64,000 nucleotides of DNA. It comes from Elusimicrobiota bacterium (GTDB lineage: Bacteria; Elusimicrobiota; Elusimicrobia; Elusimicrobiales; Elusimicrobiaceae). Within the stretch, counting starts at the first letter, position 1, and every line of letters starts with the position of its first letter. Shown one piece after another: positions 1-64,000 of the stretch. The position numbers were made by a program, and so were the translations under genes. The DNA lies in the NCBI GenBank assembly GCA_009778915.1, contig WRFH01000005.1, positions 31,688-95,687 of the forward strand. Reading direction: 5' to 3'. The notes under the pieces were generated by a model. The model did not search any database. It was not told the origin of the DNA and was given only the letters and a program-made list of their open reading frames with translations.

Positions 1-5
1 GAAAC

Positions 6-1031
<1,026 letters not shown>

Positions 1032-1040
1032 TTAATTTAA

Positions 1041-1234
1041 GATTGCAGAATGTTCCTAACCCTCTGCGCGTTTGCCAAACAGCCGGCAAACCCTGCGGGC
1101 TGTGTAATTTTTATAAAATTTTAATTTTTTTGCTCCTTACGTAGGCTCCGCCTGTCGGCTACGCGCGTCGCAAAGAAAATTAAAATTTTCTAAAAATTAC
1201 TTTGCGCACAGCGGGTTAGGAACATTCTGCAATC
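1041..1234. repeat. ~190-bp composite palindrome in the gap leader
   Basis: The outer arms (1041-1062 and 1213-1234) are 22 bp of perfect complement. An inner AT-rich pair (about 1100-1130 and 1172-1203) is almost perfect, with further small hairpins inside: GTTTGCC/GGCAAAC near 1070-1090 and CGTAG/CTACG near 1140-1165. It fills the sequence between the gap ribosome-binding site and the predicted promoter at 1233-1260, so transcripts would start at the edge of the palindrome and carry it whole. It is either an inserted repeat or a structured leader; nothing coding was seen in it. Confidence 0.8.
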
Positions 1235-1260
1235 TATACTTATTTATATATATTCTACAA
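1233..1260 (-). promoter_or_regulatory. Candidate gap promoter
   Basis: On the minus strand there is TTGTAG (1255-1260), a 16-bp spacer and TATAGA (1233-1238). It is the only good promoter-like pair between gap and the terminator at 1283-1350. Confidence 0.45.
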
Positions 1261-1282
1261 AATTTGGAGCGTGGCGCGGATT

Positions 1283-1350
1283 GCCGTTTTCGTACAAATA
1301 AAAAAGGTCTGCCAGAATTGGCAGACCTTTTTTATTTGTACGAAAACGGC
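1283..1350. terminator. Very long perfect terminator hairpin
   Basis: The arms 1283-1314 and 1319-1350 are 32 bp of perfect complement around the 4-nt loop GAAT, with A/T tracts inside the arms so that it can work in both directions. It directly abuts the stop codon of the lipoprotein gene at 1351 (minus strand). The hairpin is much longer than the usual 7-12 bp stem. Confidence 0.9.
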
Positions 1351-1695
1351 TTATTTAGTCTTGGCCGCGAGGCTCTTAATCATGTCGTTGGCGGCTCTTA
1401 CGCCGGCGGCACAATCTTCGTTTTTCGGGTCAAGCTTCAGGCAGTCATTCCAGGTTTTCAAAGCGCCCTTATAATCGGTGTTGTCAAACTGTTTAAGACC
1501 GTCTAAATACTTCTGCTGCGCGGCGGCGACGTTAGGGTCGACGGGCGGAACAACAGGGGCTTCAACCACGGCCGGGGTTTGCGCCACGGTCACCGCGGGA
1601 GCGGGCTGCGTTTCGTCTTTAGTCGCCTTTTTTGAGCAACCGGTAACAAACGCGAAAGCCAAAACAAATACTGCCAATGCAATTATTTTTTTCAT
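1351..1695 (-). CDS. Small lipoprotein with a TPR-like segment
   Basis: A 114-residue lipoprotein. The signal peptide MKKIIALAVFVLAFAF leads into lipobox VTGC (Cys20), followed by a Pro/Ala/Val-rich linker (about residues 25-55). The C-terminal part, with an AAQQKYLDGLKQFDNTDYKG helix and then a CLKLDPKNEDC turn, resembles one TPR unit. It is probably anchored in the outer or inner membrane and takes part in protein contacts; no specific function is recognised. It is divergent from folP, with about 40 bp between the starts. GAGGAG lies about 11 nt before the ATG. Confidence 0.8.
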   Translation of the reverse strand: MKKIIALAVFVLAFAFVTGCSKKATKDETQPAPAVTVAQTPAVVEAPVVPPVDPNVAAAQQKYLDGLKQFDNTDYKGALKTWNDCLKLDPKNEDCAAGVRAANDMIKSLAAKTK

Positions 1696-1724
1696 AGATA
1701 GATATCTCCTCTATGCAAATATTA

Positions 1725-1738
1725 TATAAAATATTTCA
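1725..1738 (+). promoter_or_regulatory. -10 box fused to the folP start (leaderless)
   Basis: TATAAA at 1725-1730 ends 8 nt before the folP ATG and there is no Shine-Dalgarno. Transcription would therefore start at or next to the start codon. Confidence 0.5.
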
Positions 1739-2530
1739 ATGAAAATACCGCGTATAATGGGAATTTTAAACGTAACGCCGGATTCCTTCTTTGACGGCGG
1801 CACTCCGATATCCCCGCTGGAACGCGCCGCGCAAATGATAAAAGAGGGGGCAGATATTATTGATATAGGGGGAGAGTCCACCCGCCCCACTGCCGCGCCG
1901 GTAAGTTTGGAGGAAGAGGAAAAACGCGTTCTTCCCGTGCTGCAAGAAATCCGCGCCGAGTATCCGAAAATCCTGATTTCCGTTGATACTTATAAGACGC
2001 GGCTGGCCGCCAAAGCCGCCGCGCTGGGCGCGGATATTTTAAATGATACTTCCGGCCTGGCGGACGCGGAAATGGCGCGTATTGCCGCCGCGCGAAATAA
2101 AAAACTTGTGATAATGCATACACGCGGCACGCCGCAAACCATGAATAAACTGGCGGTTTACAATAATATTTTAGAAGAGATGAAAAACTTTTTTGAAGAA
2201 AAAATTAAAATCGCGCTTGCCGCCGGCGTCAGACGTGAAAATATAATTTTGGATGTAGGTTTCGGCTTTGCCAAAACCAAAGAGCAAAATTTATTTCTGC
2301 TTGAAAATCTGCAATATTTTAAAACATTTAATCTGCCGCTGCTGATAGGTTTAAGCCGCAAAAGATTTTTAGCGCAGACGGAAAACGACACTCCGGCTGA
2401 CAGACTGCCCGCCACTTTGGAAGCCAGCAAAAAAGCTGCGGAATACGCGGATATCCTGAGAGTCCACGATGTGGCGGCCACAATAAATTATTTGTCCAGC
2501 ATTTCCGCCAGCGACAGCGCGGCGGGGTAA
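1739..2530 (+). CDS. folP: Dihydropteroate synthase
   Basis: Condenses 6-hydroxymethyl-dihydropterin diphosphate with p-aminobenzoate to dihydropteroate in folate synthesis. The 263 residues carry both DHPS signatures: MGILNVTPDSFFDGG (residues 7-21) and the DIIDIGGESTRP stretch (residues 39-50). Also present are the pterin-site ILDVGFGFAKT and the terminal RVHDVAAT. The last about 14 residues (LSSISASDSAAG end) are encoded opposite the 3' end of the convergent gene at 2488, a 43-bp tail-to-tail overlap created next to a tandem duplication. folK and a PTPS-III-like gene lie 46 kb away at 48113-48926. Confidence 0.96.
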   Translation: MKIPRIMGILNVTPDSFFDGGTPISPLERAAQMIKEGADIIDIGGESTRPTAAPVSLEEEEKRVLPVLQEIRAEYPKILISVDTYKTRLAAKAAALGADILNDTSGLADAEMARIAAARNKKLVIMHTRGTPQTMNKLAVYNNILEEMKNFFEEKIKIALAAGVRRENIILDVGFGFAKTKEQNLFLLENLQYFKTFNLPLLIGLSRKRFLAQTENDTPADRLPATLEASKKAAEYADILRVHDVAATINYLSSISASDSAAG

Positions 2531-3195
2531 ACTTTATCTCTGAAATAGCATGGATCATTCCCGCCGGAGAGTTTGTAAAAAATAATATATTTGCCGGAAA
2601 TTTCTATATTCAATTTTTCCTGTTTTAAAAACTGCGACTGTTCGGCGATGAAATCATAAAGAACCTGCAGCTGGTCCGGCGAAGCGTCGGAGGCGTACAG
2701 TTTATAAGGCGTGCCGGGCGGGACCGGCTGTTCCGGCTCGTCCATACGCGGCTGGTTAAGATAGTAGAAGTAAAAAGATAATTTATCCCAAAAGTTATGC
2801 GTCGCTATTTTAACGTAAGGCATTTCTTTTTCCGTCTTAACGGCAAGCGCGTAAACATGCCTGATATTCCTGTATCTCCTCCGTCTGAAGCCGTAACCTT
2901 CTGGAACAAACTCATGCGTCATGGAAAGGAAGAAAGTTTCTCTTTCAGGCAAATTAAGCAGGACAAAATAATTCCATACAACGTCTGAAGTCATTTCAAA
3001 ACCAAGCACGGACGCATTGCCGCCGTCGGTCACCGTGAAACCGTAAAGAGTATCCGGCGCGCTGTCCGCGTCAAAAAGCGTAAAACGGTTTCTCTTGCAA
3101 ACAGCCAAAAAATGCCAGCGTCTTATAAGGACAAAAAGAACAATCCCTACAAGGACTGCAACTATTCCAATAAGCATCAGCGTGTCGGTATCCAT
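2488..3195 (-). CDS. Membrane-anchored protein of unknown function (tandem paralogue 1)
   Basis: A 235-residue protein with one N-terminal transmembrane helix (about residues 5-25, LMLIGIVAVLVGIVLFVLI) followed by a soluble domain of mixed charge. It is clearly paralogous to the next gene upstream (3207-3899). Both share LYGFTVTDG, YFVLLNLPERE/T, YALAVKT, HFWDKLS-like and the C-terminal block from EKLNIEISG to the shared end AALSLAEMLDK. No family was recognised. The 3' 43 bp overlap the end of folP on the other strand. Start ATG with AAAGG upstream. Confidence 0.75.
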   Translation of the reverse strand: MDTDTLMLIGIVAVLVGIVLFVLIRRWHFLAVCKRNRFTLFDADSAPDTLYGFTVTDGGNASVLGFEMTSDVVWNYFVLLNLPERETFFLSMTHEFVPEGYGFRRRRYRNIRHVYALAVKTEKEMPYVKIATHNFWDKLSFYFYYLNQPRMDEPEQPVPPGTPYKLYASDASPDQLQVLYDFIAEQSQFLKQEKLNIEISGKYIIFYKLSGGNDPCYFRDKVYPAALSLAEMLDK

Positions 3196-3206
3196 ATAAA
3201 TTACCT

Positions 3207-3899
3207 TTATTTGTCCAGCATTTCCGCCAGCGACAGCGCGGCGGGATAAACTTTATCTCTGAAATAACACGGATTATTGCCGCCGGAAAGTTTGTAAAAA
3301 ATAATATAATTTCCGGAAATTTCTATATTAAGTTTTTCCCGTTTTAGATACCGCGACTGCTCGGCCATAAAATCGTAAAATATTTGCAGTTGTTCAGGCG
3401 AAGCTTCAGAGGTATACAGCGTATAAGGAGTGCCCGGGACCGGCTGAGCCGGCTCGTTGCCGCGCGGTTTATTAATGTTAAGATAATAAAATAACGATAA
3501 ATTATCCCAAAAATGATTTGCCGTTATTTTAACATAAGGCATTACTTTTTTTGTTTTAACGGCAAGGGCGTAGATATTCTTGCCGTCAAAAAATTTTCTG
3601 CTATATCTATCTCTGTTAAAATAGTGCTTTAAGGACAGAAAGTAAGCCGTCCTTTCAGGCAAATTCAGCAGAACAAAATACTTCCACGAAATGCCCGGAT
3701 AGCTTTCAACACCAAGCAGATTCATCGCGGCGCCGTCGGTTACAGTGAAACCGTAAAAAGTATTTGCCGCCGTGATTTTGTCTAAAATCATAAAATTGTT
3801 TTGTCTACAAATTGTCAAAAAATGCCGGCGTCTATATATTGATAAAAGAATAACTATGACTATCAGAATACCAATCAGTATCCAATTCGTACTTGTCAT
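3207..3899 (-). CDS. Membrane-anchored protein of unknown function (tandem paralogue 2)
   Basis: A 230-residue paralogue of the 2488-3195 gene with the same architecture: one N-terminal transmembrane helix (about residues 6-22) and a conserved soluble part. The last ~35 bp of the two genes are nearly identical at DNA level, which points to a recent duplication or gene conversion. It is co-directional with its copy, 11 bp upstream of it, and the ATG has AGGAG 6-8 nt upstream. No function can be assigned. Confidence 0.75.
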   Translation of the reverse strand: MTSTNWILIGILIVIVILLSIYRRRHFLTICRQNNFMILDKITAANTFYGFTVTDGAAMNLLGVESYPGISWKYFVLLNLPERTAYFLSLKHYFNRDRYSRKFFDGKNIYALAVKTKKVMPYVKITANHFWDNLSLFYYLNINKPRGNEPAQPVPGTPYTLYTSEASPEQLQIFYDFMAEQSRYLKREKLNIEISGNYIIFYKLSGGNNPCYFRDKVYPAALSLAEMLDK

Positions 3900-3919
3900 A
3901 TAAACTCCTGCCCGGCGTC

Positions 3920-4519
3920 TTAATAAGTGACCAAAGAATTCACGTGCAGCGGCATGCCGCCGGCTTTAATTTTCTCTTTATCCTGGTCTGACAAATCCTG
4001 CTTGCCCATCTTCTCATACGTCAGCGCGCGCAGCGCGTAGGCGTCTAGGTTCGGTTTAAATTTTATGACGGCGTTCAAATCGTCTATCACGTTGTCATAC
4101 TGCTGCATATTGTAATAAATTCCGGCGCGGGACATCAGCGCCTCCGCGTTAGCGGGATTAACAAAAATGGCGTAATTGACAAATTTCAACGCGTCGTCAT
4201 TTCTGCCGAGCGCGGCCAGAGCGGAGCCCAGCGCGTTATAAGCCGCCGCGTTTTCCGGCTGGTTTTCTATGACGGTAATAAAGTCCGCCGCCGCCGCGTC
4301 ATAATTTTTAAGATAAAAATTCGCCGCGCCGCGCGACGCGTAAACGTCAATATTATTCGGATTTAATTTTAAAGCTTTGTCATACTCTTTAATCGCCTTC
4401 TCCGGCTTGCCGTCCTTGTGGTACCCTTCGCCGCGCGCCAGATATTCGGACGACGTAGGCAGGCTGTTGCACGCCAGCATAAAACCAACCAAGACTATCG
4501 CAAACTTTTTCATATTCAA
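3920..4519 (-). CDS. TPR-repeat lipoprotein
   Basis: A 199-residue lipoprotein with an N-terminal signal and lipobox MLAC (Cys17). It has about four TPR units: YLARGEGYHKDGKPEKAIKE, then DVYASRGAANFYLKNYDAAA, AAYNALGSALAALGRNDDAL and AEALMSRAGIYYNMQQYDNV, followed by a partial unit. TPR lipoproteins usually serve as periplasmic scaffolds, for example in pilus or outer-membrane assembly; which one here is unknown. ATG with GGAG upstream. Downstream of it are the duplicated unknowns on the same strand. Confidence 0.88.
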   Translation of the reverse strand: MNMKKFAIVLVGFMLACNSLPTSSEYLARGEGYHKDGKPEKAIKEYDKALKLNPNNIDVYASRGAANFYLKNYDAAAADFITVIENQPENAAAYNALGSALAALGRNDDALKFVNYAIFVNPANAEALMSRAGIYYNMQQYDNVIDDLNAVIKFKPNLDAYALRALTYEKMGKQDLSDQDKEKIKAGGMPLHVNSLVTY

Positions 4520-4530
4520 TGCTCCGTTTT

Positions 4531-5352
4531 TTAAAATTTTACCAAAATGTTCTCAAGCAAATTTTTGAATTTGCCTTCTATTTTTTTTGTTTCGGCCAGC
4601 GTTTCGGCGTGGGACAGCGGCGTCTTGCTTATGCCGCTGGCAAGGTTTGTCACCCACGCCGCGCCGCAGACTTTTATGCCGCACTGCCGCGCGGTTAACA
4701 CTTCGTGTATCACGGACATGCCCACGATGTCCGCGCCCAGCGTTTTAAACGCGCGTATTTCCGCCGGCGTTTCAAAATTTGGCCCCGTAACCGCGATATA
4801 AACGCCCGGGCCGCATTTTATTTTTAATTTTTTCGCTTCCGCCAGAATGATTTTAACAAGTTCTTTATCATAAGCTTCGCTCATGTCAAAAAACATAGGG
4901 CCGAAGGCCGCGTCATAATTGCCGATAAGCGGGTTGGTGCACATAAAATTGATATGGTCAGAAATCACGCATAGAGCTCCCGGCGTAAGGTTTGCGTTGA
5001 TTGAGCCGACGGCGGCTGACACCAGCAGCGTTTTTACGCCCAGCCGCGCCATCACGCGCGGCGCTAAGGCTATATCTTTAATATTATGGCCTTCGTAATA
5101 ATGAAACCTGCCCTGCATAACCATAATATTTTTATTTTTATATTTTCCGAAAATCAGATTGCCGCTGTGCCCCGCGACGGTGCTCTGCAGAAAACCCGGA
5201 ATATCTTTGTACGGGAGGACGATTTTATTTTGCAAATCCGGCACGCTGTTTGCCAGGCCGCTGCCGGTGATTATTGCAATTTCCGGCTTAAAGTTTTTTG
5301 TCTTTTTATTTATGAAAGACGATATTTTTTTAACCGTTTCCAGCTGCGTCAT
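4531..5352 (-). CDS. Purine nucleoside phosphorylase (inosine/guanosine type)
   Basis: Cleaves purine nucleosides with phosphate to base and ribose 1-phosphate (purine salvage). The 273 residues show the trimeric PNP pattern: the GSG phosphate loop near residue 32, GHSGN, the signature QGRFHYYEGH, DMSEAYD, the purine-binding VGMSVIHEV glutamate and VTNLASG with the catalytic Asn. Overlaps the upstream YraN gene by 4 nt (ATGA), so the block rnhB-yraN-PNP is probably translationally coupled. Confidence 0.93.
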   Translation of the reverse strand: MTQLETVKKISSFINKKTKNFKPEIAIITGSGLANSVPDLQNKIVLPYKDIPGFLQSTVAGHSGNLIFGKYKNKNIMVMQGRFHYYEGHNIKDIALAPRVMARLGVKTLLVSAAVGSINANLTPGALCVISDHINFMCTNPLIGNYDAAFGPMFFDMSEAYDKELVKIILAEAKKLKIKCGPGVYIAVTGPNFETPAEIRAFKTLGADIVGMSVIHEVLTARQCGIKVCGAAWVTNLASGISKTPLSHAETLAETKKIEGKFKNLLENILVKF

Positions 5353-5702
5353 AAAGTCATTCTCCTGGGCGTAAAAGCGTTTTCAATGTGCTCGATTTTC
5401 CCGTCCAAAATCGTAATAACGTCAAAGGTAATGGTATCAAATTTAGGCCGCGTTTCCTTAATATAAAGCAAGGCGGCGTTCACGATTTTATTTTGTTTGG
5501 CTTTGCTCACGGCGAGCAGCGGGCCGCCGTAGGCGTCATATCCGCGCGCCTTGACTTCGACAAAAGACAGACGGCCGTTTTTGACGGCGACGATATCCAG
5601 TTCCCCGCTTTTGCGGCCATAATTTTGCAGCGCGATTTCATAACCCTTTCCGCGCAAAAATTCCGCCGCCGCTTCTTCGCCGGTTTTGCCCAAATCGTTC
5701 AT
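5349..5702 (-). CDS. yraN: YraN family (UPF0102) endonuclease-like protein
   Basis: A 117-residue protein of the YraN/UPF0102 family, restriction-endonuclease-like fold with the pattern ELDIVAVKNGRLSFVEVKAR (catalytic-type D, E-x-K). Its role is poorly known; it is often found beside rnhB, as here. The start was placed at 5702: its ATG overlaps the rnhB stop as ATGA and has AGGAG 8 nt upstream. The longer reading that starts at 5756 would run inside rnhB and lacks support. Confidence 0.9.
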   Translation of the reverse strand: MNDLGKTGEEAAAEFLRGKGYEIALQNYGRKSGELDIVAVKNGRLSFVEVKARGYDAYGGPLLAVSKAKQNKIVNAALLYIKETRPKFDTITFDVITILDGKIEHIENAFTPRRMTL

Positions 5703-6313
5703 ATAAACAACTCCTGCTGTCTGACGGGGCCGAAACTCCTTCTGTGCTCTTTGCATATCCCGTGTTTGTTGATGGCCGCGATATGCGCGGCGCAGCCGTA
5801 ACCCTTGTGCGCGGCAAAACCGTACTGCGGGTACAGCGTGTCTATAGTTTTCATATATCTGTCGCGGTAAACTTTGGCGATAATGCTGGCCATGGCTATG
5901 GAAAATGATTTCGCATCTCCGTCGATGATTGCGGTTTGCGGAAGCGCGTAACCGTTTATTTTATGATTGCCGTCGACGAGAGTCTGCGCGTCCCGCAGGC
6001 CGGCAAATTTTTGCGCGGCGCGGCGCATGGCCAGGAACGTCGCCTGCAAAATATTTACGCTGTCAATTTCCGCGCTTGACGCAAAACCCACGCCGAAGGA
6101 AATTTTGTGTTTCAGTATAAGTTCAAAAATTTTTTCCCGCTGTTTTTCGGTCAGTTTTTTGCTGTCGTCAACGTCTTTAAACGCGCCGTAAAATTCCGGT
6201 CCGGCGCAGACAGCTGCGGCCACGACCGGCCCGGCCAGCGGCCCGCGCCCGGCCTCGTCAATACCTATTAAAACGGAATTAAACTGCGCGTCAAATTTTT
6301 GTAGTTTTGTCAT
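5699..6313 (-). CDS. rnhB: Ribonuclease HII
   Basis: Removes RNA from RNA:DNA hybrids, including single ribonucleotides in DNA. The 204 residues carry the type II motif IGIDEAGRGPLAGPVVAA (D18, E19), the DGN motif near residue 115 and the IAKVYRDR-type helix. It heads the rnhB-yraN-PNP block with ATGA coupling to yraN. No Shine-Dalgarno precedes the ATG; a TATCAT box ends 6 nt before it, suggesting a leaderless transcript. Confidence 0.97.
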   Translation of the reverse strand: MTKLQKFDAQFNSVLIGIDEAGRGPLAGPVVAAAVCAGPEFYGAFKDVDDSKKLTEKQREKIFELILKHKISFGVGFASSAEIDSVNILQATFLAMRRAAQKFAGLRDAQTLVDGNHKINGYALPQTAIIDGDAKSFSIAMASIIAKVYRDRYMKTIDTLYPQYGFAAHKGYGCAAHIAAINKHGICKEHRRSFGPVRQQELFI

Positions 6314-6319
6314 AATTAC

Positions 6320-6325
6320 ATGATA
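6320..6325 (-). promoter_or_regulatory. -10 box 6 nt before the rnhB start
   Basis: TATCAT on the minus strand, exactly 6 nt before ATG, without Shine-Dalgarno: a candidate leaderless promoter. Confidence 0.4.
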
Positions 6326-6371
6326 TAAAAATAATAATGCTAGGCGGAAACTTTTATCCTTTTTATTTAAT

Positions 6372-6401
6372 AAAAAACCCGCCCTGAAAGGCGGGTTTTT
6401 T
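6372..6401 (-). terminator. Terminator after the pilin gene
   Basis: AAAAAACCCGCC and GGCGGGTTTTTT around the loop CTGAAA, 17 bp downstream of the pilin stop. Confidence 0.9.
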
Positions 6402-6417
6402 AAAGTTTGGGCTATTA

Positions 6418-6903
6418 TTATTTGAGCATAGGGTTAATTGTATTGCATATAGTAATATCTGCGCCGCCTACACATGTTCTAGGATTATCTGATGAGAAAC
6501 CGCCTTTATCTAACGAGTAATTAATCTGATAAGCGCATAGGTAAATACCATGCACAGGATCAAAAGGTTGAGGAGGAGGCACTCTACAAGCGAAAATTAG
6601 GCATTTATCACCCGCGCATGTGCCAGTCATATAATAAAAATTTTTGCTTGCTGACACGTCTATATCCAAACTGTCTGAACCGCCTGGGGCACCGATGTTA
6701 ATGCTGAGGCCGTCGTAAGAACCGTTAAGCAGATAGTATCTCTGCGCGGCGTCTGTTATAGCTTTTAAGTTAAGCAAAGCTTCGGCTGCACGTGATTTTT
6801 CTACCGTTTTGGTATACTGCGGCAATGCGATTGCGGCCAGTATGCCGATTATTAGAACTACTACGAGTAATTCTATTAATGTGAAACCTTTACTGTTTTC
6901 CAT
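6418..6903 (-). CDS. Type IV pilin / pseudopilin-like protein
   Basis: A 161-residue prepilin. It has a short leader MENSKG, then the processed N-terminus FTLIELLVVVLIIGILAAIA with the conserved Glu at +5. Next come the helix TVEKSRAAEALLNLKAITDAA and a variable C-terminal domain with several Cys (CAGDKC, CRVPP, CAY, TCVGG, TICN) likely to form disulfides. Cleaved and methylated by prepilin peptidase, it would be assembled into a type IV pilus or pseudopilus. Two relatives lie at 58626 and 59367. AAGGAGG lies before the ATG; its own terminator follows. Confidence 0.93.
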   Translation of the reverse strand: MENSKGFTLIELLVVVLIIGILAAIALPQYTKTVEKSRAAEALLNLKAITDAAQRYYLLNGSYDGLSINIGAPGGSDSLDIDVSASKNFYYMTGTCAGDKCLIFACRVPPPQPFDPVHGIYLCAYQINYSLDKGGFSSDNPRTCVGGADITICNTINPMLK

Positions 6904-7003
6904 ATAAAACGTCCTCCTTATCTATTTTAAATATTCTAAATAAATAATCTTGTATATAAACATGTTGTTCTAAAATCTTTTGCATAGCGTAAAATTCCAA
7001 AAA

Positions 7004-7012
7004 TGCTAAAAT
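7004..7012 (+). promoter_or_regulatory. Extended -10 fused to the glycosyltransferase start
   Basis: TGCTAAAAT ends 7 nt before the ATG at 7020 and no Shine-Dalgarno is present. The same TGCTAAAAT recurs before PEBP, tRNA-Leu(CAG) and lon. Confidence 0.55.
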
Positions 7013-7019
7013 TATATTC

Positions 7020-8030
7020 ATGCAACAGAAGTTCTTACTTGTCCGCACGGACCGCATAGGGGATTTGATTTCCATTACGCCGGCTGTTTCTATTCTGAGG
7101 CGCAATTTTCCGCACGCGCATATCGCCGTGCTGTCGTCGCCTTACGCGGCGGACGTTATTAAAAATAACCATGAAATTGACGAAGTCATTTTAAAAGGTC
7201 CTTTTTTCAAAACCCTTGCCGAAATACGCGCTAAAAAATTTGATACCGCGATTATATTTTTTCTTGACGCGTACGCCGCGCTGCTGGCTCTTTTCGCCGG
7301 CATTCCTACGCGCATAGGGCCGCGTTCCAAAATATGGGCTATATTTTTAAGTAAATCAATACGCCAGCGCCGCTCGTCGGGCGAAAGGCATGAGGCGGAG
7401 TATAATACCGCCCTTTTAAAGCCGCTTTTTGTTTATTATCACCCGGCGAAAACCAGAATTTTTGTGCCTAAAAAAGATGATATAAAAGCCAAAAATTATT
7501 TGAAAGAAAATTACGGCATCGACATGTTTGACGATTTGGTTTTTATGCACCCGGGCTCAAAAGGCTCTTCCCCGGCGTGGCCGTTGGAAAATTACGCGCT
7601 GCTCGCGCGCAAAATTATGCAGAATTACCCGACGGTAAAATTAATGCTTACCGGCGGGCCGGACGAACGCAAACTGCTTGACTCCGTCGCTGAAAACACT
7701 AAACCTTTCACGCCTTTTGTACTTAAAGACTGCCTGCCGCTGGAAGATTTTATAGCGCTTATCAACCAGTGCGCGATTTTTATTTCAAATTCAACGGGTC
7801 CGCTACATATAGCGGCCGCGCTGGGCAAAAAAACTTTGTCGTTTTTCGGCAATGAAAAAGCGTGTTTGCCGCGCCGCTGGGGGCCGTACGGCAAAGGCCG
7901 CGCCGCCGTCTTACAGCCGCCGGAAGAAAATTGTTCCCTCAAAAACCATAAATGCACGGAAGACTGCATGCGTTTAATTTCCGTCGACGCCGCTTTTGAC
8001 GCGTTTTCCAAACTTCTCAAGGATAAATAA
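7020..8030 (+). CDS. Glycosyltransferase family 9 (heptosyltransferase-like)
   Basis: A 336-residue GT9 enzyme. Family members transfer ADP-heptose to the LPS inner core. The N-terminal domain starts with FLLVRTDRIGDLISITPAV; the C-terminal nucleotide-sugar domain has FMHPGSKGSSPAWPLENYAL and SNSTGPLHIAAALGKKTLSF, both typical of the family. The exact acceptor cannot be read from the sequence. It overlaps the following deacetylase gene by one base (TAATG), so the two act together in surface-glycan synthesis. Confidence 0.9.
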   Translation: MQQKFLLVRTDRIGDLISITPAVSILRRNFPHAHIAVLSSPYAADVIKNNHEIDEVILKGPFFKTLAEIRAKKFDTAIIFFLDAYAALLALFAGIPTRIGPRSKIWAIFLSKSIRQRRSSGERHEAEYNTALLKPLFVYYHPAKTRIFVPKKDDIKAKNYLKENYGIDMFDDLVFMHPGSKGSSPAWPLENYALLARKIMQNYPTVKLMLTGGPDERKLLDSVAENTKPFTPFVLKDCLPLEDFIALINQCAIFISNSTGPLHIAAALGKKTLSFFGNEKACLPRRWGPYGKGRAAVLQPPEENCSLKNHKCTEDCMRLISVDAAFDAFSKLLKDK

Positions 8031-8833
8031 TGCTTTACGTTTCCGCCGCCGCCGCGGTTTTAATAATCCTAGCCGTTATGTTTTCCGTCAGATATCCGTG
8101 GTGGAAAAAGCGCAAAGACGGACTGGTGATTTTGCTTTACCATCATATCGGCGCGCCGCCCGCAAAATCCAAATATAAAAGAACCTGGGTTAAGCCGAAA
8201 AATTTTGTCAGGCAGCTGGACTGGCTGTCCGCGAACAGATATACTTTAATTAATTTTGACGGGCTTTTAAAAATTATGGCCGGCAAAGCGCAGTTTCCGC
8301 AGAAACCCGTAATCATAACTTTTGACGACGGATATAAAGACGTTTACCAAAACGCTTTTCCCGCGCTTAAAGAAAAAAAGATGAAAGCCGCGGTTCTTCC
8401 CGTGCAGGAGGCCGTCGGCAAATATAATTTTTGGCAGGACCCGGAGAGTGAAGCGTGGACGGATATTATGACGGAAGAGCAGCTCAAAGAAATTTTAAAA
8501 TCCGGCGTTTTTTCTTACGGTTCGCACGGGCTGACGCATAAAAATTTGGCAAAACTTCCGCCGGAGACCGCCGAATATGAAATAAGGGAAAGCCGCGCGC
8601 GGCTTGAAAATACCTTCGGCGCGCCGTGCGCGGTTTTCGCCTATCCTTACGGCGGCGGCGCCGATGATGATAAAATAAATTCTTTTATAAGCGCGGCTGG
8701 TTATAAAATTTCTATTTCGTCGGAACAAGGCGTAAATCCGCTGCCGCTTAACACGGCAAAACCGCTTAAAAGAATCAGAATAAACCGTTGTACTGACATG
8801 CTTCAATTCAAACTGAAAATTACCGGGGGATAA
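8030..8833 (+). CDS. Polysaccharide deacetylase (NodB domain), membrane anchored
   Basis: A 267-residue enzyme with an N-terminal transmembrane helix (about residues 2-20) and a CE4/NodB domain. Motif 1 is TFDDGY (about residue 98), motif 2 is SHGLTH, and motif 3 is AYPYGGG, giving the Asp and His-His metal site. It removes N- or O-acetyl groups from a cell-surface glycan; the substrate is unknown. Coupled by TAATG to the GT9 gene, which suggests LPS or exopolysaccharide modification. Confidence 0.9.
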   Translation: MLYVSAAAAVLIILAVMFSVRYPWWKKRKDGLVILLYHHIGAPPAKSKYKRTWVKPKNFVRQLDWLSANRYTLINFDGLLKIMAGKAQFPQKPVIITFDDGYKDVYQNAFPALKEKKMKAAVLPVQEAVGKYNFWQDPESEAWTDIMTEEQLKEILKSGVFSYGSHGLTHKNLAKLPPETAEYEIRESRARLENTFGAPCAVFAYPYGGGADDDKINSFISAAGYKISISSEQGVNPLPLNTAKPLKRIRINRCTDMLQFKLKITGG

Positions 8834-8857
8834 ATATTATCCCCCGAATAAATAAGC

Positions 8858-9535
8858 TTACTGCTGTACGCATGTATACGTTATTCCGCACGTGAAGTTA
8901 ATTCCGTTACCGGACTGATTGTTTTGTACATCAGTTCTTCCGTTCCAGCTGGTCGCGCAGCAGCCGCTTGCGTAGGTAATCCCGTCCGCCAGCAGTACCG
9001 GGTACGCGCTTTGGTTTTCGCAATAACCGGTGGTGTTGAGGTTGCAGCTTGAAGTAGCGATAGAAGTCGGACACGGATTACTTGGCGAGGCATTGGGATA
9101 AAGATTTAAGCCGTTGTTCGCAACGCCGCCGTTCTTGCAGTTTACCATAGCGTAACTCATCTGCCATACATAGCTGGGCGTCGGCGTTATGCCGCCTCCG
9201 CCGACAGGGGCAGATCCGCAGCATTTGCCGCTCGGGATATCTTCCTGATAGTCAGCCAGTTTGCTCTGTGTTCCTAAACACAGACACGGAGTAAGACAAG
9301 TTTTTCTGGCTTTTACCCATGTTTTAGTGATATCTGAGCAGCATCTGGAATCGTTATCATTGCCGTAGCCGCCCCAGTTATTTGCGCAGCAGTCGGAAAC
9401 GATATTGACGCCTGAACCGGGGGTTGCTTGATTACACCTGCACTCGGCATAACTGCCGTAAGGGTAAGTTATGCCGGTTCCGGCGGCGGCAAACAGAACG
9501 GCCGCGAACACAAAAATTTTTATTATTTTTTTCAC
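8858..9535 (-). CDS. Cys-rich secreted protein (family with 13252-13959)
   Basis: A 225-residue exported protein of unknown function, signal peptide MKKIIKIFVFAAVLFAAAGT followed by a Cys-rich domain (many CC pairs, CRCNQ, CANNW, RCC). The block TPCLCLGTQSKLADYQED followed by CC and PVGGG is shared with the paralogue at 13252. The C-terminal part differs. GTG start with AAGGAGG at good spacing; the same GTG start, RBS and promoter occur in the paralogue. Probably a disulfide-rich surface or secreted protein. No family recognised. Confidence 0.8.
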   Translation of the reverse strand: MKKIIKIFVFAAVLFAAAGTGITYPYGSYAECRCNQATPGSGVNIVSDCCANNWGGYGNDNDSRCCSDITKTWVKARKTCLTPCLCLGTQSKLADYQEDIPSGKCCGSAPVGGGGITPTPSYVWQMSYAMVNCKNGGVANNGLNLYPNASPSNPCPTSIATSSCNLNTTGYCENQSAYPVLLADGITYASGCCATSWNGRTDVQNNQSGNGINFTCGITYTCVQQ

Positions 9536-9540
9536 AAAAA

Positions 9541-9635
9541 AGCCTCCTTAATAATCTTGGAATTACACTTATATTTTAACCCGGAAAAAGCGTAATCCAA
9601 AATAACTAAAAAGGCTATGTTAGTCTCAGACGTGA
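9541..9635 (-). promoter_or_regulatory. Conserved promoter-leader of Cys-rich gene, copy 1
   Basis: About 90 bp nearly identical to 13966-14045. On the minus strand: TTGGAT (9595-9600), 16-bp spacer, TAAAAT (9573-9578), then the RBS AAGGAGG. The spacer and +1 region hold an inverted repeat, GGATTACGCT and AAGTGTAATTCC, which may be an operator. Confidence 0.65.
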
Positions 9636-9673
9636 AATTTTTTACGAAAATTAGGATTGCTTAAAAATGAAAA

Positions 9674-9710
9674 CATAAAAAAGGCCGCCTTTCGGGCGGC
9701 TTTTTTTATG
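9674..9710 (-). terminator. Terminator of the lpxK operon
   Basis: A CATAAAAAAGGCCGCC arm pairs with a GGCGGCTTTTTTTATG arm directly after the stop of the 9712 gene. Confidence 0.88.
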
Positions 9711-9711
9711 T

Positions 9712-10749
9712 TTAATTTTGTGGAGGGGGCGGTTCAAGCTGTACTACATTGCGCGTGTCAGGCTGTTGCGGGGTTTGGTCCGCCTGAGCGGCGCGGGCAG
9801 CGTCCGCCACGGGACCTATGCCGTCGCCTTTCACGGCTTCGCGGTTGAGGTAATACATTACCAGCGGCACCTCTATATAACACTGCGGAGTCATTTGAAT
9901 TACTAGGACAACCAGCGTCAACAGTACCATAACTATAATCCCCAGAAACGGAACCAAAGACGCCAGTATTGCAAGAATTATGCCTATAAAATAAACAATC
10001 CACTGGACGAACATCGCGGCGATAACGAAAGCAAACATTACAAGCATTACCAGCAGGAAAAAGCCTATCGTCGGCCAATAGCCGCCGCGCACGAGGCGCC
10101 ACGCGTATTTGACGGCGTCCGTATAATTTTTGCCTTTAAGCGCCAAAACCTGCGGCAGAGGCAGAACTGTCATAAAAACAAACCATGCCGCTATTAAGGT
10201 GAAAAAAGCGGCAAGCATGCACAAAGCCCCCACAGCGGGCTGACTAGCCGTAAAAGCAAAAACGGCCCCGCCGCCGAAAACCAGCGGCACGGCGTAAATA
10301 ATTAAAAATACGGCGAACAAAGTGAGAAAAAACGGCGTGACTCTGGCGTAAGTCTTTTTAAAACTTTCCCATATGCCGAGCGGCGTCCCCAAAAATTTAC
10401 TTTCAAGATACGCGGACACCGCGGCTATTCTCCAGAAGGCGGCAGCTATAAGGAGAATCAAAGCGACTGCAAAAAAGAGCCACATATAAGGATCCCTGAG
10501 AATAATATTAAATACTTCTAAATCCATTTGCCGCGCGACTTCCGTCGGCAGGTTTTTTGGTACGGCGTTAAAAAGAGGAGCCTTTGTTAAGACAAAATAT
10601 ATCCAGAACGGCGCCGAGCATACTATAACCGCGGCGACATAAATAAGCTGGAACAATATAAGGTTTACTATATTTTTAAAGAATACGTTAAACGAATCGC
10701 CTACAATATCCGTCACTGCATAAAGTTTTTTAAATATTTGTGTTTGCAT
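9712..10749 (-). CDS. Polytopic membrane protein of unknown function
   Basis: A 345-residue integral membrane protein with about six hydrophobic segments (first about residues 22-52, last about 265-295) and a hydrophilic C-terminal tail rich in Ala, Gln and Pro. It is the last gene of an operon lpxK-(419 aa)-(345 aa); start and stop overlap its upstream neighbour by 1 nt. No catalytic motif seen. The context with LpxK suggests an envelope role, but this is inference only. Confidence 0.8.
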   Translation of the reverse strand: MQTQIFKKLYAVTDIVGDSFNVFFKNIVNLILFQLIYVAAVIVCSAPFWIYFVLTKAPLFNAVPKNLPTEVARQMDLEVFNIILRDPYMWLFFAVALILLIAAAFWRIAAVSAYLESKFLGTPLGIWESFKKTYARVTPFFLTLFAVFLIIYAVPLVFGGGAVFAFTASQPAVGALCMLAAFFTLIAAWFVFMTVLPLPQVLALKGKNYTDAVKYAWRLVRGGYWPTIGFFLLVMLVMFAFVIAAMFVQWIVYFIGIILAILASLVPFLGIIVMVLLTLVVLVIQMTPQCYIEVPLVMYYLNREAVKGDGIGPVADAARAAQADQTPQQPDTRNVVQLEPPPPQN

Positions 10750-12008
10750 TATTTATCCTCGTCGTTTTTATTTTTATTCGGCGGCGGAGGGGGAACGTTG
10801 ACCACTTTAAGCCGCGGCGCCACGGGACCGGGCGGCGGCAGCGGTTCCTTGGGCTGCTGGCTGTCGTTTTCCGGCAGATATTCAGTGTCTTCCAAATGGA
10901 TTTCAAGATTTTGCTGCGACAGCGTGACGGTATTTTCCATATTGTCCTGCTTCTGTCTGTTTTTTTCTCTTTCGCGCAGACGCTTTTGCAGGATTTTTTC
11001 TATGTTATGGTCGCTGACGTTGGCGGTGTCCACGTAAATAGTGGGCATTTCGCCGCCGTGTTCATCGGATTCCGCGTTGGCTTTGTCAAAAATGCTTCTG
11101 TAAAATTTTTCGCTCTCCGGCAGGTCGTCGTAATTTTTTAAAGGCTCAGCCGCCGGAACTACGGTTTGGGCGGGCTTAGTTTTTTCAAGCTCGTCAAAAT
11201 CAAGCGCGTCCGCGCCGGCGGCGGCTTCAAGTTTGAAAAACAGAAGCGCGTAAGCGCTGTAAATAAAGGAAGTCAGCCAGGTAAAAAAAATAGCGGCCGC
11301 CACGCCTACCGCGAGCCCTACAAACAGCGCCATCGACAGAGTTTCAAACATGGACGGCGACATAGAGTGCAGCGACGCGCCGGTAATTCCGCCTATTATC
11401 GAAACAAGAATCACTAGTCCGTAAAACGCTAAATAAACCGCTGCAGAAAAAACGAACACGCTTGCCAGATAACCGAGCGTTTTCCAGTAATTATTTTTGA
11501 CGATGGAAAAACTGTGTTTGAATGCTTCCCAAAACGGCATGTCCCGCAGCACAATGGCCGCCAGCGTAAACGCGGCGTACAAAAGCGCGAATAAGTATGC
11601 AATGTCAAGCAGCGCGATTAACCGCAAGTCATTGATTCCGGCGGCGTTTAAGCCCAGGCTTACGGCGCTTATCGGGACTGACATCAAAACCGCGGCTATT
11701 ATAAAATGAAAAGTATGAACACCGCCTGCCTGCAAAGATTCAAATATACCGGCCGGAGCGCCTTGTATCCTGCTGCCGACTATTCCCACGGCGGACACGT
11801 AATAGAGCAGGGTTATAACATAGACAATAATTAATGAAGGCGTCAGCTCTCTTAAAACCAGCGCGCCGACAATGCCGATGACAAGCGCCCCTATGCCGCA
11901 TACCAGCCCGAGGCCGAATATCGCCCAAAAACACCTGCCGGCCATTTTAAAGCACGTTCCCCAATATTCGCCGAAACCCATCATCTTATAATTTATTTTA
12001 TCTGTCAT
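10749..12008 (-). CDS. Polytopic membrane protein with a long charged C-terminal tail
   Basis: A 419-residue protein with about six to seven membrane segments in residues 15-265, then a cytoplasmic-type tail (about residues 270-419) rich in Glu, Lys, Arg and Pro, with a likely helical stretch around HNIEKILQKRLREREKNRQ and a terminal proline run. Similar in layout to the 9712 gene, possibly a distant paralogue. It overlaps lpxK by 4 nt and the next gene by 1 nt. Function unknown. Confidence 0.8.
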   Translation of the reverse strand: MTDKINYKMMGFGEYWGTCFKMAGRCFWAIFGLGLVCGIGALVIGIVGALVLRELTPSLIIVYVITLLYYVSAVGIVGSRIQGAPAGIFESLQAGGVHTFHFIIAAVLMSVPISAVSLGLNAAGINDLRLIALLDIAYLFALLYAAFTLAAIVLRDMPFWEAFKHSFSIVKNNYWKTLGYLASVFVFSAAVYLAFYGLVILVSIIGGITGASLHSMSPSMFETLSMALFVGLAVGVAAAIFFTWLTSFIYSAYALLFFKLEAAAGADALDFDELEKTKPAQTVVPAAEPLKNYDDLPESEKFYRSIFDKANAESDEHGGEMPTIYVDTANVSDHNIEKILQKRLREREKNRQKQDNMENTVTLSQQNLEIHLEDTEYLPENDSQQPKEPLPPPGPVAPRLKVVNVPPPPPNKNKNDEDK

Positions 12009-13120
12009 TTTTTGCTTTTCCCGCCGGCTAGTTTAGTGAAGTTCGGGTACAAAGCTTCGGTAAACACTTCAAACTCTTTTTTGCCTTTTATTTCCATATT
12101 TATGGAAAGCACGTAAACGTTTTTATTCAAAATATCGCGCCAGTTGTCGGGGAATTTTACAAAATCTTTAAACGTCGTTATAAGCGGCGCGCCGCCGGAA
12201 AGTTCCATAAAATTTTTCAAATCAAAATCCGTGTAGCGCCTGTGGTCCGGATAGCGCCAGACTTTGGTGAGCGTCAAACCCAGTTTTCTCAAAGTGTCTT
12301 CAAACCCGCCCGGTTCGCCGATAGCGGAAAACGCGCCGGCCTCTCCTTTAAGCGCGGTGAGAGGAACTTTTTTTGATTCACAGATATCAAAATAATGGTC
12401 CGGCTTGTGGACTGCGCTTAAAATCTGCACGTCTTCGTTAATGAGGCGTATCTGGTCGCGTATATCTTCAAGCCTGCGCGCGTCAACATGGTCGCTGTGC
12501 GTGATTAAAATAAGATTGGCGCGGCTTAAGCCTTTTAAGTTTTCGCGGAGAGTGCCGTAAGGCAAAAGTCTTTTGTCGCCGAAGGGATTACGCGCGTCAA
12601 TCAGCACGATATCAACGTCTCTTTTCAGGCGGAAATGCTGGAAACCGTCGTCAAGAAGAATAATCTGGCTCTTAAAACGGCGCAGCGCTTCCGTGGCGGC
12701 AAGGTAGCGGTCTTTGTGTATGACTATGGGCACTTTAACGTCGGCCAGGCTGCGGGACATCATAAAAGGCTCGTCGCCGGCGGTGGTCCAGTTATTTTCA
12801 AGTTCGTCGTCAAAAAGCACTACGGGGTTTTTATCTTTAACCGCGCGTTTGTAACCGCGGGAAATTATAGCCGTCCTTATGCCGGCCTGCGCCAAAGTGC
12901 GCGCCGCGAGCAGCACGGCCGTGGTTTTGCCGGTGCCGCCGGCGGTAATATTGCCTATGCAAACCACGCGCGTGTTTACGCTGTAAGTTTTGCGCCAGTG
13001 GTGGGTGTATAAAAATTTATTTAAGGCCGCGCCCAGAGAGTAAAATTGGGACAAAACCCATAAAACACCCCTGCCGAGAAAATTATTTTTAAACGCGTCT
13101 CTGGTTTTTTCCAAGTCCAT
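12005..13120 (-). CDS. lpxK: Tetraacyldisaccharide 4'-kinase
   Basis: Phosphorylates the lipid A precursor at the 4' position (last-but-few step of lipid A synthesis, inner membrane). 371 residues with the P-loop VGNITAGGTGKTT-like IGNITAGGTGKTTAV (residues about 57-71), ILLDDGFQHFRLKRD and the NPFG motif typical of LpxK. An N-terminal amphipathic helix precedes the P-loop. The start is at the ATG at 13120 with GAGGT 5 nt upstream; an in-frame TTG 12 nt earlier overlaps that RBS and is less likely. It shows that the organism makes lipid A and so has an outer membrane. Confidence 0.95.
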   Translation of the reverse strand: MDLEKTRDAFKNNFLGRGVLWVLSQFYSLGAALNKFLYTHHWRKTYSVNTRVVCIGNITAGGTGKTTAVLLAARTLAQAGIRTAIISRGYKRAVKDKNPVVLFDDELENNWTTAGDEPFMMSRSLADVKVPIVIHKDRYLAATEALRRFKSQIILLDDGFQHFRLKRDVDIVLIDARNPFGDKRLLPYGTLRENLKGLSRANLILITHSDHVDARRLEDIRDQIRLINEDVQILSAVHKPDHYFDICESKKVPLTALKGEAGAFSAIGEPGGFEDTLRKLGLTLTKVWRYPDHRRYTDFDLKNFMELSGGAPLITTFKDFVKFPDNWRDILNKNVYVLSINMEIKGKKEFEVFTEALYPNFTKLAGGKSKK

Positions 13121-13194
13121 AAAATACCTCAATAAAATATTTTACATAATTAGATATGAAAATTACAATGAAAAAATATAATATGAATATAAAT

Positions 13195-13227
13195 AAAAAA
13201 CCTCTTCCGCAAGAAAGAGGTTTTTTT
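13195..13227 (-). terminator. Terminator after Cys-rich gene
   Basis: AAAAAACCTCTT pairs with AAGAGGTTTTTTT around CCGCAAGA; 25 bp after the stop at 13252. Confidence 0.85.
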
Positions 13228-13251
13228 CACTCTGTTTTATCTCTAAACAAC

Positions 13252-13959
13252 TTATGGCTGAGGGGTACAAATTAATCTAGCCAGCATTTGCCCGTTGCTG
13301 TTGCTTGTACAATTTGGTTGAGTCCCGTTCCACGCCGCTGTACTGCCAGGCGGACAGCAAAGGCAGTTGCAAGACTGAAAGCCCCATACCCCGCCCGCGG
13401 ATATGCATTGGTTATAGGCCAGCTGGCTGGGGCAGGTACATGCGCCCCATGTACAATCAGAGCCGCACGTTTGAAACATATAACCTTGTAAATAACTGCC
13501 GTTGCCGCCTAAGTCCACGCCGGTGTAAGTCGTACCGCCGCACCATTGCGTAGCGCCGGCCGTACATGCCCCGGGACAACTCCCGCCGAGGGTGCCGCCG
13601 CCGACAGGTTTTGACAGACAACATACCCCGCCCGGGGCGTCTTCCTGATAATCAGCCTGTTTGGTCTGTGTTCCCAGACACAGGCACGGCGTTTTACAGT
13701 AAGAAGTTGACCAATTCGCGCTTCCTCCTGCCCACACTTTATTCACGCCGGCTACAAGGGAGCAACATATGTCTGGGTTACTATTTTGATACGAATTATT
13801 GCTACTATCGGAGCAGCAGGTGGAGGGTTGATTACTGCCAAGCCCTGGGGAGGCTTGGTTACACCGGCAATGCTCATAAGACGTGGCGGCAAATGTTACC
13901 ATTGTTCCCGCAGCCAGAAACAAAAGCGACAGAGTTAAATTTATTGTTTTCTTTTTCAC
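13252..13959 (-). CDS. Cys-rich secreted protein (family with 8858-9535)
   Basis: A 235-residue exported Cys-rich protein of unknown function. Signal peptide about residues 1-25 (TLSLLFLAAGTMVTFA), then CRCNQASPG, CC pairs, TPCLCLGTQTKQADYQED and PVGGG shared with the 8858 paralogue, and a different C-terminal Cys-rich part (CPGACTAGATQWCGG, ACTCPSQLAYNQC, CNCLCCPPG). About 25 Cys suggest an extracellular disulfide-stabilised protein. GTG start with GGAG-type RBS; the promoter block is duplicated with that of the paralogue. Confidence 0.8.
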   Translation of the reverse strand: MKKKTINLTLSLLFLAAGTMVTFAATSYEHCRCNQASPGLGSNQPSTCCSDSSNNSYQNSNPDICCSLVAGVNKVWAGGSANWSTSYCKTPCLCLGTQTKQADYQEDAPGGVCCLSKPVGGGTLGGSCPGACTAGATQWCGGTTYTGVDLGGNGSYLQGYMFQTCGSDCTWGACTCPSQLAYNQCISAGGVWGFQSCNCLCCPPGSTAAWNGTQPNCTSNSNGQMLARLICTPQP

Positions 13960-13965
13960 AAAAAG

Positions 13966-14045
13966 TCTCCTTAATAATTTTGGAATTACACTTATATTTT
14001 AACCCGGAAAAAGTGTAATCCAAAATAACTAAAAAGGCTATGTTT
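13966..14045 (-). promoter_or_regulatory. Conserved promoter-leader of Cys-rich gene, copy 2
   Basis: Nearly identical to 9541-9635. Minus strand: TTGGAT (14018-14023), 16-bp spacer, TAAAAT (13996-14001). The inverted repeat is better here: GGATTACACT against AAGTGTAATTCC. Confidence 0.65.
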
Positions 14046-14112
14046 TTTTACGACTGAGACGATTCCAAATAAGATTTGACAGAAGTTTGAAAAACCGAAG
14101 GATTTTTGCATT

Positions 14113-14244
14113 TTCTCCCCTTTGTAAGGGGAGTACCGCCGCAGGCGGGGAGGGGTTTTGAACCGGGGGACAGGTTTATTTATATCGGGGTTGGTTCAAA
14201 ACCCTTCCCCCGCTTCGCGGGTACTTCCCTTATAAAGGGAAGAA
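14113..14244. repeat. Repeat family 2, copy 1 (inverted hairpin doublet)
   Basis: It begins with the hairpin CTCCCC/GGGGAG plus TACC, followed by GGCGGGGAGGGGTTTT. It ends with AAAACCCTTCCCCCGC, a GCGGGTACTTCCC segment and a closing CCCTT/AAGGG hairpin. The ends are inverted relative to each other. The second copy is at 57101-57233. REP/BIME-like. It fills the gap between the Cys-rich gene and the trigger factor terminator, and no gene is seen there. Confidence 0.8.
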
Positions 14245-14280
14245 AATTATATTGTCAACTAATTATCCCACGTTGGAATA

Positions 14281-14310
14281 AAAAAAGGGCCGGTTTTCAC
14301 CGGCCCTGAG
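14281..14310 (-). terminator. Terminator after trigger factor
   Basis: GGGCCGGT/ACCGGCCC stem (14287-14306) followed by a T-run on the minus strand. Confidence 0.85.
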
Positions 14311-14380
14311 GTTAAAAACTAATCGTTTAAAGTCCGCCTAAAATATTTAAGCAAAACCGCAAACAACCCAGTTTTTAAAT

Positions 14381-15655
14381 TTATTTTGTTTCAGCTTTTG
14401 ATTTGAGGAAATCAAACACTTTCCTCTCGGTAATCGTGGCTATGATGTGGTCTTTGCGCTCGTTGAAAAACGCTTTGATTTTCTTGTCTTCTTTTTTGTC
14501 GTTTTCGGCCAAAGTTTTGTCCAGCTCCGTCTGCCAGTCGGCTTCCGCGGCTGTCAGGTTTTCTTTTTTGGCTATGGCGTGGATAAGGTAGCCTATGCGT
14601 AAATCTTTTTCAACGTTTTCGCGCATTTTTTCCGCCATTTCTTTTTTCTGCTCCGGCGGAATATTCTGGCCGCCGCCGTAGCGCTGCAGGAAACCTTCGA
14701 CGGTGGATTGCAGCTGTTCTTCCACCAAGCCCTTTGGAAGTTCGAAGTTATTTTCGGCGACAAGCGCGTCTTCGATTTGCTTTACCGTTTCGCGCTCCGC
14801 GCCGGTTTTGGCGTCCTGCGCCATGCCTTCGCGCACTTTAGTTTTTAGGTCGTCCACCGTCTCAAAACCCATATCTTTTGCAAAAGCCGCGTCCAGAACC
14901 GGGGCTATTTTTTTCTTGACTTCCTGCACGGTAACTTTGAACTCCACCTTTTCTCCGCCGACGGTCTCCGTAAAATCTTTCACGTCGCCTTTCTTCGCGT
15001 TTTTTATGACGTCCGCCATGCCGGCTACCGTCTGCGGCGCGGACATGTCAATAAGTTCGCTGTCCGCCGAAAGTTTGGCGTCCTTTACGCCGTTTTTAAG
15101 CGCGTCATAAGAGACAGTGACAAAACTGTCGTCCTTTATAACGCCGTCCGCGTCGTCTTCAAGACGGGAATTGTGCTCCATAATTTCTTTGATTCGCGCG
15201 TCGACTTCCGCGTCGGACACAGCGTCTGATTTTTTTGTAATTTTTATGCCGGTGTAATTTTTCGGCTCAAACTCCGGCGCGGTTTCCACCAGACATTCAA
15301 AAGTAAAAGGTTTGTTTTCTTCAAGCGTGTTAAAATCCGCTTTTGTCAAAGAGGGCACCGTGACAGGATTTAATTTTTTTATTTCCAGCGCCTTCGCCAC
15401 GCCCGCGCGGATGACGAAATCAACGGCGCGTTCCTTAATATGCGTCGGGAAATTTTGTTTAACCAGCTGCAGCGGCACTTTGCCGGAGCGGAAACCCTGC
15501 ATCTGCGCGCGGCTCTGCACCTGGATAAGCGCGTCCTGGAAACATTTGTTAACCAGCTCGGGAGTTACTTCTATGCTTAAAGTAATTTCGGTGGGTTTTT
15601 TAGTAAGTTCTTTTACTTTTACGTCTGCTGCGTCAGCCTTTGTGAAAATTGCCAT
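14381..15655 (-). CDS. tig: Trigger factor
   Basis: Ribosome-associated chaperone with a peptidyl-prolyl isomerase domain that meets nascent chains at the tunnel exit. The 424 residues have the N-terminal ribosome-binding motif GFRSGKVP (about residues 55-62), a central FKBP-type domain (about 155-250) and a helical C-terminal chaperone domain. The FKBP region is degenerate in parts (DDSFVTVSYDALKNG). Not followed by clpP/clpX as in many bacteria; clpP is at 57859. It starts 24 bp after a tRNA pair on the same strand. Confidence 0.94.
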   Translation of the reverse strand: MAIFTKADAADVKVKELTKKPTEITLSIEVTPELVNKCFQDALIQVQSRAQMQGFRSGKVPLQLVKQNFPTHIKERAVDFVIRAGVAKALEIKKLNPVTVPSLTKADFNTLEENKPFTFECLVETAPEFEPKNYTGIKITKKSDAVSDAEVDARIKEIMEHNSRLEDDADGVIKDDSFVTVSYDALKNGVKDAKLSADSELIDMSAPQTVAGMADVIKNAKKGDVKDFTETVGGEKVEFKVTVQEVKKKIAPVLDAAFAKDMGFETVDDLKTKVREGMAQDAKTGAERETVKQIEDALVAENNFELPKGLVEEQLQSTVEGFLQRYGGGQNIPPEQKKEMAEKMRENVEKDLRIGYLIHAIAKKENLTAAEADWQTELDKTLAENDKKEDKKIKAFFNERKDHIIATITERKVFDFLKSKAETK

Positions 15656-15679
15656 TTTGTTTATCTTCTCCTGTTAAGA

Positions 15680-15764
15680 TGGTGGACGGAGAGGGACTTG
15701 AACCCTCAAGGATTTCTCCATACGGTCCTAAGCCGTACGCGTCTGCCAGTTCCGCCATCCGTCC
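15680..15764 (-). tRNA. tRNA-Leu (anticodon UAG)
   Basis: 85 nt with encoded CCA. Acceptor GGACGGA/TCCGTCC, anticodon loop CTTAGGA (TAG), long variable arm and TTCAAGT T-loop fit a class II tRNA-Leu. Confidence 0.97.
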
Positions 15765-15779
15765 TTGTATATTATTAAA

Positions 15780-15855
15780 TGGTGGGCTATACAGGGTTCG
15801 AACCTGTGACCTTACGCTTAAGAGGCGTCTGCTCTACCAGCTGAGCTAATAGCCC
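15780..15855 (-). tRNA. tRNA-Lys (anticodon CUU)
   Basis: 76 nt with encoded CCA. Acceptor GGGCTAT/ATAGCCC, anticodon loop CTCTTAA (CTT), T-loop TTCGAAC. The 27-43 pair of the anticodon stem is a G-A mismatch. 15 bp upstream of tRNA-Leu on the same strand, likely co-transcribed. Confidence 0.96.
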
Positions 15856-16017
15856 GTCGTTCCATTATATCAAATTTAGCCGGACTAATTGGTTTGCTCT
15901 GTATCTAAATTTTGTGTAAAAAAGCAATACTCAAAATCCTTCTTGCTGTTTTTGTTGAAAATTGTAATAATGTAAGAGGGTTTATATATATATAGATGTC
16001 GTTAAAGGGATATAATA

Positions 16018-17787
16018 ATGAAAAAAATATTTTTATTAGCAGTTGTTTTATCCGCCTGCGCGCCGGTTTTCGCGCAGCAAAGCGTGGATAATCAAATAAA
16101 TTCTCTAATGGGCCAGTACGCGTTGTCCGACGTTACCAACGCCTATTTTACAATGCTTGAATATTCTTATCCGGAACGCGCCACTCGCGCCGGCATTGAC
16201 CGCGCCAATGACAGGCTTGACGAGCGCACAGTCGCGGCCGAACAGAAAAGACGCACGGATATTAAGAATATCAGAGACATGCTCACCAAAATCAAACAGA
16301 AAAAATTAAACCAGTCCGAGAAAACGGATTACGACGTGCTGGCCAGAAGCCTCTCATTTGATTATTATCTTACCACCCGCGGCCGCACGCAGGCCAGCCC
16401 GCTCTGGTACCTGGCCGCGCAGGACGCGGTTTACGATGTTCTGCTTAAAGGAATCAACACTTTGAGCCCGTATATTATCGAGCCGCGCGTTAAACTGCTG
16501 CCGCAGGTTTTTAAAGACGGCACGGACAATATAAAAGGCGCTTATAAAAGCGAAGCGGCCCTTGCCGTAAACAAAGCGTATGCCGCTTTCACGTCGATAG
16601 GCGATATGGACGCTTTCCTGGGCAAAAACGCGGGGGACGACGCGCACGCCCAGCTTAAAGAAATTACCGACGTAGAGAAAACAAATCTGCGCGCGTTTTT
16701 TGATAAGCTTAAAGCCATAGCCAAAAACGCGAAGCCGGAACCTAAAAAAAGTCCTTCTTATTACGAGATGATTTTAAAAGACCAAATCCAGCTTGACCAG
16801 ACGCCGGACGACCTTACAAAGGTTGCCGAAGCGTCCCTTAACAAAGCTAAACAAAATCTTCTTGTAATGGTTAAATCTTTCAACCTTAAAAAGCAAACCG
16901 CCGAGGTTAAAGATTTTTACACGCTCGCCGCCAACGTGCAGGACGTGCCGCAGTATGAAAACCTTTTGCCGACCGTCGGGGAAGAAATTAAAAAAGCCAA
17001 CAAAGCGATGACCGACGCGCTGCCCGGCTCCGACATGAAAGTTTTTGTCAACCATATGCCGCAGTATCCGTCGTTTTTAAATCCGGCGTATCTGTTCCTG
17101 CCGCCGTACGGCATTGAGCACAACCTTGTCGGCACGCTGTTTATCTATACTCCGCCGACGACAACCAATAATCCGCGTCGCGAGCTGGACGCTTTTATTA
17201 AAAAGAATTTCACAATGCCGCAAATCAAGCTGCTGGTTACGGAAAGCGTAGTGCCCGGCAAGCAGATGTTCTACTCTTATTCTTATAATACTAAGCCTAT
17301 ACGCCGCGCTCTGGCGTCCAACGCCGTGCTGGACGGCTGGTCCGCCTACGCCAAACATCTGGCTTACGAGATGGGTTACATTAACACCAAAGAGGACGTT
17401 TTATTCCTGGCGTTTGACGACTATGTCCGCGCCGTCAAAGCTTTGGCTGATTTGAAACTCGGCACGGGCGCGCTGGATTATGAGGAAACTATTCTTTTCA
17501 TGATGTCGCAGGGCATAAGCAAAGACGACGCGGAAATTTTTACGCGCCAGATAGCGTTTAACCCGGGCGCCGCCGTCGGAGAGCTGCGCGCGTATGATGA
17601 AATCAAGGCCCTTCGCAAAAAATATAAAGACGCGCAGGGGGCAAGTTTCAATCTGGCCGCTTTCCACAACAATCTTTTTTACGTGGGCAAGGTGCCGGTG
17701 GCTTCGCTAAGCGCGGAACTTGATTACGCGTATAAAAATAATAAAAATATGGACATGAAAAATTATACGCCCAAAATAAGCTATTAA
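16018..17787 (+). CDS. DUF885 family protein, apparently catalytically inactive
   Basis: A 589-residue exported protein (signal peptide MKKIFLLAVVLSACAPVFA) of the DUF885/COG4805 family, whose active members look like zinc metallopeptidases with HExxPGH and EGW motifs. Here the corresponding sites read TESVVPGKQ (residues 408-416) and DGWSAYAKH (439-447): the expected metal-binding His residues are gone. The rest of the all-helical fold is intact and full length. It may be a pseudoenzyme with a binding or regulatory role in the periplasm. Monocistronic; AAAGGGA upstream of the ATG and a terminator just after the stop. Confidence 0.8.
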   Translation: MKKIFLLAVVLSACAPVFAQQSVDNQINSLMGQYALSDVTNAYFTMLEYSYPERATRAGIDRANDRLDERTVAAEQKRRTDIKNIRDMLTKIKQKKLNQSEKTDYDVLARSLSFDYYLTTRGRTQASPLWYLAAQDAVYDVLLKGINTLSPYIIEPRVKLLPQVFKDGTDNIKGAYKSEAALAVNKAYAAFTSIGDMDAFLGKNAGDDAHAQLKEITDVEKTNLRAFFDKLKAIAKNAKPEPKKSPSYYEMILKDQIQLDQTPDDLTKVAEASLNKAKQNLLVMVKSFNLKKQTAEVKDFYTLAANVQDVPQYENLLPTVGEEIKKANKAMTDALPGSDMKVFVNHMPQYPSFLNPAYLFLPPYGIEHNLVGTLFIYTPPTTTNNPRRELDAFIKKNFTMPQIKLLVTESVVPGKQMFYSYSYNTKPIRRALASNAVLDGWSAYAKHLAYEMGYINTKEDVLFLAFDDYVRAVKALADLKLGTGALDYEETILFMMSQGISKDDAEIFTRQIAFNPGAAVGELRAYDEIKALRKKYKDAQGASFNLAAFHNNLFYVGKVPVASLSAELDYAYKNNKNMDMKNYTPKISY

Positions 17788-17817
17788 AAAAAGCCCGCGC
17801 AAAACGCGGGCTTTTTT
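17788..17817 (+). terminator. Terminator after DUF885 gene
   Basis: AAAGCCCGCG/CGCGGGCTTTTTT around the loop CAAAA, directly at the stop. Confidence 0.9.
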
Positions 17818-17821
17818 AAAA

Positions 17822-17830
17822 TGCTATAAT
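17822..17830 (+). promoter_or_regulatory. pyr operon promoter (extended -10)
   Basis: TGCTATAAT; the predicted start is near 17837, upstream of the PyrR-binding site. No clear -35 is seen because the preceding terminator occupies that place. Confidence 0.6.
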
Positions 17831-17850
17831 ATATAGGAAGACTTTAATTA

Positions 17851-17938
17851 AACCCGGTGAGGTTAAAAGCTAATGATGTCAACTATCGAATTTACATTTA
17901 TCAAACCCCGCAGCGTTTAACCGCGCCGCGGGGTTTTT
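17851..17938 (+). promoter_or_regulatory. PyrR-dependent transcription attenuator
   Basis: AACCCGGTGAGGTT at 17851-17864 matches the known PyrR-binding loop consensus (ARUCCNGNGAGGYU) at 13 of 14 positions. A Rho-independent terminator follows at 17903-17938 (AAACCCCGC against GCGGGGTTTTT) immediately before pyrR. By analogy with Bacillus, UMP-loaded PyrR would stabilise the anti-antiterminator and stop transcription of the pyr genes. Confidence 0.75.
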
Positions 17939-17948
17939 GCGAGGCAGT

Positions 17949-18485
17949 ATGGAAAAATTAATCAAAAACGATACGGAACTGAACAGGACTCTTGACCGTA
18001 TCGCGCATGAAATTATTGAACGGCATACGTCTTTGGACAACGTCGCGCTGGTAGGTATACGCACGCGCGGCGTTTATATAGCGCGGCGCCTGCGGGAAAG
18101 GATTAAAAAATTTACCGGCGTCGAGACTCTTTACGGCGAACTTGACATCACGCTGTACCGCGACGACCTCAGCCAGGTTTCCGAAGCGCCGCTGTTAAAA
18201 GCTACGGATATCCCTTTTGACATAACCGGCAAGATTCTTATTCTTACTGATGACGTGCTTTATACGGGCCGCACCATACGCAGCGCGCTTGCCGCTCTGG
18301 CGGACTTCGGCCGCCCGTCGCGCATTGAACTGGCCGTAATAGTAGACCGCGGGCACAGGGAACTGCCGGTAAAGGCGGACTACGTCGGCAAAAATCTGCC
18401 CACCGCGCGCACGGAAAATGTTAAAGTGCGCCTTACGGAGTCCGACGGTGAAGACAGCATTAAACTGGTGACCAAAGATGACTAA
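17949..18485 (+). CDS. pyrR: Pyrimidine operon attenuation regulator / uracil phosphoribosyltransferase
   Basis: A 178-residue PyrR. It binds UMP/UTP and the pyr mRNA leader and often has weak uracil phosphoribosyltransferase activity. The PRPP loop ILILTDDVLYTGRTIRSAL is at about residues 95-113; LVGIRTRGVYIARRL is also diagnostic. The start is the ATG at 17949 with GAGG 4 nt upstream; an in-frame TTG at 17937 lies in the terminator T-run and is rejected. It overlaps pyrB by 8 nt. The matching RNA target is seen just upstream. Confidence 0.94.
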   Translation: MEKLIKNDTELNRTLDRIAHEIIERHTSLDNVALVGIRTRGVYIARRLRERIKKFTGVETLYGELDITLYRDDLSQVSEAPLLKATDIPFDITGKILILTDDVLYTGRTIRSALAALADFGRPSRIELAVIVDRGHRELPVKADYVGKNLPTARTENVKVRLTESDGEDSIKLVTKDD

Positions 18486-19410
18486 ATGGACGAAGAAAGA
18501 CTTACTTGGTTTAGAATATTTAAGCGCGGAAGAAATTGAATTAATTTTAGACACGGCCGCGTCGTTCAAAGAGGTCTCCACGCGCGACATAAAAAAAGTT
18601 CCCGCGCTGCGCGGCAAAACCGCCGCCAACCTTTTTTACGAGCCCAGCACAAGAACGCGCGTAAGCTTTGAAATCGCCGAAAAACGTCTTTCCTGCGACG
18701 TCGTGAATATGGATATGAAAGCCTCGAGCGTCCTGAAGGGAGAAACTCTGGCCGACACGGGGCGCAACCTTGAGGCTTTAAAAATCGACATTTTCATAAT
18801 GCGCCACAACATGGCCGGCGCGCCGAACGTACTGGCCCGCTTCGTCGGCGGCAGCGTTATTAACGCCGGCGACGGTAAACACGAACACCCGACGCAGGGC
18901 CTGCTGGACATTTATACTTTGCGGGAAAAATTCGGCAGTTTGAAAGGTCTTAACGTCAGCATAATCGGCGATATCGCGCACTCGCGCGTGGCGCGGTCAA
19001 ACCTCTGGGGCCTCACAAAGCTCGGCGCGAACGTCACGCTTTGCGCGCCGGAAATTATTTTGCCGTCTGATTTTAAAGAGTTCGCGCCGCACGTAAAAAT
19101 TACGTCCGACATTGACGCCGCGTTAAAAGACGCGCACGCCATCAACGTGCTTCGCATGCAGTTTGAGCGGGACGCCGCCGGCGCGTTCCCGAGCCCGTCG
19201 GAATATTATAAGGAATACGGCATAACAAAGGAACGCCTTAAAAAATGCCGCAAAGATATTGTCGTCATGCATCCGGGCCCTATCAACCGCGGCATTGAAA
19301 TAAGTTCGGACGTGGCCGACGGCCCGAATTCCGTCATAATCGAACAAGTGACAAACGGAATAGCCGTCCGCATGGCCGTTTTATATCTGGTAACTTTGAG
19401 GAGCAAATAA
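18478..19410 (+). CDS. pyrB: Aspartate carbamoyltransferase, catalytic subunit
   Basis: Joins carbamoyl phosphate and aspartate to N-carbamoyl-aspartate, the first committed pyrimidine step. The 310 residues show the carbamoyl-phosphate motif PSTRTRVSFE (about 59-68), the HPTQGLLD motif and the aspartate-binding HPGPINRGIE. No pyrI regulatory subunit follows. Overlaps pyrR by 8 nt and pyrC by 1 nt (TAATG). Confidence 0.97.
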   Translation: MTKWTKKDLLGLEYLSAEEIELILDTAASFKEVSTRDIKKVPALRGKTAANLFYEPSTRTRVSFEIAEKRLSCDVVNMDMKASSVLKGETLADTGRNLEALKIDIFIMRHNMAGAPNVLARFVGGSVINAGDGKHEHPTQGLLDIYTLREKFGSLKGLNVSIIGDIAHSRVARSNLWGLTKLGANVTLCAPEIILPSDFKEFAPHVKITSDIDAALKDAHAINVLRMQFERDAAGAFPSPSEYYKEYGITKERLKKCRKDIVVMHPGPINRGIEISSDVADGPNSVIIEQVTNGIAVRMAVLYLVTLRSK

Positions 19411-20687
19411 TGTTCTTAATTAAAAACGCCCGCGTGGTGGACCCGGCAAACAAACTGGACGCCGTCAGAGATATTTTAATTGAAGACGGAATTATCAAAA
19501 AAATAGGCGAAAATCTCGACGCGAAAAACGCGCAGGTTATAAACGCCGCCGGCCTGACTGCCGTCCCCGGTTTTATCGACATGCACACGCATTTAAGAGA
19601 GCCCGGCTACGAAGGCAAAGAGACGGTATCCAGCGGCACGCGCTCCGCCGCGAAAGGCGGTTTTACGACGGTGTGCATGATGCCGAACACTAATCCGCCG
19701 ATGGATAACACGGCCAATGTCGCCCGCGCGCGGGGGATTATTAAAAACGACGCGGCGGTAAACGTTGAAATTATCGGCAGTATAACCAAAGCCCGCGCCG
19801 GCAAAGAGATTACGGATTTCGCGGAGCTGAAAAAGGCCGGCGTTATAGCATTATCCGACGACGGCTCTGAAGTGGAAGACGATTTTATAATGCACGAAGC
19901 GGTGCAGAGCGCGGCCAAAAACAACGTTCTTTTGATTTCTCACGCGGAAGACACAAAGCTCGCCGCCGGCGGAGTTATGAACAAAAGCGTGACCGCAGTC
20001 AAACTCGGCCTGAAAGGAATTTCAAACGAATCTGAATTTGCAATGGTAGAGCGCGACATAAAAATCGCGGAACAATTTAAAGCGCGGCTGCATATCGCGC
20101 ATGTGTCAACGAAAGAATCATGCGAAATTATCGCCGCCGCCAAAAAGCGCGGGGTTTTGGTAACGGCGGAAGTTACGCCGCACCACCTTACTTTAACTGA
20201 TAAAGAATGCGAAAGTTTCAGCGGCAACGCGAAAATGAACCCGCCGCTGCGGAGCGCCTCCGACGTTGAAGCCGTCAAAAAAGCCTTAGCCTCCGGCGTG
20301 CTCGACGCCGTCGCCACGGACCACGCGCCGCACGCCGTCCACGAAAAAGAGGTGGAGTTTGAGCTCGCCGCTTTCGGCATTATAGGTTTGGAAACGGCGT
20401 TTCCGCTTTGTTATGAAACAATGGTGCTTTCCGGCCTTATGAGTTTTGAAAAATTAATCGAAGCGATGAGCGTAAAACCCGCCAAAATTCTCGGCCTCAA
20501 AAAAGGTGCTCTGTCCGCAGGCGCTCCCGCCGACATAACCATTTTAGATTTAAACAAAGAATGGGAATATTCTAAGGAAGAAATACAGTCCGCCAGCTGC
20601 AACACTCCGTACATCGGCCGCAGGCTTAAAGGCGGCGTTGCATATACTTTTGTCGGCGGGGAATTAAAATACGGCATCATAAAATGA
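19410..20687 (+). CDS. pyrC: Dihydroorotase (class I)
   Basis: Cyclises carbamoyl aspartate to dihydroorotate. A 425-residue amidohydrolase with the metal-binding DMHTHLREPGYEGKET (about residues 57-72), the later His ligands (ISHAEDT, IAHVST) and ATDHAPHAVHEKEVEFE. The C-terminal composite domain is complete. Coupled to pyrB (TAATG) and to the L,D-transpeptidase gene (ATGA). Confidence 0.97.
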   Translation: MFLIKNARVVDPANKLDAVRDILIEDGIIKKIGENLDAKNAQVINAAGLTAVPGFIDMHTHLREPGYEGKETVSSGTRSAAKGGFTTVCMMPNTNPPMDNTANVARARGIIKNDAAVNVEIIGSITKARAGKEITDFAELKKAGVIALSDDGSEVEDDFIMHEAVQSAAKNNVLLISHAEDTKLAAGGVMNKSVTAVKLGLKGISNESEFAMVERDIKIAEQFKARLHIAHVSTKESCEIIAAAKKRGVLVTAEVTPHHLTLTDKECESFSGNAKMNPPLRSASDVEAVKKALASGVLDAVATDHAPHAVHEKEVEFELAAFGIIGLETAFPLCYETMVLSGLMSFEKLIEAMSVKPAKILGLKKGALSAGAPADITILDLNKEWEYSKEEIQSASCNTPYIGRRLKGGVAYTFVGGELKYGIIK

Positions 20688-21205
20688 AGAGAATTTTAAT
20701 TTCAGCTTTTATCTTTTTTGTTGCCGCCGGGTTTATCTACAAAGCCGCGGCGCAGCAGAATGTTAAATTGGCGGCCGACGCCAAGATAGATAAAATTGAA
20801 ATTTTAAAATCCGCGCGTAAAATGAACGTTTACCAAAACGGCGCGCTTTTGAAAACCTATAAAATCGCGCTCGGGCCAAATCCAGTCGGCCCCAAAGAAA
20901 TGCAGGGCGACGGCAAAACACCGGAGGGCATATATAAGGTAGACGGTAAAAACCCTAACAGCTTATACCACAAAAATTTGGGCGTCTCATATCCTAATGC
21001 CGACGATATAACACGCGCGAAAAAGCTTGGCAAAAACCCGGGCGGCGACATTAAAATACACGGGATAGGCAAAACTTACGGTTACCTAGGCGCGTCGCAC
21101 GCGCTTTATGACTGGACGCTCGGCTGCATTGCCGTGACTAACGAAGAAATTGACGAAATTTACGCTCACACGCCGATAGGCACGGAGATAGAAATTAAAC
21201 CATGA
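20684..21205 (+). CDS. L,D-transpeptidase (YkuD domain) inside the pyr operon
   Basis: A 173-residue exported enzyme: N-terminal signal/anchor (about residues 4-23), then a YkuD catalytic domain with IHGIGKT and the active-site segment DWTLGCIAVTNEE (catalytic Cys near residue 149). YkuD enzymes cross-link peptidoglycan peptides or attach lipoproteins, or cut such links. The sequence resembles the YafK/ErfK-type branch (DGKTPEGIYKVDGKNPNS). It overlaps pyrC and pyrK by 4 nt each, so it is translated as part of the pyrimidine operon, an unexpected partner. Confidence 0.9.
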   Translation: MKRILISAFIFFVAAGFIYKAAAQQNVKLAADAKIDKIEILKSARKMNVYQNGALLKTYKIALGPNPVGPKEMQGDGKTPEGIYKVDGKNPNSLYHKNLGVSYPNADDITRAKKLGKNPGGDIKIHGIGKTYGYLGASHALYDWTLGCIAVTNEEIDEIYAHTPIGTEIEIKP

Positions 21206-21987
21206 TAAAAAATTTTAAAGCTGAAATTATTTCAAATAAAGAGATAAACCAGGGTATTTTCAATCTTATTTTTAAAGCGCCGGAGCTGGCCGCGGCCACC
21301 GTGCCGGGGCAATTTTTGGAAATTATGTGCGGAACGGACGGCGCCGGTAATGGTCCGTTTCTAAGACGGCCGTTCGGCGTTTATAATACCGACATTAAAA
21401 AAGGAACGGCGGAAATATTGTTCAAAGTTTTAGGCCAGGGCACAAAAAATTTAAGCGCGCGCAAAGCGGGTGAAATTTTAGATATTGTCGGCCCGCTCGG
21501 CAACGGTTTTAAAATAGTTGAGGCTAATCACCCGGTTATCGCCGGAGGCGGAATGGGCGTTGCGCCGCTGCTCTTGCTTGTAAAAGTTTTGCGCGACAAA
21601 AAACAAAAACCTATAATTTTTCTCGGCGCGAAAAATAAGGACGAACTGGCGGCGGTTGAAAAATTTGAAAAATACGGCAAAGTTATTTTGACTACGGACG
21701 ACGGCTCCGCCGGCGAAAAATGCTTTTTAAATATCCCGCTTGAAAAATATCTGGAAGAAAATAAAAACTCTGTCATTTACTGCTGCGGGCCCCATGCCAT
21801 GCTAAAATGCCTGGCGGAGCTCGGCAAAAAATATAAAGTGCCCGTGCAGGTTTCTTTGGAAGAAAAAATGGCGTGCGGCCTGGGCGTCTGCCGCGGCTGC
21901 CCGGTGGAAGTCAAAAATAAAGACGAAAAATATAAAATGGTCTGCAAAGACGGCCCTGTTTTTCCGGCGGAGGACGTTGTATGGTAA
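21202..21987 (+). CDS. pyrK: Dihydroorotate dehydrogenase electron transfer subunit
   Basis: FAD/[2Fe-2S] subunit that passes electrons from PyrD (class 1B) to NAD+. The 261 residues have a ferredoxin-reductase-like FAD domain (FLRRPFGVYN), the NAD domain (IAGGGMGVAPLLLL) and the iron-sulfur cysteines in CGLGVCRGCPV and a later CKDG. Overlaps both neighbours by 4-7 nt. Confidence 0.95.
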   Translation: MIKNFKAEIISNKEINQGIFNLIFKAPELAAATVPGQFLEIMCGTDGAGNGPFLRRPFGVYNTDIKKGTAEILFKVLGQGTKNLSARKAGEILDIVGPLGNGFKIVEANHPVIAGGGMGVAPLLLLVKVLRDKKQKPIIFLGAKNKDELAAVEKFEKYGKVILTTDDGSAGEKCFLNIPLEKYLEENKNSVIYCCGPHAMLKCLAELGKKYKVPVQVSLEEKMACGLGVCRGCPVEVKNKDEKYKMVCKDGPVFPAEDVVW

Positions 21988-22892
21988 AAATAAAAATCGC
22001 TGGTCTTGTGTTTAAAAATCCGGTGATGAGCGCCAGCGGCACTTTCGGCAGCGGCGCGGAATTTGCGGAGTTTTTTGATTTAAGTTTAATGGGCGCCGTC
22101 GTCTGCAAAACGGTGACTTTAAACCCGCGCGCCGGCAACAAACCGCCGCGCGTGGCCGACGTAAGCGCCGGCATGCTTAATTCCATTGGCCTTGAAAATA
22201 AAGGCGTAGAATATTTTATAAACACCGCTCTTCCGTTCCTGCGTAAATTTGATACAAAAGTCGTGGCCAGCGCGGCGGGAAATAACGTAGACGAATATAT
22301 TGAGACGGTAAAACTTCTTGCCGCGCAGCCGGAGGTTCACGCTATAGAAGTAAATATGTCGTGCCCGAACGTCACTCACGGCGTCAACCGCGGCCTGTTC
22401 AGTCAGAATCCTGACGCGGTTAAAGAAATAATGTCCGCCGTCAGAAAAGAAACCAAAAAACCGCTGTTCGCGAAAGTTTCGCCGCAGGTGGCAGACATTA
22501 CCGTCATAGCCTCCGCCGCGAGAGACGCCGGCGCGGACGCGCTGTCGCTCATCAACACAATCCCGGCGATGGGAGTGGATTTAAAAACGCGCCGCCCTCT
22601 GCTCGGCAACGTGACCGGCGGACTAAGCGGCCCCGCCGTAAAACCTGTGGCTTTAAAACTAGTCTGGGATGTTTTTAAGACGGTAAAAATCCCGCTCATC
22701 GCGATGGGCGGCATAATGAACGCGACGGACGCGCTTGAATTTATATTATGCGGCGCGACGGCGGTACAGGTAGGCACAGCAAATTTCGTAAACCCGCAAG
22801 CCTGCGCCGAAATAGCCGCCGGCATAGAAAAATATTTTGAGGAACACAAATTGCAAAGCATAGAAGATTTAAGAGGCAAACTCAAAGTATGA
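21981..22892 (+). CDS. pyrD: Dihydroorotate dehydrogenase, class 1B catalytic subunit
   Basis: Oxidises dihydroorotate to orotate with FMN; partner of PyrK. The 303 residues show SASGTFGSGAEF, the active-site cysteine motif NMSCPNVTHG (about residues 131-140), KVSPQVADI and the FMN-phosphate segment MGGIMNATDALEF. Overlaps pyrK by 7 nt and the next gene by 4 nt. Confidence 0.96.
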   Translation: MVKIKIAGLVFKNPVMSASGTFGSGAEFAEFFDLSLMGAVVCKTVTLNPRAGNKPPRVADVSAGMLNSIGLENKGVEYFINTALPFLRKFDTKVVASAAGNNVDEYIETVKLLAAQPEVHAIEVNMSCPNVTHGVNRGLFSQNPDAVKEIMSAVRKETKKPLFAKVSPQVADITVIASAARDAGADALSLINTIPAMGVDLKTRRPLLGNVTGGLSGPAVKPVALKLVWDVFKTVKIPLIAMGGIMNATDALEFILCGATAVQVGTANFVNPQACAEIAAGIEKYFEEHKLQSIEDLRGKLKV

Positions 22893-24226
22893 GAAAACTT
22901 TTTCTCGCGTCCTGTTTCATATACTGCGCGGTATTTTCTTTTGCCGCCGCCGAAGGGCAAGTTATAAAAATCCCCGCCAATTCGCAAAAGGGTTTTAATT
23001 GGGGATATTTTTTATATCTTCCCAAAACGATGGACAGAACGCAAAAGCAAACAGTGCTGATAACGCCGTGCAACACCGGCCGTTTTACCGACGACGACGC
23101 GCAAACTGAAGAATGGATAAAAGAAGAAATTACAGATAACGCTTACGTCTATAATGTCCCCGACGGTTTAGGCGCGCCTATGCTTATGCCTATTTTCCCG
23201 AGATACAGTACGGACAGGGATCCGCACGGTTTCGGCCGCGATATGCTCACTATCGGCGGAAACAGAAAAAGAGTTGATTTGCAAGTTCTTGCCATGTTTA
23301 AAGACGCCAGAGAGCAGCTTAAAAAATTAAATATAGAAACAAACAAAAAATTTTTTATGTCGGGTTTTTCCGCCGCCGGTTCTTTTGCGGAAAAATTTGT
23401 AATTATACACCCTAAAAATGTTCTCGCGGCCGCCAGCGGCGGCGATGTCGGCCTGCCTACGCTGCCGCTTAAATATTATGACGGCTATCCTTTGATATAC
23501 GCCGTAGGTATTTTTGACCTTGAAAAACTTACCGGCGTAAAATTTAATTTAAACGCTTACCGCAAAGTGCCGCAGTATATTTACGACGGCGCCGACGATA
23601 CCAATGATCCATTTCTCTACACAGACGTTTACGGCCCAGCGGAAAAGGGAATAATAGAGCAGGTGCTGACTTCCGACATTCAAAAACGCTGGCAAAAATC
23701 GCAGGAAATTATGAACGGACTGAATGCGAATATTCAGTTCAATACTTACGCCGACACGGGACATGAGCCCGTCAACGCGGACGTGATTGCGTTTTTAAAA
23801 GCCAATGTTTCCGGCAAAGGTCTTAACAAAATAACGCCGACTAATACCGCTATGCCTGACGACGTAAAAATTAAAATAGAAGAAACCGTTTTCGGTTCCA
23901 GTAACCTTATCGATGACGAGCCTAAATCCCATATCAACCCTACGGATATAGTTTTTATTCTCAGCAAAGAGCAAAGCGATTGGAGCCGCGGCAGATATGA
24001 AAAGATTAGACCTCAATGTCCTTTTACAATTAGCGACGGGAAAAATCTTTTATTTACCACAAAAGAGTGCCGCGGATTTTTCCGCGTTAACGACGGACGG
24101 GTGGCCTTTCATATAAATATAGCGCAGGAAGATTTTGATAAAATGAAAAAAGGCGTAAAGTACTATCTGCACCCGCTTACTAAATCTTATGAAGTGAATG
24201 AAAACGCATATTTAATTAAAAATTAG
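22889..24226 (+). CDS. Exported alpha/beta-hydrolase-like protein inside the pyr operon
   Basis: A 445-residue exported protein (signal peptide about 1-22). Residues 30-310 look like an alpha/beta hydrolase: nucleophile motif GFSAAGS (about residue 154), an acid in YDGADDTNDP and a histidine in DTGHEP, so a full Ser-Asp-His triad is possible. The C-terminal 120 residues form a separate unknown domain. Likely a periplasmic esterase or peptidase; substrate unknown. It sits between pyrD (4-nt overlap) and pyrF. Confidence 0.75.
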   Translation: MRKLFLASCFIYCAVFSFAAAEGQVIKIPANSQKGFNWGYFLYLPKTMDRTQKQTVLITPCNTGRFTDDDAQTEEWIKEEITDNAYVYNVPDGLGAPMLMPIFPRYSTDRDPHGFGRDMLTIGGNRKRVDLQVLAMFKDAREQLKKLNIETNKKFFMSGFSAAGSFAEKFVIIHPKNVLAAASGGDVGLPTLPLKYYDGYPLIYAVGIFDLEKLTGVKFNLNAYRKVPQYIYDGADDTNDPFLYTDVYGPAEKGIIEQVLTSDIQKRWQKSQEIMNGLNANIQFNTYADTGHEPVNADVIAFLKANVSGKGLNKITPTNTAMPDDVKIKIEETVFGSSNLIDDEPKSHINPTDIVFILSKEQSDWSRGRYEKIRPQCPFTISDGKNLLFTTKECRGFFRVNDGRVAFHINIAQEDFDKMKKGVKYYLHPLTKSYEVNENAYLIKN

Positions 24227-24237
24227 AGGAAAAAAAT

Positions 24238-24945
24238 ATGAAACCGTATGAAAAAATAATTGTGGCGTTGGACGTGGAAAATGAAAAGGCGGCTCTGGCG
24301 CTGGTTAAAAAACTTAAAGGCAAAGCCGGCGTGTTTAAAGTGGGGAAAGAACTTTTTACCGCCGCGGGGCCGGGAATTGTCAAAAAAATACAGAAACTCG
24401 GCGGAAAGGTTTTTCTTGATTTGAAATTTCATGATATACCTAACACCGTCGGGAAAGCCGTCGCGCAGGCGGTAAAACTCGGCGTTTACATGATGACTAT
24501 TCACGCCTCCGGCGGGCTTGAGATGATGCAGGCCGCCGTTGCCGCCGCGCAGGAAAACGCGCCTAAAGGCAAGATGCCGCTCCTGCTTGCCGTTACGGTT
24601 TTGACAAGCCTTGACGATGACGCGCTTAAAAAAATAGGCTTTTCCGAAGGCGCGGAGCAAATGGTTTTGCGCCTTGCCAAAATGGCGCAAGAAGCGGGAA
24701 TGGGGGGAATAGTTTCCTCGCCCAAAGAATTAAAAATGTTGAGAAAAGTTTTAGGTCCGTCGATGATTTTGGTTACGCCCGGCATACGCCCGGCGTGGAG
24801 CGCCGCCGGCGACCAGAAACGCATTACCACGCCCGCGCAGGCCGTGCGGGACGGTTGCAATTTTATGGTAATCGGCCGCCCGATAACGGCGCATAAAAAC
24901 CCCGCCGAAGCCGCGTCGTTAATTGCTAAGGAAATTTCAGCCTAA
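24238..24945 (+). CDS. pyrF: Orotidine 5'-phosphate decarboxylase
   Basis: Last step to UMP. A 235-residue TIM barrel with IVALDVEN, the catalytic Lys-Asp set in DLKFHDIPNTVGKA (about residues 61-74), and VTPGIRP plus VIGRPI for the phosphate. It closes the pyr operon; pyrE and carAB are not in the window. GAGG precedes the ATG. Confidence 0.97.
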   Translation: MKPYEKIIVALDVENEKAALALVKKLKGKAGVFKVGKELFTAAGPGIVKKIQKLGGKVFLDLKFHDIPNTVGKAVAQAVKLGVYMMTIHASGGLEMMQAAVAAAQENAPKGKMPLLLAVTVLTSLDDDALKKIGFSEGAEQMVLRLAKMAQEAGMGGIVSSPKELKMLRKVLGPSMILVTPGIRPAWSAAGDQKRITTPAQAVRDGCNFMVIGRPITAHKNPAEAASLIAKEISA

Positions 24946-24992
24946 AATGATAAAATATAGTTAGCAACTATATATACATTCAGAGGGTTAAA

Positions 24993-26048
24993 ATGGCTGA
25001 CAGAAAAATTAACGCGGAAATTTTAAAAAACTTCCAAAAACAATTAACTAAAAATAAAATCGACGGGTACATTGTCACGGATAATGTCGACCAGCTTTAT
25101 CTGACCGGGTTTACTTTCTTTGCGCATGAGGCGGCGCTGCTTATAACGCCCCGGGAAATATATTGTTTCACAAGGGATTTATATGTGCTGGAACTGGGCG
25201 CCTATGCCCCGTTTATGAAAACTTCCGCTCCTTTAAATTTTGCTCAGGCAGCCGCGGAAACAGCCGCTAAACTTAAATTAAAAAATGTTTGTTTTGACGC
25301 TGAAAAAACCACGTATCTTGACGGTAAAATTTTTGACCGCGCCGGTTTCAAATCTTCCGCTTTTTCGCCGGGGTTAATACGCCAAGTTAAAACTAAGACG
25401 GAAATCGCCGCTATGCGCGAGGCTTGTAAAATTGCTTATAAAACCTATGAGCATATTAAAAAATTTATCAAAACCGGAATGACGGAAAAAACTGTCGCTG
25501 CGGAAATTGAAAGATATACGAGAGTGTTGGGCGCACTGCCGGATATTTATATGATAGTTTGTTTCGGGGTAAATTCAAATAACACTCATAATGTTCCCAC
25601 GGATGATAAACTTAAGGATGAAAGCGCTATTTTGATAGATTACACCTGCGTTTACAAAAATTATTTTTCGGATATCACCCGCAGTTGGTGGCACGGCAAA
25701 AACCCGCCGGCGGAGTATAAAAAAATCTGGCGGATAGTAAACACCGCGCGCGCTGCCGGCGTTAAAGCCGCTAAGCCCGGTATTACCGGCAAGGATTTGG
25801 ATTTGGTCGCTAGAAATATTATCACCGCCGCCGGGTATGGCGATTATTTTATACACCGCCTTGGCCACGGCATAGGTTTGGAGGTGCATGAAAACCCTTG
25901 CGCGGCGGCGACTAATACGGAAAAATTTGTGCAGAATAATGTTACCTCCATCGAGCCGGGTATTTATCTGCCCGGTAAATACGGCGTCAGGCTGGAAGAT
26001 ACCGTCGTTGTTGATAAAGCCGGCGGGATTATCCTGACTAAACCATGA
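24993..26048 (+). CDS. M24 family aminopeptidase (Xaa-Pro type), copy 1
   Basis: A 351-residue metallopeptidase with an N-terminal creatinase-like domain (about 1-125) and a pita-bread catalytic domain. The five metal ligands are visible: Asp in LIDYTCVYK, Asp in FSDITRSWW, His in RLGHGIGLEVHE, Glu in IEPGIYL and Glu in RLEDTVVV. Probably removes N-terminal residues before proline (PepP/PepQ-like). Coupled by a 4-nt overlap to a paralogue and then efp. AGAGG upstream; a short inverted repeat (ATAGTT/AACTAT) lies at about 24956-24972. Confidence 0.92.
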   Translation: MADRKINAEILKNFQKQLTKNKIDGYIVTDNVDQLYLTGFTFFAHEAALLITPREIYCFTRDLYVLELGAYAPFMKTSAPLNFAQAAAETAAKLKLKNVCFDAEKTTYLDGKIFDRAGFKSSAFSPGLIRQVKTKTEIAAMREACKIAYKTYEHIKKFIKTGMTEKTVAAEIERYTRVLGALPDIYMIVCFGVNSNNTHNVPTDDKLKDESAILIDYTCVYKNYFSDITRSWWHGKNPPAEYKKIWRIVNTARAAGVKAAKPGITGKDLDLVARNIITAAGYGDYFIHRLGHGIGLEVHENPCAAATNTEKFVQNNVTSIEPGIYLPGKYGVRLEDTVVVDKAGGIILTKP

Positions 26049-27094
26049 CCGCCGCAGAAATTAAAAAATTTCTGTCGGCTATAAAACCTTATAGCGGATA
26101 CGTTACGAGCGACGTCCAGGACATGCGTTATTTTACAGGATACGTATTTGAACCGACGGAAAAAAATTTTATGCTTGTCCGGCGCGGCGGCATTAAGATA
26201 TTTTGCTCAAACCTTTCTTATAACACGCTTAAAACCGCGCTGCCGGGAACTGAAGTTATGCTTGCCGCTTTTAAAGGTAACATGGCGCAGGCCGTCGCGG
26301 AGTATATTAAAAAAAGTAAACTTTCAGGTTTGGTATTTGACAAAAATAAAGAGTTTTTCGCGGCCGGTGATATTTTGCGGGCCGCAGGGATAACGCCGCA
26401 AACGGCGGTTACCGCGCCGGCGCGCATCACGAAAAATCCGTCGGAAATTAAATTTATAGCACGCGCCTGCAATATCGCTTACCGCGCTTATAAATACGTA
26501 AAGCCGCGCCTTAAAACCGGCATGACGGAAAGAGCCGCCGCCGGTAGGCTTGAAGGTTTTATGGTTAAGGCCGGGGCGGAGAAAGGTTCTTTTTCGCCTA
26601 TAGTCGCGTTTGGTAAAAACACCGCCGACGTGCATCATCATCCCGGCGGAACAAAACTAAAAGCGCGGGACGCCGTGCTTATGGATTTCGGTTGTCTTTG
26701 CGGCGGTTATTATTCGGATATTACGCGCAGCTGGTGGCGCGGCGGCGGGGTACCGTCCGAATATGAAAAGATTTGGAATATTGTTGACTCCGCTCAGCGA
26801 GCCGTGATTAAAAAAATTAAACCGGGATATCTGGCAAAAGAGGCGGATAAAATCGCGCGCGATATAATTTCCGGCGCGGGTTACGGCGATATGCAGCACA
26901 CCACGGGCCACGGCGTGGGGTTAAATATACATGAGGCGCCGACGCTCTCTCCGCGCGCGGGGGAAAAAGATATTTTGCGCGCCGGGCACGTGTTTACCGT
27001 CGAGCCGGGCATTTATTTAACCGGAAAATTCGGCGTGCGGCTGGAAGAAACCGTGGTGCTTGAAAAGTCCGGCGTAAAAATTTTAACTAAATAA
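26045..27094 (+). CDS. M24 family aminopeptidase (Xaa-Pro type), copy 2
   Basis: A 349-residue paralogue of the gene before it, with the same two domains and all ligands: Asp in LMDFGCLCG, Asp in YSDITRSWW, His in TTGHGVGLNIHEAP, Glu in VEPGIYL and RLEETVVL. The N-terminal domains have diverged more than the catalytic ones, so the two may prefer different peptides. It starts by 4-nt overlap (ATGA). Placement just before efp is common for PepP-like genes. Confidence 0.92.
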   Translation: MTAAEIKKFLSAIKPYSGYVTSDVQDMRYFTGYVFEPTEKNFMLVRRGGIKIFCSNLSYNTLKTALPGTEVMLAAFKGNMAQAVAEYIKKSKLSGLVFDKNKEFFAAGDILRAAGITPQTAVTAPARITKNPSEIKFIARACNIAYRAYKYVKPRLKTGMTERAAAGRLEGFMVKAGAEKGSFSPIVAFGKNTADVHHHPGGTKLKARDAVLMDFGCLCGGYYSDITRSWWRGGGVPSEYEKIWNIVDSAQRAVIKKIKPGYLAKEADKIARDIISGAGYGDMQHTTGHGVGLNIHEAPTLSPRAGEKDILRAGHVFTVEPGIYLTGKFGVRLEETVVLEKSGVKILTK

Positions 27095-27108
27095 AACAAG
27101 GAGTATGT

Positions 27109-27669
27109 ATGATAACGACGAGCGATTTTAAAGAAGGCTTAATTTTTGAGGATCCCATTGAAGGTATTGTGGAAATTGTCGAATACCAGCACCACCGCAA
27201 AAGCCAGGCCAGGGCCGTCATAAGAGTTAAACTTAAGAAAATTGAGACGGGGACTTACCTTGAAACTTCTTACAGGCCGGAGGATAAATTTAAGGACGTG
27301 TCCGTTGAAAAACGCCCTTTCGCCTACCTTTATACCGAGGGCGGCATGGCGCATTTTATGAATAATGAAAACTTTGAGCAGGTCGCCGTGCCTCTTGAAA
27401 AACTCAAAGACCAGATAAAATATATGATTGACAATATGGAGTGCATCGGCCTTTATATTAATGACCAGCTTTTTAATATCGTCCTGCCCATCAAAGTCGC
27501 TTTGACGGTTAAGTCCACGGTGCCGGGCGTTAAAGGGGACACCGTGTCAAACCTTACAAAAGACGCCGAACTTGAGACGGGCATGCCGATTAAAGTTCCG
27601 CTGTTTATCAACGAAGGCGACAAAATAATTATTGACACCCGCTACGGCACTTACGTGGAACGCGCTTAA
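27109..27669 (+). CDS. efp: Elongation factor P with an unusual tip loop
   Basis: Helps ribosomes through polyproline stretches. The 186 residues have all three domains; the C-terminal OB fold ends GDKIIIDTRYGTYVERA, the classic EF-P signature region. In domain I the usual KPGKGG loop is replaced by RKSQARAV (residues 30-37): Gln33 stands where the modified Lys34 is expected, with Lys31 nearby. No EpmA, EarP or YmfI-type modification gene is in the window. AGGAG precedes the ATG. It follows two M24 peptidases. Confidence 0.93.
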   Translation: MITTSDFKEGLIFEDPIEGIVEIVEYQHHRKSQARAVIRVKLKKIETGTYLETSYRPEDKFKDVSVEKRPFAYLYTEGGMAHFMNNENFEQVAVPLEKLKDQIKYMIDNMECIGLYINDQLFNIVLPIKVALTVKSTVPGVKGDTVSNLTKDAELETGMPIKVPLFINEGDKIIIDTRYGTYVERA

Positions 27670-28154
27670 TGAGAAAACTTGCTGCTTTCGTTTTTCTTGC
27701 GGCTTGTTTTGTTAATTTGCACGCTTTGAATATTGTGAATTTTACGACGGAAGACGGGACGGGGCGGTTCGACTTCGGGCCGTTTGAAATAAGAAATACT
27801 GAGTTTGAAGATAATACTTTGACGATGCCGCTGGAGCGGGACGAATATAAAAATATTACCGTGCTTACGCGGGATTTTTATAACAAACTGGCGCAATGTT
27901 TTGACAAGTGTTCTTACGCGCCGGCGGGTGAAATAAAATTTGAAGTGACCGACGTGGCGGCTGCCGGAAAAATATTTCTGGCCACGGTGACTTTTGACGG
28001 CGAAATGGGCGTGACGTTTGTTGTCTCCGTCGGTGAAGGCACGCCGCGCGTCAGGCGTCCGTCTGATTTTATTTTTACGGATAAAGATTTTGAGAAGAAC
28101 GTTAAGGCCAAAATAAGGGAGGCCGTCCTTGCAAGCGGTAAACAAACGAAATAA
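27669..28154 (+). CDS. Exported protein of unknown function
   Basis: A 161-residue protein with a cleavable-type signal (about residues 1-19, AFVFLAACFVNLHA) and a mostly beta-rich body without recognised motif; two Cys lie close together in CFDKCSYAP. It follows efp (TAATG junction) and overlaps the DUF192 gene by 26 nt. Function unknown. Confidence 0.75.
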   Translation: MRKLAAFVFLAACFVNLHALNIVNFTTEDGTGRFDFGPFEIRNTEFEDNTLTMPLERDEYKNITVLTRDFYNKLAQCFDKCSYAPAGEIKFEVTDVAAAGKIFLATVTFDGEMGVTFVVSVGEGTPRVRRPSDFIFTDKDFEKNVKAKIREAVLASGKQTK

Positions 28155-28470
28155 TTTCAGGCTGGCGGACGTTGTAGAAGTAGCGGCTTCCGCAGGCGAA
28201 CGTATGAAAGGGCTGCTGGGCCGTAAGGAATTGCCGGCGGGGCGCGGGCTGCTTATAAAAAAATGCAACGGCATACATATGTTTTTTATGAAATTTGCTA
28301 TTGACGCCGTGTTTTTGAGCAAAGATGACGAAGTCGTTTATATCCTGCGGAATTTCAAGCCGTGGCGCATCAGCAAAATAGTGGGCCGCGCGGCGTCCGT
28401 GCTGGAACTGCCGGCGGGGACTCTTGGCGATAACGTTAAAACAGGGGATTTTATAGATTTTGTAGTATAA
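28129..28470 (+). CDS. DUF192 family protein
   Basis: A 113-residue DUF192 protein: RMKGLLGRKEL, the central GLLIKKCNGIHMFFMKFAIDAVFL and the final LELPAGT are typical. Many family members are small exported or membrane-linked proteins; here no signal peptide is seen. The TTG start at 28129 is supported by GGGAGG at ideal distance, although it lies 26 nt inside the previous gene. Function of the family is unknown. Confidence 0.85.
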   Translation: MQAVNKRNNFRLADVVEVAASAGERMKGLLGRKELPAGRGLLIKKCNGIHMFFMKFAIDAVFLSKDDEVVYILRNFKPWRISKIVGRAASVLELPAGTLGDNVKTGDFIDFVV

Positions 28471-28471
28471 T
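28466..28471 (+). promoter_or_regulatory. -10 box 6 nt before the 28478 start
   Basis: TATAAT overlaps the DUF192 stop codon and ends 6 nt before ATG; no Shine-Dalgarno. Candidate leaderless promoter. Confidence 0.45.
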
Positions 28472-28477
28472 AAAAAT

Positions 28478-29203
28478 ATGAAAAAGATTTTAATGATTTT
28501 AATTTCAGGGTTTTTGGCCGCTTCCGCTTTTGCAAACGGGAGTTATAAAGATTTTTCCGCCAACGTGACGGCGGATAATCTTAAATACTTTGCAAAAGAC
28601 TTGGGCGGTCTTATGGGCGCGGGCACTTTTACGACGGGGCGCGTGCTCGGCTGGGGCGGTTTTCAGGTGGGGCCGCACGCTTCAATGTGGTTTAAACCGT
28701 CTGACAACGATACCGCGCTGGGGGATCCGGCTAAAGCAGGCGCAATGATTATGCCGTGGATGCAGGCCGATATCGGTTTCCCGTGGCGTATTGACGGTTT
28801 TATACGCGCCGGCACGTGGGACGGGCTTACCACGGCGGGCGGCGGGTTCCGCTGGGGCATTTTCAGGCCGACGCAGACGGAGTGGGCTTTCCAGACAATG
28901 GTTGTAGCGGCGGCGGACGCCGGCGTGGCGGACAGTTTTTCCGTCGCGCATTATCACGGCAGCCTGGTGCTTTCCATGACGATGAAATATTTTACGCCGT
29001 ATATTTCCGCCGGCGTTGACAATACGTCAGTGACTGTCAAAGACGTGCGTTCCTCAATGGACGGCATGGTGGAAAATGTGTGGACTCCGCGTTTTTTGGC
29101 GGGCATGAATTTTAAACTGCCGATGTATCTTGACCTGAGCCTTGCCGGGAACTGGGCCAATTACGGCCCCGGCGCGGAAGCAAGTTTTACGATGAGATTT
29201 TAA
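28478..29203 (+). CDS. Outer-membrane beta-barrel-like protein
   Basis: A 241-residue exported protein: signal peptide MKKILMILISGFLAASAFA, alternating hydrophobic/aromatic strands with Gly-rich turns (GWGGFQVGPHASMWF, GGGFRWGIF) and the C-terminal ASFTMRF ending in Phe, the typical barrel-insertion signal recognised by the Bam complex. About 8-10 strands fit its length. Ligand unknown. Confidence 0.75.
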   Translation: MKKILMILISGFLAASAFANGSYKDFSANVTADNLKYFAKDLGGLMGAGTFTTGRVLGWGGFQVGPHASMWFKPSDNDTALGDPAKAGAMIMPWMQADIGFPWRIDGFIRAGTWDGLTTAGGGFRWGIFRPTQTEWAFQTMVVAAADAGVADSFSVAHYHGSLVLSMTMKYFTPYISAGVDNTSVTVKDVRSSMDGMVENVWTPRFLAGMNFKLPMYLDLSLAGNWANYGPGAEASFTMRF

Positions 29204-29204
29204 T

Positions 29205-29951
29205 ATGGACGAAAAAGCCGAAATATTCCAGCGGCATTTTAAAACGGGATTTTTAAAAGCGTCCGCCGTGTTTGCCATATGGTTTGTTATTTATAATACT
29301 GTCGTTCTTGCCGCCGGTTTATTATCCAAATTTTTTATCCCGCAGACGTCCGACGGCTCGGCCAATATGCTTCTGTTTTTGATTTTTTACGCCGTTTCAT
29401 ATTATGCGCTGTGGGTTGGCATAGTTCTTATCTTCGGCGGAAAATTTAATAAAACGGATTTTATCAGGACCGCCGCGCGGCAGTGGTGGTTTTTGGCTGT
29501 GATTTTTATATTTCAGGCGCTGCTTTCATATTCTTCTTCCGTACTTACCTACATGACGCAAAATAATATTATGACGGCTGATAATTTATTTAAAAATATG
29601 CAGCTGTTCTTTCTTGCCGTGGGCGCGGTCAAAATATTTTTTACCTGCATGTTTCTGATAACGGCGAGGCTGGGGGTTTCTCTGACCGTCGGAGTAAAAG
29701 AAAAACTTAAGGATAACTGGCGCGTGATTGCCGTTTTTCTGTCCGCCTCCGTGGTTTTCAGCATTATCGCGCTGGGCGGTTTCTGGGTTTTCGGCATGAG
29801 AATGATGGGTATATTCTCCGGCTGGGGCGGGCGTATATTAATGCTTTTACTTTCCTTTGTGCCGCAGTATGTCCAGTATGTGTTTATACCGTTTATCGCG
29901 CTGCCGTTCGTCGTTATGCCGCCCGCGGCTTCGTCTGAGAAAACCAATTAA
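29205..29951 (+). CDS. Integral membrane protein of unknown function
   Basis: A 248-residue protein with five to six hydrophobic segments (about 18-40, 52-75, 88-105, 128-150, 168-192, 205-232). It follows the barrel-like gene after 1 nt and is probably co-transcribed. No motif recognised. Confidence 0.75.
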   Translation: MDEKAEIFQRHFKTGFLKASAVFAIWFVIYNTVVLAAGLLSKFFIPQTSDGSANMLLFLIFYAVSYYALWVGIVLIFGGKFNKTDFIRTAARQWWFLAVIFIFQALLSYSSSVLTYMTQNNIMTADNLFKNMQLFFLAVGAVKIFFTCMFLITARLGVSLTVGVKEKLKDNWRVIAVFLSASVVFSIIALGGFWVFGMRMMGIFSGWGGRILMLLLSFVPQYVQYVFIPFIALPFVVMPPAASSEKTN

Positions 29952-29961
29952 ATTCTTAATA

Positions 29962-29971
29962 TGCTAAAATG
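29962..29971 (+). promoter_or_regulatory. tRNA-Leu(CAG) promoter -10
   Basis: TGCTAAAAT lies about 10 nt before the tRNA 5' end; the same extended -10 motif as at 7004. Confidence 0.5.
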
Positions 29972-29979
29972 TATTTAAT

Positions 29980-30064
29980 GGGCGGGTGGCGGAACTGGCA
30001 GACGCGTACGGCTCAGGACCGTATGAGTGTATAACTCTTAAGGGTTCAAGTCCCTTTCCGCCCA
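29980..30064 (+). tRNA. tRNA-Leu (anticodon CAG)
   Basis: 85 nt, class II. Acceptor GGGCGGG with CCGCCC, anticodon loop CTCAGGA (CAG), long variable arm, T-loop TTCAAGT. The CCA end is not encoded (CCCA then TAAA), unlike the other three tRNAs here. Confidence 0.96.
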
Positions 30065-30065
30065 T

Positions 30066-30115
30066 AAAATAAAAAGGCTGAATGATAAGAAACTATCATT
30101 CAGCCTTTTTATTTT
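30066..30115 (+). terminator. tRNA-Leu terminator, 22-bp perfect stem
   Basis: Arms 30066-30087 and 30094-30115 are perfectly complementary, loop AGAAAC, and the second arm ends in a T-rich run. Confidence 0.9.
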
Positions 30116-30158
30116 TGTTTTTTATAACGCGCATACATCTGCGCGTTATAAAAAACAA
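30115..30158. repeat. 19-bp perfect inverted repeat
   Basis: Arms 30115-30133 and 30140-30158 with loop TACATC, starting exactly where the tRNA-Leu terminator ends. No T-run clearly beyond it. Confidence 0.85.
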
Positions 30159-30159
30159 T

Positions 30160-30304
30160 CCCCAAATCTTTGGCCGAATTTGAATTTTTAATGACGAGAG
30201 CACACACCGTGTCCGCGCGGGAACGGAAAACGGCCCCGCGCTACCCGCACCAGTGTGCCCGTCGTCATTAAAAATTCAAATTCGGCTCAAATCTTAGGGG
30301 CCCC
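30160..30304. repeat. tRNA-linked hairpin element, copy 1
   Basis: A ~145-bp inverted repeat. The arms contain 25 bp of perfect complement (about 30173-30197 and 30260-30284) with CCCC and GGGG at the ends. The apex, about 30201-30260, reads CACACACCGTGTCCGCGCGG, then a variable loop, then CCGCGCTACCCGCACCAG and TGTGCC. It is almost identical to the apex at 38583-38652, while the arms differ. Right edge is GGGGCCCC. No coding potential seen. Confidence 0.8.
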
Positions 30305-30341
30305 CAAAAAAATTGCGCAAAAAACGGCACGCGCAATTTTT
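30305..30341 (-). terminator. Candidate terminator of the Crp/Fnr gene
   Basis: AAAAAATTGCGC and GCGCAATTTTTT around AAAAAACGGCAC; followed by T-run on the minus strand, 24 bp after the stop at 30365. Confidence 0.6.
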
Positions 30342-30364
30342 TAACAACATGCACGGCATTTAAA

Positions 30365-31039
30365 CTATGAAGTCAGTTTCCTTACATCTGATATTTCAAA
30401 ATTATTTTTACGGTATTTTATAATTCCTTCCGCGCGCAGGGCGGCAAGCTCGCGCGAGAGCGCCGCGCGGTTGACGCATAAATATTCCGCCATGGCGGCC
30501 CTGTCATGCGGGATTTTAAAGCGTAAAACCCCGCCGTTTAACTTCGTCTGACGCAGAAGATACGCGGAAATTTTTGCGCGCGTGGAGGGTTTGGAAACTA
30601 TTTCAATTTTGTTTTTCAGCTCCGCCCCGTAAAGGCTTACATGTTTAAGCAGGTTTGCCAAAAATAAGTCTCCGGCGGCGCTTTTCGGCGCGGAAAGAAG
30701 CGCTTTATAATTGATAAACATAACCGTGCAGTTTTCCTGCGCGGAGACCGATAAAGAATCATTCTGCGTTCCGGCGCAGACAAGCAGCTCAGCAAACAGC
30801 CTGCCTGGTCCGGCAATTTCAGTTTTTGCCTTTTTGCCGAAAATATCCAAATCTGATACTTCCGCAAGTCCTTCCAAAACTATTCCAAACTCAGCCGGGA
30901 CGCTCCCGGGCGCTATTATTACGTCCCGCGCGGCATAATTTTTAACTCGTGCGGCACCGCGTAATAAATTTGCCATATCCTGCTTAAAAATTCCGGCAAA
31001 AAGCGGGATATTGGAGAGGAAAAGTATATATTTTTCCAT
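30365..31039 (-). CDS. Crp/Fnr family transcription regulator
   Basis: A 224-residue regulator with an N-terminal cyclic-nucleotide-binding-type beta-roll (about 10-120), a dimerisation helix and a C-terminal winged HTH (about 150-215, DRAAMAEYLCVNRAALSREL as recognition region). No Fnr-type Cys cluster is seen, so it is not an oxygen-sensing iron-sulfur Fnr. The ligand could be heme, a nucleotide or another small molecule. Upstream lies a perfect 16-bp palindrome at its predicted transcription start, suggesting autoregulation. AGAGG precedes the ATG. Confidence 0.88.
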   Translation of the reverse strand: MEKYILFLSNIPLFAGIFKQDMANLLRGAARVKNYAARDVIIAPGSVPAEFGIVLEGLAEVSDLDIFGKKAKTEIAGPGRLFAELLVCAGTQNDSLSVSAQENCTVMFINYKALLSAPKSAAGDLFLANLLKHVSLYGAELKNKIEIVSKPSTRAKISAYLLRQTKLNGGVLRFKIPHDRAAMAEYLCVNRAALSRELAALRAEGIIKYRKNNFEISDVRKLTS

Positions 31040-31057
31040 AAAAACCTCTAAAAATTA

Positions 31058-31084
31058 GGTTGCAATTGCAACCGATATTATAGC
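31058..31084 (-). promoter_or_regulatory. Crp/Fnr gene promoter with 16-bp palindromic operator
   Basis: Minus strand: extended -10 TGCTATAAT (TATAAT about 31077-31082), followed at +1 by the perfect palindrome GGTTGCAATTGCAACC (31058-31073). A protein bound there would block transcription start. Confidence 0.65.
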
Positions 31085-31109
31085 AAATTTTATGTTTGTA
31101 TAGATGAAT

Positions 31110-31335
31110 AAGACTCCGTCCTCCTATTTTGTCCCTCTCCCCTCCGGGGGAGAGGGCACGGGTGAGGGGGACGTTACACAATATGCGCCGTAAGTCTGTA
31201 AATCTATTCAAGACATCGCCTTTCCGGGGCCGATAAGGGGAAAACCTAAGTTTATGAACGACACATCAATATTGTTGTGTACATAATGTGTACACACCCC
31301 CTCACCCCGGCCCTCTCCCCAGGAGGGGAGAGGGA
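31110..31335 (-). repeat. Repeat family 1, copy A (inverted hairpin doublet)
   Basis: Two CCCTCTCCC/GGGAGAGGG hairpins in inverted order (31132-31157 and 31311-31335), each with a TGAGGG or CCCTCACC side sequence. They enclose a conserved middle that includes CCGGGGCCGATAAGG (about 31224-31238) and ATGAACGACACATCAATATT (about 31254-31273). The CTCCGTCCTCC end faces the Crp/Fnr gene. Matches 47891-48108 in inverted orientation, and 35819-36006 more distantly. Fills most of the 31040-31407 gap; no gene seen. Confidence 0.85.
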
Positions 31336-31360
31336 GAACTCTCCCAGGATAATGAAAATA

Positions 31361-31394
31361 AAAAAAGCCCGTCCTGAAGGACGGGCTTTTTGTT
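31361..31394 (-). terminator. Terminator of the rpsP-rplS operon
   Basis: AAAAAGCCCGTCCT pairs with GGACGGGCTTTTT around GAA, 14 bp after rplS. Confidence 0.92.
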
Positions 31395-31407
31395 TATTTG
31401 TATATCG

Positions 31408-31854
31408 TTATTTGGTTTCGGCCGGTTTTTCTTCCAGTTTTGTTTCTTCAACCGGGGCGGGGGCGGCTTCGGCTTCCGTCTGCGCGCCGTCTTTGTCGGA
31501 CGCGGCGGTGGATTTGCCTACGTTTATGTCTTTTAGTCTGGCCGCTTTGCCGGACAGGTCTTTGATGTAATTAAGTTTCGCGCGGCGTACTTTGCCGGAT
31601 TTCAAAACCTCAATGCTTTCCACGCGGGGGGAGTGCAGCGGGAAAATTCTTTCCACGCCTACGCCGAAGGAAATTTTGCGCACCGTAAAAGTTTCGCTTA
31701 TTCCGCTGCCTTTGCGCGCTATCACCAGCCCGTCAAAAGCCTGCAGCCTTTCGTTATCGCCCTCAACAACTTTCACCATAACTTTAACCGTGTCGCCGGC
31801 TTTAAAGTCAGGTATATTGGTTTTAAGGTTATGTTTTATGTCATTTATGTTCAT
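31408..31854 (-). CDS. rplS: Ribosomal protein bL19
   Basis: Large-subunit protein at the 30S-50S interface. The 148 residues show [49 protein letters not shown] and [11 protein letters not shown]-terminal tail of about 35 residues rich in Ala, Glu and Pro goes beyond the usual length of about 115. Last gene of the rpsP-khpA-trmD-rplS cluster. Confidence 0.97.
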
Positions 31855-31862
31855 AACAACTG

Positions 31863-32552
31863 TTATCTCCGTTTCTTTCCTGTTGCTGAGAGGAGCAAAT
31901 CAGGTCTAAATTTTTTTGTGATTTTTAAAGCTTCGCCGCGGCGCCAATTCTCTATTTCTTTATGGTTGCCGCTTAAAAGCACGGCGGGCACTTTTTTGCC
32001 GCGCCAGACTTCGGGCCGCGTGTACTGCGGCGCTTCCAGCAAATTATTTTCAAAACTTTCGTTTTCCGCGACTCCGGCTTTTTTAAAGGTGCCGGGCAGT
32101 AAACGCGTAATCGCGTCTATCATTACGACGGCCGCCGGTTCTCCGCCGGTCAAAATGAAATCGCCCAAAGAAATTTCCAAATCAAAATAAGGGTAAACCC
32201 TCGCGTCAACGCCCTCATAATGACCGCAGACAAAAACCAGATGTTTCTTTTTCGCAAGTTTTTTAGCCAGAGACTGGGTAAAAACTTTGCCCCGCGGACT
32301 TGTGTATATTACGACGCTGCCTCTTTTTTTAAGCTTTTTCACAGCCTGATAAAGCGGCTCCGCCTTCAGCAGCATGCCCGCGCCGCCGCCGTAAGGCCGG
32401 TCGTCGATAGTCTTGTGATTGTCAGACGTAAAAACGCGCGGGTTTGTGAAATTTATTTCAACAACTCCCTCTTTCCTCGCGCGGCCCGTAATGCTCGCGG
32501 CAAGCGGCCCGTCGACAATTTCAGGCAGAGATGTAATTACGTCAATCTTCAT
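31863..32552 (-). CDS. trmD: tRNA (guanine-37-N1) methyltransferase
   Basis: Makes m1G37 in tRNAs reading CNN codons and so prevents frameshifting. The 229 residues have the trefoil-knot SPOUT motifs: [12 protein letters not shown] (about 50-61), [20 protein letters not shown] and the SAM-site [17 protein letters not shown]. Overlaps khpA by 1 nt (TGATG). The usual neighbour rimM is absent between khpA and trmD. Confidence 0.97.
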
Positions 32553-32779
32553 CAGTCTTCGATTTTCAAAAAAACTTTTTTATTCTGCTTTGAGCCAGCC
32601 GCGCTTAACACCGTGCGCATGGCCCTGATAATGCAGCCGTCTTTGCCTATAACTTTACCTTTGTCCTCCGGCGCGACTTTGGTGGACAGGTAAATGCTCT
32701 CGCCCTCTATGCGTTCCGTCATATTAATTTCTTTGCCAAGAGTAAGGGATTTGAGCATAAATATTGCCATCTCCTTCAT
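32552..32779 (-). CDS. khpA: KH-domain RNA-binding protein
   Basis: A 75-residue single type II KH domain (GKVIGKDGCIIRAMRTVLSAA, the GxxG loop included) of the KhpA/YlqC family, which binds RNA with KhpB and affects cell division and translation in other bacteria. Placed between rpsP and trmD as is common. GGGAGGG precedes the ATG. Confidence 0.93.
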   Translation of the reverse strand: MKEMAIFMLKSLTLGKEINMTERIEGESIYLSTKVAPEDKGKVIGKDGCIIRAMRTVLSAAGSKQNKKVFLKIED

Positions 32780-32797
32780 AAAACCCTCCCGCGCAAA

Positions 32798-33046
32798 TTA
32801 TTTTGCGGCGGCTTTTTTGGCAAGCGCGGCCACGGTGGGCGACGCCTGCGCGCCTGTTTTTACCCAATAATCGTATCTTGCTTGGTCAAGCTTAATCTGG
32901 TCGCCGGCTTTGGGATTGCAGGGATTGTATGTGCCTAAAACTTCCTTAGCCTGGGCGCCCGGGGCGCTTTTCTTTTCTACTGCGATGATTCTGTACTGAG
33001 GCTGCTGCTTTTTTCCGACTCGTTGTAATCTGAGAACTACTGCCAT
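32798..33046 (-). CDS. rpsP: Ribosomal protein bS16
   Basis: Small-subunit assembly protein. The 82 residues starting MAVVLRLQRVGKKQQPQYRI are typical; the C-terminus is Ala/Lys-rich. The start is set at 33046, with AGGAGA 8 nt upstream; a GTG at 33082 would add 12 residues without similarity to S16. Confidence 0.96.
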   Translation of the reverse strand: MAVVLRLQRVGKKQQPQYRIIAVEKKSAPGAQAKEVLGTYNPCNPKAGDQIKLDQARYDYWVKTGAQASPTVAALAKKAAAK

Positions 33047-33091
33047 TTTTTTTCTCCTGGGGAGTGACGGCTTGGCCGTCACACGTTATTT

Positions 33092-33769
33092 TTAAATTAT
33101 TTTTTTAAAATCTTTTATTGCTGTTTCTATACCTGTTTCCGCGCCGAAAACCGCGTAACCCGCCACCAGAGCGTCTGCGCCGGCTTTTACGGCGCGCGGC
33201 GCGGTTTGCGCGTTTATGCCGCCGTCAACTTCCAGCCAGATTTTGCGGCCGCTCTCTTTTATCAGACGGCGCGCGGCGGTAATATTTTTTTCGCCGGCGG
33301 GTATATACGATTGTCCGGCGAAGCCGGGTTCCACCGTCATAACCAAAATCAAATCTATAATGTCAAGGTAAGGTTTTATTTTTGCCGCGTCAGTATGCGG
33401 TTTTATTGAGACGCCGCAGCATAGCCCCAAGTCTTTTATTTGTTTTAAGACCGCATAAGTATCATCCTTGCTTTCAATATGCACGGTAATGTTGTCCGCG
33501 CCCGCTTTGAAAAAAGGCAAAATAAACTTACTTGGATATTCTACCATTAAATGGAGGTCAAGGGGAAGAGCAGTTTTGCCTTTCAAACTCTTGCATACCG
33601 CTGGGCCGAAAGTTAAATTGGGCACAAAATGGCCGTCCATAATGTCCAAATGCAGCCAGTCAGCGCCGGCGTTTTGCACGGCGGTCACCTGTTCGCCAAG
33701 CCGCCAGATGTCAGCCGACAATATTGACGGCGCCAAAGCGGTTTTGCCTGAAGGTAAAGGAAAAGACAT
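33092..33769 (-). CDS. rpe: Ribulose-phosphate 3-epimerase
   Basis: Interconverts ribulose 5-phosphate and xylulose 5-phosphate (pentose phosphate pathway). 225-residue TIM barrel with LAPSILSADIW, the metal-site HLDIMDGHFVPNLTFGP (about 40-56), DLHLMVEYP, MTVEPGFAGQSYI and EVDGGINAQT. One-base overlap with the PASTA gene upstream. Confidence 0.97.
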   Translation of the reverse strand: MSFPLPSGKTALAPSILSADIWRLGEQVTAVQNAGADWLHLDIMDGHFVPNLTFGPAVCKSLKGKTALPLDLHLMVEYPSKFILPFFKAGADNITVHIESKDDTYAVLKQIKDLGLCCGVSIKPHTDAAKIKPYLDIIDLILVMTVEPGFAGQSYIPAGEKNITAARRLIKESGRKIWLEVDGGINAQTAPRAVKAGADALVAGYAVFGAETGIETAIKDFKKII

Positions 33770-34767
33770 TAAAATTCTCTCTCTCTCACTAAAATGCCGT
33801 TTATATAAATTCTGAAAGCGGTTGAATTCCCGTAAGGTATATCCATGTCTATTTTGGAGCCCGGGTCCTTCATCTCGTTCAAAATATCCTTTTCGGTTCC
33901 GTCGCTGTTTACCAGCGTTATGCGGACGTTGCTCTGGTTTTTGCCCTGCGCCATTTCATAGTGCAGGCGGTAAGATTTTTCGTCCGCCGAGACGGGGCGG
34001 CGGCTGACTATGACATTCACCGTGTCCCCTTTGTTAACCTGCATGTCGGCCGCGGGGGACTGGTCTGTTATCACGCCGTTGGGGAATGCGGAGGACGCGT
34101 CTTCCGTCACGTTAAGATTAATATCATTTGCCGTGGCCCAGGCGCTGATATCCGTTAATTTTTGCATGCGGAAAGAGGGCATAAGCATAACGTTCTGCGG
34201 CGGCGGTCCGTTGGAAACCACAAGAGTCACCACCGAACCCTTTACCAGTTTGCTGCCGTTGGCCGGATTTTGCGCGGAGACTGTGCCTTTGTCATAATCA
34301 TTTGAATAAGCGTTGTCAACCGTGCCCGTTACAAGACCGTTCTGACGTATTAAAAGCTGCGCGTTTCTTAAAGATTGTCCGACGAGATTCGGCAGCGTCA
34401 CTTCTTCTTCGCCTTTGCTTATCCAGACTCTGATGACGCGGCCTTCGCGCACGACGGTGCCGGCGGAAGGCAGCTGGCGGACGATAGTGTCCGGCGCGGC
34501 TTTAGCGTCAGCTTCGTCGCCAGCTTTTTTTAAAGTTAAATTGCCGGCCGCCAGAAGGTCCAGCGTTTCCGGCAGGGTTTTGTATTTTAAATCAGGCACG
34601 GTAACTTCTTTGCGCGTGTGGATAAGCGCGTCAAGCGCCCAGTCCATTGAAAAATATATAAGACCGGCGAAAAGTATCAGCGTTACTAAAACGAAAGCTA
34701 TTACTTTGCTCGGTCTGCCCTTTTTGGATTTGTTTTTAGAGGAAACTTCATCAAAAAATTCGTTCAT
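33769..34767 (-). CDS. PASTA-domain membrane protein without kinase
   Basis: A 332-residue protein with a short basic cytoplasmic N-terminus, one transmembrane helix (about 22-42) and three PASTA domains outside: about 54-118 (VTVPDLKYKTLPETLDLL), 120-186 (VTLPNLVGQSLRNAQLLI) and 190-256. A C-terminal domain of about 75 residues follows. PASTA domains bind peptidoglycan fragments; here no Ser/Thr kinase or penicillin-binding domain is attached. It lies between fmt and rpe. A cell-wall sensing or binding role is likely but not shown. Confidence 0.88.
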   Translation of the reverse strand: MNEFFDEVSSKNKSKKGRPSKVIAFVLVTLILFAGLIYFSMDWALDALIHTRKEVTVPDLKYKTLPETLDLLAAGNLTLKKAGDEADAKAAPDTIVRQLPSAGTVVREGRVIRVWISKGEEEVTLPNLVGQSLRNAQLLIRQNGLVTGTVDNAYSNDYDKGTVSAQNPANGSKLVKGSVVTLVVSNGPPPQNVMLMPSFRMQKLTDISAWATANDINLNVTEDASSAFPNGVITDQSPAADMQVNKGDTVNVIVSRRPVSADEKSYRLHYEMAQGKNQSNVRITLVNSDGTEKDILNEMKDPGSKIDMDIPYGNSTAFRIYINGILVREREF

Positions 34768-34782
34768 TATATTATTCCGTTG

Positions 34783-35793
34783 TCAGTAAAAAATAATCTG
34801 CGCCGGTTTCAACCCCCGGCCGTTTAAAAAGTCCGCCGCGCGCATGTCGTTTTTGCCGGCGGGGCGCAGCGTGTTTACGTATAAAAAACCGTCTATACAT
34901 TTTACTAATATTCTGCCGTCCTTATCAACAATAATCACCGCGCCGGGCCGGAAATCGCCGGCGGGCGGCGTTTGGCAAAGCGAAGTTTTTATTATTTGGA
35001 CGGTGTCTTTGCCGGACGGCGTTTCAATAAGCGCGCGCGCGTTAGGGCCGCAGGCCAGGCCGCGCACGCGGTTGTGGATGGTGACGGCGGACATATTGTT
35101 GAAATCTAAAATCGTGTCTTCCTTTTTTATGACGGGCGCGGACGACGGGCGCGGGAAATCCTCCAACTCCACGTTAAGCGGGTACATGGTGTCTTCACTG
35201 ACGCGGGATGCCATTTTTATTGTCTGCGGAGTTTTTTTAATCTGGCCGGTTCGGATATCCTCTATAACTTCCGCTAAAACTTGGCAGCCGAGCGGGATTA
35301 GTTTTGCAAATAACGTCCGGCAGTCATCGTCGGGCGATACCGGCATCGCGCGCTTTAAAAATACCGGCCCGGTGTCCATGCCTTTATCTATCCAGAACGC
35401 GGTCACCCCGGTTTCTTTAACTCCGGCAAAAAGGCTGTGCTGCACGGGCGCCGCGCCGCGGAAAAACGGCAGCAGCGAAAAATGTATATTGATTATACCG
35501 AGTTTCGGGATATTTATGACGTGTTCTTTGATAAACTGCCCGTAAGCCACGGCGACGCCGTAATCCGCGCCGGCGGCTTTTATTTCAGCTTCAATATCGG
35601 TAATTTTTTCAGGCGATAAGACTTTTAAGCCGAGCGCCGCCGCGCGTTCTTTGACGGGACAGGGGGAAATCTGCATGCCGCGGCCGCGCGGCCTGTCGGG
35701 CTGTGTGACGACGAGGGCGATATCGGTATATTTATGTAAAACTTCAAGGAACGGCACCCCGATTTCCGGCGTACCCAAAAAAATTGTTTTCAT
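34783..35793 (-). CDS. fmt: Methionyl-tRNA formyltransferase
   Basis: Formylates initiator Met-tRNA with 10-formyl-THF. The 336 residues have IFLGTPEIGVPFL, the catalytic region IINIHFSLLPFFRGAAPVQ (Asn/His of the family) with TAFWIDKGMDTGPV, and a C-terminal OB-like domain. The start is placed at 35793 (MKTIFLGTPE); a GTG at 35832 would lie inside a repeat hairpin. No clear Shine-Dalgarno; TAATAT or TATATA lies directly upstream, so this mRNA may also be leaderless. No def gene next to it. Confidence 0.94.
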   Translation of the reverse strand: MKTIFLGTPEIGVPFLEVLHKYTDIALVVTQPDRPRGRGMQISPCPVKERAAALGLKVLSPEKITDIEAEIKAAGADYGVAVAYGQFIKEHVINIPKLGIINIHFSLLPFFRGAAPVQHSLFAGVKETGVTAFWIDKGMDTGPVFLKRAMPVSPDDDCRTLFAKLIPLGCQVLAEVIEDIRTGQIKKTPQTIKMASRVSEDTMYPLNVELEDFPRPSSAPVIKKEDTILDFNNMSAVTIHNRVRGLACGPNARALIETPSGKDTVQIIKTSLCQTPPAGDFRPGAVIIVDKDGRILVKCIDGFLYVNTLRPAGKNDMRAADFLNGRGLKPAQIIFY

Positions 35794-35818
35794 TATATAT
35801 ATATTACTAAATTTAATA

Positions 35819-36006
35819 CTCCCTCTCCCCACCGGGGGAGAGGGCCGGGGTGAGGGGGAAGGTGCACAAAATAGCGTTGTTATAAAATTAGTTATTCCGC
35901 TTTTGCTCTACGGCGATATAATTTGTGTACATGATGTGTACACACCCCCTCACCCTATCCCTCTCCCCCGGAGGGGCGAGGGGAAAAGATATGACGGGGA
36001 GAGGGT
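35819..36006 (-). repeat. Repeat family 1, copy C
   Basis: CCCTCTCCCC/GGGGAGAGGG hairpin with GGTGAGGGGG at the left. GTGTACATGATGTGTACAC, then CCCCCTCACC and a second CCCTCTCCC hairpin, at the right. The middle has diverged from copies A and B. Its left end faces fmt, 26 bp before the start codon, the same orientation as copy A to its gene. No gene seen in the 35794-36092 gap. Confidence 0.75.
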
Positions 36007-36047
36007 AAGAATAATGAGGAAGATTTTCTTTTTACTTCTGACAAAAT

Positions 36048-36083
36048 AAAAACCCGCCCGGCTTTGGAGCCGGGCGGGTTTTG
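36048..36083 (-). terminator. Terminator after the SWIB gene
   Basis: AAAACCCGCCCGGC against GCCGGGCGGGTTTT, loop TTTGGA; 10 bp after the stop. Confidence 0.92.
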
Positions 36084-36092
36084 TTTTAAAGC

Positions 36093-36347
36093 TTATTTAA
36101 GATGATTGCTTATATATTTGCTCATTTCAAACATGCTGATTTGGGCTTTGCCGCCGAAAATAACTTTCAAGGTAGCGTCGGCGTTTATCATTCTTTTATT
36201 TTTAGAGTCCTGAAGTTTGTTCTTTTTGATGTAGTCCCACATCTTTTTGACAACTTCCGTCCTGGGCAGCGGTTTGGAACCTACTACGGCCGCCAATTCG
36301 GCGCTCGGCGTTAACGGCGCCATAAATTTTGCGTTTGCTTTTGCCAT
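36093..36347 (-). CDS. SWIB/MDM2-domain protein
   Basis: An 84-residue protein that consists almost only of a SWIB domain: MAPLTPSAELAAVVGSKPLPRTEVVKKMWDYIKKNKLQD, then KNKRMINADATLKVIFG and the last helix MFEMSKYISNHL. SWIB domains are best known from eukaryotic chromatin remodelling factors; in bacteria they occur in chlamydiae and a few other groups as small proteins or topoisomerase tails. A chromatin- or DNA-related role is likely but unproven. It is monocistronic, with GGAG upstream and its own terminator. Confidence 0.93.
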   Translation of the reverse strand: MAKANAKFMAPLTPSAELAAVVGSKPLPRTEVVKKMWDYIKKNKLQDSKNKRMINADATLKVIFGGKAQISMFEMSKYISNHLK

Positions 36348-36451
36348 ATTACTTAATCTCCTTTCTTTCTAAAAACTTTGGGCCGCGTGTCTTAGCGCCC
36401 CATTGAATAGATTATATACTATTTTGCTGCTGTTTATGCAAGCTTAATTTT

Positions 36452-37657
36452 TTACCACGTCCTTTTTACGGTTTTGCCGTCTATGACAATCTCGTCGGGG
36501 GAAGACTTGTCCAGCGCCCATCTTATCCTGCGCGCGCCTTCTATAACTGTATCCCGCGCCGCGCAGTAACTTATACGGGCGTAGCCTTCCATGCCGAAAG
36601 CTTCTCCGGGCACGACGGCGACATACGCTTTTTCCAGTAAAAATTTCGCCAGTTCCATAGAGCTCAAGCCGTAATAGTTAAAATCAACCAGCGTATAAAA
36701 GGTGCCGCTCGGCACGGTTATGCCCAAACCTTTTATCTGTTTTAACTCGTTGATAAGCGCGTTGCGGTTTTCTTCAAGCTGCTTGCGCAAATCTTCGACG
36801 CAGCTCTGGTCGCCCATAAGCGCGGCCGCGGCGGCGGCTTCCGACAAATCGGAATTGCATGACGTTGTCTGCGACTGAAAACGGCCCATGGCGGCTATTA
36901 AATCCCTGTTTTCGCTTATAGCCCAGCCTATACGCAGGCCGGTTAACCCGTAAACCTTGCTTACGCCGTTGACGACGATAAGGTTTTGCCCGTCCTTCGC
37001 GTATTTGAACGGCGACGCGCAGGTTTTGCCGTCGAAGGTCAGTTTGTGGTAAATATCGTCCATGATGAGGAAAATTTCTTTTTTCTCGCAAAATTCGACG
37101 ATATTTTTTATAAACTCTTCTTCAAAAACCGTGCCGGAAGGATTGACGGGGGAGTTTAATATTATCACTTTTGTTCTGCGCGACACCTGGTTTTGTATAT
37201 GTTTAAAAGAAACTTTTAAATCTTTGCCGGGCTTGACGGGCACCGGGATTGCGCCGGCCATTATCACCATTTCCGGGTAGCTTACCCAGTACGGCGCCGG
37301 GAAAAGGACTTCTTTGCCCGGATTGATTGTGGCAAGCAGAGCGTTGTAAACCGCTTGTTTCGCGCCGCTTGTAATAATAATGTTGGACGGCGCCACGGTT
37401 TTGCCGTAGTTGTCTTTTGTATATTTTATGACGGCGTTTTTGAGGTCCGTAGTGCCGGTTGAGGGGGAATATTTTATTTTATGCGTGTTTGCTTTTGCGA
37501 TAATCGCGTCCACCGCCGATTGCGGCGCCGGATATTCCGGCTCCCCGCCGCCGAGGTGGATTATCGGCAAACCTTGCTTTTTTAAAGCGTTTGCCTGCGC
37601 GTTGATTCTTAAGGTAGGCGAATCGCCTACCGCCGCGGAAAGTTTGCTCAGTTTCAT
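36452..37657 (-). CDS. Class I pyridoxal-phosphate aminotransferase (aspartate type)
   Basis: A 401-residue fold-type I aminotransferase. IHLGGGEPEYPAP, ITSGAKQAVYNAL, NSPVNPSGTVF and the PLP-lysine motif NGVSKVYGLTGLRIGWA (Lys near 238) are all present, as is the C-terminal Arg in RISYCA. Closest in pattern to the Igamma-type aspartate/prephenate aminotransferases. Exact substrate uncertain. No operon partner on either side. Confidence 0.9.
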   Translation of the reverse strand: MKLSKLSAAVGDSPTLRINAQANALKKQGLPIIHLGGGEPEYPAPQSAVDAIIAKANTHKIKYSPSTGTTDLKNAVIKYTKDNYGKTVAPSNIIITSGAKQAVYNALLATINPGKEVLFPAPYWVSYPEMVIMAGAIPVPVKPGKDLKVSFKHIQNQVSRRTKVIILNSPVNPSGTVFEEEFIKNIVEFCEKKEIFLIMDDIYHKLTFDGKTCASPFKYAKDGQNLIVVNGVSKVYGLTGLRIGWAISENRDLIAAMGRFQSQTTSCNSDLSEAAAAAALMGDQSCVEDLRKQLEENRNALINELKQIKGLGITVPSGTFYTLVDFNYYGLSSMELAKFLLEKAYVAVVPGEAFGMEGYARISYCAARDTVIEGARRIRWALDKSSPDEIVIDGKTVKRTW

Positions 37658-37737
37658 TATATATCTCCGTAAAATGTGCGTAAGTACGCCATATTTTACA
37701 AATTTTTTGAAAAGCTGCGGCAGGTTCCCTAAGATTA

Positions 37738-38280
37738 TCAGCGCGCGGCCTGAAAATCTTTTACGGCCTGGACATTATTTTTACTCAGCGCCGTCAGTTT
37801 ATCCGCCAGAAATTTGTGGATGTCAACCACCGCAATGTTATAATTGTCATACACGCCGGAATCAACATCTACAGTTTTAAGCGCGTTAAGCTCAACGGCG
37901 GCATCATAAATTTCGCGCTGAAGGTCTTCAAAATCCTGCTGCGTTTTATCCGTCTTATCCTTAACAGCGGCAAGGCGTTGTGCAATTTTGTCTGCCCGCG
38001 CGGCCGCTTCTTCCGCGTGTGCTTTGTTGGATGTATTTAATGAATCCAAATCCTCATACGATATAAGTTTACCGCCCGGATTGAAATTCTTATAATATTT
38101 AAGTACATAACCGAGCTGTTCAAATTCATTATCAAGGTTGGAAATAAATGGATTTAGCGCAAGCTGGAGTTCAGATTGTTGCGCCTGCGCCGCTGGCGCC
38201 GCGGAAACGGAGGTCTGAGCCGCGCCGCCCAGGGCCAAAAAGAGAAACATTATAAAAAACGCCGGTATTTTTATCTTCAT
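37738..38280 (-). CDS. Exported helical protein of unknown function
   Basis: A 180-residue protein: signal peptide MKIKIPAFFIMFLFLALGGAAQ, then a mostly alpha-helical, charged body, probably coiled coil around HAEEAAARADKIAQRLAAVK. Start set at 38280 (GAGG 8 nt upstream) rather than at 38328. Function unknown. Confidence 0.75.
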   Translation of the reverse strand: MKIKIPAFFIMFLFLALGGAAQTSVSAAPAAQAQQSELQLALNPFISNLDNEFEQLGYVLKYYKNFNPGGKLISYEDLDSLNTSNKAHAEEAAARADKIAQRLAAVKDKTDKTQQDFEDLQREIYDAAVELNALKTVDVDSGVYDNYNIAVVDIHKFLADKLTALSKNNVQAVKDFQAAR

Positions 38281-38394
38281 AAGGACCTCGCTATAGTCAA
38301 TATTAAATATTTTCTCTCCGCGCTGCAAGAGCCAAAAGACCTAAAATCGTTATAGGTCCTATTTGCGCCGCATTCGGCGGAATTCTATTTTTAG

Positions 38395-38400
38395 TATAAT
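38395..38400 (+). promoter_or_regulatory. tRNA-Ser promoter -10
   Basis: TATAAT ends 9 nt before the tRNA 5' end. Confidence 0.55.
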
Positions 38401-38409
38401 TGACTTTAT

Positions 38410-38497
38410 GGAGAGGTGTGTGAGCGGTTGAAACAGCAGGTCTCGAAAACCTGTATGCCGCAAGGCATCGTGGGTTCGAATCCCACCCTCTCCGCCA
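38410..38497 (+). tRNA. tRNA-Ser (anticodon CGA)
   Basis: 88 nt with encoded CCA, class II. Acceptor GGAGAGG/CCTCTCC, anticodon loop CTCGAAA (CGA), long variable arm, T-loop TTCGAAT. Confidence 0.97.
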
Positions 38498-38553
38498 TTT
38501 TGACAGGCGCGCAAAACGGAAATTCCGTTTTGCGCGCCTGTCAAAATGGCGGA
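38491..38553. repeat. 63-bp perfect palindrome reaching into tRNA-Ser
   Basis: 31-bp arms around a single central base. The first 7 bases (TCCGCCA) are the 3' acceptor strand and CCA of tRNA-Ser. No T-run follows, so it is not a standard terminator. Confidence 0.88.
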
Positions 38554-38556
38554 GTA

Positions 38557-38693
38557 CCCCATGCTTTTGAGTTTATTTGAATTTTTAATTACTCCGTCAC
38601 ACACCGTGTCCGCGCGGATACAACTTCCGCGCTGCCCGCACCAGTGTGCCTCCGCAATTAAAAATCCAAATAAACTCAAAAGCATGGGGCCCC
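38557..38693. repeat. tRNA-linked hairpin element, copy 2
   Basis: ~137-bp inverted repeat; arms 38557-38590 and 38656-38689 match at 33 of 34 positions. The apex CACACACCGTGTCCGCGCGG, then a shorter loop, then CCGCGCTGCCCGCACCAG and TGTGCC, is nearly identical to copy 1 at 30160-30304. The right edge is again GGGGCCCC. Arms unrelated outside GAATTTTTAAT. It fills the gap after tRNA-Ser together with ~100 bp in which nothing else is seen. Confidence 0.8.
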
Positions 38694-38797
38694 TTATTAT
38701 AATTTGAATTTAAAAACTACGCAGTCCGTCTTACACCCCCTAATTATTTCCGGCTTTTATATTCCCGTTTACAAATGAGGGGGAAGTCATGTCTAAT

Positions 38798-38844
38798 TAG
38801 TTTCTAAAGAAACTATTGACAAAGAAACAATTTACTTGTATACT
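38798..38844 (+). promoter_or_regulatory. Strong promoter with palindromic operator (MarR-type)
   Basis: TTGACA (38816-38821), 17-bp spacer, TATACT (38839-38844). A perfect inverted repeat TAGTTTCTAAAGAAACTA (38798-38815) abuts the -35 and a further half site AAAGAAAC lies in the spacer. The MarR gene of this operon is the natural candidate to bind it. Confidence 0.75.
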
Positions 38845-38861
38845 TTATTAGAGAGGAATTT

Positions 38862-39560
38862 ATGGACCGGTTAAATAAAGGAAGCCAGAATTATTTCGGA
38901 AGACTGTTGGCGGCGGCGTGTTTTATGCCTTTCGCCGCGAGCGTGGTATATTTCTTTGTTTTAGACGGCAGTTTTTTGGCTAAATGGGTTTATCTGGCGG
39001 CGAAGATAATTATTCTTTTGCTGCCGGTTTATGTTTTAGGCATTTCAAAAATCAAAGAATTTCCCAAGGCGTTAAAACCGGACCGGCAGGATATTTTATT
39101 GGGTTTATTGTCGGCTCTTTTTATTTTTATCCTTTTTTATTTATTGTTGCATACGCCGCTTTGGCGGTTTATCGAAGAGGGGAAAACGGCGGTAATTTCT
39201 AAAGTCAATAATTTTAATATAGGGCGGCACTTTCTGCTTTATTCTCTGATAATTTCTTTTGTACATTCTATGGTGGAAGAATATTACTGGCGCTGGTTCG
39301 TATTCGGCGGGCTTAAAAAATTTTTCCGCGGCGGCGCGGCGCATATCATGGCGGCGCTGGCGTTTTCACTCCACCACTTTGTGGTCTGCGTATACTATTT
39401 TCCGCTAATTACCGCGGTAATATTAACGTTTGCGGTCTTTTGCGGCGGTATGTTGTTCAGCACTTTATATAATAGGAAAGGCCTGCTGCCAGGCGCGTGG
39501 ATTGCGCACGCGGCGGCGGATATTTGTATATTTTACGCCGGTGTTTTGCTTTTAAAATAA
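38862..39560 (+). CDS. CPBP family intramembrane metalloprotease (CAAX protease-like)
   Basis: A 232-residue membrane protein with about seven hydrophobic helices and the CPBP/Abi motifs: motif 1 HSMVEEYYWRW (EExxxR type, about residues 131-141) and motif 2 AFSLHHFVV (conserved His), in membrane helices. Such enzymes cut substrates within or near the membrane. First gene of the MarR-LplT/PlsC operon with GAGAGG before the ATG. The substrate is unknown. Confidence 0.88.
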   Translation: MDRLNKGSQNYFGRLLAAACFMPFAASVVYFFVLDGSFLAKWVYLAAKIIILLLPVYVLGISKIKEFPKALKPDRQDILLGLLSALFIFILFYLLLHTPLWRFIEEGKTAVISKVNNFNIGRHFLLYSLIISFVHSMVEEYYWRWFVFGGLKKFFRGGAAHIMAALAFSLHHFVVCVYYFPLITAVILTFAVFCGGMLFSTLYNRKGLLPGAWIAHAAADICIFYAGVLLLK

Positions 39561-39571
39561 CGGAGGATTTT

Positions 39572-40060
39572 ATGGGGAATTTTAAAAAGTACGGCATTCT
39601 GCCGGAAAAGGGACGTAAATACGAAAATATAATTTACGTCATGGCCATGATTTACGGCATGCTGGAAAAAGAAATCGCCGTGTATTTCCAAAAATATAAT
39701 TTTACCATGCCGAAGTTTAATATTTTGATGATTGTCGCGTTTCAGAACGAAGGCAAAGGCATAAACCAGGTGGAGATAGGGCGCCACCTGATTACGACGG
39801 CGGGAAATATCACAAAACTGGTTGAAAGTTTGTACAGGGACAAACTGGTGACGCGCGCGCAAAACCAAAATAACCGACGGGAAAATATTGTAAAAATTAC
39901 TCCGCGCGGAAGGGTGTTTATTGAAAAACTGTGGCCGGAATATGATGGCCTGTTAAAAAAACGCACGGATTTGATTCCCGCCGGAAATCAGGAAAAAATG
40001 GCCGCGGTATTAAAAAATTGGTTTTTTGATTTGGAAGAAATTTATAAGGAGCAAAAATGA
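39572..40060 (+). CDS. MarR family transcription regulator
   Basis: A 162-residue winged-HTH regulator: NILMIVAFQNEGKGINQVEIGRHL, the recognition helix region TAGNITKLVESLYRDKLVTR and the wing RRENIVKITPRG. Start at 39572 with GGAGG 7 nt upstream; an upstream TTG would run inside the protease gene. It overlaps the next gene by 4 nt. Probably an autorepressor acting at the palindrome 38798-38815, and responding to a lipid or other small molecule. Confidence 0.9.
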   Translation: MGNFKKYGILPEKGRKYENIIYVMAMIYGMLEKEIAVYFQKYNFTMPKFNILMIVAFQNEGKGINQVEIGRHLITTAGNITKLVESLYRDKLVTRAQNQNNRRENIVKITPRGRVFIEKLWPEYDGLLKKRTDLIPAGNQEKMAAVLKNWFFDLEEIYKEQK

Positions 40061-43000
40061 AAAGCTTAATCAGAATAATCTTCAGAAGGTCGTTTTTATC
40101 CTTTTATATCACGCAGTATCTGGGCGCGTTTAACGATAATTTATTCCGCAACGCTCTGGCCGCGTTTGTGACCTATAAAATAACAACCATGTCGCAGGAC
40201 GGCAAGAGTGTAATGGTATCTCTGGCCGTCGGGCTTTTTATGCTGCCGTATTTTTTGTTTTCTTCCACGGCCGGTGAACTGGCCGACAAATACCGCAAAG
40301 ATTTACTGATAAAAATAATCAAATTCTCGGAACTTTTAACCGTCATGCTGATAATCGCAGGTTTTTATTTACACAGCCCGTATCTTTTGCTGTTTGTTTT
40401 ATTTTTGACGGGAACGCAGGCCGCCTTTTTCGGCCCGGTTAAATACAGCGTTTTGCCGGATGTTTTAAAAGAGGACGAACTTATCGCCGGCAACGGCCTT
40501 GTGGAAGCTGGCACTTACGGCGCTATTTTGCAGGGAACGATACTAGGCGGCGTAATAATGGCGGGCACTACGGGCGGGGAGCTGGCGCACATATCATTTT
40601 GGTTAGGCGGCGTCGCCGCGGCGGGTTTTTTGGCGAGTTTGTTTATTCCTAAAATAAACGCGGCGTCGCCCGACGTAACCGTAAATAAAAACTTTTTAGC
40701 CGCGACGTGGAAGAACATCAAGTTCATTAAACGCAGAAGAGAAATTTTCCTGAGCATACTCGGTATTTCATGGTTTTGGCTGTTAGGAGCGGTGCTGATT
40801 GCCCAAATGCCGCCGTTTGCGAAAGATATTTTGAACGGCGACGCGACTGTGCTTACCTATTTGCTTACTTTATTTTCGTCGGGCATAGGGCTGGGCGCGA
40901 TACTTTGCCAATTCCTGTTGAAAGGCAAAGTCAGCAGCAAATATGTTCCTCTAAGTATTATTTTAATGACGGTGTTTATAGCGGATTTAGCTTTTGCGGC
41001 AAAAGGTTTTGTCCCGTCCGCGGAGGCAATAAACTATAAAACTTTTATATCCGTTTGGAGCGGGCAGAGAATATCGCTTGATTTATTTTTCTTCGCGTTC
41101 CTCGGCGGATTATACGTGGTGCCGTTGAACGCTTTATTGCAGGTGCTCTCCGGCGAAAAAATGCGTTCGCGCGTTATAGCCACTAATAATATAGTCAACG
41201 CTTTGTTTATGGTAGTCGGCAGCGGCGTGTGCGCGGGTTTGTTCGCGGCCGGGTTCGGCATTCCGGCTATTTTTACGTTTATCGCCATTGCAAATACTAT
41301 CGTCGCGGTTTATATCACCGGCCTGCTGCCGGAGCATATCGTAAGAATGATTGCAAAGCGCATATTGGATTCAATGTACGGCGTAAAAATTACCGGTCTG
41401 GAAAATTTAGAAAACGCGAAAGGGAATATGATAATAATCGCGAACCACACGTCTTTCCTCGACGCGGTTTTGATATGGACCTATATGCCGGGTAAATTTT
41501 ATTTCGCAATCAATACTTTTGTAACGCAGTTGTGGTGGGTTAAGCCGGTGCTGCACCTTGTCAAATATTTCCCGATAGATCCGGTGAACCCGATGGGCGT
41601 TAAATCCATAATAGAAGAAGTGAGAAACGGGAACCGCGTCGTAATTTTCCCCGAAGGCAGAATAACAACGACGGGCGCGTTGATGAAAATTTATCCCGGC
41701 CCGGCGATGATTGCCGACAAAAGCAGCGCGCAGATACTGCCGGTGTGCATAGACGGCAGCCAGTATTCGATATTCTCGCGTTTCGGGACAAAATTTAAAA
41801 CGCGGCCGCAGAGCAAGATAACGATTAATATTCTGCCGACGACAAAACTGAATCTGCCCGAAACTTTGCAGGGCCGCGCGCGCAGGACAACCTCCGCCCG
41901 ACGGCTTTACGACATTATGTCGACGATGAAATATTCGGCGGCAAATACTGAAGAAACTTTATTTGATTCTCTGCTTGACGCCGGAGATTTGGTGGGCAGA
42001 AATAAAATTATCATAGAGGATATTACGGCGCCGCTGACCTTCGGCAAATTTTTAACGCTTTGTTTTGTACTGGGGAAACAATTTTCCAAATATAACAAAC
42101 AGGGCGAGTACGCCGGTTTTATGCTGCCAAATTCCGTGGCGGCGGCGGGAGCGTTTTTCGGCCTGCGCGCGTTTAATATAACTCCGTGCATGCTGAATTT
42201 TTCGACGGGCTTAAAAAATATGCTGTCCTGCTGCAAAGCGGCGCAAATAAAAAATGTTTACACGTCCGCCGAATTTGTCGAGAAAGGAGATCTTACCGAA
42301 ACCGTAAAAGCAATGCAGGACGAAGGCATAAAAATAATTTATCTGGAAGATATTAAAAAACAAATCTCTTTTAAAGATAAAATCACCGGGCTTATAGCGT
42401 CTTATTTCCCGAGGAGATACTACAAGGCGTCGCGCGGCAATGTCACGCCGAAAGACGCGGCGGTGGTTTTGTTTACCAGCGGCTCCGAAGGCACGCCGAA
42501 AGGCGTTGTCCTCAGCCACGAAAATATCCAGTCAAACCGTTACCAGCTGCAAAGCGTGCTGGATTTCGGTTTAGGCGACAGCGTTTTCAACGCCATGCCG
42601 ATATTTCACTCTTTCGGGCTGACGGGCGGGCTTATGCTGCCGCTGCTGTCGGGCATAAAAGTATTTTTGTATCCGTCCCCGCTGCATTACCGCATAGTGC
42701 CGGAACTTATTTATGACAGAAACGCGACAGTCATTTTCGGCACCGATACTTTTTTAAGCGGCTACGCCAAAACTGCCCACCCGTATGATTTTTATTCGGT
42801 CCGCATAGCGGTGGCCGGCGCGGAAAAACTTAAAGAAGAAACTTACAGAACTTTTACGGACACTTTCGGCATACGCGTTTTGGAAGGTTACGGCGCGACG
42901 GAAACCGCGCCCGCTCTGGCCATAAACACGCCGATGTATTTTAAGCGCGGCACAGTGGGCCGTCTGCTTCCCGGCATAGAATTTAAACTTGAAGCCGTGC

Positions 43001-43473
43001 CCGGCATGGACGAAGGCAAACGGATGTTCGTCAAAGGCAAAAATATAATGTTGGGCTATCTCAAAGAGGACAAACCCGGCGTAATCCAGCCGCCGCAGGA
43101 CGGTTGGTACGACACCGGCGATATTGTCGATATAGACGCGAACGGTTTTATTTCGATAAAAGGCCGCGCGAAACGTTTTTCCAAAATCGCTGGCGAGATG
43201 ATTTCGCTGAGCGCGGTTGAAACCGCCGTAAATAAACTGTGGCCGCAGGAAACGCACGCCGTTGTCGCTATTCCCGATGAAAAGAAAGGCGAGCAGCTTG
43301 TTTTATTCACGACGCGCAAAACCGCGGCGTTTAACGAAATACTGGCGGCATTCAAAGAACAGGGATTAAGCGAACTTTCCGTGCCGAGAAATATAAAAAT
43401 ACTTGAAGAAATTCCGCTTATGGGCACCGGCAAAACGGATTACGTAAAACTGTCGCAAATGGCCGCGGAGTAA
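40057..43473 (+). CDS. LplT-PlsC-acyl-ACP synthetase fusion (lysophospholipid remodelling)
   Basis: An 1138-residue three-part membrane enzyme. Residues 1-430: MFS transporter like LplT (TQYLGAFNDNLFRNAL at start). Residues 440-640: PlsC acyltransferase with NHTSFLDA (HX4D, about 463) and FPEGRITTTG. Residues 650-1138: AMP-binding acyl-ACP synthetase with FTSGSEGTPKGVVLSHENI (about 805), GYGATETAPA and YDTGDIVDIDANGFISIKGRAKRF. In other bacteria LplT flips lysophospholipids inward and Aas re-acylates them; here both are one chain. Regulated with the MarR gene. Confidence 0.93.
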   Translation: MKSLIRIIFRRSFLSFYITQYLGAFNDNLFRNALAAFVTYKITTMSQDGKSVMVSLAVGLFMLPYFLFSSTAGELADKYRKDLLIKIIKFSELLTVMLIIAGFYLHSPYLLLFVLFLTGTQAAFFGPVKYSVLPDVLKEDELIAGNGLVEAGTYGAILQGTILGGVIMAGTTGGELAHISFWLGGVAAAGFLASLFIPKINAASPDVTVNKNFLAATWKNIKFIKRRREIFLSILGISWFWLLGAVLIAQMPPFAKDILNGDATVLTYLLTLFSSGIGLGAILCQFLLKGKVSSKYVPLSIILMTVFIADLAFAAKGFVPSAEAINYKTFISVWSGQRISLDLFFFAFLGGLYVVPLNALLQVLSGEKMRSRVIATNNIVNALFMVVGSGVCAGLFAAGFGIPAIFTFIAIANTIVAVYITGLLPEHIVRMIAKRILDSMYGVKITGLENLENAKGNMIIIANHTSFLDAVLIWTYMPGKFYFAINTFVTQLWWVKPVLHLVKYFPIDPVNPMGVKSIIEEVRNGNRVVIFPEGRITTTGALMKIYPGPAMIADKSSAQILPVCIDGSQYSIFSRFGTKFKTRPQSKITINILPTTKLNLPETLQGRARRTTSARRLYDIMSTMKYSAANTEETLFDSLLDAGDLVGRNKIIIEDITAPLTFGKFLTLCFVLGKQFSKYNKQGEYAGFMLPNSVAAAGAFFGLRAFNITPCMLNFSTGLKNMLSCCKAAQIKNVYTSAEFVEKGDLTETVKAMQDEGIKIIYLEDIKKQISFKDKITGLIASYFPRRYYKASRGNVTPKDAAVVLFTSGSEGTPKGVVLSHENIQSNRYQLQSVLDFGLGDSVFNAMPIFHSFGLTGGLMLPLLSGIKVFLYPSPLHYRIVPELIYDRNATVIFGTDTFLSGYAKTAHPYDFYSVRIAVAGAEKLKEETYRTFTDTFGIRVLEGYGATETAPALAINTPMYFKRGTVGRLLPGIEFKLEAVPGMDEGKRMFVKGKNIMLGYLKEDKPGVIQPPQDGWYDTGDIVDIDANGFISIKGRAKRFSKIAGEMISLSAVETAVNKLWPQETHAVVAIPDEKKGEQLVLFTTRKTAAFNEILAAFKEQGLSELSVPRNIKILEEIPLMGTGKTDYVKLSQMAAE

Positions 43474-43515
43474 AGTTATTTATATAATATAAAGAATAAA
43501 ATACGGGAGAAAATT

Positions 43516-46500
43516 ATGGGAACGATTGCTTTGATTTTAGCTGTCATAGCTTTATTAAGGCCGCTTGTAAAACAGGCGGATATTGATGTTTTGACAAAAA
43601 AGATAGACGAACTGGAGCAGAGATTAAAACAGCTTGAAAAAGGCGGGCAAATTCAAACCGCCGCGCGGCCTGAAACGGAAAGCCGGCCCGCTCCCGCGCC
43701 AGAAGTTCAAAAGCAGCCGGAACCGGCTCAGGATTCCGCGCCCAAACAGCCGTCTTACGCCGCCGCGCGTCATTTTGTGCCCACGGTTAAGGACAGAGGT
43801 TACGGCGTGCCCGGCGGCCCCGCGCAGCCTTCTGAAATAATCGTTCCATTAGCGGAGGAACCCGCGCCGGCAGTCCAAACTCCGGCGGAGCCTAAGCCTG
43901 TTCCGCAGCCAAAAAAGGCGGAAGAAGTTGTCCTTCTGAAAGAAGAAATTAAAGGAGTAACGCCTGAAAGCAAACCGCTTTTCACCGCGCCGAAAATAGA
44001 CTGGGAAATGTTTACCGGCGCAAAACTGTTCTCCTGGCTGGGCGGCATAGCATTGTTTATCGGCATAGCGTTTCTCGTCAAATATTCGATAGAGAACGAC
44101 CTTATAAAACCGTGGCTCAGGATTTTTATGGGCGCGGCGGCGGGTTTCGGCTGCATAGCCGGCAGCCTGTTTATAAAAAAGGAAAAATATAAAACCACGG
44201 CGGACACGCTGGCCGCCGTCGGCGTGGCCATACTTTACGCGACGGTATTCGCGGCGCAGTATTTTTATAATTTTATTTCTTTGCAGACTGCGTTTGTGCT
44301 CATGTCGTTTATCTCGTTAGGCGGTTATCTGCTGGCGCATTTGACGAAGTCAAAAGCCGTGGCCGTGCTGTCCAGCATTGCCGGTTTTATGCTTCCTTTT
44401 ATTTATAACCTGCCGTATGAAAGACAGCTGCTGGTCTTCGGTTTTATTTTTATCCTTAACGCCGGGGCGCTCGCCTCCGCCGTCAAAAATAAATGGGACA
44501 TCGTCGCGGAAGTGTGCGCCGTCGGCACTTTTTTAATAATATCAAGCTGGTTTGCCAGTTTCTTTTCGGCGGAGAAATATGTTTCCGTGATATCCATAAT
44601 GACGGTCTTCCTCGGCGGCGCGGCGTTTATTTTAATTAAATTTAAAGACGCGTTTAACGACGTCACGCGGACATTGATTAAAATTTTTCTGCTGGGCGGA
44701 ACATTATTCGGCCTCATTATTTTCTTCGGTTATTCAACGCAGCCGACGTTTTGGACGGGGATTTATCTTATGTTGCTGCCCGTCGCGGTTTTCAAACTGG
44801 CGGAAGAAAAATATTTTACGCCGTTTTCCGCCGCCGTGATGACGGCCGCCGCGGTATTTGCCGCTTTCGCGCCGTCGGCTGATTATAAGGATATAGTTTT
44901 TCTGCTCGTTTTGCCAGTCGCGCTGCTCGTCTGGAATATATTTAAAAAAGACGGTGAACATAATCTGCGCGGCGCGTTAAACGTCGCCGGCGTCGCGGCG
45001 CTTGCTATGGGCGGCGCGGTTTACGGCGGGCGGGCTGCGTATCTGCTGTTCGGCGCGCTTGCGGTTTTTAATATTTTTAATTTTATCGAAGAAAAACAAA
45101 AAGCTTTCAGGCCGTGGACCGCTTATATTACTTTTGCCGCGCTGTTTATATGGGCGATTAAGAGCGAAAGCCTCGGCGTAAATACTCTGCTCTTTGTTTT
45201 GGGCGCGTTTTCCATGTTTAATTTTATGCTGGCGAAAGTCGGGCAGTCTCTCAACAAAGAAGTTAAGCCTTATGTCTTCGCGCTGACGCTGCCGTTTTTA
45301 AGCATAGTTTATCTGTATATCAATTTCAGGCCGGACGCAGTCCTCGTGCTTAAATGTTCGCTGTTTATGACGTTAATGTACGGCGCGGCGGTTTATTTTA
45401 CGCTTAACATGAAAGAGAACGGGAAATTTTTGTATATCCCGCTGGCTTCAACGCTGATATCGCTGTTTATGTGGAACGTGTCCCACTTGGAACCGGATTT
45501 GATTTTAATCGCGGCGGTGTGGGCGGCGATGGCCGTCATCATCCCGTTCCTGACGCTTGTGTCGACGCGGTTTAACGAAGATAAAAACATCAAGGATATT
45601 TTCGTTTATTATATTCTGGCGTCCATGATTATACCTGTTTTTATTCTTCAGAAAACCGGCGGGCTGTGGCCGGGGTTCTTCGCGGGTTTCGCGCTGACGC
45701 TTTTAATAAACGCGCTGCTGTTGTTTATAATTTTCGACGATAAAAAAAATTACGGCAAAACGCTGCTGGCCTATCTTTTCGGCGCGACGTTTGTCGCGGA
45801 ACTTGTCTGGACGGGCGGCCATTACGACGCGTATAACATTTTTGTAATCCTCGGCGTATTCGCGTTTTTCAGCGTTTTGTATACCGCGCTGGCTTTTGTT
45901 ATGAGAAAATCTGAGACGAAAGAAGAAGACGGCCCGGCCGGTTTCTTTGTGCTTGCCGGCATGGTCTGCGTCTCTTTTCTCACTACGTCAATAGCGCAAA
46001 GCGCGCAGGTTATTTACGGCGGGTTCGGCTTTCTGCTGATGTCCAGCGTAATGCTTACCGCGCTTATTTACAGACGTAAAAACCAAGGTCTTTATGTTTT
46101 GGCGATGGCCGTGATTACTTTCTTATTTGAAGCCGCGTGGCTCTCGCGGACGGACGCCGGCGTTTATATGAAAGCGGGCGTTTTGCTGCCTTTTATGGTT
46201 TTCTATTTCGCGCTGACGCAGCTTAAAGGTATAAAAGAAAATCTGGCGAAAGCCGTCTCAAGCGCGTTTTTAACCGCATGCATTTTGTTTGTGATAGGAT
46301 TGACAAGAGGCGCGTTTTTTACGTCGGCGGGACTTTTGCTTTTCATCAGTCTTGCCGTCGCGTATCTCGCGTATAAAGATAAAGCGCTGCATGACGTGCA
46401 GTTCAGAATAGCGGGAGCGCTTTCATTCGTCTACGCGTTTTTAGCTTTGCAGCTCAGGCTGGATATTAACGCGGCAATGCTAAGTTTATTCTTTGTTCTG

Positions 46501-47322
46501 GCGGTGATTTACGGGATGATGGATTATCTGCGCGCGCGGAAAGAGGGGGCTAAAGAAAGCGACGTCTCCTATATAATAAGTATAGCCGCGTTTTATCTTT
46601 TGTTCGCCGGGCTTACAAATTTCAGCACGGCTTTCGCGTTTCTGGCGGTTATTTCGGCGCTGTATTTATGGTTCAACTTTAAGACGAATAAACAGTCGGC
46701 GAGCATAGCGGTATTCGCCGGCGCGCTTGTCGTGGAAGCGCTGCTGCCGTCCTCCGCGCCAGCGCCGGGGCTTGCGTATGTTTTCCTGATGGCGGTTATG
46801 TTCATGCTGCCCGCGTTTTTAAGCAAAGAGAAAGAAAAAAATATACTTTACGGCATTGCCTATATCTCCGGCCTGGCGGGTTTTGTCATGATGCAGTCAA
46901 TTATTCAGAAATATGACTTCATGCCGGGCTCGCGCGGCATGTGGCCGGTTTTATGGGCGGCGGTTTACGGCGTGGGCAAATATATTGCCGATAAAAAACA
47001 GGAAAACAGCAGTTTCCGTTTTCTGTTCGGCGCGACGGCGTTCGCGTTTATGGTTATCGCGGTGCCCGTGCAGTTTAAAGGGCAGTGGATAACGATATTC
47101 TGGGCTCTTGAAGGCCTGGTTTTTATGGTGGCCGGTCTTATAAAAGCAAACAAACCGCTGCGTCTTGCCAGCACCGGGCTTTTGCTGGTTGTAGTGTTCA
47201 AACTGTTCTTCATAGACCTCTGGCACCTTGGCGGGCTTTACAGAATAGCGGCATTTATAGGAACGGCCGTTACGCTGATAGGCGTTTCGTTCTTCTACCA
47301 GAAATTTATTAAGGAGAAGTAA
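43516..47322 (+). CDS. DUF2339 giant polytopic membrane protein
   Basis: A 1268-residue protein. The N-terminal helix is followed by a coiled coil (about 20-45, DVLTKKIDELEQRLKQLEKG) and a Pro/Ala/Glu-rich linker to about residue 150. Then come about 30 or more transmembrane helices to the C-terminus, starting with WEMFTGAKLFSWLGGIALFI. This matches the DUF2339 family, whose function is unknown. GGAGA upstream. The PEBP gene begins right after it. Confidence 0.85.
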   Translation: MGTIALILAVIALLRPLVKQADIDVLTKKIDELEQRLKQLEKGGQIQTAARPETESRPAPAPEVQKQPEPAQDSAPKQPSYAAARHFVPTVKDRGYGVPGGPAQPSEIIVPLAEEPAPAVQTPAEPKPVPQPKKAEEVVLLKEEIKGVTPESKPLFTAPKIDWEMFTGAKLFSWLGGIALFIGIAFLVKYSIENDLIKPWLRIFMGAAAGFGCIAGSLFIKKEKYKTTADTLAAVGVAILYATVFAAQYFYNFISLQTAFVLMSFISLGGYLLAHLTKSKAVAVLSSIAGFMLPFIYNLPYERQLLVFGFIFILNAGALASAVKNKWDIVAEVCAVGTFLIISSWFASFFSAEKYVSVISIMTVFLGGAAFILIKFKDAFNDVTRTLIKIFLLGGTLFGLIIFFGYSTQPTFWTGIYLMLLPVAVFKLAEEKYFTPFSAAVMTAAAVFAAFAPSADYKDIVFLLVLPVALLVWNIFKKDGEHNLRGALNVAGVAALAMGGAVYGGRAAYLLFGALAVFNIFNFIEEKQKAFRPWTAYITFAALFIWAIKSESLGVNTLLFVLGAFSMFNFMLAKVGQSLNKEVKPYVFALTLPFLSIVYLYINFRPDAVLVLKCSLFMTLMYGAAVYFTLNMKENGKFLYIPLASTLISLFMWNVSHLEPDLILIAAVWAAMAVIIPFLTLVSTRFNEDKNIKDIFVYYILASMIIPVFILQKTGGLWPGFFAGFALTLLINALLLFIIFDDKKNYGKTLLAYLFGATFVAELVWTGGHYDAYNIFVILGVFAFFSVLYTALAFVMRKSETKEEDGPAGFFVLAGMVCVSFLTTSIAQSAQVIYGGFGFLLMSSVMLTALIYRRKNQGLYVLAMAVITFLFEAAWLSRTDAGVYMKAGVLLPFMVFYFALTQLKGIKENLAKAVSSAFLTACILFVIGLTRGAFFTSAGLLLFISLAVAYLAYKDKALHDVQFRIAGALSFVYAFLALQLRLDINAAMLSLFFVLAVIYGMMDYLRARKEGAKESDVSYIISIAAFYLLFAGLTNFSTAFAFLAVISALYLWFNFKTNKQSASIAVFAGALVVEALLPSSAPAPGLAYVFLMAVMFMLPAFLSKEKEKNILYGIAYISGLAGFVMMQSIIQKYDFMPGSRGMWPVLWAAVYGVGKYIADKKQENSSFRFLFGATAFAFMVIAVPVQFKGQWITIFWALEGLVFMVAGLIKANKPLRLASTGLLLVVVFKLFFIDLWHLGGLYRIAAFIGTAVTLIGVSFFYQKFIKEK

Positions 47323-47327
47323 TTTGC

Positions 47328-47333
47328 TAAAAT
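47328..47333 (+). promoter_or_regulatory. -10 box 8 nt before the PEBP start
   Basis: TGCTAAAAT (TG at 47325-47326, TAAAAT 47328-47333) just before ATG 47342. It lies over an alternative TTG start at 47324. Confidence 0.45.
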
Positions 47334-47341
47334 CTAACCAT

Positions 47342-47854
47342 ATGAAAAAGGTTTTGGTATTAATATTTACGGGGGTATTTATTATGGCAAACACTGAAGC
47401 AAAGGCGTTTGATATTTCCAGCGCGGCCGTGCAAAACAATGTTTTCATGGCGGCAGAGCAGGCGGACGGTAAATGCGGAGGGGAAAATGTTTCGCCGGAT
47501 TTAAAATGGAGCGGAATACCGGCGGAAGCAAAAAGTCTGGCGTTGATAGTCCATGACCCGGACGCGCCGCATAAACACGGCTGGTATCACTGGATTGTCG
47601 TCGATATTCCGGTGACAGTGACGGGTATAGAAAAAGGCGCGAAGTTTGCAAAACCCGCCCGCGCGCTTGACGGTTATAACGGGCCGTGCCCGCCGGCAGG
47701 CCACGGCGTGCATCATTATAATTTTACTCTTTACGCGCTGAACGTTGAGAGAATGGAATTGAAGCCGTCGCTTACGCCGTACGAAATAGAGAAAGCGGTT
47801 AAAGCGCACGCGCTGGCTCAGACAAAAGTCACCGGACTTTACGAGAGAAAATAG
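47342..47854 (+). CDS. YbhB/YbcL family (PEBP-like) protein, exported
   Basis: A 170-residue protein with signal peptide (MKKVLVLIFTGVFIMANTEAKA) and a PEBP domain: CGGENVSPDLKWSGIP, LIVHDPDAPHKHGWYHWIVVDIP and GPCPPAGHGVHHYNFTLYAL, the conserved ligand-site residues of the family. The cellular role of bacterial PEBPs is not known. Two starts are possible: ATG 47342 (with an extended -10 ending 8 nt before) or TTG 47324 (AAGGAG 8 nt upstream, overlapping with the previous stop region). The ATG gives a normal signal peptide. Confidence 0.88.
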   Translation: MKKVLVLIFTGVFIMANTEAKAFDISSAAVQNNVFMAAEQADGKCGGENVSPDLKWSGIPAEAKSLALIVHDPDAPHKHGWYHWIVVDIPVTVTGIEKGAKFAKPARALDGYNGPCPPAGHGVHHYNFTLYALNVERMELKPSLTPYEIEKAVKAHALAQTKVTGLYERK

Positions 47855-47890
47855 CCGGAGGAGCGGTTTATATCAAAATATAAATCCGTT

Positions 47891-48108
47891 TCTCCTCTCC
47901 CTGACAGGGAGAGGGCAGGGTGAGGGTTTCTGAACACATAATGTACACAGAAATATTGATGTGTCGTTCATCAAGATTGGGTTTTCACCTTATCGGCCCC
48001 GGAAGGGCGGGGCCTTGAATAAATTAAAAGCGCATGTTTGTGTTTCAAAACCCTCATCTGTGTCCTCTCCCTTTCAGGGAGAGGGAAAAAATTGGAGGAC
48101 GGAGTCTA
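47891..48108 (+). repeat. Repeat family 1, copy B
   Basis: Reverse complement of copy A over nearly its whole length. It has a CTCTCCCT/AGGGAGAG hairpin with TGAGGG, then AATATTGATGTGTCGTTCAT and CCTTATCGGCCCCGG, and a second hairpin. It ends in GGAGGACGGAGTCT. That end supplies the Shine-Dalgarno of the gene at 48113. No gene seen inside. Confidence 0.85.
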
Positions 48109-48112
48109 ATTT

Positions 48113-48478
48113 ATGCCAAAACACAAAATTTATCTGGTTAAAAAAAGCACGTTCGGGGCGATACACTCTCACGTCGGCGCGCTGAACGAAAGCGCGCACG
48201 GGCATGATTTTGTTTATGAAGTCAGACTTTACGGCGCGACTAACGACGAAGGATTTTTGGCGGATTTCAGAAAAGTCGAAAACGACATGATGACCTTTGT
48301 CAACAAAGAGCTGGCTTATAAAAATTTAAACGCAGTCATGCAGATGCCGCCGACTACTGAAAATATCGCCGTCTGGATTTACGATAAAATGAAAACCGCC
48401 TACGGCGGCGCGCTGCGAAGCGTGACCGTTTACGAAACGCCGGACTCCTTTATTATATACGAAGGCGAAAATGCCTGA
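48113..48478 (+). CDS. PTPS-III-like 6-pyruvoyltetrahydropterin synthase paralogue (folate)
   Basis: A 121-residue T-fold protein of the QueD/PTPS family. Zinc ligands H18, H29 and H31 are kept. The usual catalytic Cys motif is replaced by E26SAHGH, i.e. ExxHGH, the mark of PTPS-III enzymes that make 6-hydroxymethyl-dihydropterin directly and replace FolB. The next gene is folK, which fits. Caution: the LDH segment with the catalytic Asp-His pair reads LAYKNLN here. The PTxEN motif (PTTENIA) and final VYETPDS are present. The RBS lies in the end of repeat copy B; the folK start overlaps by 8 nt. Confidence 0.8.
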   Translation: MPKHKIYLVKKSTFGAIHSHVGALNESAHGHDFVYEVRLYGATNDEGFLADFRKVENDMMTFVNKELAYKNLNAVMQMPPTTENIAVWIYDKMKTAYGGALRSVTVYETPDSFIIYEGENA

Positions 48479-48926
48479 GGTTTACCTCGCGCTGGGCTCC
48501 AACGTCGGGGACCGCGCGCAAAACCTTCGCGCCGCCGTTGCGGAAATAAAAAAAATAGCGCGGGTGATTGTGGTTTCTTCCGTATATCAGTCAAAGCCGC
48601 AGGGATTTGCGGAGCAGCCGGATTTTTTTAACGCCGCGATTAAAATAGAGACGGACATTCCGCCGCTTGAACTGCTGCGGCAAATAAAAGATATTGAAAA
48701 GCGTCTTGGCCGCGCGCCGTCTTTTAAAAACGGGCCGCGCGTTATAGACATTGACATTATTTTTTACGGCGTGGAAAAAATAAATACGGAAAATCTTACC
48801 GTGCCGCACCCGCGTTATAAAGAACGGGATTTCGTAATTCTGCCGCTGGCCGAAATCAACCCTGCAATAAAAATCAAAAATCCGCGTTTTAAAAGTGTTG
48901 TAAAAATCATGCAAAATTTGTTATGA
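48471..48926 (+). CDS. folK: 6-hydroxymethyl-7,8-dihydropterin pyrophosphokinase
   Basis: Activates the pterin for FolP using ATP. The 151 residues have ALGSNVGDRAQNL, SSVYQSKPQG, QPDFFNAAIKIET, RPR-type GPRVIDIDIIFYG and VPHPRYKERDFVILPLAEI, all of the HPPK family. Translationally coupled to the PTPS-III-like gene by 8-nt overlap. No folB is seen. Confidence 0.96.
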   Translation: MPEVYLALGSNVGDRAQNLRAAVAEIKKIARVIVVSSVYQSKPQGFAEQPDFFNAAIKIETDIPPLELLRQIKDIEKRLGRAPSFKNGPRVIDIDIIFYGVEKINTENLTVPHPRYKERDFVILPLAEINPAIKIKNPRFKSVVKIMQNLL

Positions 48927-48959
48927 TATTTAGGTACGTAATAACTTTAAGGAGGAAGC

Positions 48960-49607
48960 ATGAAGAAAGCATTATTAGTTTTGGCAGTCGGCGCGCTGTT
49001 AGCGGCGTGCAACTGCTCTGTCAACTCAAGATGTGGTAAAGACGGCGACTCTTGCGCCATGTATAAGGGCAAAAGAGGCATGTACGGCTATGAAGGCTGC
49101 AGAGGCCAGTGCAATCCGTGGAGAAACGTTCCCTGCAAGAAAGCCGAGCCTGTCGTAGTTCCGCCCCCGGCCCCTGTCGTGGTAGCCCCGGCGCCGGCTC
49201 CGCAGCAGATTAGCAGCGATGAACTCGGCACGGTAGCGGCGGTTAAATCAACCGCCACAGGCCAGAAGATTTCTTTCAACACGCCTATCCTGTTCAAAAC
49301 CAACAGCGATAAAATCGAACCGCAGTCTTTAAATGATATCCAGAAGATTGCCGACGTGCTGAAAAATCACCCGAACGCCAAAACCACGGTTGAAGGTTAT
49401 ACGGATAACACGGGCGATCCCGCTTACAACGTGAACCTTTCCCAGAGAAGAGCCCAGGCCGTTGCGGACCAGTTAGCGGCTGACGGCGCAAATTCAGCCA
49501 ACATTTCTGCAAAAGGTTATGGCCAAGCCAACCCGATAGCGGACAACAAAACCGCCGCGGGCAGAGCGCAGAACAGAAGAGTTGAGCTTGATATCGTCAA
49601 CCAATAA
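48960..49607 (+). CDS. OmpA/Pal-type lipoprotein
   Basis: A 215-residue lipoprotein: signal with lipobox LAAC (Cys17), a Cys- and Gly-rich N-terminal region (about 18-65), a Pro/Ala/Val linker, and a C-terminal OmpA domain (about 100-215). That domain has NSDKIEPQSLNDIQKIADVL, VEGYTDNTGDPAYNVNLSQRRA and NRRVELDI, and would bind peptidoglycan from the outer membrane. The Cys-rich segment (six Cys within about 45 residues) is unusual for Pal. AAGGAGG before ATG; own terminator. Confidence 0.92.
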   Translation: MKKALLVLAVGALLAACNCSVNSRCGKDGDSCAMYKGKRGMYGYEGCRGQCNPWRNVPCKKAEPVVVPPPAPVVVAPAPAPQQISSDELGTVAAVKSTATGQKISFNTPILFKTNSDKIEPQSLNDIQKIADVLKNHPNAKTTVEGYTDNTGDPAYNVNLSQRRAQAVADQLAADGANSANISAKGYGQANPIADNKTAAGRAQNRRVELDIVNQ

Positions 49608-49625
49608 GTCTAATTATTGAAACTT

Positions 49626-49656
49626 AAAAAGAACCCGGCGCAAACCGGGTTCTTTT
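49626..49656 (+). terminator. Terminator after OmpA lipoprotein
   Basis: AAGAACCCGG/CCGGGTTCTTTTTTTT with loop CGCAAA. Confidence 0.92.
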
Positions 49657-49689
49657 TTTTATTCTAATCTATTAATATTAAACGCGTTA

Positions 49690-49725
49690 GGCCTTTAGAC
49701 CTATATCAATATAGGTCTAAAGGCC
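49690..49725. repeat. 17-bp perfect hairpin between OmpA and the 2018-residue gene
   Basis: Arms 49690-49706 and 49709-49725, loop CA, followed by CTTTTG. It could be a second terminator that shields the promoter downstream. Confidence 0.8.
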
Positions 49726-49749
49726 CTTTTGTCATATATAGTATTCATT

Positions 49750-49755
49750 TAGACT
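49750..49755 (+). promoter_or_regulatory. -10-like box 6 nt before the 49762 start
   Basis: TAGACT ends 6 nt before the ATG and no Shine-Dalgarno is visible. Weak match, but the same spacing as the other leaderless candidates. Confidence 0.3.
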
Positions 49756-49761
49756 ATTATT

Positions 49762-52700
49762 ATGCGTGAATTATTAATGAGATTTATAAGTCTTGTACTG
49801 AGCGCCGCTTTTATTATTACAAACGGCGGGGTTAATATATTCGCGCAAGTATACGGCGGGATAGATTTTGGGAAAGTAGAAAGGGACATCACGGTAGCGC
49901 GGCAGGACAAGACGCGGATAGAGAAGGGAGTAGTTAAGTTTAAACCAGAGGCGAAAAGATTTACGCCGGAGAGCGAAGAAGTGTATAAACTGCTGATGGA
50001 GACGGACTCTTCGTTAAAGACATTTCAGGCAAATATACTGATAAATTATCTTCGGAACAAAGACGTGCCGGAGGCGGAGAAGGCGGCTTTGTCCGGCGGT
50101 ATAGTGAACGCATTATTTTATTATGATGGCGACGGGCAGGGGATAACGGAGAGTTTAATCAAAGAATTCAGCACGGAGAAGTATAAAGTAAAAAAAATCG
50201 ACGTGACGACGGAACTGCTCAGCAGGACAACGGAGTTTGTATTTGACGATATACCGGACCTTATAACATACGGGGAAAGAAAACCCAACCGGCGGGATAA
50301 GGGAATGGCTGGTATTTGCGCGGCGGCGGCAGGGGGATATGACGGCGGATATGATAACAACGGCAAACTTGAAGACGGCCGGACAACTCTGGCCGCGGCG
50401 TTGGTAACGGCGTACGCGGAAGTATATTACCCGAATTACGCGTCGCCGAAATTTTTACTTGAATTAAGCCGGAGCGACACGCACCGGCTGGTGCGGCACG
50501 CGGCGTTGACGGGACTTTCGAAATCAAATCTTGACGGCGCGTACAAGAATGAAAAAGCATATGTGGAAGGTTCTCTGGCGGCTATGTATTTTTGCGACGA
50601 AGCAATAGCGGACGGGATACCGCCGAGGAGCGAATACGGGCAAATCCTGAGGAATGAAACCGCCTACGCCTACGCGCGGCTGACAAACGGCTCTGAGGAA
50701 TACGCGAACCAAGGCGTCATGGTTGGCAGTCACGGAGACGCGGTAATAAAGGCGGAGCCGGTGGTAAAGCCCGAAGATTTAACGCTGTCCGAGAGATTTT
50801 TCAGGGCGCTGGGCGAAGAGAATCCGTTGAAAGTGTACATAACGGCATACATGACGGCGTCAGTGGTGGCCCAAGGAGGGCAGGCGATAGGAGACGGGGT
50901 AAAGTATTTTAAAGAAGCGAGGGCTGCACAGGCAACGGCGGCGGAATTAGCGCAAAGCGCGATGACAGAGCTCAAGACGCCGATAGGGACAAAGCCGGGA
51001 GTGCCTGTAAAAATATCAAAAGTAAGTATGACAAACGGGGAGATACTGGACGTAACATTTAAACCCGCCGGTCAAAGCGGAAGGATTTGGGACGAGAAAC
51101 TAGGGAAGTGGATAAACATAACCGGAGATGAAGAATATTTAGGAGGAGTAACAAACCCGACGGGGCCGATGGGAGGCCCTGGAACGGCGACGGCGGTAAG
51201 AGTATCATCAAGGCCGAAAGTACCAACGATACAAATAACGCCGAACGCGAAAGTAATATTCCCGCAGATAACAATAAGGAACACGGCGGTACCGTCGATA
51301 GGTGAAGATTTAAAAACAGCGGAAGTAATCCCGCAGACAACAATAAAAACTATTACTAACACAAGTACAGCCGCGCCTGCGGCGCCGGCTTCTTACGCAT
51401 TGCCAAAAGCGGTAAGCCCTCTGCCTTACGCGGCCGTGCCCCTAACCAAATCTAATTTCGGTGAAAATTTTCAAAAGTCAGAAAGACCAATAGTAATCCC
51501 TACCTTAATGCCTACGACGGTGGAGTTGGAAACATTGCTGCAGCAGGCCGAACGCGGTTATATCAGCTGGGAATTAATAAAAAACCGCGCCTTTCTTAAC
51601 AAAAAACAACGCGAACGCTTAGAGGCCGTTTTAAGAAGAACCGGCGTAGAAAATATTACCGTAATTACAGATAATATCGCCGCGGCCGCAGATAACGCCG
51701 TCACCAAAATAAAAGAGTTAATGAAAAAGCCCGCATGGAAAAGCTATCCCGCTTTTTTAAAGCTGGCGCTTATGGAAGACGCCGCAGGCATATTTACGCC
51801 GTATCCTGATTTATATTTTATGGCCGACGGCAATTATCCGGGAACCACTAACGAATCTCAGCTTTTGGCGCTGCAAATTATCGTCAAAAACCAGGCCTCG
51901 ACAATAGCCGGCAAAACTCTTCTTGAGGGGCTGAAGATATACAACGAAAAAGGAATGCTGTTACGCAACACGGCGCTGTATGACGAATTATATAAATTAG
52001 CCTCCGGCAAAGAACCGTATACCGTCAGTCTCGCGCAGGAAAGGACCGAAGCCGCAGTCCTCTTAACCGGTTTAATGCCGAAGGGCCAAGAGGACAGATA
52101 TCTGGGCGATATAGCCGCCGGCACATACTGGACTGCGGATATGGGGACGGATAAAATAGCCGGCATAATAAACCAAACGCTTAAAATGAAGGAGAACGAA
52201 AGCCAAAAAAATATGTGGTTTCCCGATAATTTGCTGCAGGGTAAAACGCCGTATGAACAGCAGGCGATAGTCAACGGCATTATTGCAAATTTTAAGGCGG
52301 AAAAAGAAGATTTCTTAAACCACGTTAAACTTACGCCCGGCATGCTGCGCGGCATATGGGAAAGCAGAGGGGACGCCGTAAAACAGGATAAAGCGTTCGG
52401 GCTGAAAGTGATTTACGCCTGGAACAAGGGAAATTTTTTCAGGTTAAATGACCTCTACGTCACATTACACGGACAAACGATTAAAATCCCCGTATTGGAA
52501 TTAGAAAAAAGCATGGGGGCCGCCGGGTATGAGAATCTCAATAATTATGCAGTAAATATTATGAAAGACTTTTTAAAAGGCTCGCCGGCTCCGCGGATAA
52601 GGCGCAATAGGTTCGGCGTTATTGCGTCTTACGTCAAGGACAGAACGGTAAACAGCATCTTTTTTGTCATAGGCCCGCATGAGATAAAGAGCGCTCCCCA

Positions 52701-55700
52701 GCATTTTCATTTGAAAATCACTTCTTACGATATAAATAAATCTTACGGCGTCACTCTCAACTACACGTATGAATTGCATAACCGCGCGAACGGGAATGCC
52801 AGAATTATTCTTTCCGATGGACAAAGTTTGCAATTTCAAAAATTTACGCCTGAAATCGCGAACAATATTTTAGACGATATTCAAAAACGGCTTACTGAAG
52901 AAGTAAATAACAGAAGCGCGGCAAAAGCCTCAAACGCTCCGGCGGCAGCGCCGCAAGCCGCGAAACCTGAAGCGGAACAAAAATTAATAACGCCCGTTGC
53001 CTCCGTAACGGCGGAATCAAACCCCGCGGCGCCGACAGCCAATGTAGATAACGGAGCCGGGCAGATTTCTTACGCGGAAAGCGTACCTGTAAAGGATACG
53101 GAACAACAAGAAAACGCATCCTCAGATAGCAGACGGCAGCGTTTAAACACGGAAATGGAAAATGCCAGAAACGGCGTTATAAGCCGGTATTTGATTGATA
53201 ATAAAGCGTATCTTACCAAAGAAGAACATAAAGAGATTTATGATATTATTACAAATAAAATAAAAAAAGCTGCCGGTAAAGAGCCCTCTTATAGTATCTG
53301 GGATGAAAAACCGATTTATAATTTAACTACATTTAATCTGCTGATGGAAGAGCTGAAATGGCTGCAGGACCATGACGGCCGATATATGGATACTTCCCCT
53401 AAAAAGAAAGAAGAACTTGCCTTCTATAACAGGGTAAACGCCAGAATATTATACGGTATAAAAACGGGAAAAATTGATAAAGATCCCGCTTTGCAGGTGT
53501 TGCGAGATATTAAGGAAGCTAACAGAAAACAAATACAGGCTCCGGATAAATCTTCGCGGGAATTACTTAAAATTGTGAAAGATTTTATGGCGGCGAACCC
53601 CGGCAAGTTTATACCGGCCTCTTCTGAATATTATGACATTATAGAAGCAAGAGTAAACAGGGCTACAGAAGAGAATATCAAGAAAGATTCCGCTTTAAGA
53701 GAGTTAGTACAAATATGGAAAGCTAATATCAAAGAACCCCTCTTAACTTCAGAAGAATTTCTCCAAAAATTAAAAACTTGGATGGCGGCGCATCCCGGCA
53801 AGTTTATGTCGCCGTCTTCTGAGGATTATGAAGAGGTAAGACTGTATGAAAATTTATGCCGCAGAGTAATGTACGCTACAGAGGAACGTATAAAAAAGGA
53901 ACCCGGGTTGAAAGAGTTAGTAGAGATATGGAAAGCCAACACAAAACAAAGCTCCATAAAACCCGCTGAAGCTCAGGCGCCCGCGCCGCTGCCCGCGGCG
54001 GGCCAAAATAATGTTAGCCAGACGCTGAACGGCGCGGGAGACGCAGCTACCGCAGAAAAGGAAGTAGCGAAAAATCCCGGCACGGAAAAAGCTCCCTCTT
54101 GGATGGAACTGCATACGGCTTTACAGGATGCCGAACAGGGGCTTGGCGACATTAACTACCTTATTGCAAATAAATGGCGTTACAGCGCGCAAGAACAGGC
54201 AATTCTTGACAAAATATTAAAGGACGGCTTAGAGCAGACCAGACGTAATTATGTCACAAACTTTGAGATGTCTAAAAAAAGCGAATTTGAAAAAAATAAT
54301 CCGAAAGAGTGGGAAAAATTAAACGCGTTATTGTCATCCGAACCTCATTATCAAAAATGGCCTTATGACAGATGGCACCATGTGGGCGGAGTAATTGATG
54401 TAGATATGGGTAATGCGTTTGTCGCCGACAATACAATGCCGGTTCGTTTTTTACGTACCGACGCCATCGCTGACTGCATAGGTCTTGTTATAACTGCAAA
54501 ACATAATGATACGGTTTTAAATACCGGTCTTGCCCATGTACACGGTTTCGAAAATTTCAAATCTTTGCTGGAAGAAGGATTTTTAACTAAAGTGAGAGGG
54601 GACGGGCTGAAAGTCAATAAATTTGAAATAAGCATGACGGCTTCCATGTCAAACAAGGAATTCGCCGTAAAAGTTCTGCATGAAATTATTAAATATGCCA
54701 AGAAGGAAAATATTACCGTAACAGTCTCCGCTGATTTGTTCAGGTACCCTAATGTAGCGGTAGATATAAAAACCGGTTTGTTATACGTCGACACCGCGCA
54801 ATTACCCTATTACCTCAGAGACAATTTCCCAACTGCTGCTCCGGCGCCAGCGCCGCTACCCGCCGCATCCGTAACGGCGGAGCCCAAAGACCTCCAAATT
54901 AATACAAATGCGCCCGCCGGGAAAAGCCCATTTAATACAAAGCCTCTTCTTGACGCGCCTCCCGCGCGCAAGGGACGGTTTTTAGGAGAGGAATTGGAAG
55001 AATATTTGAGGCAAATCGGAGTGAAAGCCAATGAACCGCTGTCTTATACATATAAACTGCCGCAGGGAGTAACTGAGCAGAATATTGAAAACCTTTTCGG
55101 GCTTTCCAGTTCCAGAGCAAGCAGAAATGAAATATTAGGCAGAAATATAACCGCATATGAAAAAGAGTTTGTTGAAGAGATATTTAGGCTTAACCCTGAA
55201 ATTAGGCAGTATTTTAACACCGGAGTAGACTTTATAGACAAATTGCCGGTAACGGACAGGATAAGCAACTCAGCCTACTTGGAAAACTTTATTATAGGAG
55301 TGGCGTCCAGGTTCCACCCGCGCGATATAGTATATTTTATGGAACTAAATGGTTTTAATCACCGCGTTATGACTGATAAGTCTAGAGAATTAGCTGACAA
55401 GCAGTGGCAAGGTCTTACAAAAGCCCTCGGCAGAGATATTAGCGGTTTTCGTCCGGATCCCCGTGTCTTTACAGATGTCAAGATTAGCAGAAGCCCGGAA
55501 TATCTCCAAAAAATACAAGACAGATTAGCCGAAATCAATAAAGCTCTTGAAGGGAAAAATGTAAGCGCGGCAGTCAAACAAATACACCAACAAATACAAC
55601 AGTGGCAGTCTGATATAGAAAAAGGGTTAACCTCAGATATAAGTAAACAACAACTTGCCGCACAAATATCCCCGCTGACGGCTGAAGAAAAAGAAATTAT

Positions 55701-55818
55701 ATCTTTATTAAACGAACGCTCTTTTATAGAAGAAAAAAACTGGCTGCCCGTCGGCGGAGAAAAAGTATTTAATTCCGATTGGGGAATTTATACGTTTGAA
55801 GTTTATCGCAGACCATGA
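49762..55818 (+). CDS. 2018-residue exported repeat protein of unknown function
   Basis: N-terminal signal-like helix (about 5-28, FISLVLSAAFIITNGGVNIF), then a large multidomain protein. Motif A, with an AExGxIS helix turn, LIxNKxxL and an acidic helix, occurs near residues 584-625, 1126-1165 and 1446-1487. Motif B (helix, AANPGKF/AAHPGKF, SSExY, then LRELVxIWKAN) occurs near 1263-1325 and 1327-1390, with a partial unit near 1213-1260. Pro/Ala-rich linkers separate the parts (about 540-580, 1075-1110, 1400-1420, 1700-1715). No enzymatic motif was recognised. Probably a surface or periplasmic protein. Confidence 0.8.
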   Translation: MRELLMRFISLVLSAAFIITNGGVNIFAQVYGGIDFGKVERDITVARQDKTRIEKGVVKFKPEAKRFTPESEEVYKLLMETDSSLKTFQANILINYLRNKDVPEAEKAALSGGIVNALFYYDGDGQGITESLIKEFSTEKYKVKKIDVTTELLSRTTEFVFDDIPDLITYGERKPNRRDKGMAGICAAAAGGYDGGYDNNGKLEDGRTTLAAALVTAYAEVYYPNYASPKFLLELSRSDTHRLVRHAALTGLSKSNLDGAYKNEKAYVEGSLAAMYFCDEAIADGIPPRSEYGQILRNETAYAYARLTNGSEEYANQGVMVGSHGDAVIKAEPVVKPEDLTLSERFFRALGEENPLKVYITAYMTASVVAQGGQAIGDGVKYFKEARAAQATAAELAQSAMTELKTPIGTKPGVPVKISKVSMTNGEILDVTFKPAGQSGRIWDEKLGKWINITGDEEYLGGVTNPTGPMGGPGTATAVRVSSRPKVPTIQITPNAKVIFPQITIRNTAVPSIGEDLKTAEVIPQTTIKTITNTSTAAPAAPASYALPKAVSPLPYAAVPLTKSNFGENFQKSERPIVIPTLMPTTVELETLLQQAERGYISWELIKNRAFLNKKQRERLEAVLRRTGVENITVITDNIAAAADNAVTKIKELMKKPAWKSYPAFLKLALMEDAAGIFTPYPDLYFMADGNYPGTTNESQLLALQIIVKNQASTIAGKTLLEGLKIYNEKGMLLRNTALYDELYKLASGKEPYTVSLAQERTEAAVLLTGLMPKGQEDRYLGDIAAGTYWTADMGTDKIAGIINQTLKMKENESQKNMWFPDNLLQGKTPYEQQAIVNGIIANFKAEKEDFLNHVKLTPGMLRGIWESRGDAVKQDKAFGLKVIYAWNKGNFFRLNDLYVTLHGQTIKIPVLELEKSMGAAGYENLNNYAVNIMKDFLKGSPAPRIRRNRFGVIASYVKDRTVNSIFFVIGPHEIKSAPQHFHLKITSYDINKSYGVTLNYTYELHNRANGNARIILSDGQSLQFQKFTPEIANNILDDIQKRLTEEVNNRSAAKASNAPAAAPQAAKPEAEQKLITPVASVTAESNPAAPTANVDNGAGQISYAESVPVKDTEQQENASSDSRRQRLNTEMENARNGVISRYLIDNKAYLTKEEHKEIYDIITNKIKKAAGKEPSYSIWDEKPIYNLTTFNLLMEELKWLQDHDGRYMDTSPKKKEELAFYNRVNARILYGIKTGKIDKDPALQVLRDIKEANRKQIQAPDKSSRELLKIVKDFMAANPGKFIPASSEYYDIIEARVNRATEENIKKDSALRELVQIWKANIKEPLLTSEEFLQKLKTWMAAHPGKFMSPSSEDYEEVRLYENLCRRVMYATEERIKKEPGLKELVEIWKANTKQSSIKPAEAQAPAPLPAAGQNNVSQTLNGAGDAATAEKEVAKNPGTEKAPSWMELHTALQDAEQGLGDINYLIANKWRYSAQEQAILDKILKDGLEQTRRNYVTNFEMSKKSEFEKNNPKEWEKLNALLSSEPHYQKWPYDRWHHVGGVIDVDMGNAFVADNTMPVRFLRTDAIADCIGLVITAKHNDTVLNTGLAHVHGFENFKSLLEEGFLTKVRGDGLKVNKFEISMTASMSNKEFAVKVLHEIIKYAKKENITVTVSADLFRYPNVAVDIKTGLLYVDTAQLPYYLRDNFPTAAPAPAPLPAASVTAEPKDLQINTNAPAGKSPFNTKPLLDAPPARKGRFLGEELEEYLRQIGVKANEPLSYTYKLPQGVTEQNIENLFGLSSSRASRNEILGRNITAYEKEFVEEIFRLNPEIRQYFNTGVDFIDKLPVTDRISNSAYLENFIIGVASRFHPRDIVYFMELNGFNHRVMTDKSRELADKQWQGLTKALGRDISGFRPDPRVFTDVKISRSPEYLQKIQDRLAEINKALEGKNVSAAVKQIHQQIQQWQSDIEKGLTSDISKQQLAAQISPLTAEEKEIISLLNERSFIEEKNWLPVGGEKVFNSDWGIYTFEVYRRP

Positions 55819-55888
55819 GCGATATACCGTGCCTTACGCCGCCGCGCTGCCAATATCTTTTGCGCTACTGCGGCGGTTTTTATTTTGT

Positions 55889-55894
55889 TAAGAT
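55889..55894 (+). promoter_or_regulatory. Extended -10 box 6 nt before the 55901 start
   Basis: TGTTAAGAT (TAAGAT 55889-55894) ends 6 nt before ATG; no Shine-Dalgarno. The stretch to ATG (ATATTC) matches that before the 7020 gene. Confidence 0.5.
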
Positions 55895-55900
55895 ATATTC

Positions 55901-57067
55901 ATGCAAATTTATAACGCTATTATTATCGGCGCGGGCGCGGCGGGACTTACGGCGGCGCGGTTTTGCGGCGCAGACACTTTGGTTGTGGACGGTAACTCCG
56001 GCCCGGGGAAAAAGATTTTGGTTACCGGCGGGGGGAACTGTAATTTTTCTAACGCTTCCGTCGGAGCGGGCGACTATGTTTCGCAAAATCCGCATTTCTG
56101 TAAAAGCGCGCTGGCGGGTTTTACTCCGGCGGATTTTCTTAAACTTCTTACAAAACACAATATCAAATGGGAAGAGCGCGAACAGGGAAAATATTTTGCT
56201 TTCAACGCGAAATATATTTTGGATATGCTTGTCGCCGAGGCGCAAGCCGCCGGCGCGCAGTTTTTATATAACGCGAAAATCTACGGCGTGGAAAAAGACG
56301 GCGATATTTTTACCGTTAAAACCGCCGGCAAAGATTTGCGCGCGCGTGTGGTAATCGTAGCGTGCGGCGGTTTGAGCGGCGTTAAGTTGGGCGCGTCCGG
56401 CCTTGCATACGATATTGCAAAAAGTTTCGGTTTAAACGTTGTGGAACCTTATCCGGCGCTTACGCCTTTTTTGTGGGGCGCGGCTGAGCAGGAAAAATTT
56501 GGCGCGCTGTCCGGCGTGTCTCTGCCGGCGGAAATCAAGCTGGACAGAATTAAAATAAAGGACGATTTACTTTTCACGCATTACGGAATAAGCGGTCCGG
56601 CGGCTTTGCAGATGTCGCTTTACACCAAAGGCGCGGAGGAACTCAAAATTAATTTTCTGCCGGGCATTGACGCCGCGGCCCTGCTGGACCAGGGCCGCAA
56701 AACCAATAAAACTTTCGTCAAAATAGCGGAAAGCGTTTTGCCCGCGTCGTTAGCCAAAATTTTACTTTCAGAGACGGACGTTCAGGCGGCAAACGCAACA
56801 AAAGAAGTTTGCGCCGCCGTTATAAATAAGTTAACCGCTTTCACTTTCACGCCGCAGTTAAACGCGTCTTATCTGAAAGCGGAAATCACGGCGGGCGGCG
56901 TGGACACGCGGGAATTATCATCGTCGACAATGGAATGCCGCAAAGTCCCCGGGCTTTATTTCGCCGGCGAATGTTTAGACGTAAGCGGCCGTCTTGGCGG
57001 TTACAATTTGCACTGGGCTTGGGCCAGCGGCGCCGCTGCCGGAAAAGCAATCGCGCAAAAATTTTAA
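55901..57067 (+). CDS. BaiN/HI0933-like flavoprotein (NAD(P)/FAD oxidoreductase)
   Basis: A 388-residue flavoprotein of the HI0933/BaiN family. The N-terminal FAD motif is AIIIGAGAAGLTAARF, followed by GPGKKILVTGGGNCNFSN; the C-terminal part has LYFAGECLDVSGRLGGYNLHWAWASG. The family reduces small substrates, with few known cases. Likely leaderless. Monocistronic. Confidence 0.92.
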   Translation: MQIYNAIIIGAGAAGLTAARFCGADTLVVDGNSGPGKKILVTGGGNCNFSNASVGAGDYVSQNPHFCKSALAGFTPADFLKLLTKHNIKWEEREQGKYFAFNAKYILDMLVAEAQAAGAQFLYNAKIYGVEKDGDIFTVKTAGKDLRARVVIVACGGLSGVKLGASGLAYDIAKSFGLNVVEPYPALTPFLWGAAEQEKFGALSGVSLPAEIKLDRIKIKDDLLFTHYGISGPAALQMSLYTKGAEELKINFLPGIDAAALLDQGRKTNKTFVKIAESVLPASLAKILLSETDVQAANATKEVCAAVINKLTAFTFTPQLNASYLKAEITAGGVDTRELSSSTMECRKVPGLYFAGECLDVSGRLGGYNLHWAWASGAAAGKAIAQKF

Positions 57068-57100
57068 TACAATCTTTAAGTGGGTGAGGTGTAGTAAAAT

Positions 57101-57233
57101 TTTCTCCCCTTATAAGGGGAGTACCTGCGAAGCCGGGGAGGGGTTTTAAACCGGGGTACCGGCTTTATTAACCAATAGAGTATAAAAACCCTTCCCCCGC
57201 TCCGCGGGTACTTCCCTTAAAAAGGGAAGAAAG
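57101..57233. repeat. Repeat family 2, copy 2
   Basis: Same structure as 14113-14244: CTCCCC/GGGGAG hairpin with TACC, then GGGGAGGGGTTTT, and inverted AAAACCCTTCCCCCGC and GGGTACTTCCC at the other end. It ends 22 bp before the Sel1 lipoprotein start. Confidence 0.8.
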
Positions 57234-57254
57234 AAATTATATGAGGTAAAAAAC

Positions 57255-57857
57255 ATGAACAAAACTATGGTCTTAATTTCTGTAATTGCTTTTTTGTCCG
57301 CGTGCGGCGGGAACGTCAAACAAAATTCCTCTTCCGCGTCCGCGCAGAGCGGTACGATTATCTCCGGCGCGGAGGCTGATTTTAATTCATACTTAGCCAA
57401 AGCAAAAGCCGGTGACGCCGCCGCGATGGCCTATGTCGGCATATCTTATTTAAACGGTATCGCGCCGGCCCAAAAAGACACGACTCAGGGTATAGACTGG
57501 CTGACGAAAGCCTCCGCCAAAGGCCAGGGCGAAGCGTCGCTGATGCTTGCCACGATTTACGATACCGGCAAAATTGTTCCGCAGGACTGCGACAAAGCCA
57601 TCAGTTATTATTTGAAAGCAGTGTCGCAGGGCCAAAAACCCGCCGCCTGTATTATGGGCGACAAATACGCCGGCATAGAAACTTTGTGCAAGCAGAACCA
57701 AAATAATTTCGTCGCCGCGGCATTCTACAAAAAAGGCCTGCCGGAAAACGACTGCAAAAACGCTATCAAAAATTTTGAAAACCTCGATACCGTAAAAATA
57801 GGCGACCAGCCGGCAGGATTTATTCCGGCCTTGTCCGGGGTTAAAACAGGAGATTAA
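57255..57857 (+). CDS. Sel1-repeat lipoprotein
   Basis: A 200-residue lipoprotein: signal with lipobox LSAC (Cys16), a Ser-rich linker and about three Sel1 (TPR-like) repeats between residues 45 and 145: [16 protein letters not shown], then [16 protein letters not shown] and [11 protein letters not shown]. Cys pairs in the last part. Sel1 proteins are adaptors. It directly precedes clpP (1 nt between), so the two are likely co-transcribed. GAGG before the ATG. Confidence 0.87.
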
Positions 57858-57858
57858 A

Positions 57859-58446
57859 ATGATAGTTCCAACAATTATAGACAAAAACGTAGGGTATGAT
57901 ATTTTTTCAAGGCTGCTGAAAGACCGCATAATTTTCGTCGGCGGCAGAGAGGGGGAAGTGGACACCGCCAGCGCGACAATGATTATCGCCCAGCTTTTAT
58001 ATCTGGACGCGGAAGATTCGGAACGCGACATTAACCTTTACATCAATTCCCCGGGCGGCCTTGTGACCGCTGGTCTGGCGATTTACGACACCATGCAGTT
58101 CATCAAAGCGCCTATCACTACTATTTGTATGGGTCAGGCGATGAGTTTCGGCGCGGTGCTTTTGGCGGCCGGCTCAAAAGGCAAACGCTACGCGCTGCCG
58201 CACGCGCGCATTATGATACACCAGCCGCTTATCTGGGGCGGAGGAATCAGCGGCCAGGTGACGGATATTGAAATCGAGTCCGAGGAACTGCGTAAAAATA
58301 AAGAGCACCTGCTTGATATTTTAGCTCACCACACAGGCCAGTCCAAAGACAAAATCCGCCAGGACAGCGAGCGCAACTATTACATGTCCGCCGAAGAAGC
58401 CAAAAAATACGGCCTAATCGACGACGTTCTTCCGCTAAAAAAATAA
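57859..58446 (+). CDS. clpP: ATP-dependent Clp protease proteolytic subunit
   Basis: Serine peptidase of ClpXP/ClpAP. The 195 residues show [15 protein letters not shown], the nucleophile region [14 protein letters not shown] (Ser near residue 98, ASMG in most relatives is MSFG here), [10 protein letters not shown] (His) and the Asp downstream. clpX and tig are not adjacent. AGGAG before the ATG, terminator at 58467-58502. Confidence 0.95.
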
Positions 58447-58466
58447 AAAACTGCTATCAAAATATT

Positions 58467-58502
58467 AACGGGACCGGTATAAAACCGGCCCCGTTTTTTT
58501 CC
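58467..58502 (+). terminator. Terminator after clpP
   Basis: CGGGACCGGT/ACCGGCCCCG with loop ATAAA and a T-run. A degraded copy is at 59190-59220, after the first pilin. Confidence 0.85.
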
Positions 58503-58517
58503 GTCTGCCGTCTCTTG

Positions 58518-58545
58518 ATATATTTTTTGTATACAAAAAATATAT
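58518..58545. promoter_or_regulatory. 28-bp perfect palindrome upstream of pilin 1
   Basis: Centre GTATAC with T6/A6 arms. It lies about 80 bp before the pilin start and is repeated before the second pilin. A dyad-symmetric operator is likely, but a terminator-like role cannot be excluded. Confidence 0.6.
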
Positions 58546-58625
58546 TAACGGGACTAATCCCGGTTATTTATTCACATAATATATTAAAATATCATAAAAT
58601 ATGAATATAATTAACAGGGTATTTT

Positions 58626-59144
58626 ATGAAAAATCTAACAAAAAAATCAGGTTTTACGCTTATTGAGCTTCTGGTCGTGGTGCTAATCATCGGAATACTT
58701 GCCGCAATCGCGGTTCCGCAATACCAGAGAACCGTTGAAAAATCCCGCGCGGCGGAAGCTTTTATCAATCTTAAGAACATAGTTCAAAAAGTACAAATAT
58801 ATATTTTGGAAAACGGCGACACCAACCTTAATCCCCAGACAGATGATTTACTTACAATAATAGACGCCGTACCGTCAGGCGCGACGGGACCGGTGGTGGT
58901 ATCTAATCTTAAATCATGGCAGACAGCAACCTTTACCTATTTGCCAAACTCTCTTAGTAATTTACAAGCGAGAAGACGGCCGGAACCGTTTTCCTACTAT
59001 ATAGGCGCAAATTTTTCAGCCGACTGGCAGAGCGTCAGCTGGTGGTGCCAATCCTCCAATGCAACAGGCGAAAGCGCGTGTAAGTCTTTGGGCGGCAGAT
59101 TAGATAGTTCTTCTGGTTCAACCAAATATTATAAAATTTTATAG
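58626..59144 (+). CDS. Type IV pilin-like protein, tandem copy 1
   Basis: A 172-residue prepilin. Leader MKNLTKKSG, then FTLIELLVVVLIIGILAAIA with Glu at +5, PQYQRTVEKSRAAEAFINLKNI and a variable C-terminal part with two Cys (WWCQ, ACKSLGG). Nearly identical in the N-terminal ~55 residues to the next gene and to 6418-6903. Duplicated together with its 5' region and terminator. Confidence 0.93.
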   Translation: MKNLTKKSGFTLIELLVVVLIIGILAAIAVPQYQRTVEKSRAAEAFINLKNIVQKVQIYILENGDTNLNPQTDDLLTIIDAVPSGATGPVVVSNLKSWQTATFTYLPNSLSNLQARRRPEPFSYYIGANFSADWQSVSWWCQSSNATGESACKSLGGRLDSSSGSTKYYKIL

Positions 59145-59189
59145 TATTGACGCAGATAGAAGATAAAGATTTTAAACGGCACAAAAAAA

Positions 59190-59220
59190 CAGGACCAGGA
59201 TAAAACCGGCCCCGTTTTTT
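59190..59220 (+). terminator. Degraded terminator after pilin 1
   Basis: It matches the clpP terminator (ATAAAACCGGCCCCGTTTTTT) but its first arm is altered, so its strength is doubtful. It marks the duplication border. Confidence 0.5.
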
Positions 59221-59252
59221 ATTTCCCTCCGACATACCGGCAGAATTGCTTA

Positions 59253-59276
59253 ATATTTTTTGTATACAAAAAATAT
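59253..59276. promoter_or_regulatory. 24-bp perfect palindrome upstream of pilin 2
   Basis: The same TTTTTTGTATACAAAAAA core as at 58518-58545. Confidence 0.6.
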
Positions 59277-59366
59277 ATTAATAGAACTAACTATAGCTAT
59301 TTATCCGTATACTATACTAAAATATGATAAAGTATAAACATATTATAATTTTTACGGAGAATTTCA

Positions 59367-59903
59367 ATGAAAAATATAACAAAGAAATCCGGGTTTACCC
59401 TTATTGAACTTCTAGTCGTCGTACTAATAATCGGCATACTTGCCGCAATCGCGGTTCCGCAGTACCAGAGAACCGTTGAAAAATCCCGCGCTGCAGAAGC
59501 TTTTATCAATGTTAAAAATATGGCTCAAAAAGCGCAGATGTATTATATGGAAACAGGCACGACAAACCTTGACGCCAAAACAATTGACATACTTACAGAA
59601 ATAGACGCAGTACCGTCAGGCTCAACGGCGGCAACTATAACAACTATTAAATCATGGCAGACGGCGACCTTTTCTTATTTACCAAATGATATTACCAATT
59701 TACAGGCAAGAAGGCGGCCTGAACCGCCTTCCTATATTATAAGCGCAAGTCTTCAGAACCAATTAGACTGGGGCCACATTGTCTGGATATGGCAATGCCA
59801 GTCTGCCGACACCATGGGCCAAAAAGCGTGCGAATCTTTGGGCGGAAAACTGTTAAACACAAATATTGTCGGCACAATCAACAGAACTTACCAGCTTTTT
59901 TAG
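59367..59903 (+). CDS. Type IV pilin-like protein, tandem copy 2
   Basis: A 178-residue prepilin with the same N-terminal region (FTLIELLVVVLIIGILAAIA, PQYQRTVEKSRAAEAFINVKNM) and a shared middle (SGSTAATITTIKSWQTATFSYLPND against the relative's similar stretch, then LQARRRPEP). The end diverges. WQCQSA and ACESLGGK give the two conserved Cys. ACGGAG precedes the ATG. Confidence 0.93.
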   Translation: MKNITKKSGFTLIELLVVVLIIGILAAIAVPQYQRTVEKSRAAEAFINVKNMAQKAQMYYMETGTTNLDAKTIDILTEIDAVPSGSTAATITTIKSWQTATFSYLPNDITNLQARRRPEPPSYIISASLQNQLDWGHIVWIWQCQSADTMGQKACESLGGKLLNTNIVGTINRTYQLF

Positions 59904-59922
59904 CGTTGTCAGAAATATTAAA

Positions 59923-59957
59923 ATTCGGAGCCGCGGTTTGCGGCCCCGGATTCTTTT
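59923..59957 (+). terminator. Terminator after pilin 2
   Basis: GAGCCGC/GCGGCCCCGGATTC type stem followed by TTTTT. Confidence 0.65.
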
Positions 59958-59988
59958 TGGTTTAAAACTAGCAATCTTGGCAATAATT

Positions 59989-59997
59989 TGCTAAAAT
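59989..59997 (+). promoter_or_regulatory. lon promoter (extended -10)
   Basis: TGCTAAAAT; leader of about 45 nt with the RBS GGGGGGA before ATG 60051. Confidence 0.55.
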
Positions 59998-60050
59998 AGA
60001 TTTGATAAAGTTTTAAATTTTGCCGGTATTACGACGGGGGGATAAAAATT

Positions 60051-62426
60051 ATGACGGTTGAAACATTACAAAAAGAATTACCAAATGTAGTTCCTGTGGT
60101 CGCGATAAGGGACGTGGTTATGTTCCCGGGTATGAGTCTGCCGCTTTCGGTAAACCGCGCGAAAAGCGTGGCGGCCATTGAAATAGCGCTGCGCTCAAAC
60201 AAATACGTTGTCGCGGCGGCGCAGAAATCCGCCGACATTGAGGAGCCGAAAGGCGACGATATTTACCACTTCGGCGTTCTCAGCGAAATTACGCAGAGCC
60301 TTAAAATGCCCGACGGCAGGATAAAAGTTTTTCTGCAAGGCATAGCGCGCGCGAAAATTGACAATCTGGAATTTAACAAACTTTCAAATTCCTGGTTCGG
60401 CAACATCAGCTATCCGCGCGAAGTTTACGACGACGGGCCGGAAGTCACCGCCCTCATGCGCCAGCTGCTGGACGAGTTTGAAAACTACGCCTCCGTCTCC
60501 CGCCGCATAGCGGTGGAAGGCGTTTCGTTCCTGCGCCAGATTGCGGACGCCGGCAAACTGGCCGACACGGTGGCCAGCAATATCATTGTAAAAATAGCGG
60601 ACCGGCAGGCCATTTTAGAAAATATCAATACCAAAAAACGTCTTGAACAGCTTATAAAAATTCTTGCCAACGAAGTGGAAATTATGTCGCTGGAGGAAAA
60701 AATCCACTCCAAAGTACGCAGCCAGATTGAAAAAAACCAGAAAGAATATTATCTTAACGAGCAGATGAAAGCCATACAAAAAGAGCTCAGCCAAAAAGAT
60801 GATTTTCAGAAAGAGCTGGACGAACTGCGCGCCAAAATCAAAAAGAACGGTTTGCCGAAAAACGCCAAAGAAGCGGCGGAGAAAGAACTGGAAAGGCTGT
60901 CAAAAATGGCCTCTTTCTCGCCTGAAGCCACCGTTTCCCGCACCTATCTTGACTGGGTTGTCAATATGCCGTGGAACGAAACCACTGAGGACGTGCTTGA
61001 CATTAAAAAGGCCAAAGAAGTTATGGACGCGGACCATTTCGGCCTGGAGAAACCCAAAGAAAGAATTTTGGAATATATCGCCGTAAGCAAACTCACAAAT
61101 TCGCTCAAAGGCCCGATACTCTGTTTCGTCGGCCCGCCGGGCGTCGGCAAAACCAGTTTAGCCAAATCCATAGCGACGGCAATCGGGCGCAAATTCGTGC
61201 GTATGTCGCTCGGCGGCGTAAGAGACGAAAGCGAAATACGCGGCCACAGGCGCACTTATATAGGTTCCATGCCGGGGCGCATTATCCAGGGAATAAATAA
61301 AGCTAAGACGAACAATCCGGTTTTTCTGCTGGACGAAATTGATAAAATGGGCTCCGACTGGCGCGGGGACCCGGCGGCGGCTTTGCTGGAACTGCTGGAC
61401 CCGGAGCAGAATAAAGATTTTGTGGACCATTATCTTGACGTGCCTTTTGACGTCTCAAAGGTAATGTTTATCACGACTGCCAACTCCCTCGGCGGTATCC
61501 CGGGGACGCTGCGGGACAGACTGGAAATCATAGAATTTTCCGGCTATACCGAATATGAAAAAGAGGCCATAGCAAAGGACCATCTTATCCCGCGCCAGAT
61601 GAAGGGCCACGGCCTTAAAGAGGGCAGCCTTGAAGTAAACGCGGCCGCCATCAAATTAATTATGCGTGAATACGTGCGCGAAGCCGGCGTGCGTAACTTT
61701 GAGCGTGAGATAGCGTCCATATGCCGCAAAGCCGCGAAAATGTACGTCGAAAACGGCGGCAAGAAAATATCGGTGACGGAGAAAAATCTGAGTGACTTTC
61801 TGGGCGTGCCGAAATATTCCAACTTCGCGACTGAGGAAAACGGCGTAGGCATTTCGACTGGTCTGGCGTGGACAAGCGTCGGCGGCGAAACACTTTCCAT
61901 AGAAGCCGCGGAAATTCCGGGCGGCAAAGGCGGCATTATTCTGACCGGGAAACTGGGCGACGTTATGAAAGAGTCCGTCCACGCCGCTCTGACTTACGCG
62001 CGCAGCAAAGGCTACGGCAACGGGACTGATTTTCATAAGACTGATTTTCACATCCACTTCCCCGAAGGCGCCGTCCCTAAAGACGGCCCCAGCGCGGGCA
62101 CCGCGATAACCACGGCTTTAATCAGCCTTCTGACAAAGCGGCCCGTCAAAAAGAACCTTGCCATGACCGGTGAGGTTACGATAACCGGCCGCGTGCTGCC
62201 CGTCGGCGGGATTAAAGAAAAGTTTTTAGCCGCGTACCGCGAAGGCGTAAAAACTATTCTCTATCCGCATACGAACGAAAAAGACGTTTCCGAAGTCCCG
62301 GAAATTATAAGAAAGCAGCTTAAACTAATCCCCGTTAAACATATGGACGAAGTAATTAAGCTGGCTTTTGACGACGCGCCAAAACCCGCGAAAAAGCCCG
62401 CCGAAAAAAAGGCTAAAAAGAAATAA
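60051..62426 (+). CDS. lon: ATP-dependent Lon protease
   Basis: Cytoplasmic AAA+ serine protease for damaged and regulatory proteins. The 791 residues comprise the LON substrate domain (about 15-200), a coiled-coil linker, the AAA domain with Walker [14 protein letters not shown] (about 359-371) and Walker [11 protein letters not shown], and the protease domain with the Ser-Lys pair around [12 protein letters not shown] and the final [17 protein letters not shown]. Basic C-terminal tail. Monocistronic. Confidence 0.97.
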
Positions 62427-62437
62427 GTGAAAAATAA

Positions 62438-62475
62438 CTCTCCCCGTCTCTCCGCCGGGGGAGAGGGAAAATAGG
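62438..62475. repeat. Single CTCTCCCC/GGGGAGAGGG hairpin
   Basis: Resembles one half of repeat family 1 without its partner; lies after lon. Confidence 0.6.
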
Positions 62476-62530
62476 GCCGGCTGTCCGGCGGGTTAGATTT
62501 CAATCCTGCCGATAATTTTAACGGATACAT

Positions 62531-62562
62531 AAACCCCCCGCGGTAAAACACGCGGGGGGTTT
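62531..62562. terminator. Terminator between lon and the Cys-rich gene
   Basis: AAACCCCCCGCG pairs with CGCGGGGGGTTT around GTAAAACA; A/T on both sides, so it may serve both convergent genes. Confidence 0.8.
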
Positions 62563-62640
62563 AAAATAAAGATATCTTGCTGTTTACACGTACTATATTC
62601 GCAATAATCCCGTAATGAATCCATAGTGTTTCTTGCTCAA

Positions 62641-64000
62641 CTAGAGGCACGCGCCATTGGCAAAGCCTGAAGTCGGACAGCATATTGACGTGGGCATAAT
62701 ATAATAAGGAGTGTTTGCAGTGCAACACGCTAAATCTCCGCCGCTACCGGTGCGGGCGCTTCTTTTTTCACCCGGCGCGCAGTCGCAATATTTTGACGTT
62801 TCGTTCCAAACGGTAGGCCCCCCGACATTATAATCTGTAGGGCCCGTACTCCAGATAGCACTACCGCCGACGGGACACGCTACACATATTCCCCCGTTCC
62901 AGTACATGTTTTTAGACGTACAGCATTGAGTAGAGTCATTAAGCGCCGGGGTTTTGCATATGCAGCCGCCTAAACCGTCCGGAAGGAGGGGAGCGGGGCA
63001 TGCAACGCAGGTCGTTCCGTTCCAGTTCATATTTTTGGACGGACAGCATTGGGTAGCGTCATTAGCCGCCGGGTTATTGCATAAACAGTTGCCCGAACCG
63101 TCCGCTACCAGAGGAGCGGCGCAGGTAATGCAGGCTGTCCCGTTCCAGTTCGTGCAGGTAATGCAAGACGTCCCAACCCAGTACATATTTTTGGCCGGGC
63201 AGCATTGTGAAGGGTCCGAGGCGTTAAGCGCAGGTGTCTGCCCAGTGGGGCATATCTGGCAAGCGGTGCCGTTCCAAATCGGAGTTGCCGCTGGACAGCA
63301 GGAACCGAAAGTAGCCGCGCCGCCTGCCGACGCGGGTGTCCAAGCAGGATTTCCTGCATAACAACAAATACCGAACGCCACCTGTACTCCGTTGGCGTCA
63401 CACCCGCAAGTACCGGCGGCCGCGTCCGCCACGCTGCCCTGTCTAGCCTGGAGCTGCGCGGCGGCGGTAGGTTTAGCAGGGAAAGCGGCGCCGCCGCATA
63501 CACGGCAGCCGTCGGCTATCCAAAAGGGGCTGGCGTCCGTGCAGCAATGCTCTTGGGAATAAACCGTTCTGGCCGTGACGCAACAATTAGCGCCGTTGTT
63601 TACGGTATTCTCGCCTGCCGCGCATTGACAAATTCCGTTTATTAAACGCGGCGTTCCCGCCACATTGCCCGAAGGCTTAACCCCGTTGTCGCACTGCCCG
63701 ATGCAAGACTGAGTGAGAGAATTCCAAACCAACCCTTGCGCCGCGCAGTTCACGCATTGAAGTTGAACCGTGTCCCAGCCGTCATAAGCGCTCCCGCATT
63801 GGCATGTTGGCGGCGTAACCGCGTCATTACAATATTGTCCGCCCGTGCACGCCGGCGTGCATGGCGATACGCCCGTTGTTCCTCCATCGTTAATAGCTAA
63901 AAATGTAGCTTCCATAGGCTGAGATGTCTTATCTCCTAAAGCGGAAAAGTATTTTATAGTTTTCCAAACCATGCCCGGCTGTGTCAGGTCCGAAGGAGTG
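62641..64000 (-). CDS. Large Cys-rich repeat protein (5' end outside the window)
   Basis: At least 450 residues; the frame stays open to the window edge, so the Met at 63972 is not a supported start. The C-terminal part has tandem Cys-rich units of about 35-45 residues: (Q)CCPxKNMYWNGxxCxxC, then a Pro/Leu stretch and CxCxxPAxNDxTQ, seen three to four times, with earlier, looser units upstream (CTPACTGGQYCNDA, CCTDASPFWIADGC). Probably an extracellular disulfide-rich structural or adhesive protein. It could be related to the Cys-rich genes at 8858 and 13252. Family unknown. Confidence 0.8.
   Translation of the reverse strand, partial: TPSDLTQPGMVWKTIKYFSALGDKTSQPMEATFLAINDGGTTGVSPCTPACTGGQYCNDAVTPPTCQCGSAYDGWDTVQLQCVNCAAQGLVWNSLTQSCIGQCDNGVKPSGNVAGTPRLINGICQCAAGENTVNNGANCCVTARTVYSQEHCCTDASPFWIADGCRVCGGAAFPAKPTAAAQLQARQGSVADAAAGTCGCDANGVQVAFGICCYAGNPAWTPASAGGAATFGSCCPAATPIWNGTACQICPTGQTPALNASDPSQCCPAKNMYWVGTSCITCTNWNGTACITCAAPLVADGSGNCLCNNPAANDATQCCPSKNMNWNGTTCVACPAPLLPDGLGGCICKTPALNDSTQCCTSKNMYWNGGICVACPVGGSAIWSTGPTDYNVGGPTVWNETSKYCDCAPGEKRSARTGSGGDLACCTANTPYYIMPTSICCPTSGFANGACL

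What the first reader, a model, noticed from the sequence alone, without database searches (positions are those of the whole stretch)
29980..38693. Hairpin element with a conserved apex and variable arms, behind two tRNA genes
Behind tRNA-Leu(CAG) and tRNA-Ser(CGA) lie inverted repeats at 30160-30304 and 38557-38693. Their apex of about 60 bp is nearly identical (CACACACCGTGTCCGCGCGG, then CCGCGCTnCCCGCACCAG), both share GAATTTTTAAT next to it, and both end in GGGGCCCC. Yet the outer arms are unrelated between copies and complementary within each copy. Covariation of this kind over long arms with a fixed apex looks like selection for a structure (RNA or cruciform), or a mobile palindromic unit that copies flanking DNA. 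No coding function seen.
Basis: seen in the sequence. Interest (0 to 1): 0.7.

Follow-up and report, generated by a model that had tools for sequence, protein, structure and literature searches.

The report
Mobile DNA hairpins behind tRNA genes
The two hairpins are copies of a family of non-coding DNA hairpins scattered in dozens of versions through some Elusimicrobiota genomes, present at a site in one species and missing at the same site in the next, with a folded shape that is kept while most letters change; they likely spread as folded single strands handled by a still unknown enzyme, and may warn that paired letter changes need not mean an RNA.

Summary
The copies at 30160-30304 and 38557-38693 belong to a large, patchy hairpin family: 32 places in the window's genome, about 64 in its sister species, and matches in 19 of 149 genomes drawn across the phylum. 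Helices vary yet pair (21 of 30 consensus pairs change on both sides), while a pyrimidine mismatch, an inner loop and one or two one-base bulges recur, the bulges mostly on the 3' arm (212 against 24), so the fold has a polarity. Both window copies are missing from the same tRNA loci of the sister species, and seven sister-species copies are missing from the window's genome. No Rfam family fits. Integron integrase, IS200/REP transposase and reverse transcriptase do not track the carriers. Wobble pairs are not favoured, which speaks against an RNA. One arm, and probably two more, was rewritten from its partner, the mark of template switching, so part of the covariation is probably mutational. 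Best reading: a non-autonomous mobile element recognised as a folded single strand, most likely ssDNA, by an unidentified enzyme. The tRNA link holds for one subfamily, not for the whole family.

The parts
30160..30304 (+). Copy 1 (tRNA subfamily S1), CCCC-arm-apex-arm-GGGGCCCC
38557..38693 (+). Copy 2 (S1); right arm is the exact complement of the left over the outer 23 nt, so the family's C.T mismatch is lost
30200..30258 (+). Conserved apex of copy 1: inner helix, inner loop, variable terminal loop
29979..30065 (+). tRNA-Leu(CAG) upstream of copy 1
38410..38497 (+). tRNA-Ser(CGA) upstream of copy 2
30066..30115 (+). Perfect 22-bp hairpin behind tRNA-Leu, terminator-like; the sister species has a different hairpin at this place
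30115..30158 (+). Second perfect hairpin (19 bp) abutting copy 1; absent with copy 1 at the sister-species locus
38490..38554 (+). Perfect 32-bp hairpin abutting copy 2; left arm begins inside the tRNA-Ser gene
30307..30342 (+). Third hairpin (12 bp, A/T-rich foot) behind copy 1
1099..1205 (+). Third, divergent copy of the family (core hairpin)
1040..1062 (+). Left outer arm of the third copy (23 nt, perfect)
   Evidence: extends it to 30 nt with 2 mismatches
1213..1235 (+). Right outer arm of the third copy (23 nt, perfect)
33060..33105 (.). Site without a copy here that carries another subfamily's copy in the sister species (G001 C17:599-705)

Best explanation
The two hairpins are copies of a non-coding palindromic element family that is present or absent at the same sites in sister species, and that is likely mobile as a folded single strand (most likely DNA) which an enzyme that we did not identify would recognise through its shape. 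SHOWN: high and patchy copy number; presence/absence at orthologous sites, at two of them with the outer arms as part of the unit; mostly intergenic placement (46 of 57 copies by a crude ORF call); helices that vary but pair; a C.T mismatch, bulged bases (T, then G or T) and an inner loop recurring at fixed places, the bulges on one arm; one arm rewritten to the exact complement of an unchanged partner arm. INFERRED: that the shape is what a recombinase or transposase reads; that the single strand is DNA exposed on the lagging-strand template (65 of 96 copies or clusters have their sense strand on the G-rich strand); that pairing is kept both by selection on the shape and by replication template switching; that the subfamily in question favours sites behind tRNA terminators; that absence at a site means insertion elsewhere and not precise loss.
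For: Copies: 32 distinct places in G000 (59 two-strand matches), about 64 in G001 (95 matches, my hand count), carriers and non-carriers within one genus, 19 of 149 genomes over the phylum at E 1e-4. Site occupancy: of 31 G001 copies examined, 13 had both flanks in the G000 stretches: 6 sites have no copy in G000, 6 have one, 1 is unresolved. Both window copies are missing from the G001 tRNA-Leu(CAG) and tRNA-Ser(CGA) loci; a further site in the window is empty where G001 is filled. At G001 C111:20797 and C111:8988 the extra DNA includes the outer arms. Shape: 30 pairs, 21 with changes on both sides, 90.9% of cells paired against 72.7% shuffled and 26.9-55.0% slid (further pair types were reached by 55 of 500 shuffles); 212 one-base bulges on the 3' arm against 24 on the 5' arm in 134 distinct copies, first bulge T in 100 of 111, second G in 52 of 87. 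In the distant family f10, 9 of 10 copies read have the first bulge and 4 of 10 the second. Arm rewriting: G001 C71:6617 against C122:39, C58:10 and C61:11317 (identical left arms; 5-6 right-arm differences, each towards the complement); G000 C2:72794 and window copy 2 are consistent with it. Polarity to GC skew.
Against: No enzyme was found: Y1 transposase, integron integrase over cut-off and reverse transcriptase (present in carriers G012 and G020, absent in five others) do not track the carriers, so the mobilising step is unseen; f10 carriers were not searched for enzymes. No consistent target-site duplication. Absence at a site could be precise loss. Bulge counts lean on the orientation chosen by the model, and copies are related, not independent. 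The second bulge is missing in 47 of 134 copies, and S1 mostly lacks it. Orientation within contigs is significant in G010 (p 0.0006) but not in G000 (0.15) or G001 (0.09); the pooled GC-skew bias (p 0.0007) uses skew as a proxy, is not significant in G001 alone (p 0.28) and borderline in G000 (0.05), and gene-strand bias runs the same way (36:21). G001 orientation to the upstream gene is 16:5 sense, against 10:10 in G000. The nine S1 copies behind tRNAs are all in the tRNA's sense, which an RNA reading would also predict. G001 is a fragmented assembly, and copy C71 lies at a contig end.
Confidence: 0.6

Rival explanations
1. A structured RNA: the hairpin is transcribed (for S1 from read-through behind tRNAs) and its fold is selected as RNA.
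For: Strong covariation; all nine S1 copies behind tRNAs are in the same sense; G001 copies lean to sense (16:5).
Against: No Rfam match but tRNAs at gathering score; non-standard pairs in the arms are mostly pyrimidine-pyrimidine, with G-U 64 and A-C 113 over three genomes, whereas RNA helices tolerate G-U; terminator-like hairpins stand between tRNA and S1; 10:10 orientation in G000; presence/absence between species.
Confidence: 0.15
2. A MITE: a deletion derivative of a DDE transposon moved through terminal inverted repeats.
For: Non-coding, palindromic, high copy, mostly intergenic, empty sites.
Against: Ends differ between subfamilies and copies (CCCC, GCTTCC, AGATTnCAG, ATAGCAG), no consistent target duplication, bulges with a polarity are not a MITE trait (recalled). 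DDE families were not searched.
Confidence: 0.12
3. Fixed host sequences (extended terminators or chromosome-organising repeats, BIME-like) kept by selection and made palindromic only by template switching.
For: Placement behind genes and terminators; arm rewriting; orientation follows contigs in G010; long perfect hairpins also occur without a recognised core (window 1283-1350, G001 C51:35014).
Against: Patchy between species of one genus, empty sites, different subfamilies at the same site (G000 C1:37942 against G001 C58:12334).
Confidence: 0.1
4. Purely mutational palindromes, with no element: local quasipalindrome correction at unrelated places.
For: Template switching is known to homogenise arms and invert spacers (PMC8604942 abstract; PMC8794818 abstract), and marks like both are seen here (C71 arm rewritten; L010 arms exchanged).
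Against: Shared core, apex and recurring bulges between loci and families.
Confidence: 0.03

Closest known systems
REP sequences / REPtrons (TnpA_REP, RAYT)
   Same: High-copy intergenic palindromes; a folded single strand with a bulge read in a strand-specific way (PMC8266576, abstract and passages)
   Different: REPs are 20-50 nt behind a GTAG-type tetranucleotide; the cores in G000 are 93-145 nt with long variable arms, and the Y1 transposase is missing in carriers such as G010
Integron attC sites
   Same: Shape-read folded hairpin with extrahelical bases on one strand, an unpaired spacer and a variable terminal structure (PMC8946536, passages)
   Different: No integron integrase over cut-off in the f1 carriers searched; no gene cassettes seen; helix longer than in attC (recalled)
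Quasipalindrome template-switch mutation
   Same: Arm homogenisation and spacer inversion (PMC8604942 abstract; PMC8794818 abstract)
   Different: Here it acts on a dispersed repeat family with presence/absence differences, and at least one bulge persists in 124 of 134 copies
MITEs and other non-autonomous elements
   Same: Non-coding, palindromic, present or absent at orthologous sites
   Different: No shared ends, no consistent target duplication, no parent found (DDE parents not searched)

Membership tests
REP/RAYT | 20-50 nt palindrome with 5' GTAG-type tetranucleotide (PMC8266576) | tested here: not met
   Cores 93-145 nt in G000; no shared GTAG at the foot seen by eye in flanks
REP/RAYT | Cognate Y1 HUH transposase in the genome | tested here: not met
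   PF01797 absent in G005, G010, G012, G016, G020 (92-99% complete) and G000 (66%); one in G001. f10 carriers not searched
Integron attC | Integron integrase (TIGR02249) | tested here: not met
   1 of 38 genomes over cut-off, G044, which has no copy; sub-threshold hits, taken as Xer-like, in all 38. f10 carriers not searched
Integron attC | Extrahelical bases on one strand of the folded site | tested here: met
   212 against 24 one-sided bulges in 134 copies; analogous, not shown homologous, orientation set by the model
Integron attC | R-box/core recombination motif at the foot | not tested
   -
MITE | Common terminal inverted repeats | tested here: not met
   Ends differ by subfamily and copy
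MITE | Target-site duplication | tested here: inconclusive
   Six empty sites printed; none gives a consistent duplication, two of them have diverged or other DNA at the place
MITE | Parent DDE transposon | not tested
   -
Group II intron or other RT element | Reverse transcriptase in carriers | tested here: not met
   PF00078 absent in G000, G001, G005, G010, G016; present in G012 and G020
Known structured RNA | Rfam match at gathering score | tested here: not met
   Only the four tRNAs in the window; of 39 matches at E up to 5 only tRNA reaches its cut-off
Template-switch correction | Arm changed to the complement of an unchanged partner arm | tested here: met
   G001 C71 against three near-identical copies; one clean case

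The most novel reading that the evidence does not exclude
A phylum-wide class of mobile elements that carry no gene and no fixed end sequence: they are recognised and moved purely as a folded, polar single-stranded DNA shape (bulges on one arm, one inner loop) by a machinery that is none of the ssDNA movers tested (Y1 HUH, integron integrase, reverse transcriptase), and they survive because template switching keeps re-pairing their arms, in effect using quasipalindrome correction as their own repair.
Probability: 0.3. Interest if true: 0.85.

Novelty: new variant of a known kind. Interest (0 to 1): 0.62.

Why it matters
If right, shape-read ssDNA mobility is wider than IS200/REP and integrons, and its enzyme can be sought by comparing carrier and non-carrier Elusimicrobiota genomes. 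It also gives a case in which very strong covariation, often taken as proof of a functional RNA, sits in a DNA repeat whose arms are partly rewritten by replication; covariation screens of bacterial intergenic DNA should test for this.

Tried and rejected
Rfam: nothing but tRNAs over cut-off. RAYT/IS200, integron integrase and RT (present in 2 of 7 main carriers) as drivers: not supported in the f1 genomes searched; IS110, DDE and Xer were not tested as drivers. Exact apex in viral contigs and a 261-bp query in plasmids: no match. Idea that outer arms are inverted copies of target DNA: rejected for two loci, because the empty site lacks both arms. Idea that all long perfect hairpins are ordinary terminators: not upheld, since 5 of the 8 perfect hairpins with arms of 27 bp or more in G000 C1, C2, the window and the G001 stretches abut an S1 core. 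G-U test for RNA: negative; recurring mismatches are counted many times in it, so it is rough. A search for more pairs with one arm kept and the other changed gave 25 pairs; only those with C71 are a clean rewriting. Papers: elusimicrobi, palindromic, repeat, intergenic; 3 papers, listing only; Elusimicrobium, genome, inverted repeat; none; 2 papers, listing only; subscription papers are not held, so absence from print is not claimed.

Full report
WHAT WAS CHECKED. The two inverted repeats are at the stated places, behind tRNA-Leu(CAG) and tRNA-Ser(CGA), with the shared apex and terminal GGGGCCCC. Each folds as one long hairpin (-79.0 and -65.9 kcal/mol). The apex has four exact matches in the 1.27 Mb genome, none for the reversed control. 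The sister species G001 has two more exact copies and two with 2 mismatches; by two contig lengths G001 is public record JAIRUU01, Elusimicrobium sp. Ehx436_bin12. One search listed 6 of 60 genomes at up to 3 mismatches; the weak matches that I read (L005, L013) have no arms, and L007-L009 were not read.

THE FAMILY. A covariance model from 8 copies and a broader one from 39 (A3) show that these copies are one subfamily (S1) of a large family. The broad model gives 59 two-strand matches, that is 32 places, in G000 and 95 matches, about 64 places by my hand count, in G001. Carriers and non-carriers occur within one genus (G010, G012, G016, G020 against G003, G008, G018; match counts there include both strands, and the number of candidates scored is capped). 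Nineteen of 149 genomes over the phylum have a match at E 1e-4 or better, six of them in a distant family f10. The window holds a third copy at 1099-1205. In G010 copies often stand in head-to-tail arrays.

THE SHAPE. In 39 aligned copies 21 of 30 consensus pairs change on both sides, and 90.9% of cells pair against 72.7% after shuffling and 26.9-55.0% when slid; the number of further pair types alone was reached by 55 of 500 shuffles. Stacking each left arm on the complement of its right arm shows what recurs: a small loop near the foot, a C.T mismatch below TTTTG, a bulged base after TTTG, a bulged base after ATTTT, an inner loop, a 4-bp GTAC-like helix and a free terminal loop. In 134 distinct copies there are 212 one-sided bulges on the 3' arm and 24 on the 5' arm; 109 copies have the first bulge, 87 the second, 72 both and 10 neither; the first is T in 100 of 111 and the second G in 52 of 87. 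S1 itself mostly lacks the second bulge, and its B-type arms (including window copy 2) lack the first. In f10, 9 of 10 copies read have the first bulge and 4 of 10 the second. Orientation was set by the model, so the excess describes a consistent polarity and is not an independent test.

SITE OCCUPANCY. G000 and G001 are mostly 80-90% identical in the matched flanks. Of 31 G001 copies in fetched stretches, 13 have both flanks in the G000 stretches: six sites lack a copy in G000, six have one, one is unresolved. Of the six empty ones, one (C43:8180) has other DNA in G000 and one (C4:24352) a diverged right side. From the G000 side 8 of 32 copies have both flanks in the G001 stretches: six are the occupied pairs just named, two (C1:34166, C1:35096) were not resolved. 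At C111:20797 the whole palindrome including its 32-bp outer arms is extra; at C111:8988 it lies, by eye, in a stop/start overlap and appears to leave both genes readable. The two copies of this finding are both missing behind the same tRNAs in G001, and copy 1 also in G002 (the G002 tRNA-Ser locus was not resolved). A further site in the window (about 33064) is filled in G001. Two of the six occupied pairs carry different subfamilies (C1:37942/C58:12334 and C1:451237/C54:16257). By a crude ORF of 57 copies are intergenic; of the 11 that overlap a listed ORF, ten overlap short ones (91-131 aa) and one a 275-aa frame at C1:300799 that I did not resolve.

WHY ARMS VARY YET PAIR. Four G001 copies share the same left arm, but one (C71:6617) has a right arm that is the exact complement of its own left arm where the others keep the family mismatches. 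G000 C2:72794 and window copy 2 are consistent with the same rewriting, and L010 has its arms exchanged. Arm homogenisation and spacer inversion by template switching are described for yeast (PMC8604942, abstract) and template switching for hairpins in RNA genes (PMC8794818, abstract and first part of the introduction). It cannot explain everything, because at least one bulge, which it would erase, persists in 124 of 134 copies; selection on the shape is therefore inferred as well. C71 lies at a contig end, so assembly error is possible there; the two G000 cases lie inside long contigs.

THE NEIGHBOURING HAIRPINS. Eight perfect hairpins with arms of 27 bp or more were found in G000 C1, C2, the window and the G001 stretches; five abut an S1 core. 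In three of these five the arm runs 6, 8 and 11 nt into the tRNA gene (coordinates), so a little flanking DNA appears to have been copied in inverted form. In the sister species the tRNA-Leu terminator hairpin has quite different but again pairing arms.

RNA OR DNA. Only tRNAs reach an Rfam cut-off. Non-standard pairs in the arms are mostly pyrimidine-pyrimidine; G-U counts 64 and A-C 113 over three genomes. Orientation to the upstream gene is 10:10 in G000 and 16:5 in G001 (pooled p 0.12). Orientation to GC skew is 22:10, 19:12 and 24:9 (p 0.05, 0.28, 0.01), pooled 65:31, p 0.0007, which would put the polar strand on the lagging-strand template if skew marks replication; a permutation by contig is significant in G010 only. 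A folded ssDNA is thus favoured but not shown.

ENZYME. Y1 transposase is absent in G000, G005, G010, G012, G016 and G020 and single in G001. Integron integrase over cut-off is found in 1 of 38 genomes, a non-carrier. Reverse transcriptase is absent in G000, G001, G005, G010 and G016 and present in G012 and G020. G000 is only 66% complete, so its own absences mean little; the 92-99% complete carriers count. The f10 carriers were not searched for enzymes.

tRNA LINK. Ten of 32 G000 copies and 6 of 31 G001 copies examined lie within 250 bp of a tRNA, and 9 of 10 S1 copies stand behind one. In f10 three of five copies read in G082 follow what look like tRNA genes by eye.

Noticed in passing
window 1283-1350: Perfect 32-bp hairpin with terminator-like centre, no recognised family core beside it
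   Followed up: partly
window 14110-14247, 31129-31338, 35821-35982: Other long imperfect inverted repeats (84, 84, 81% complementary), the last two sharing a CCCTCTCCCC...GTACACACCCCC type; they look like a second dispersed repeat family
   Followed up: no
G000 C1:330294-330366 (L192): Perfect 34-bp hairpin followed by what looks by eye like an S1 remnant that the models did not list
   Followed up: no
G010 contigs, L104-L123: Head-to-tail arrays of the hairpin with roughly 34-bp iteron-like subrepeats between them (by eye)
   Followed up: partly
L010 (G001 C101:27027): Left arm equals the complement of a B-type right arm and right arm nearly the complement of an A-type left arm: an element with exchanged, mixed arms
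   Followed up: partly
G001 C66:497-865 (L071): Single IS200-type transposase match of G001, on the same short contig as the empty tRNA-Ser(CGA) site
   Followed up: no
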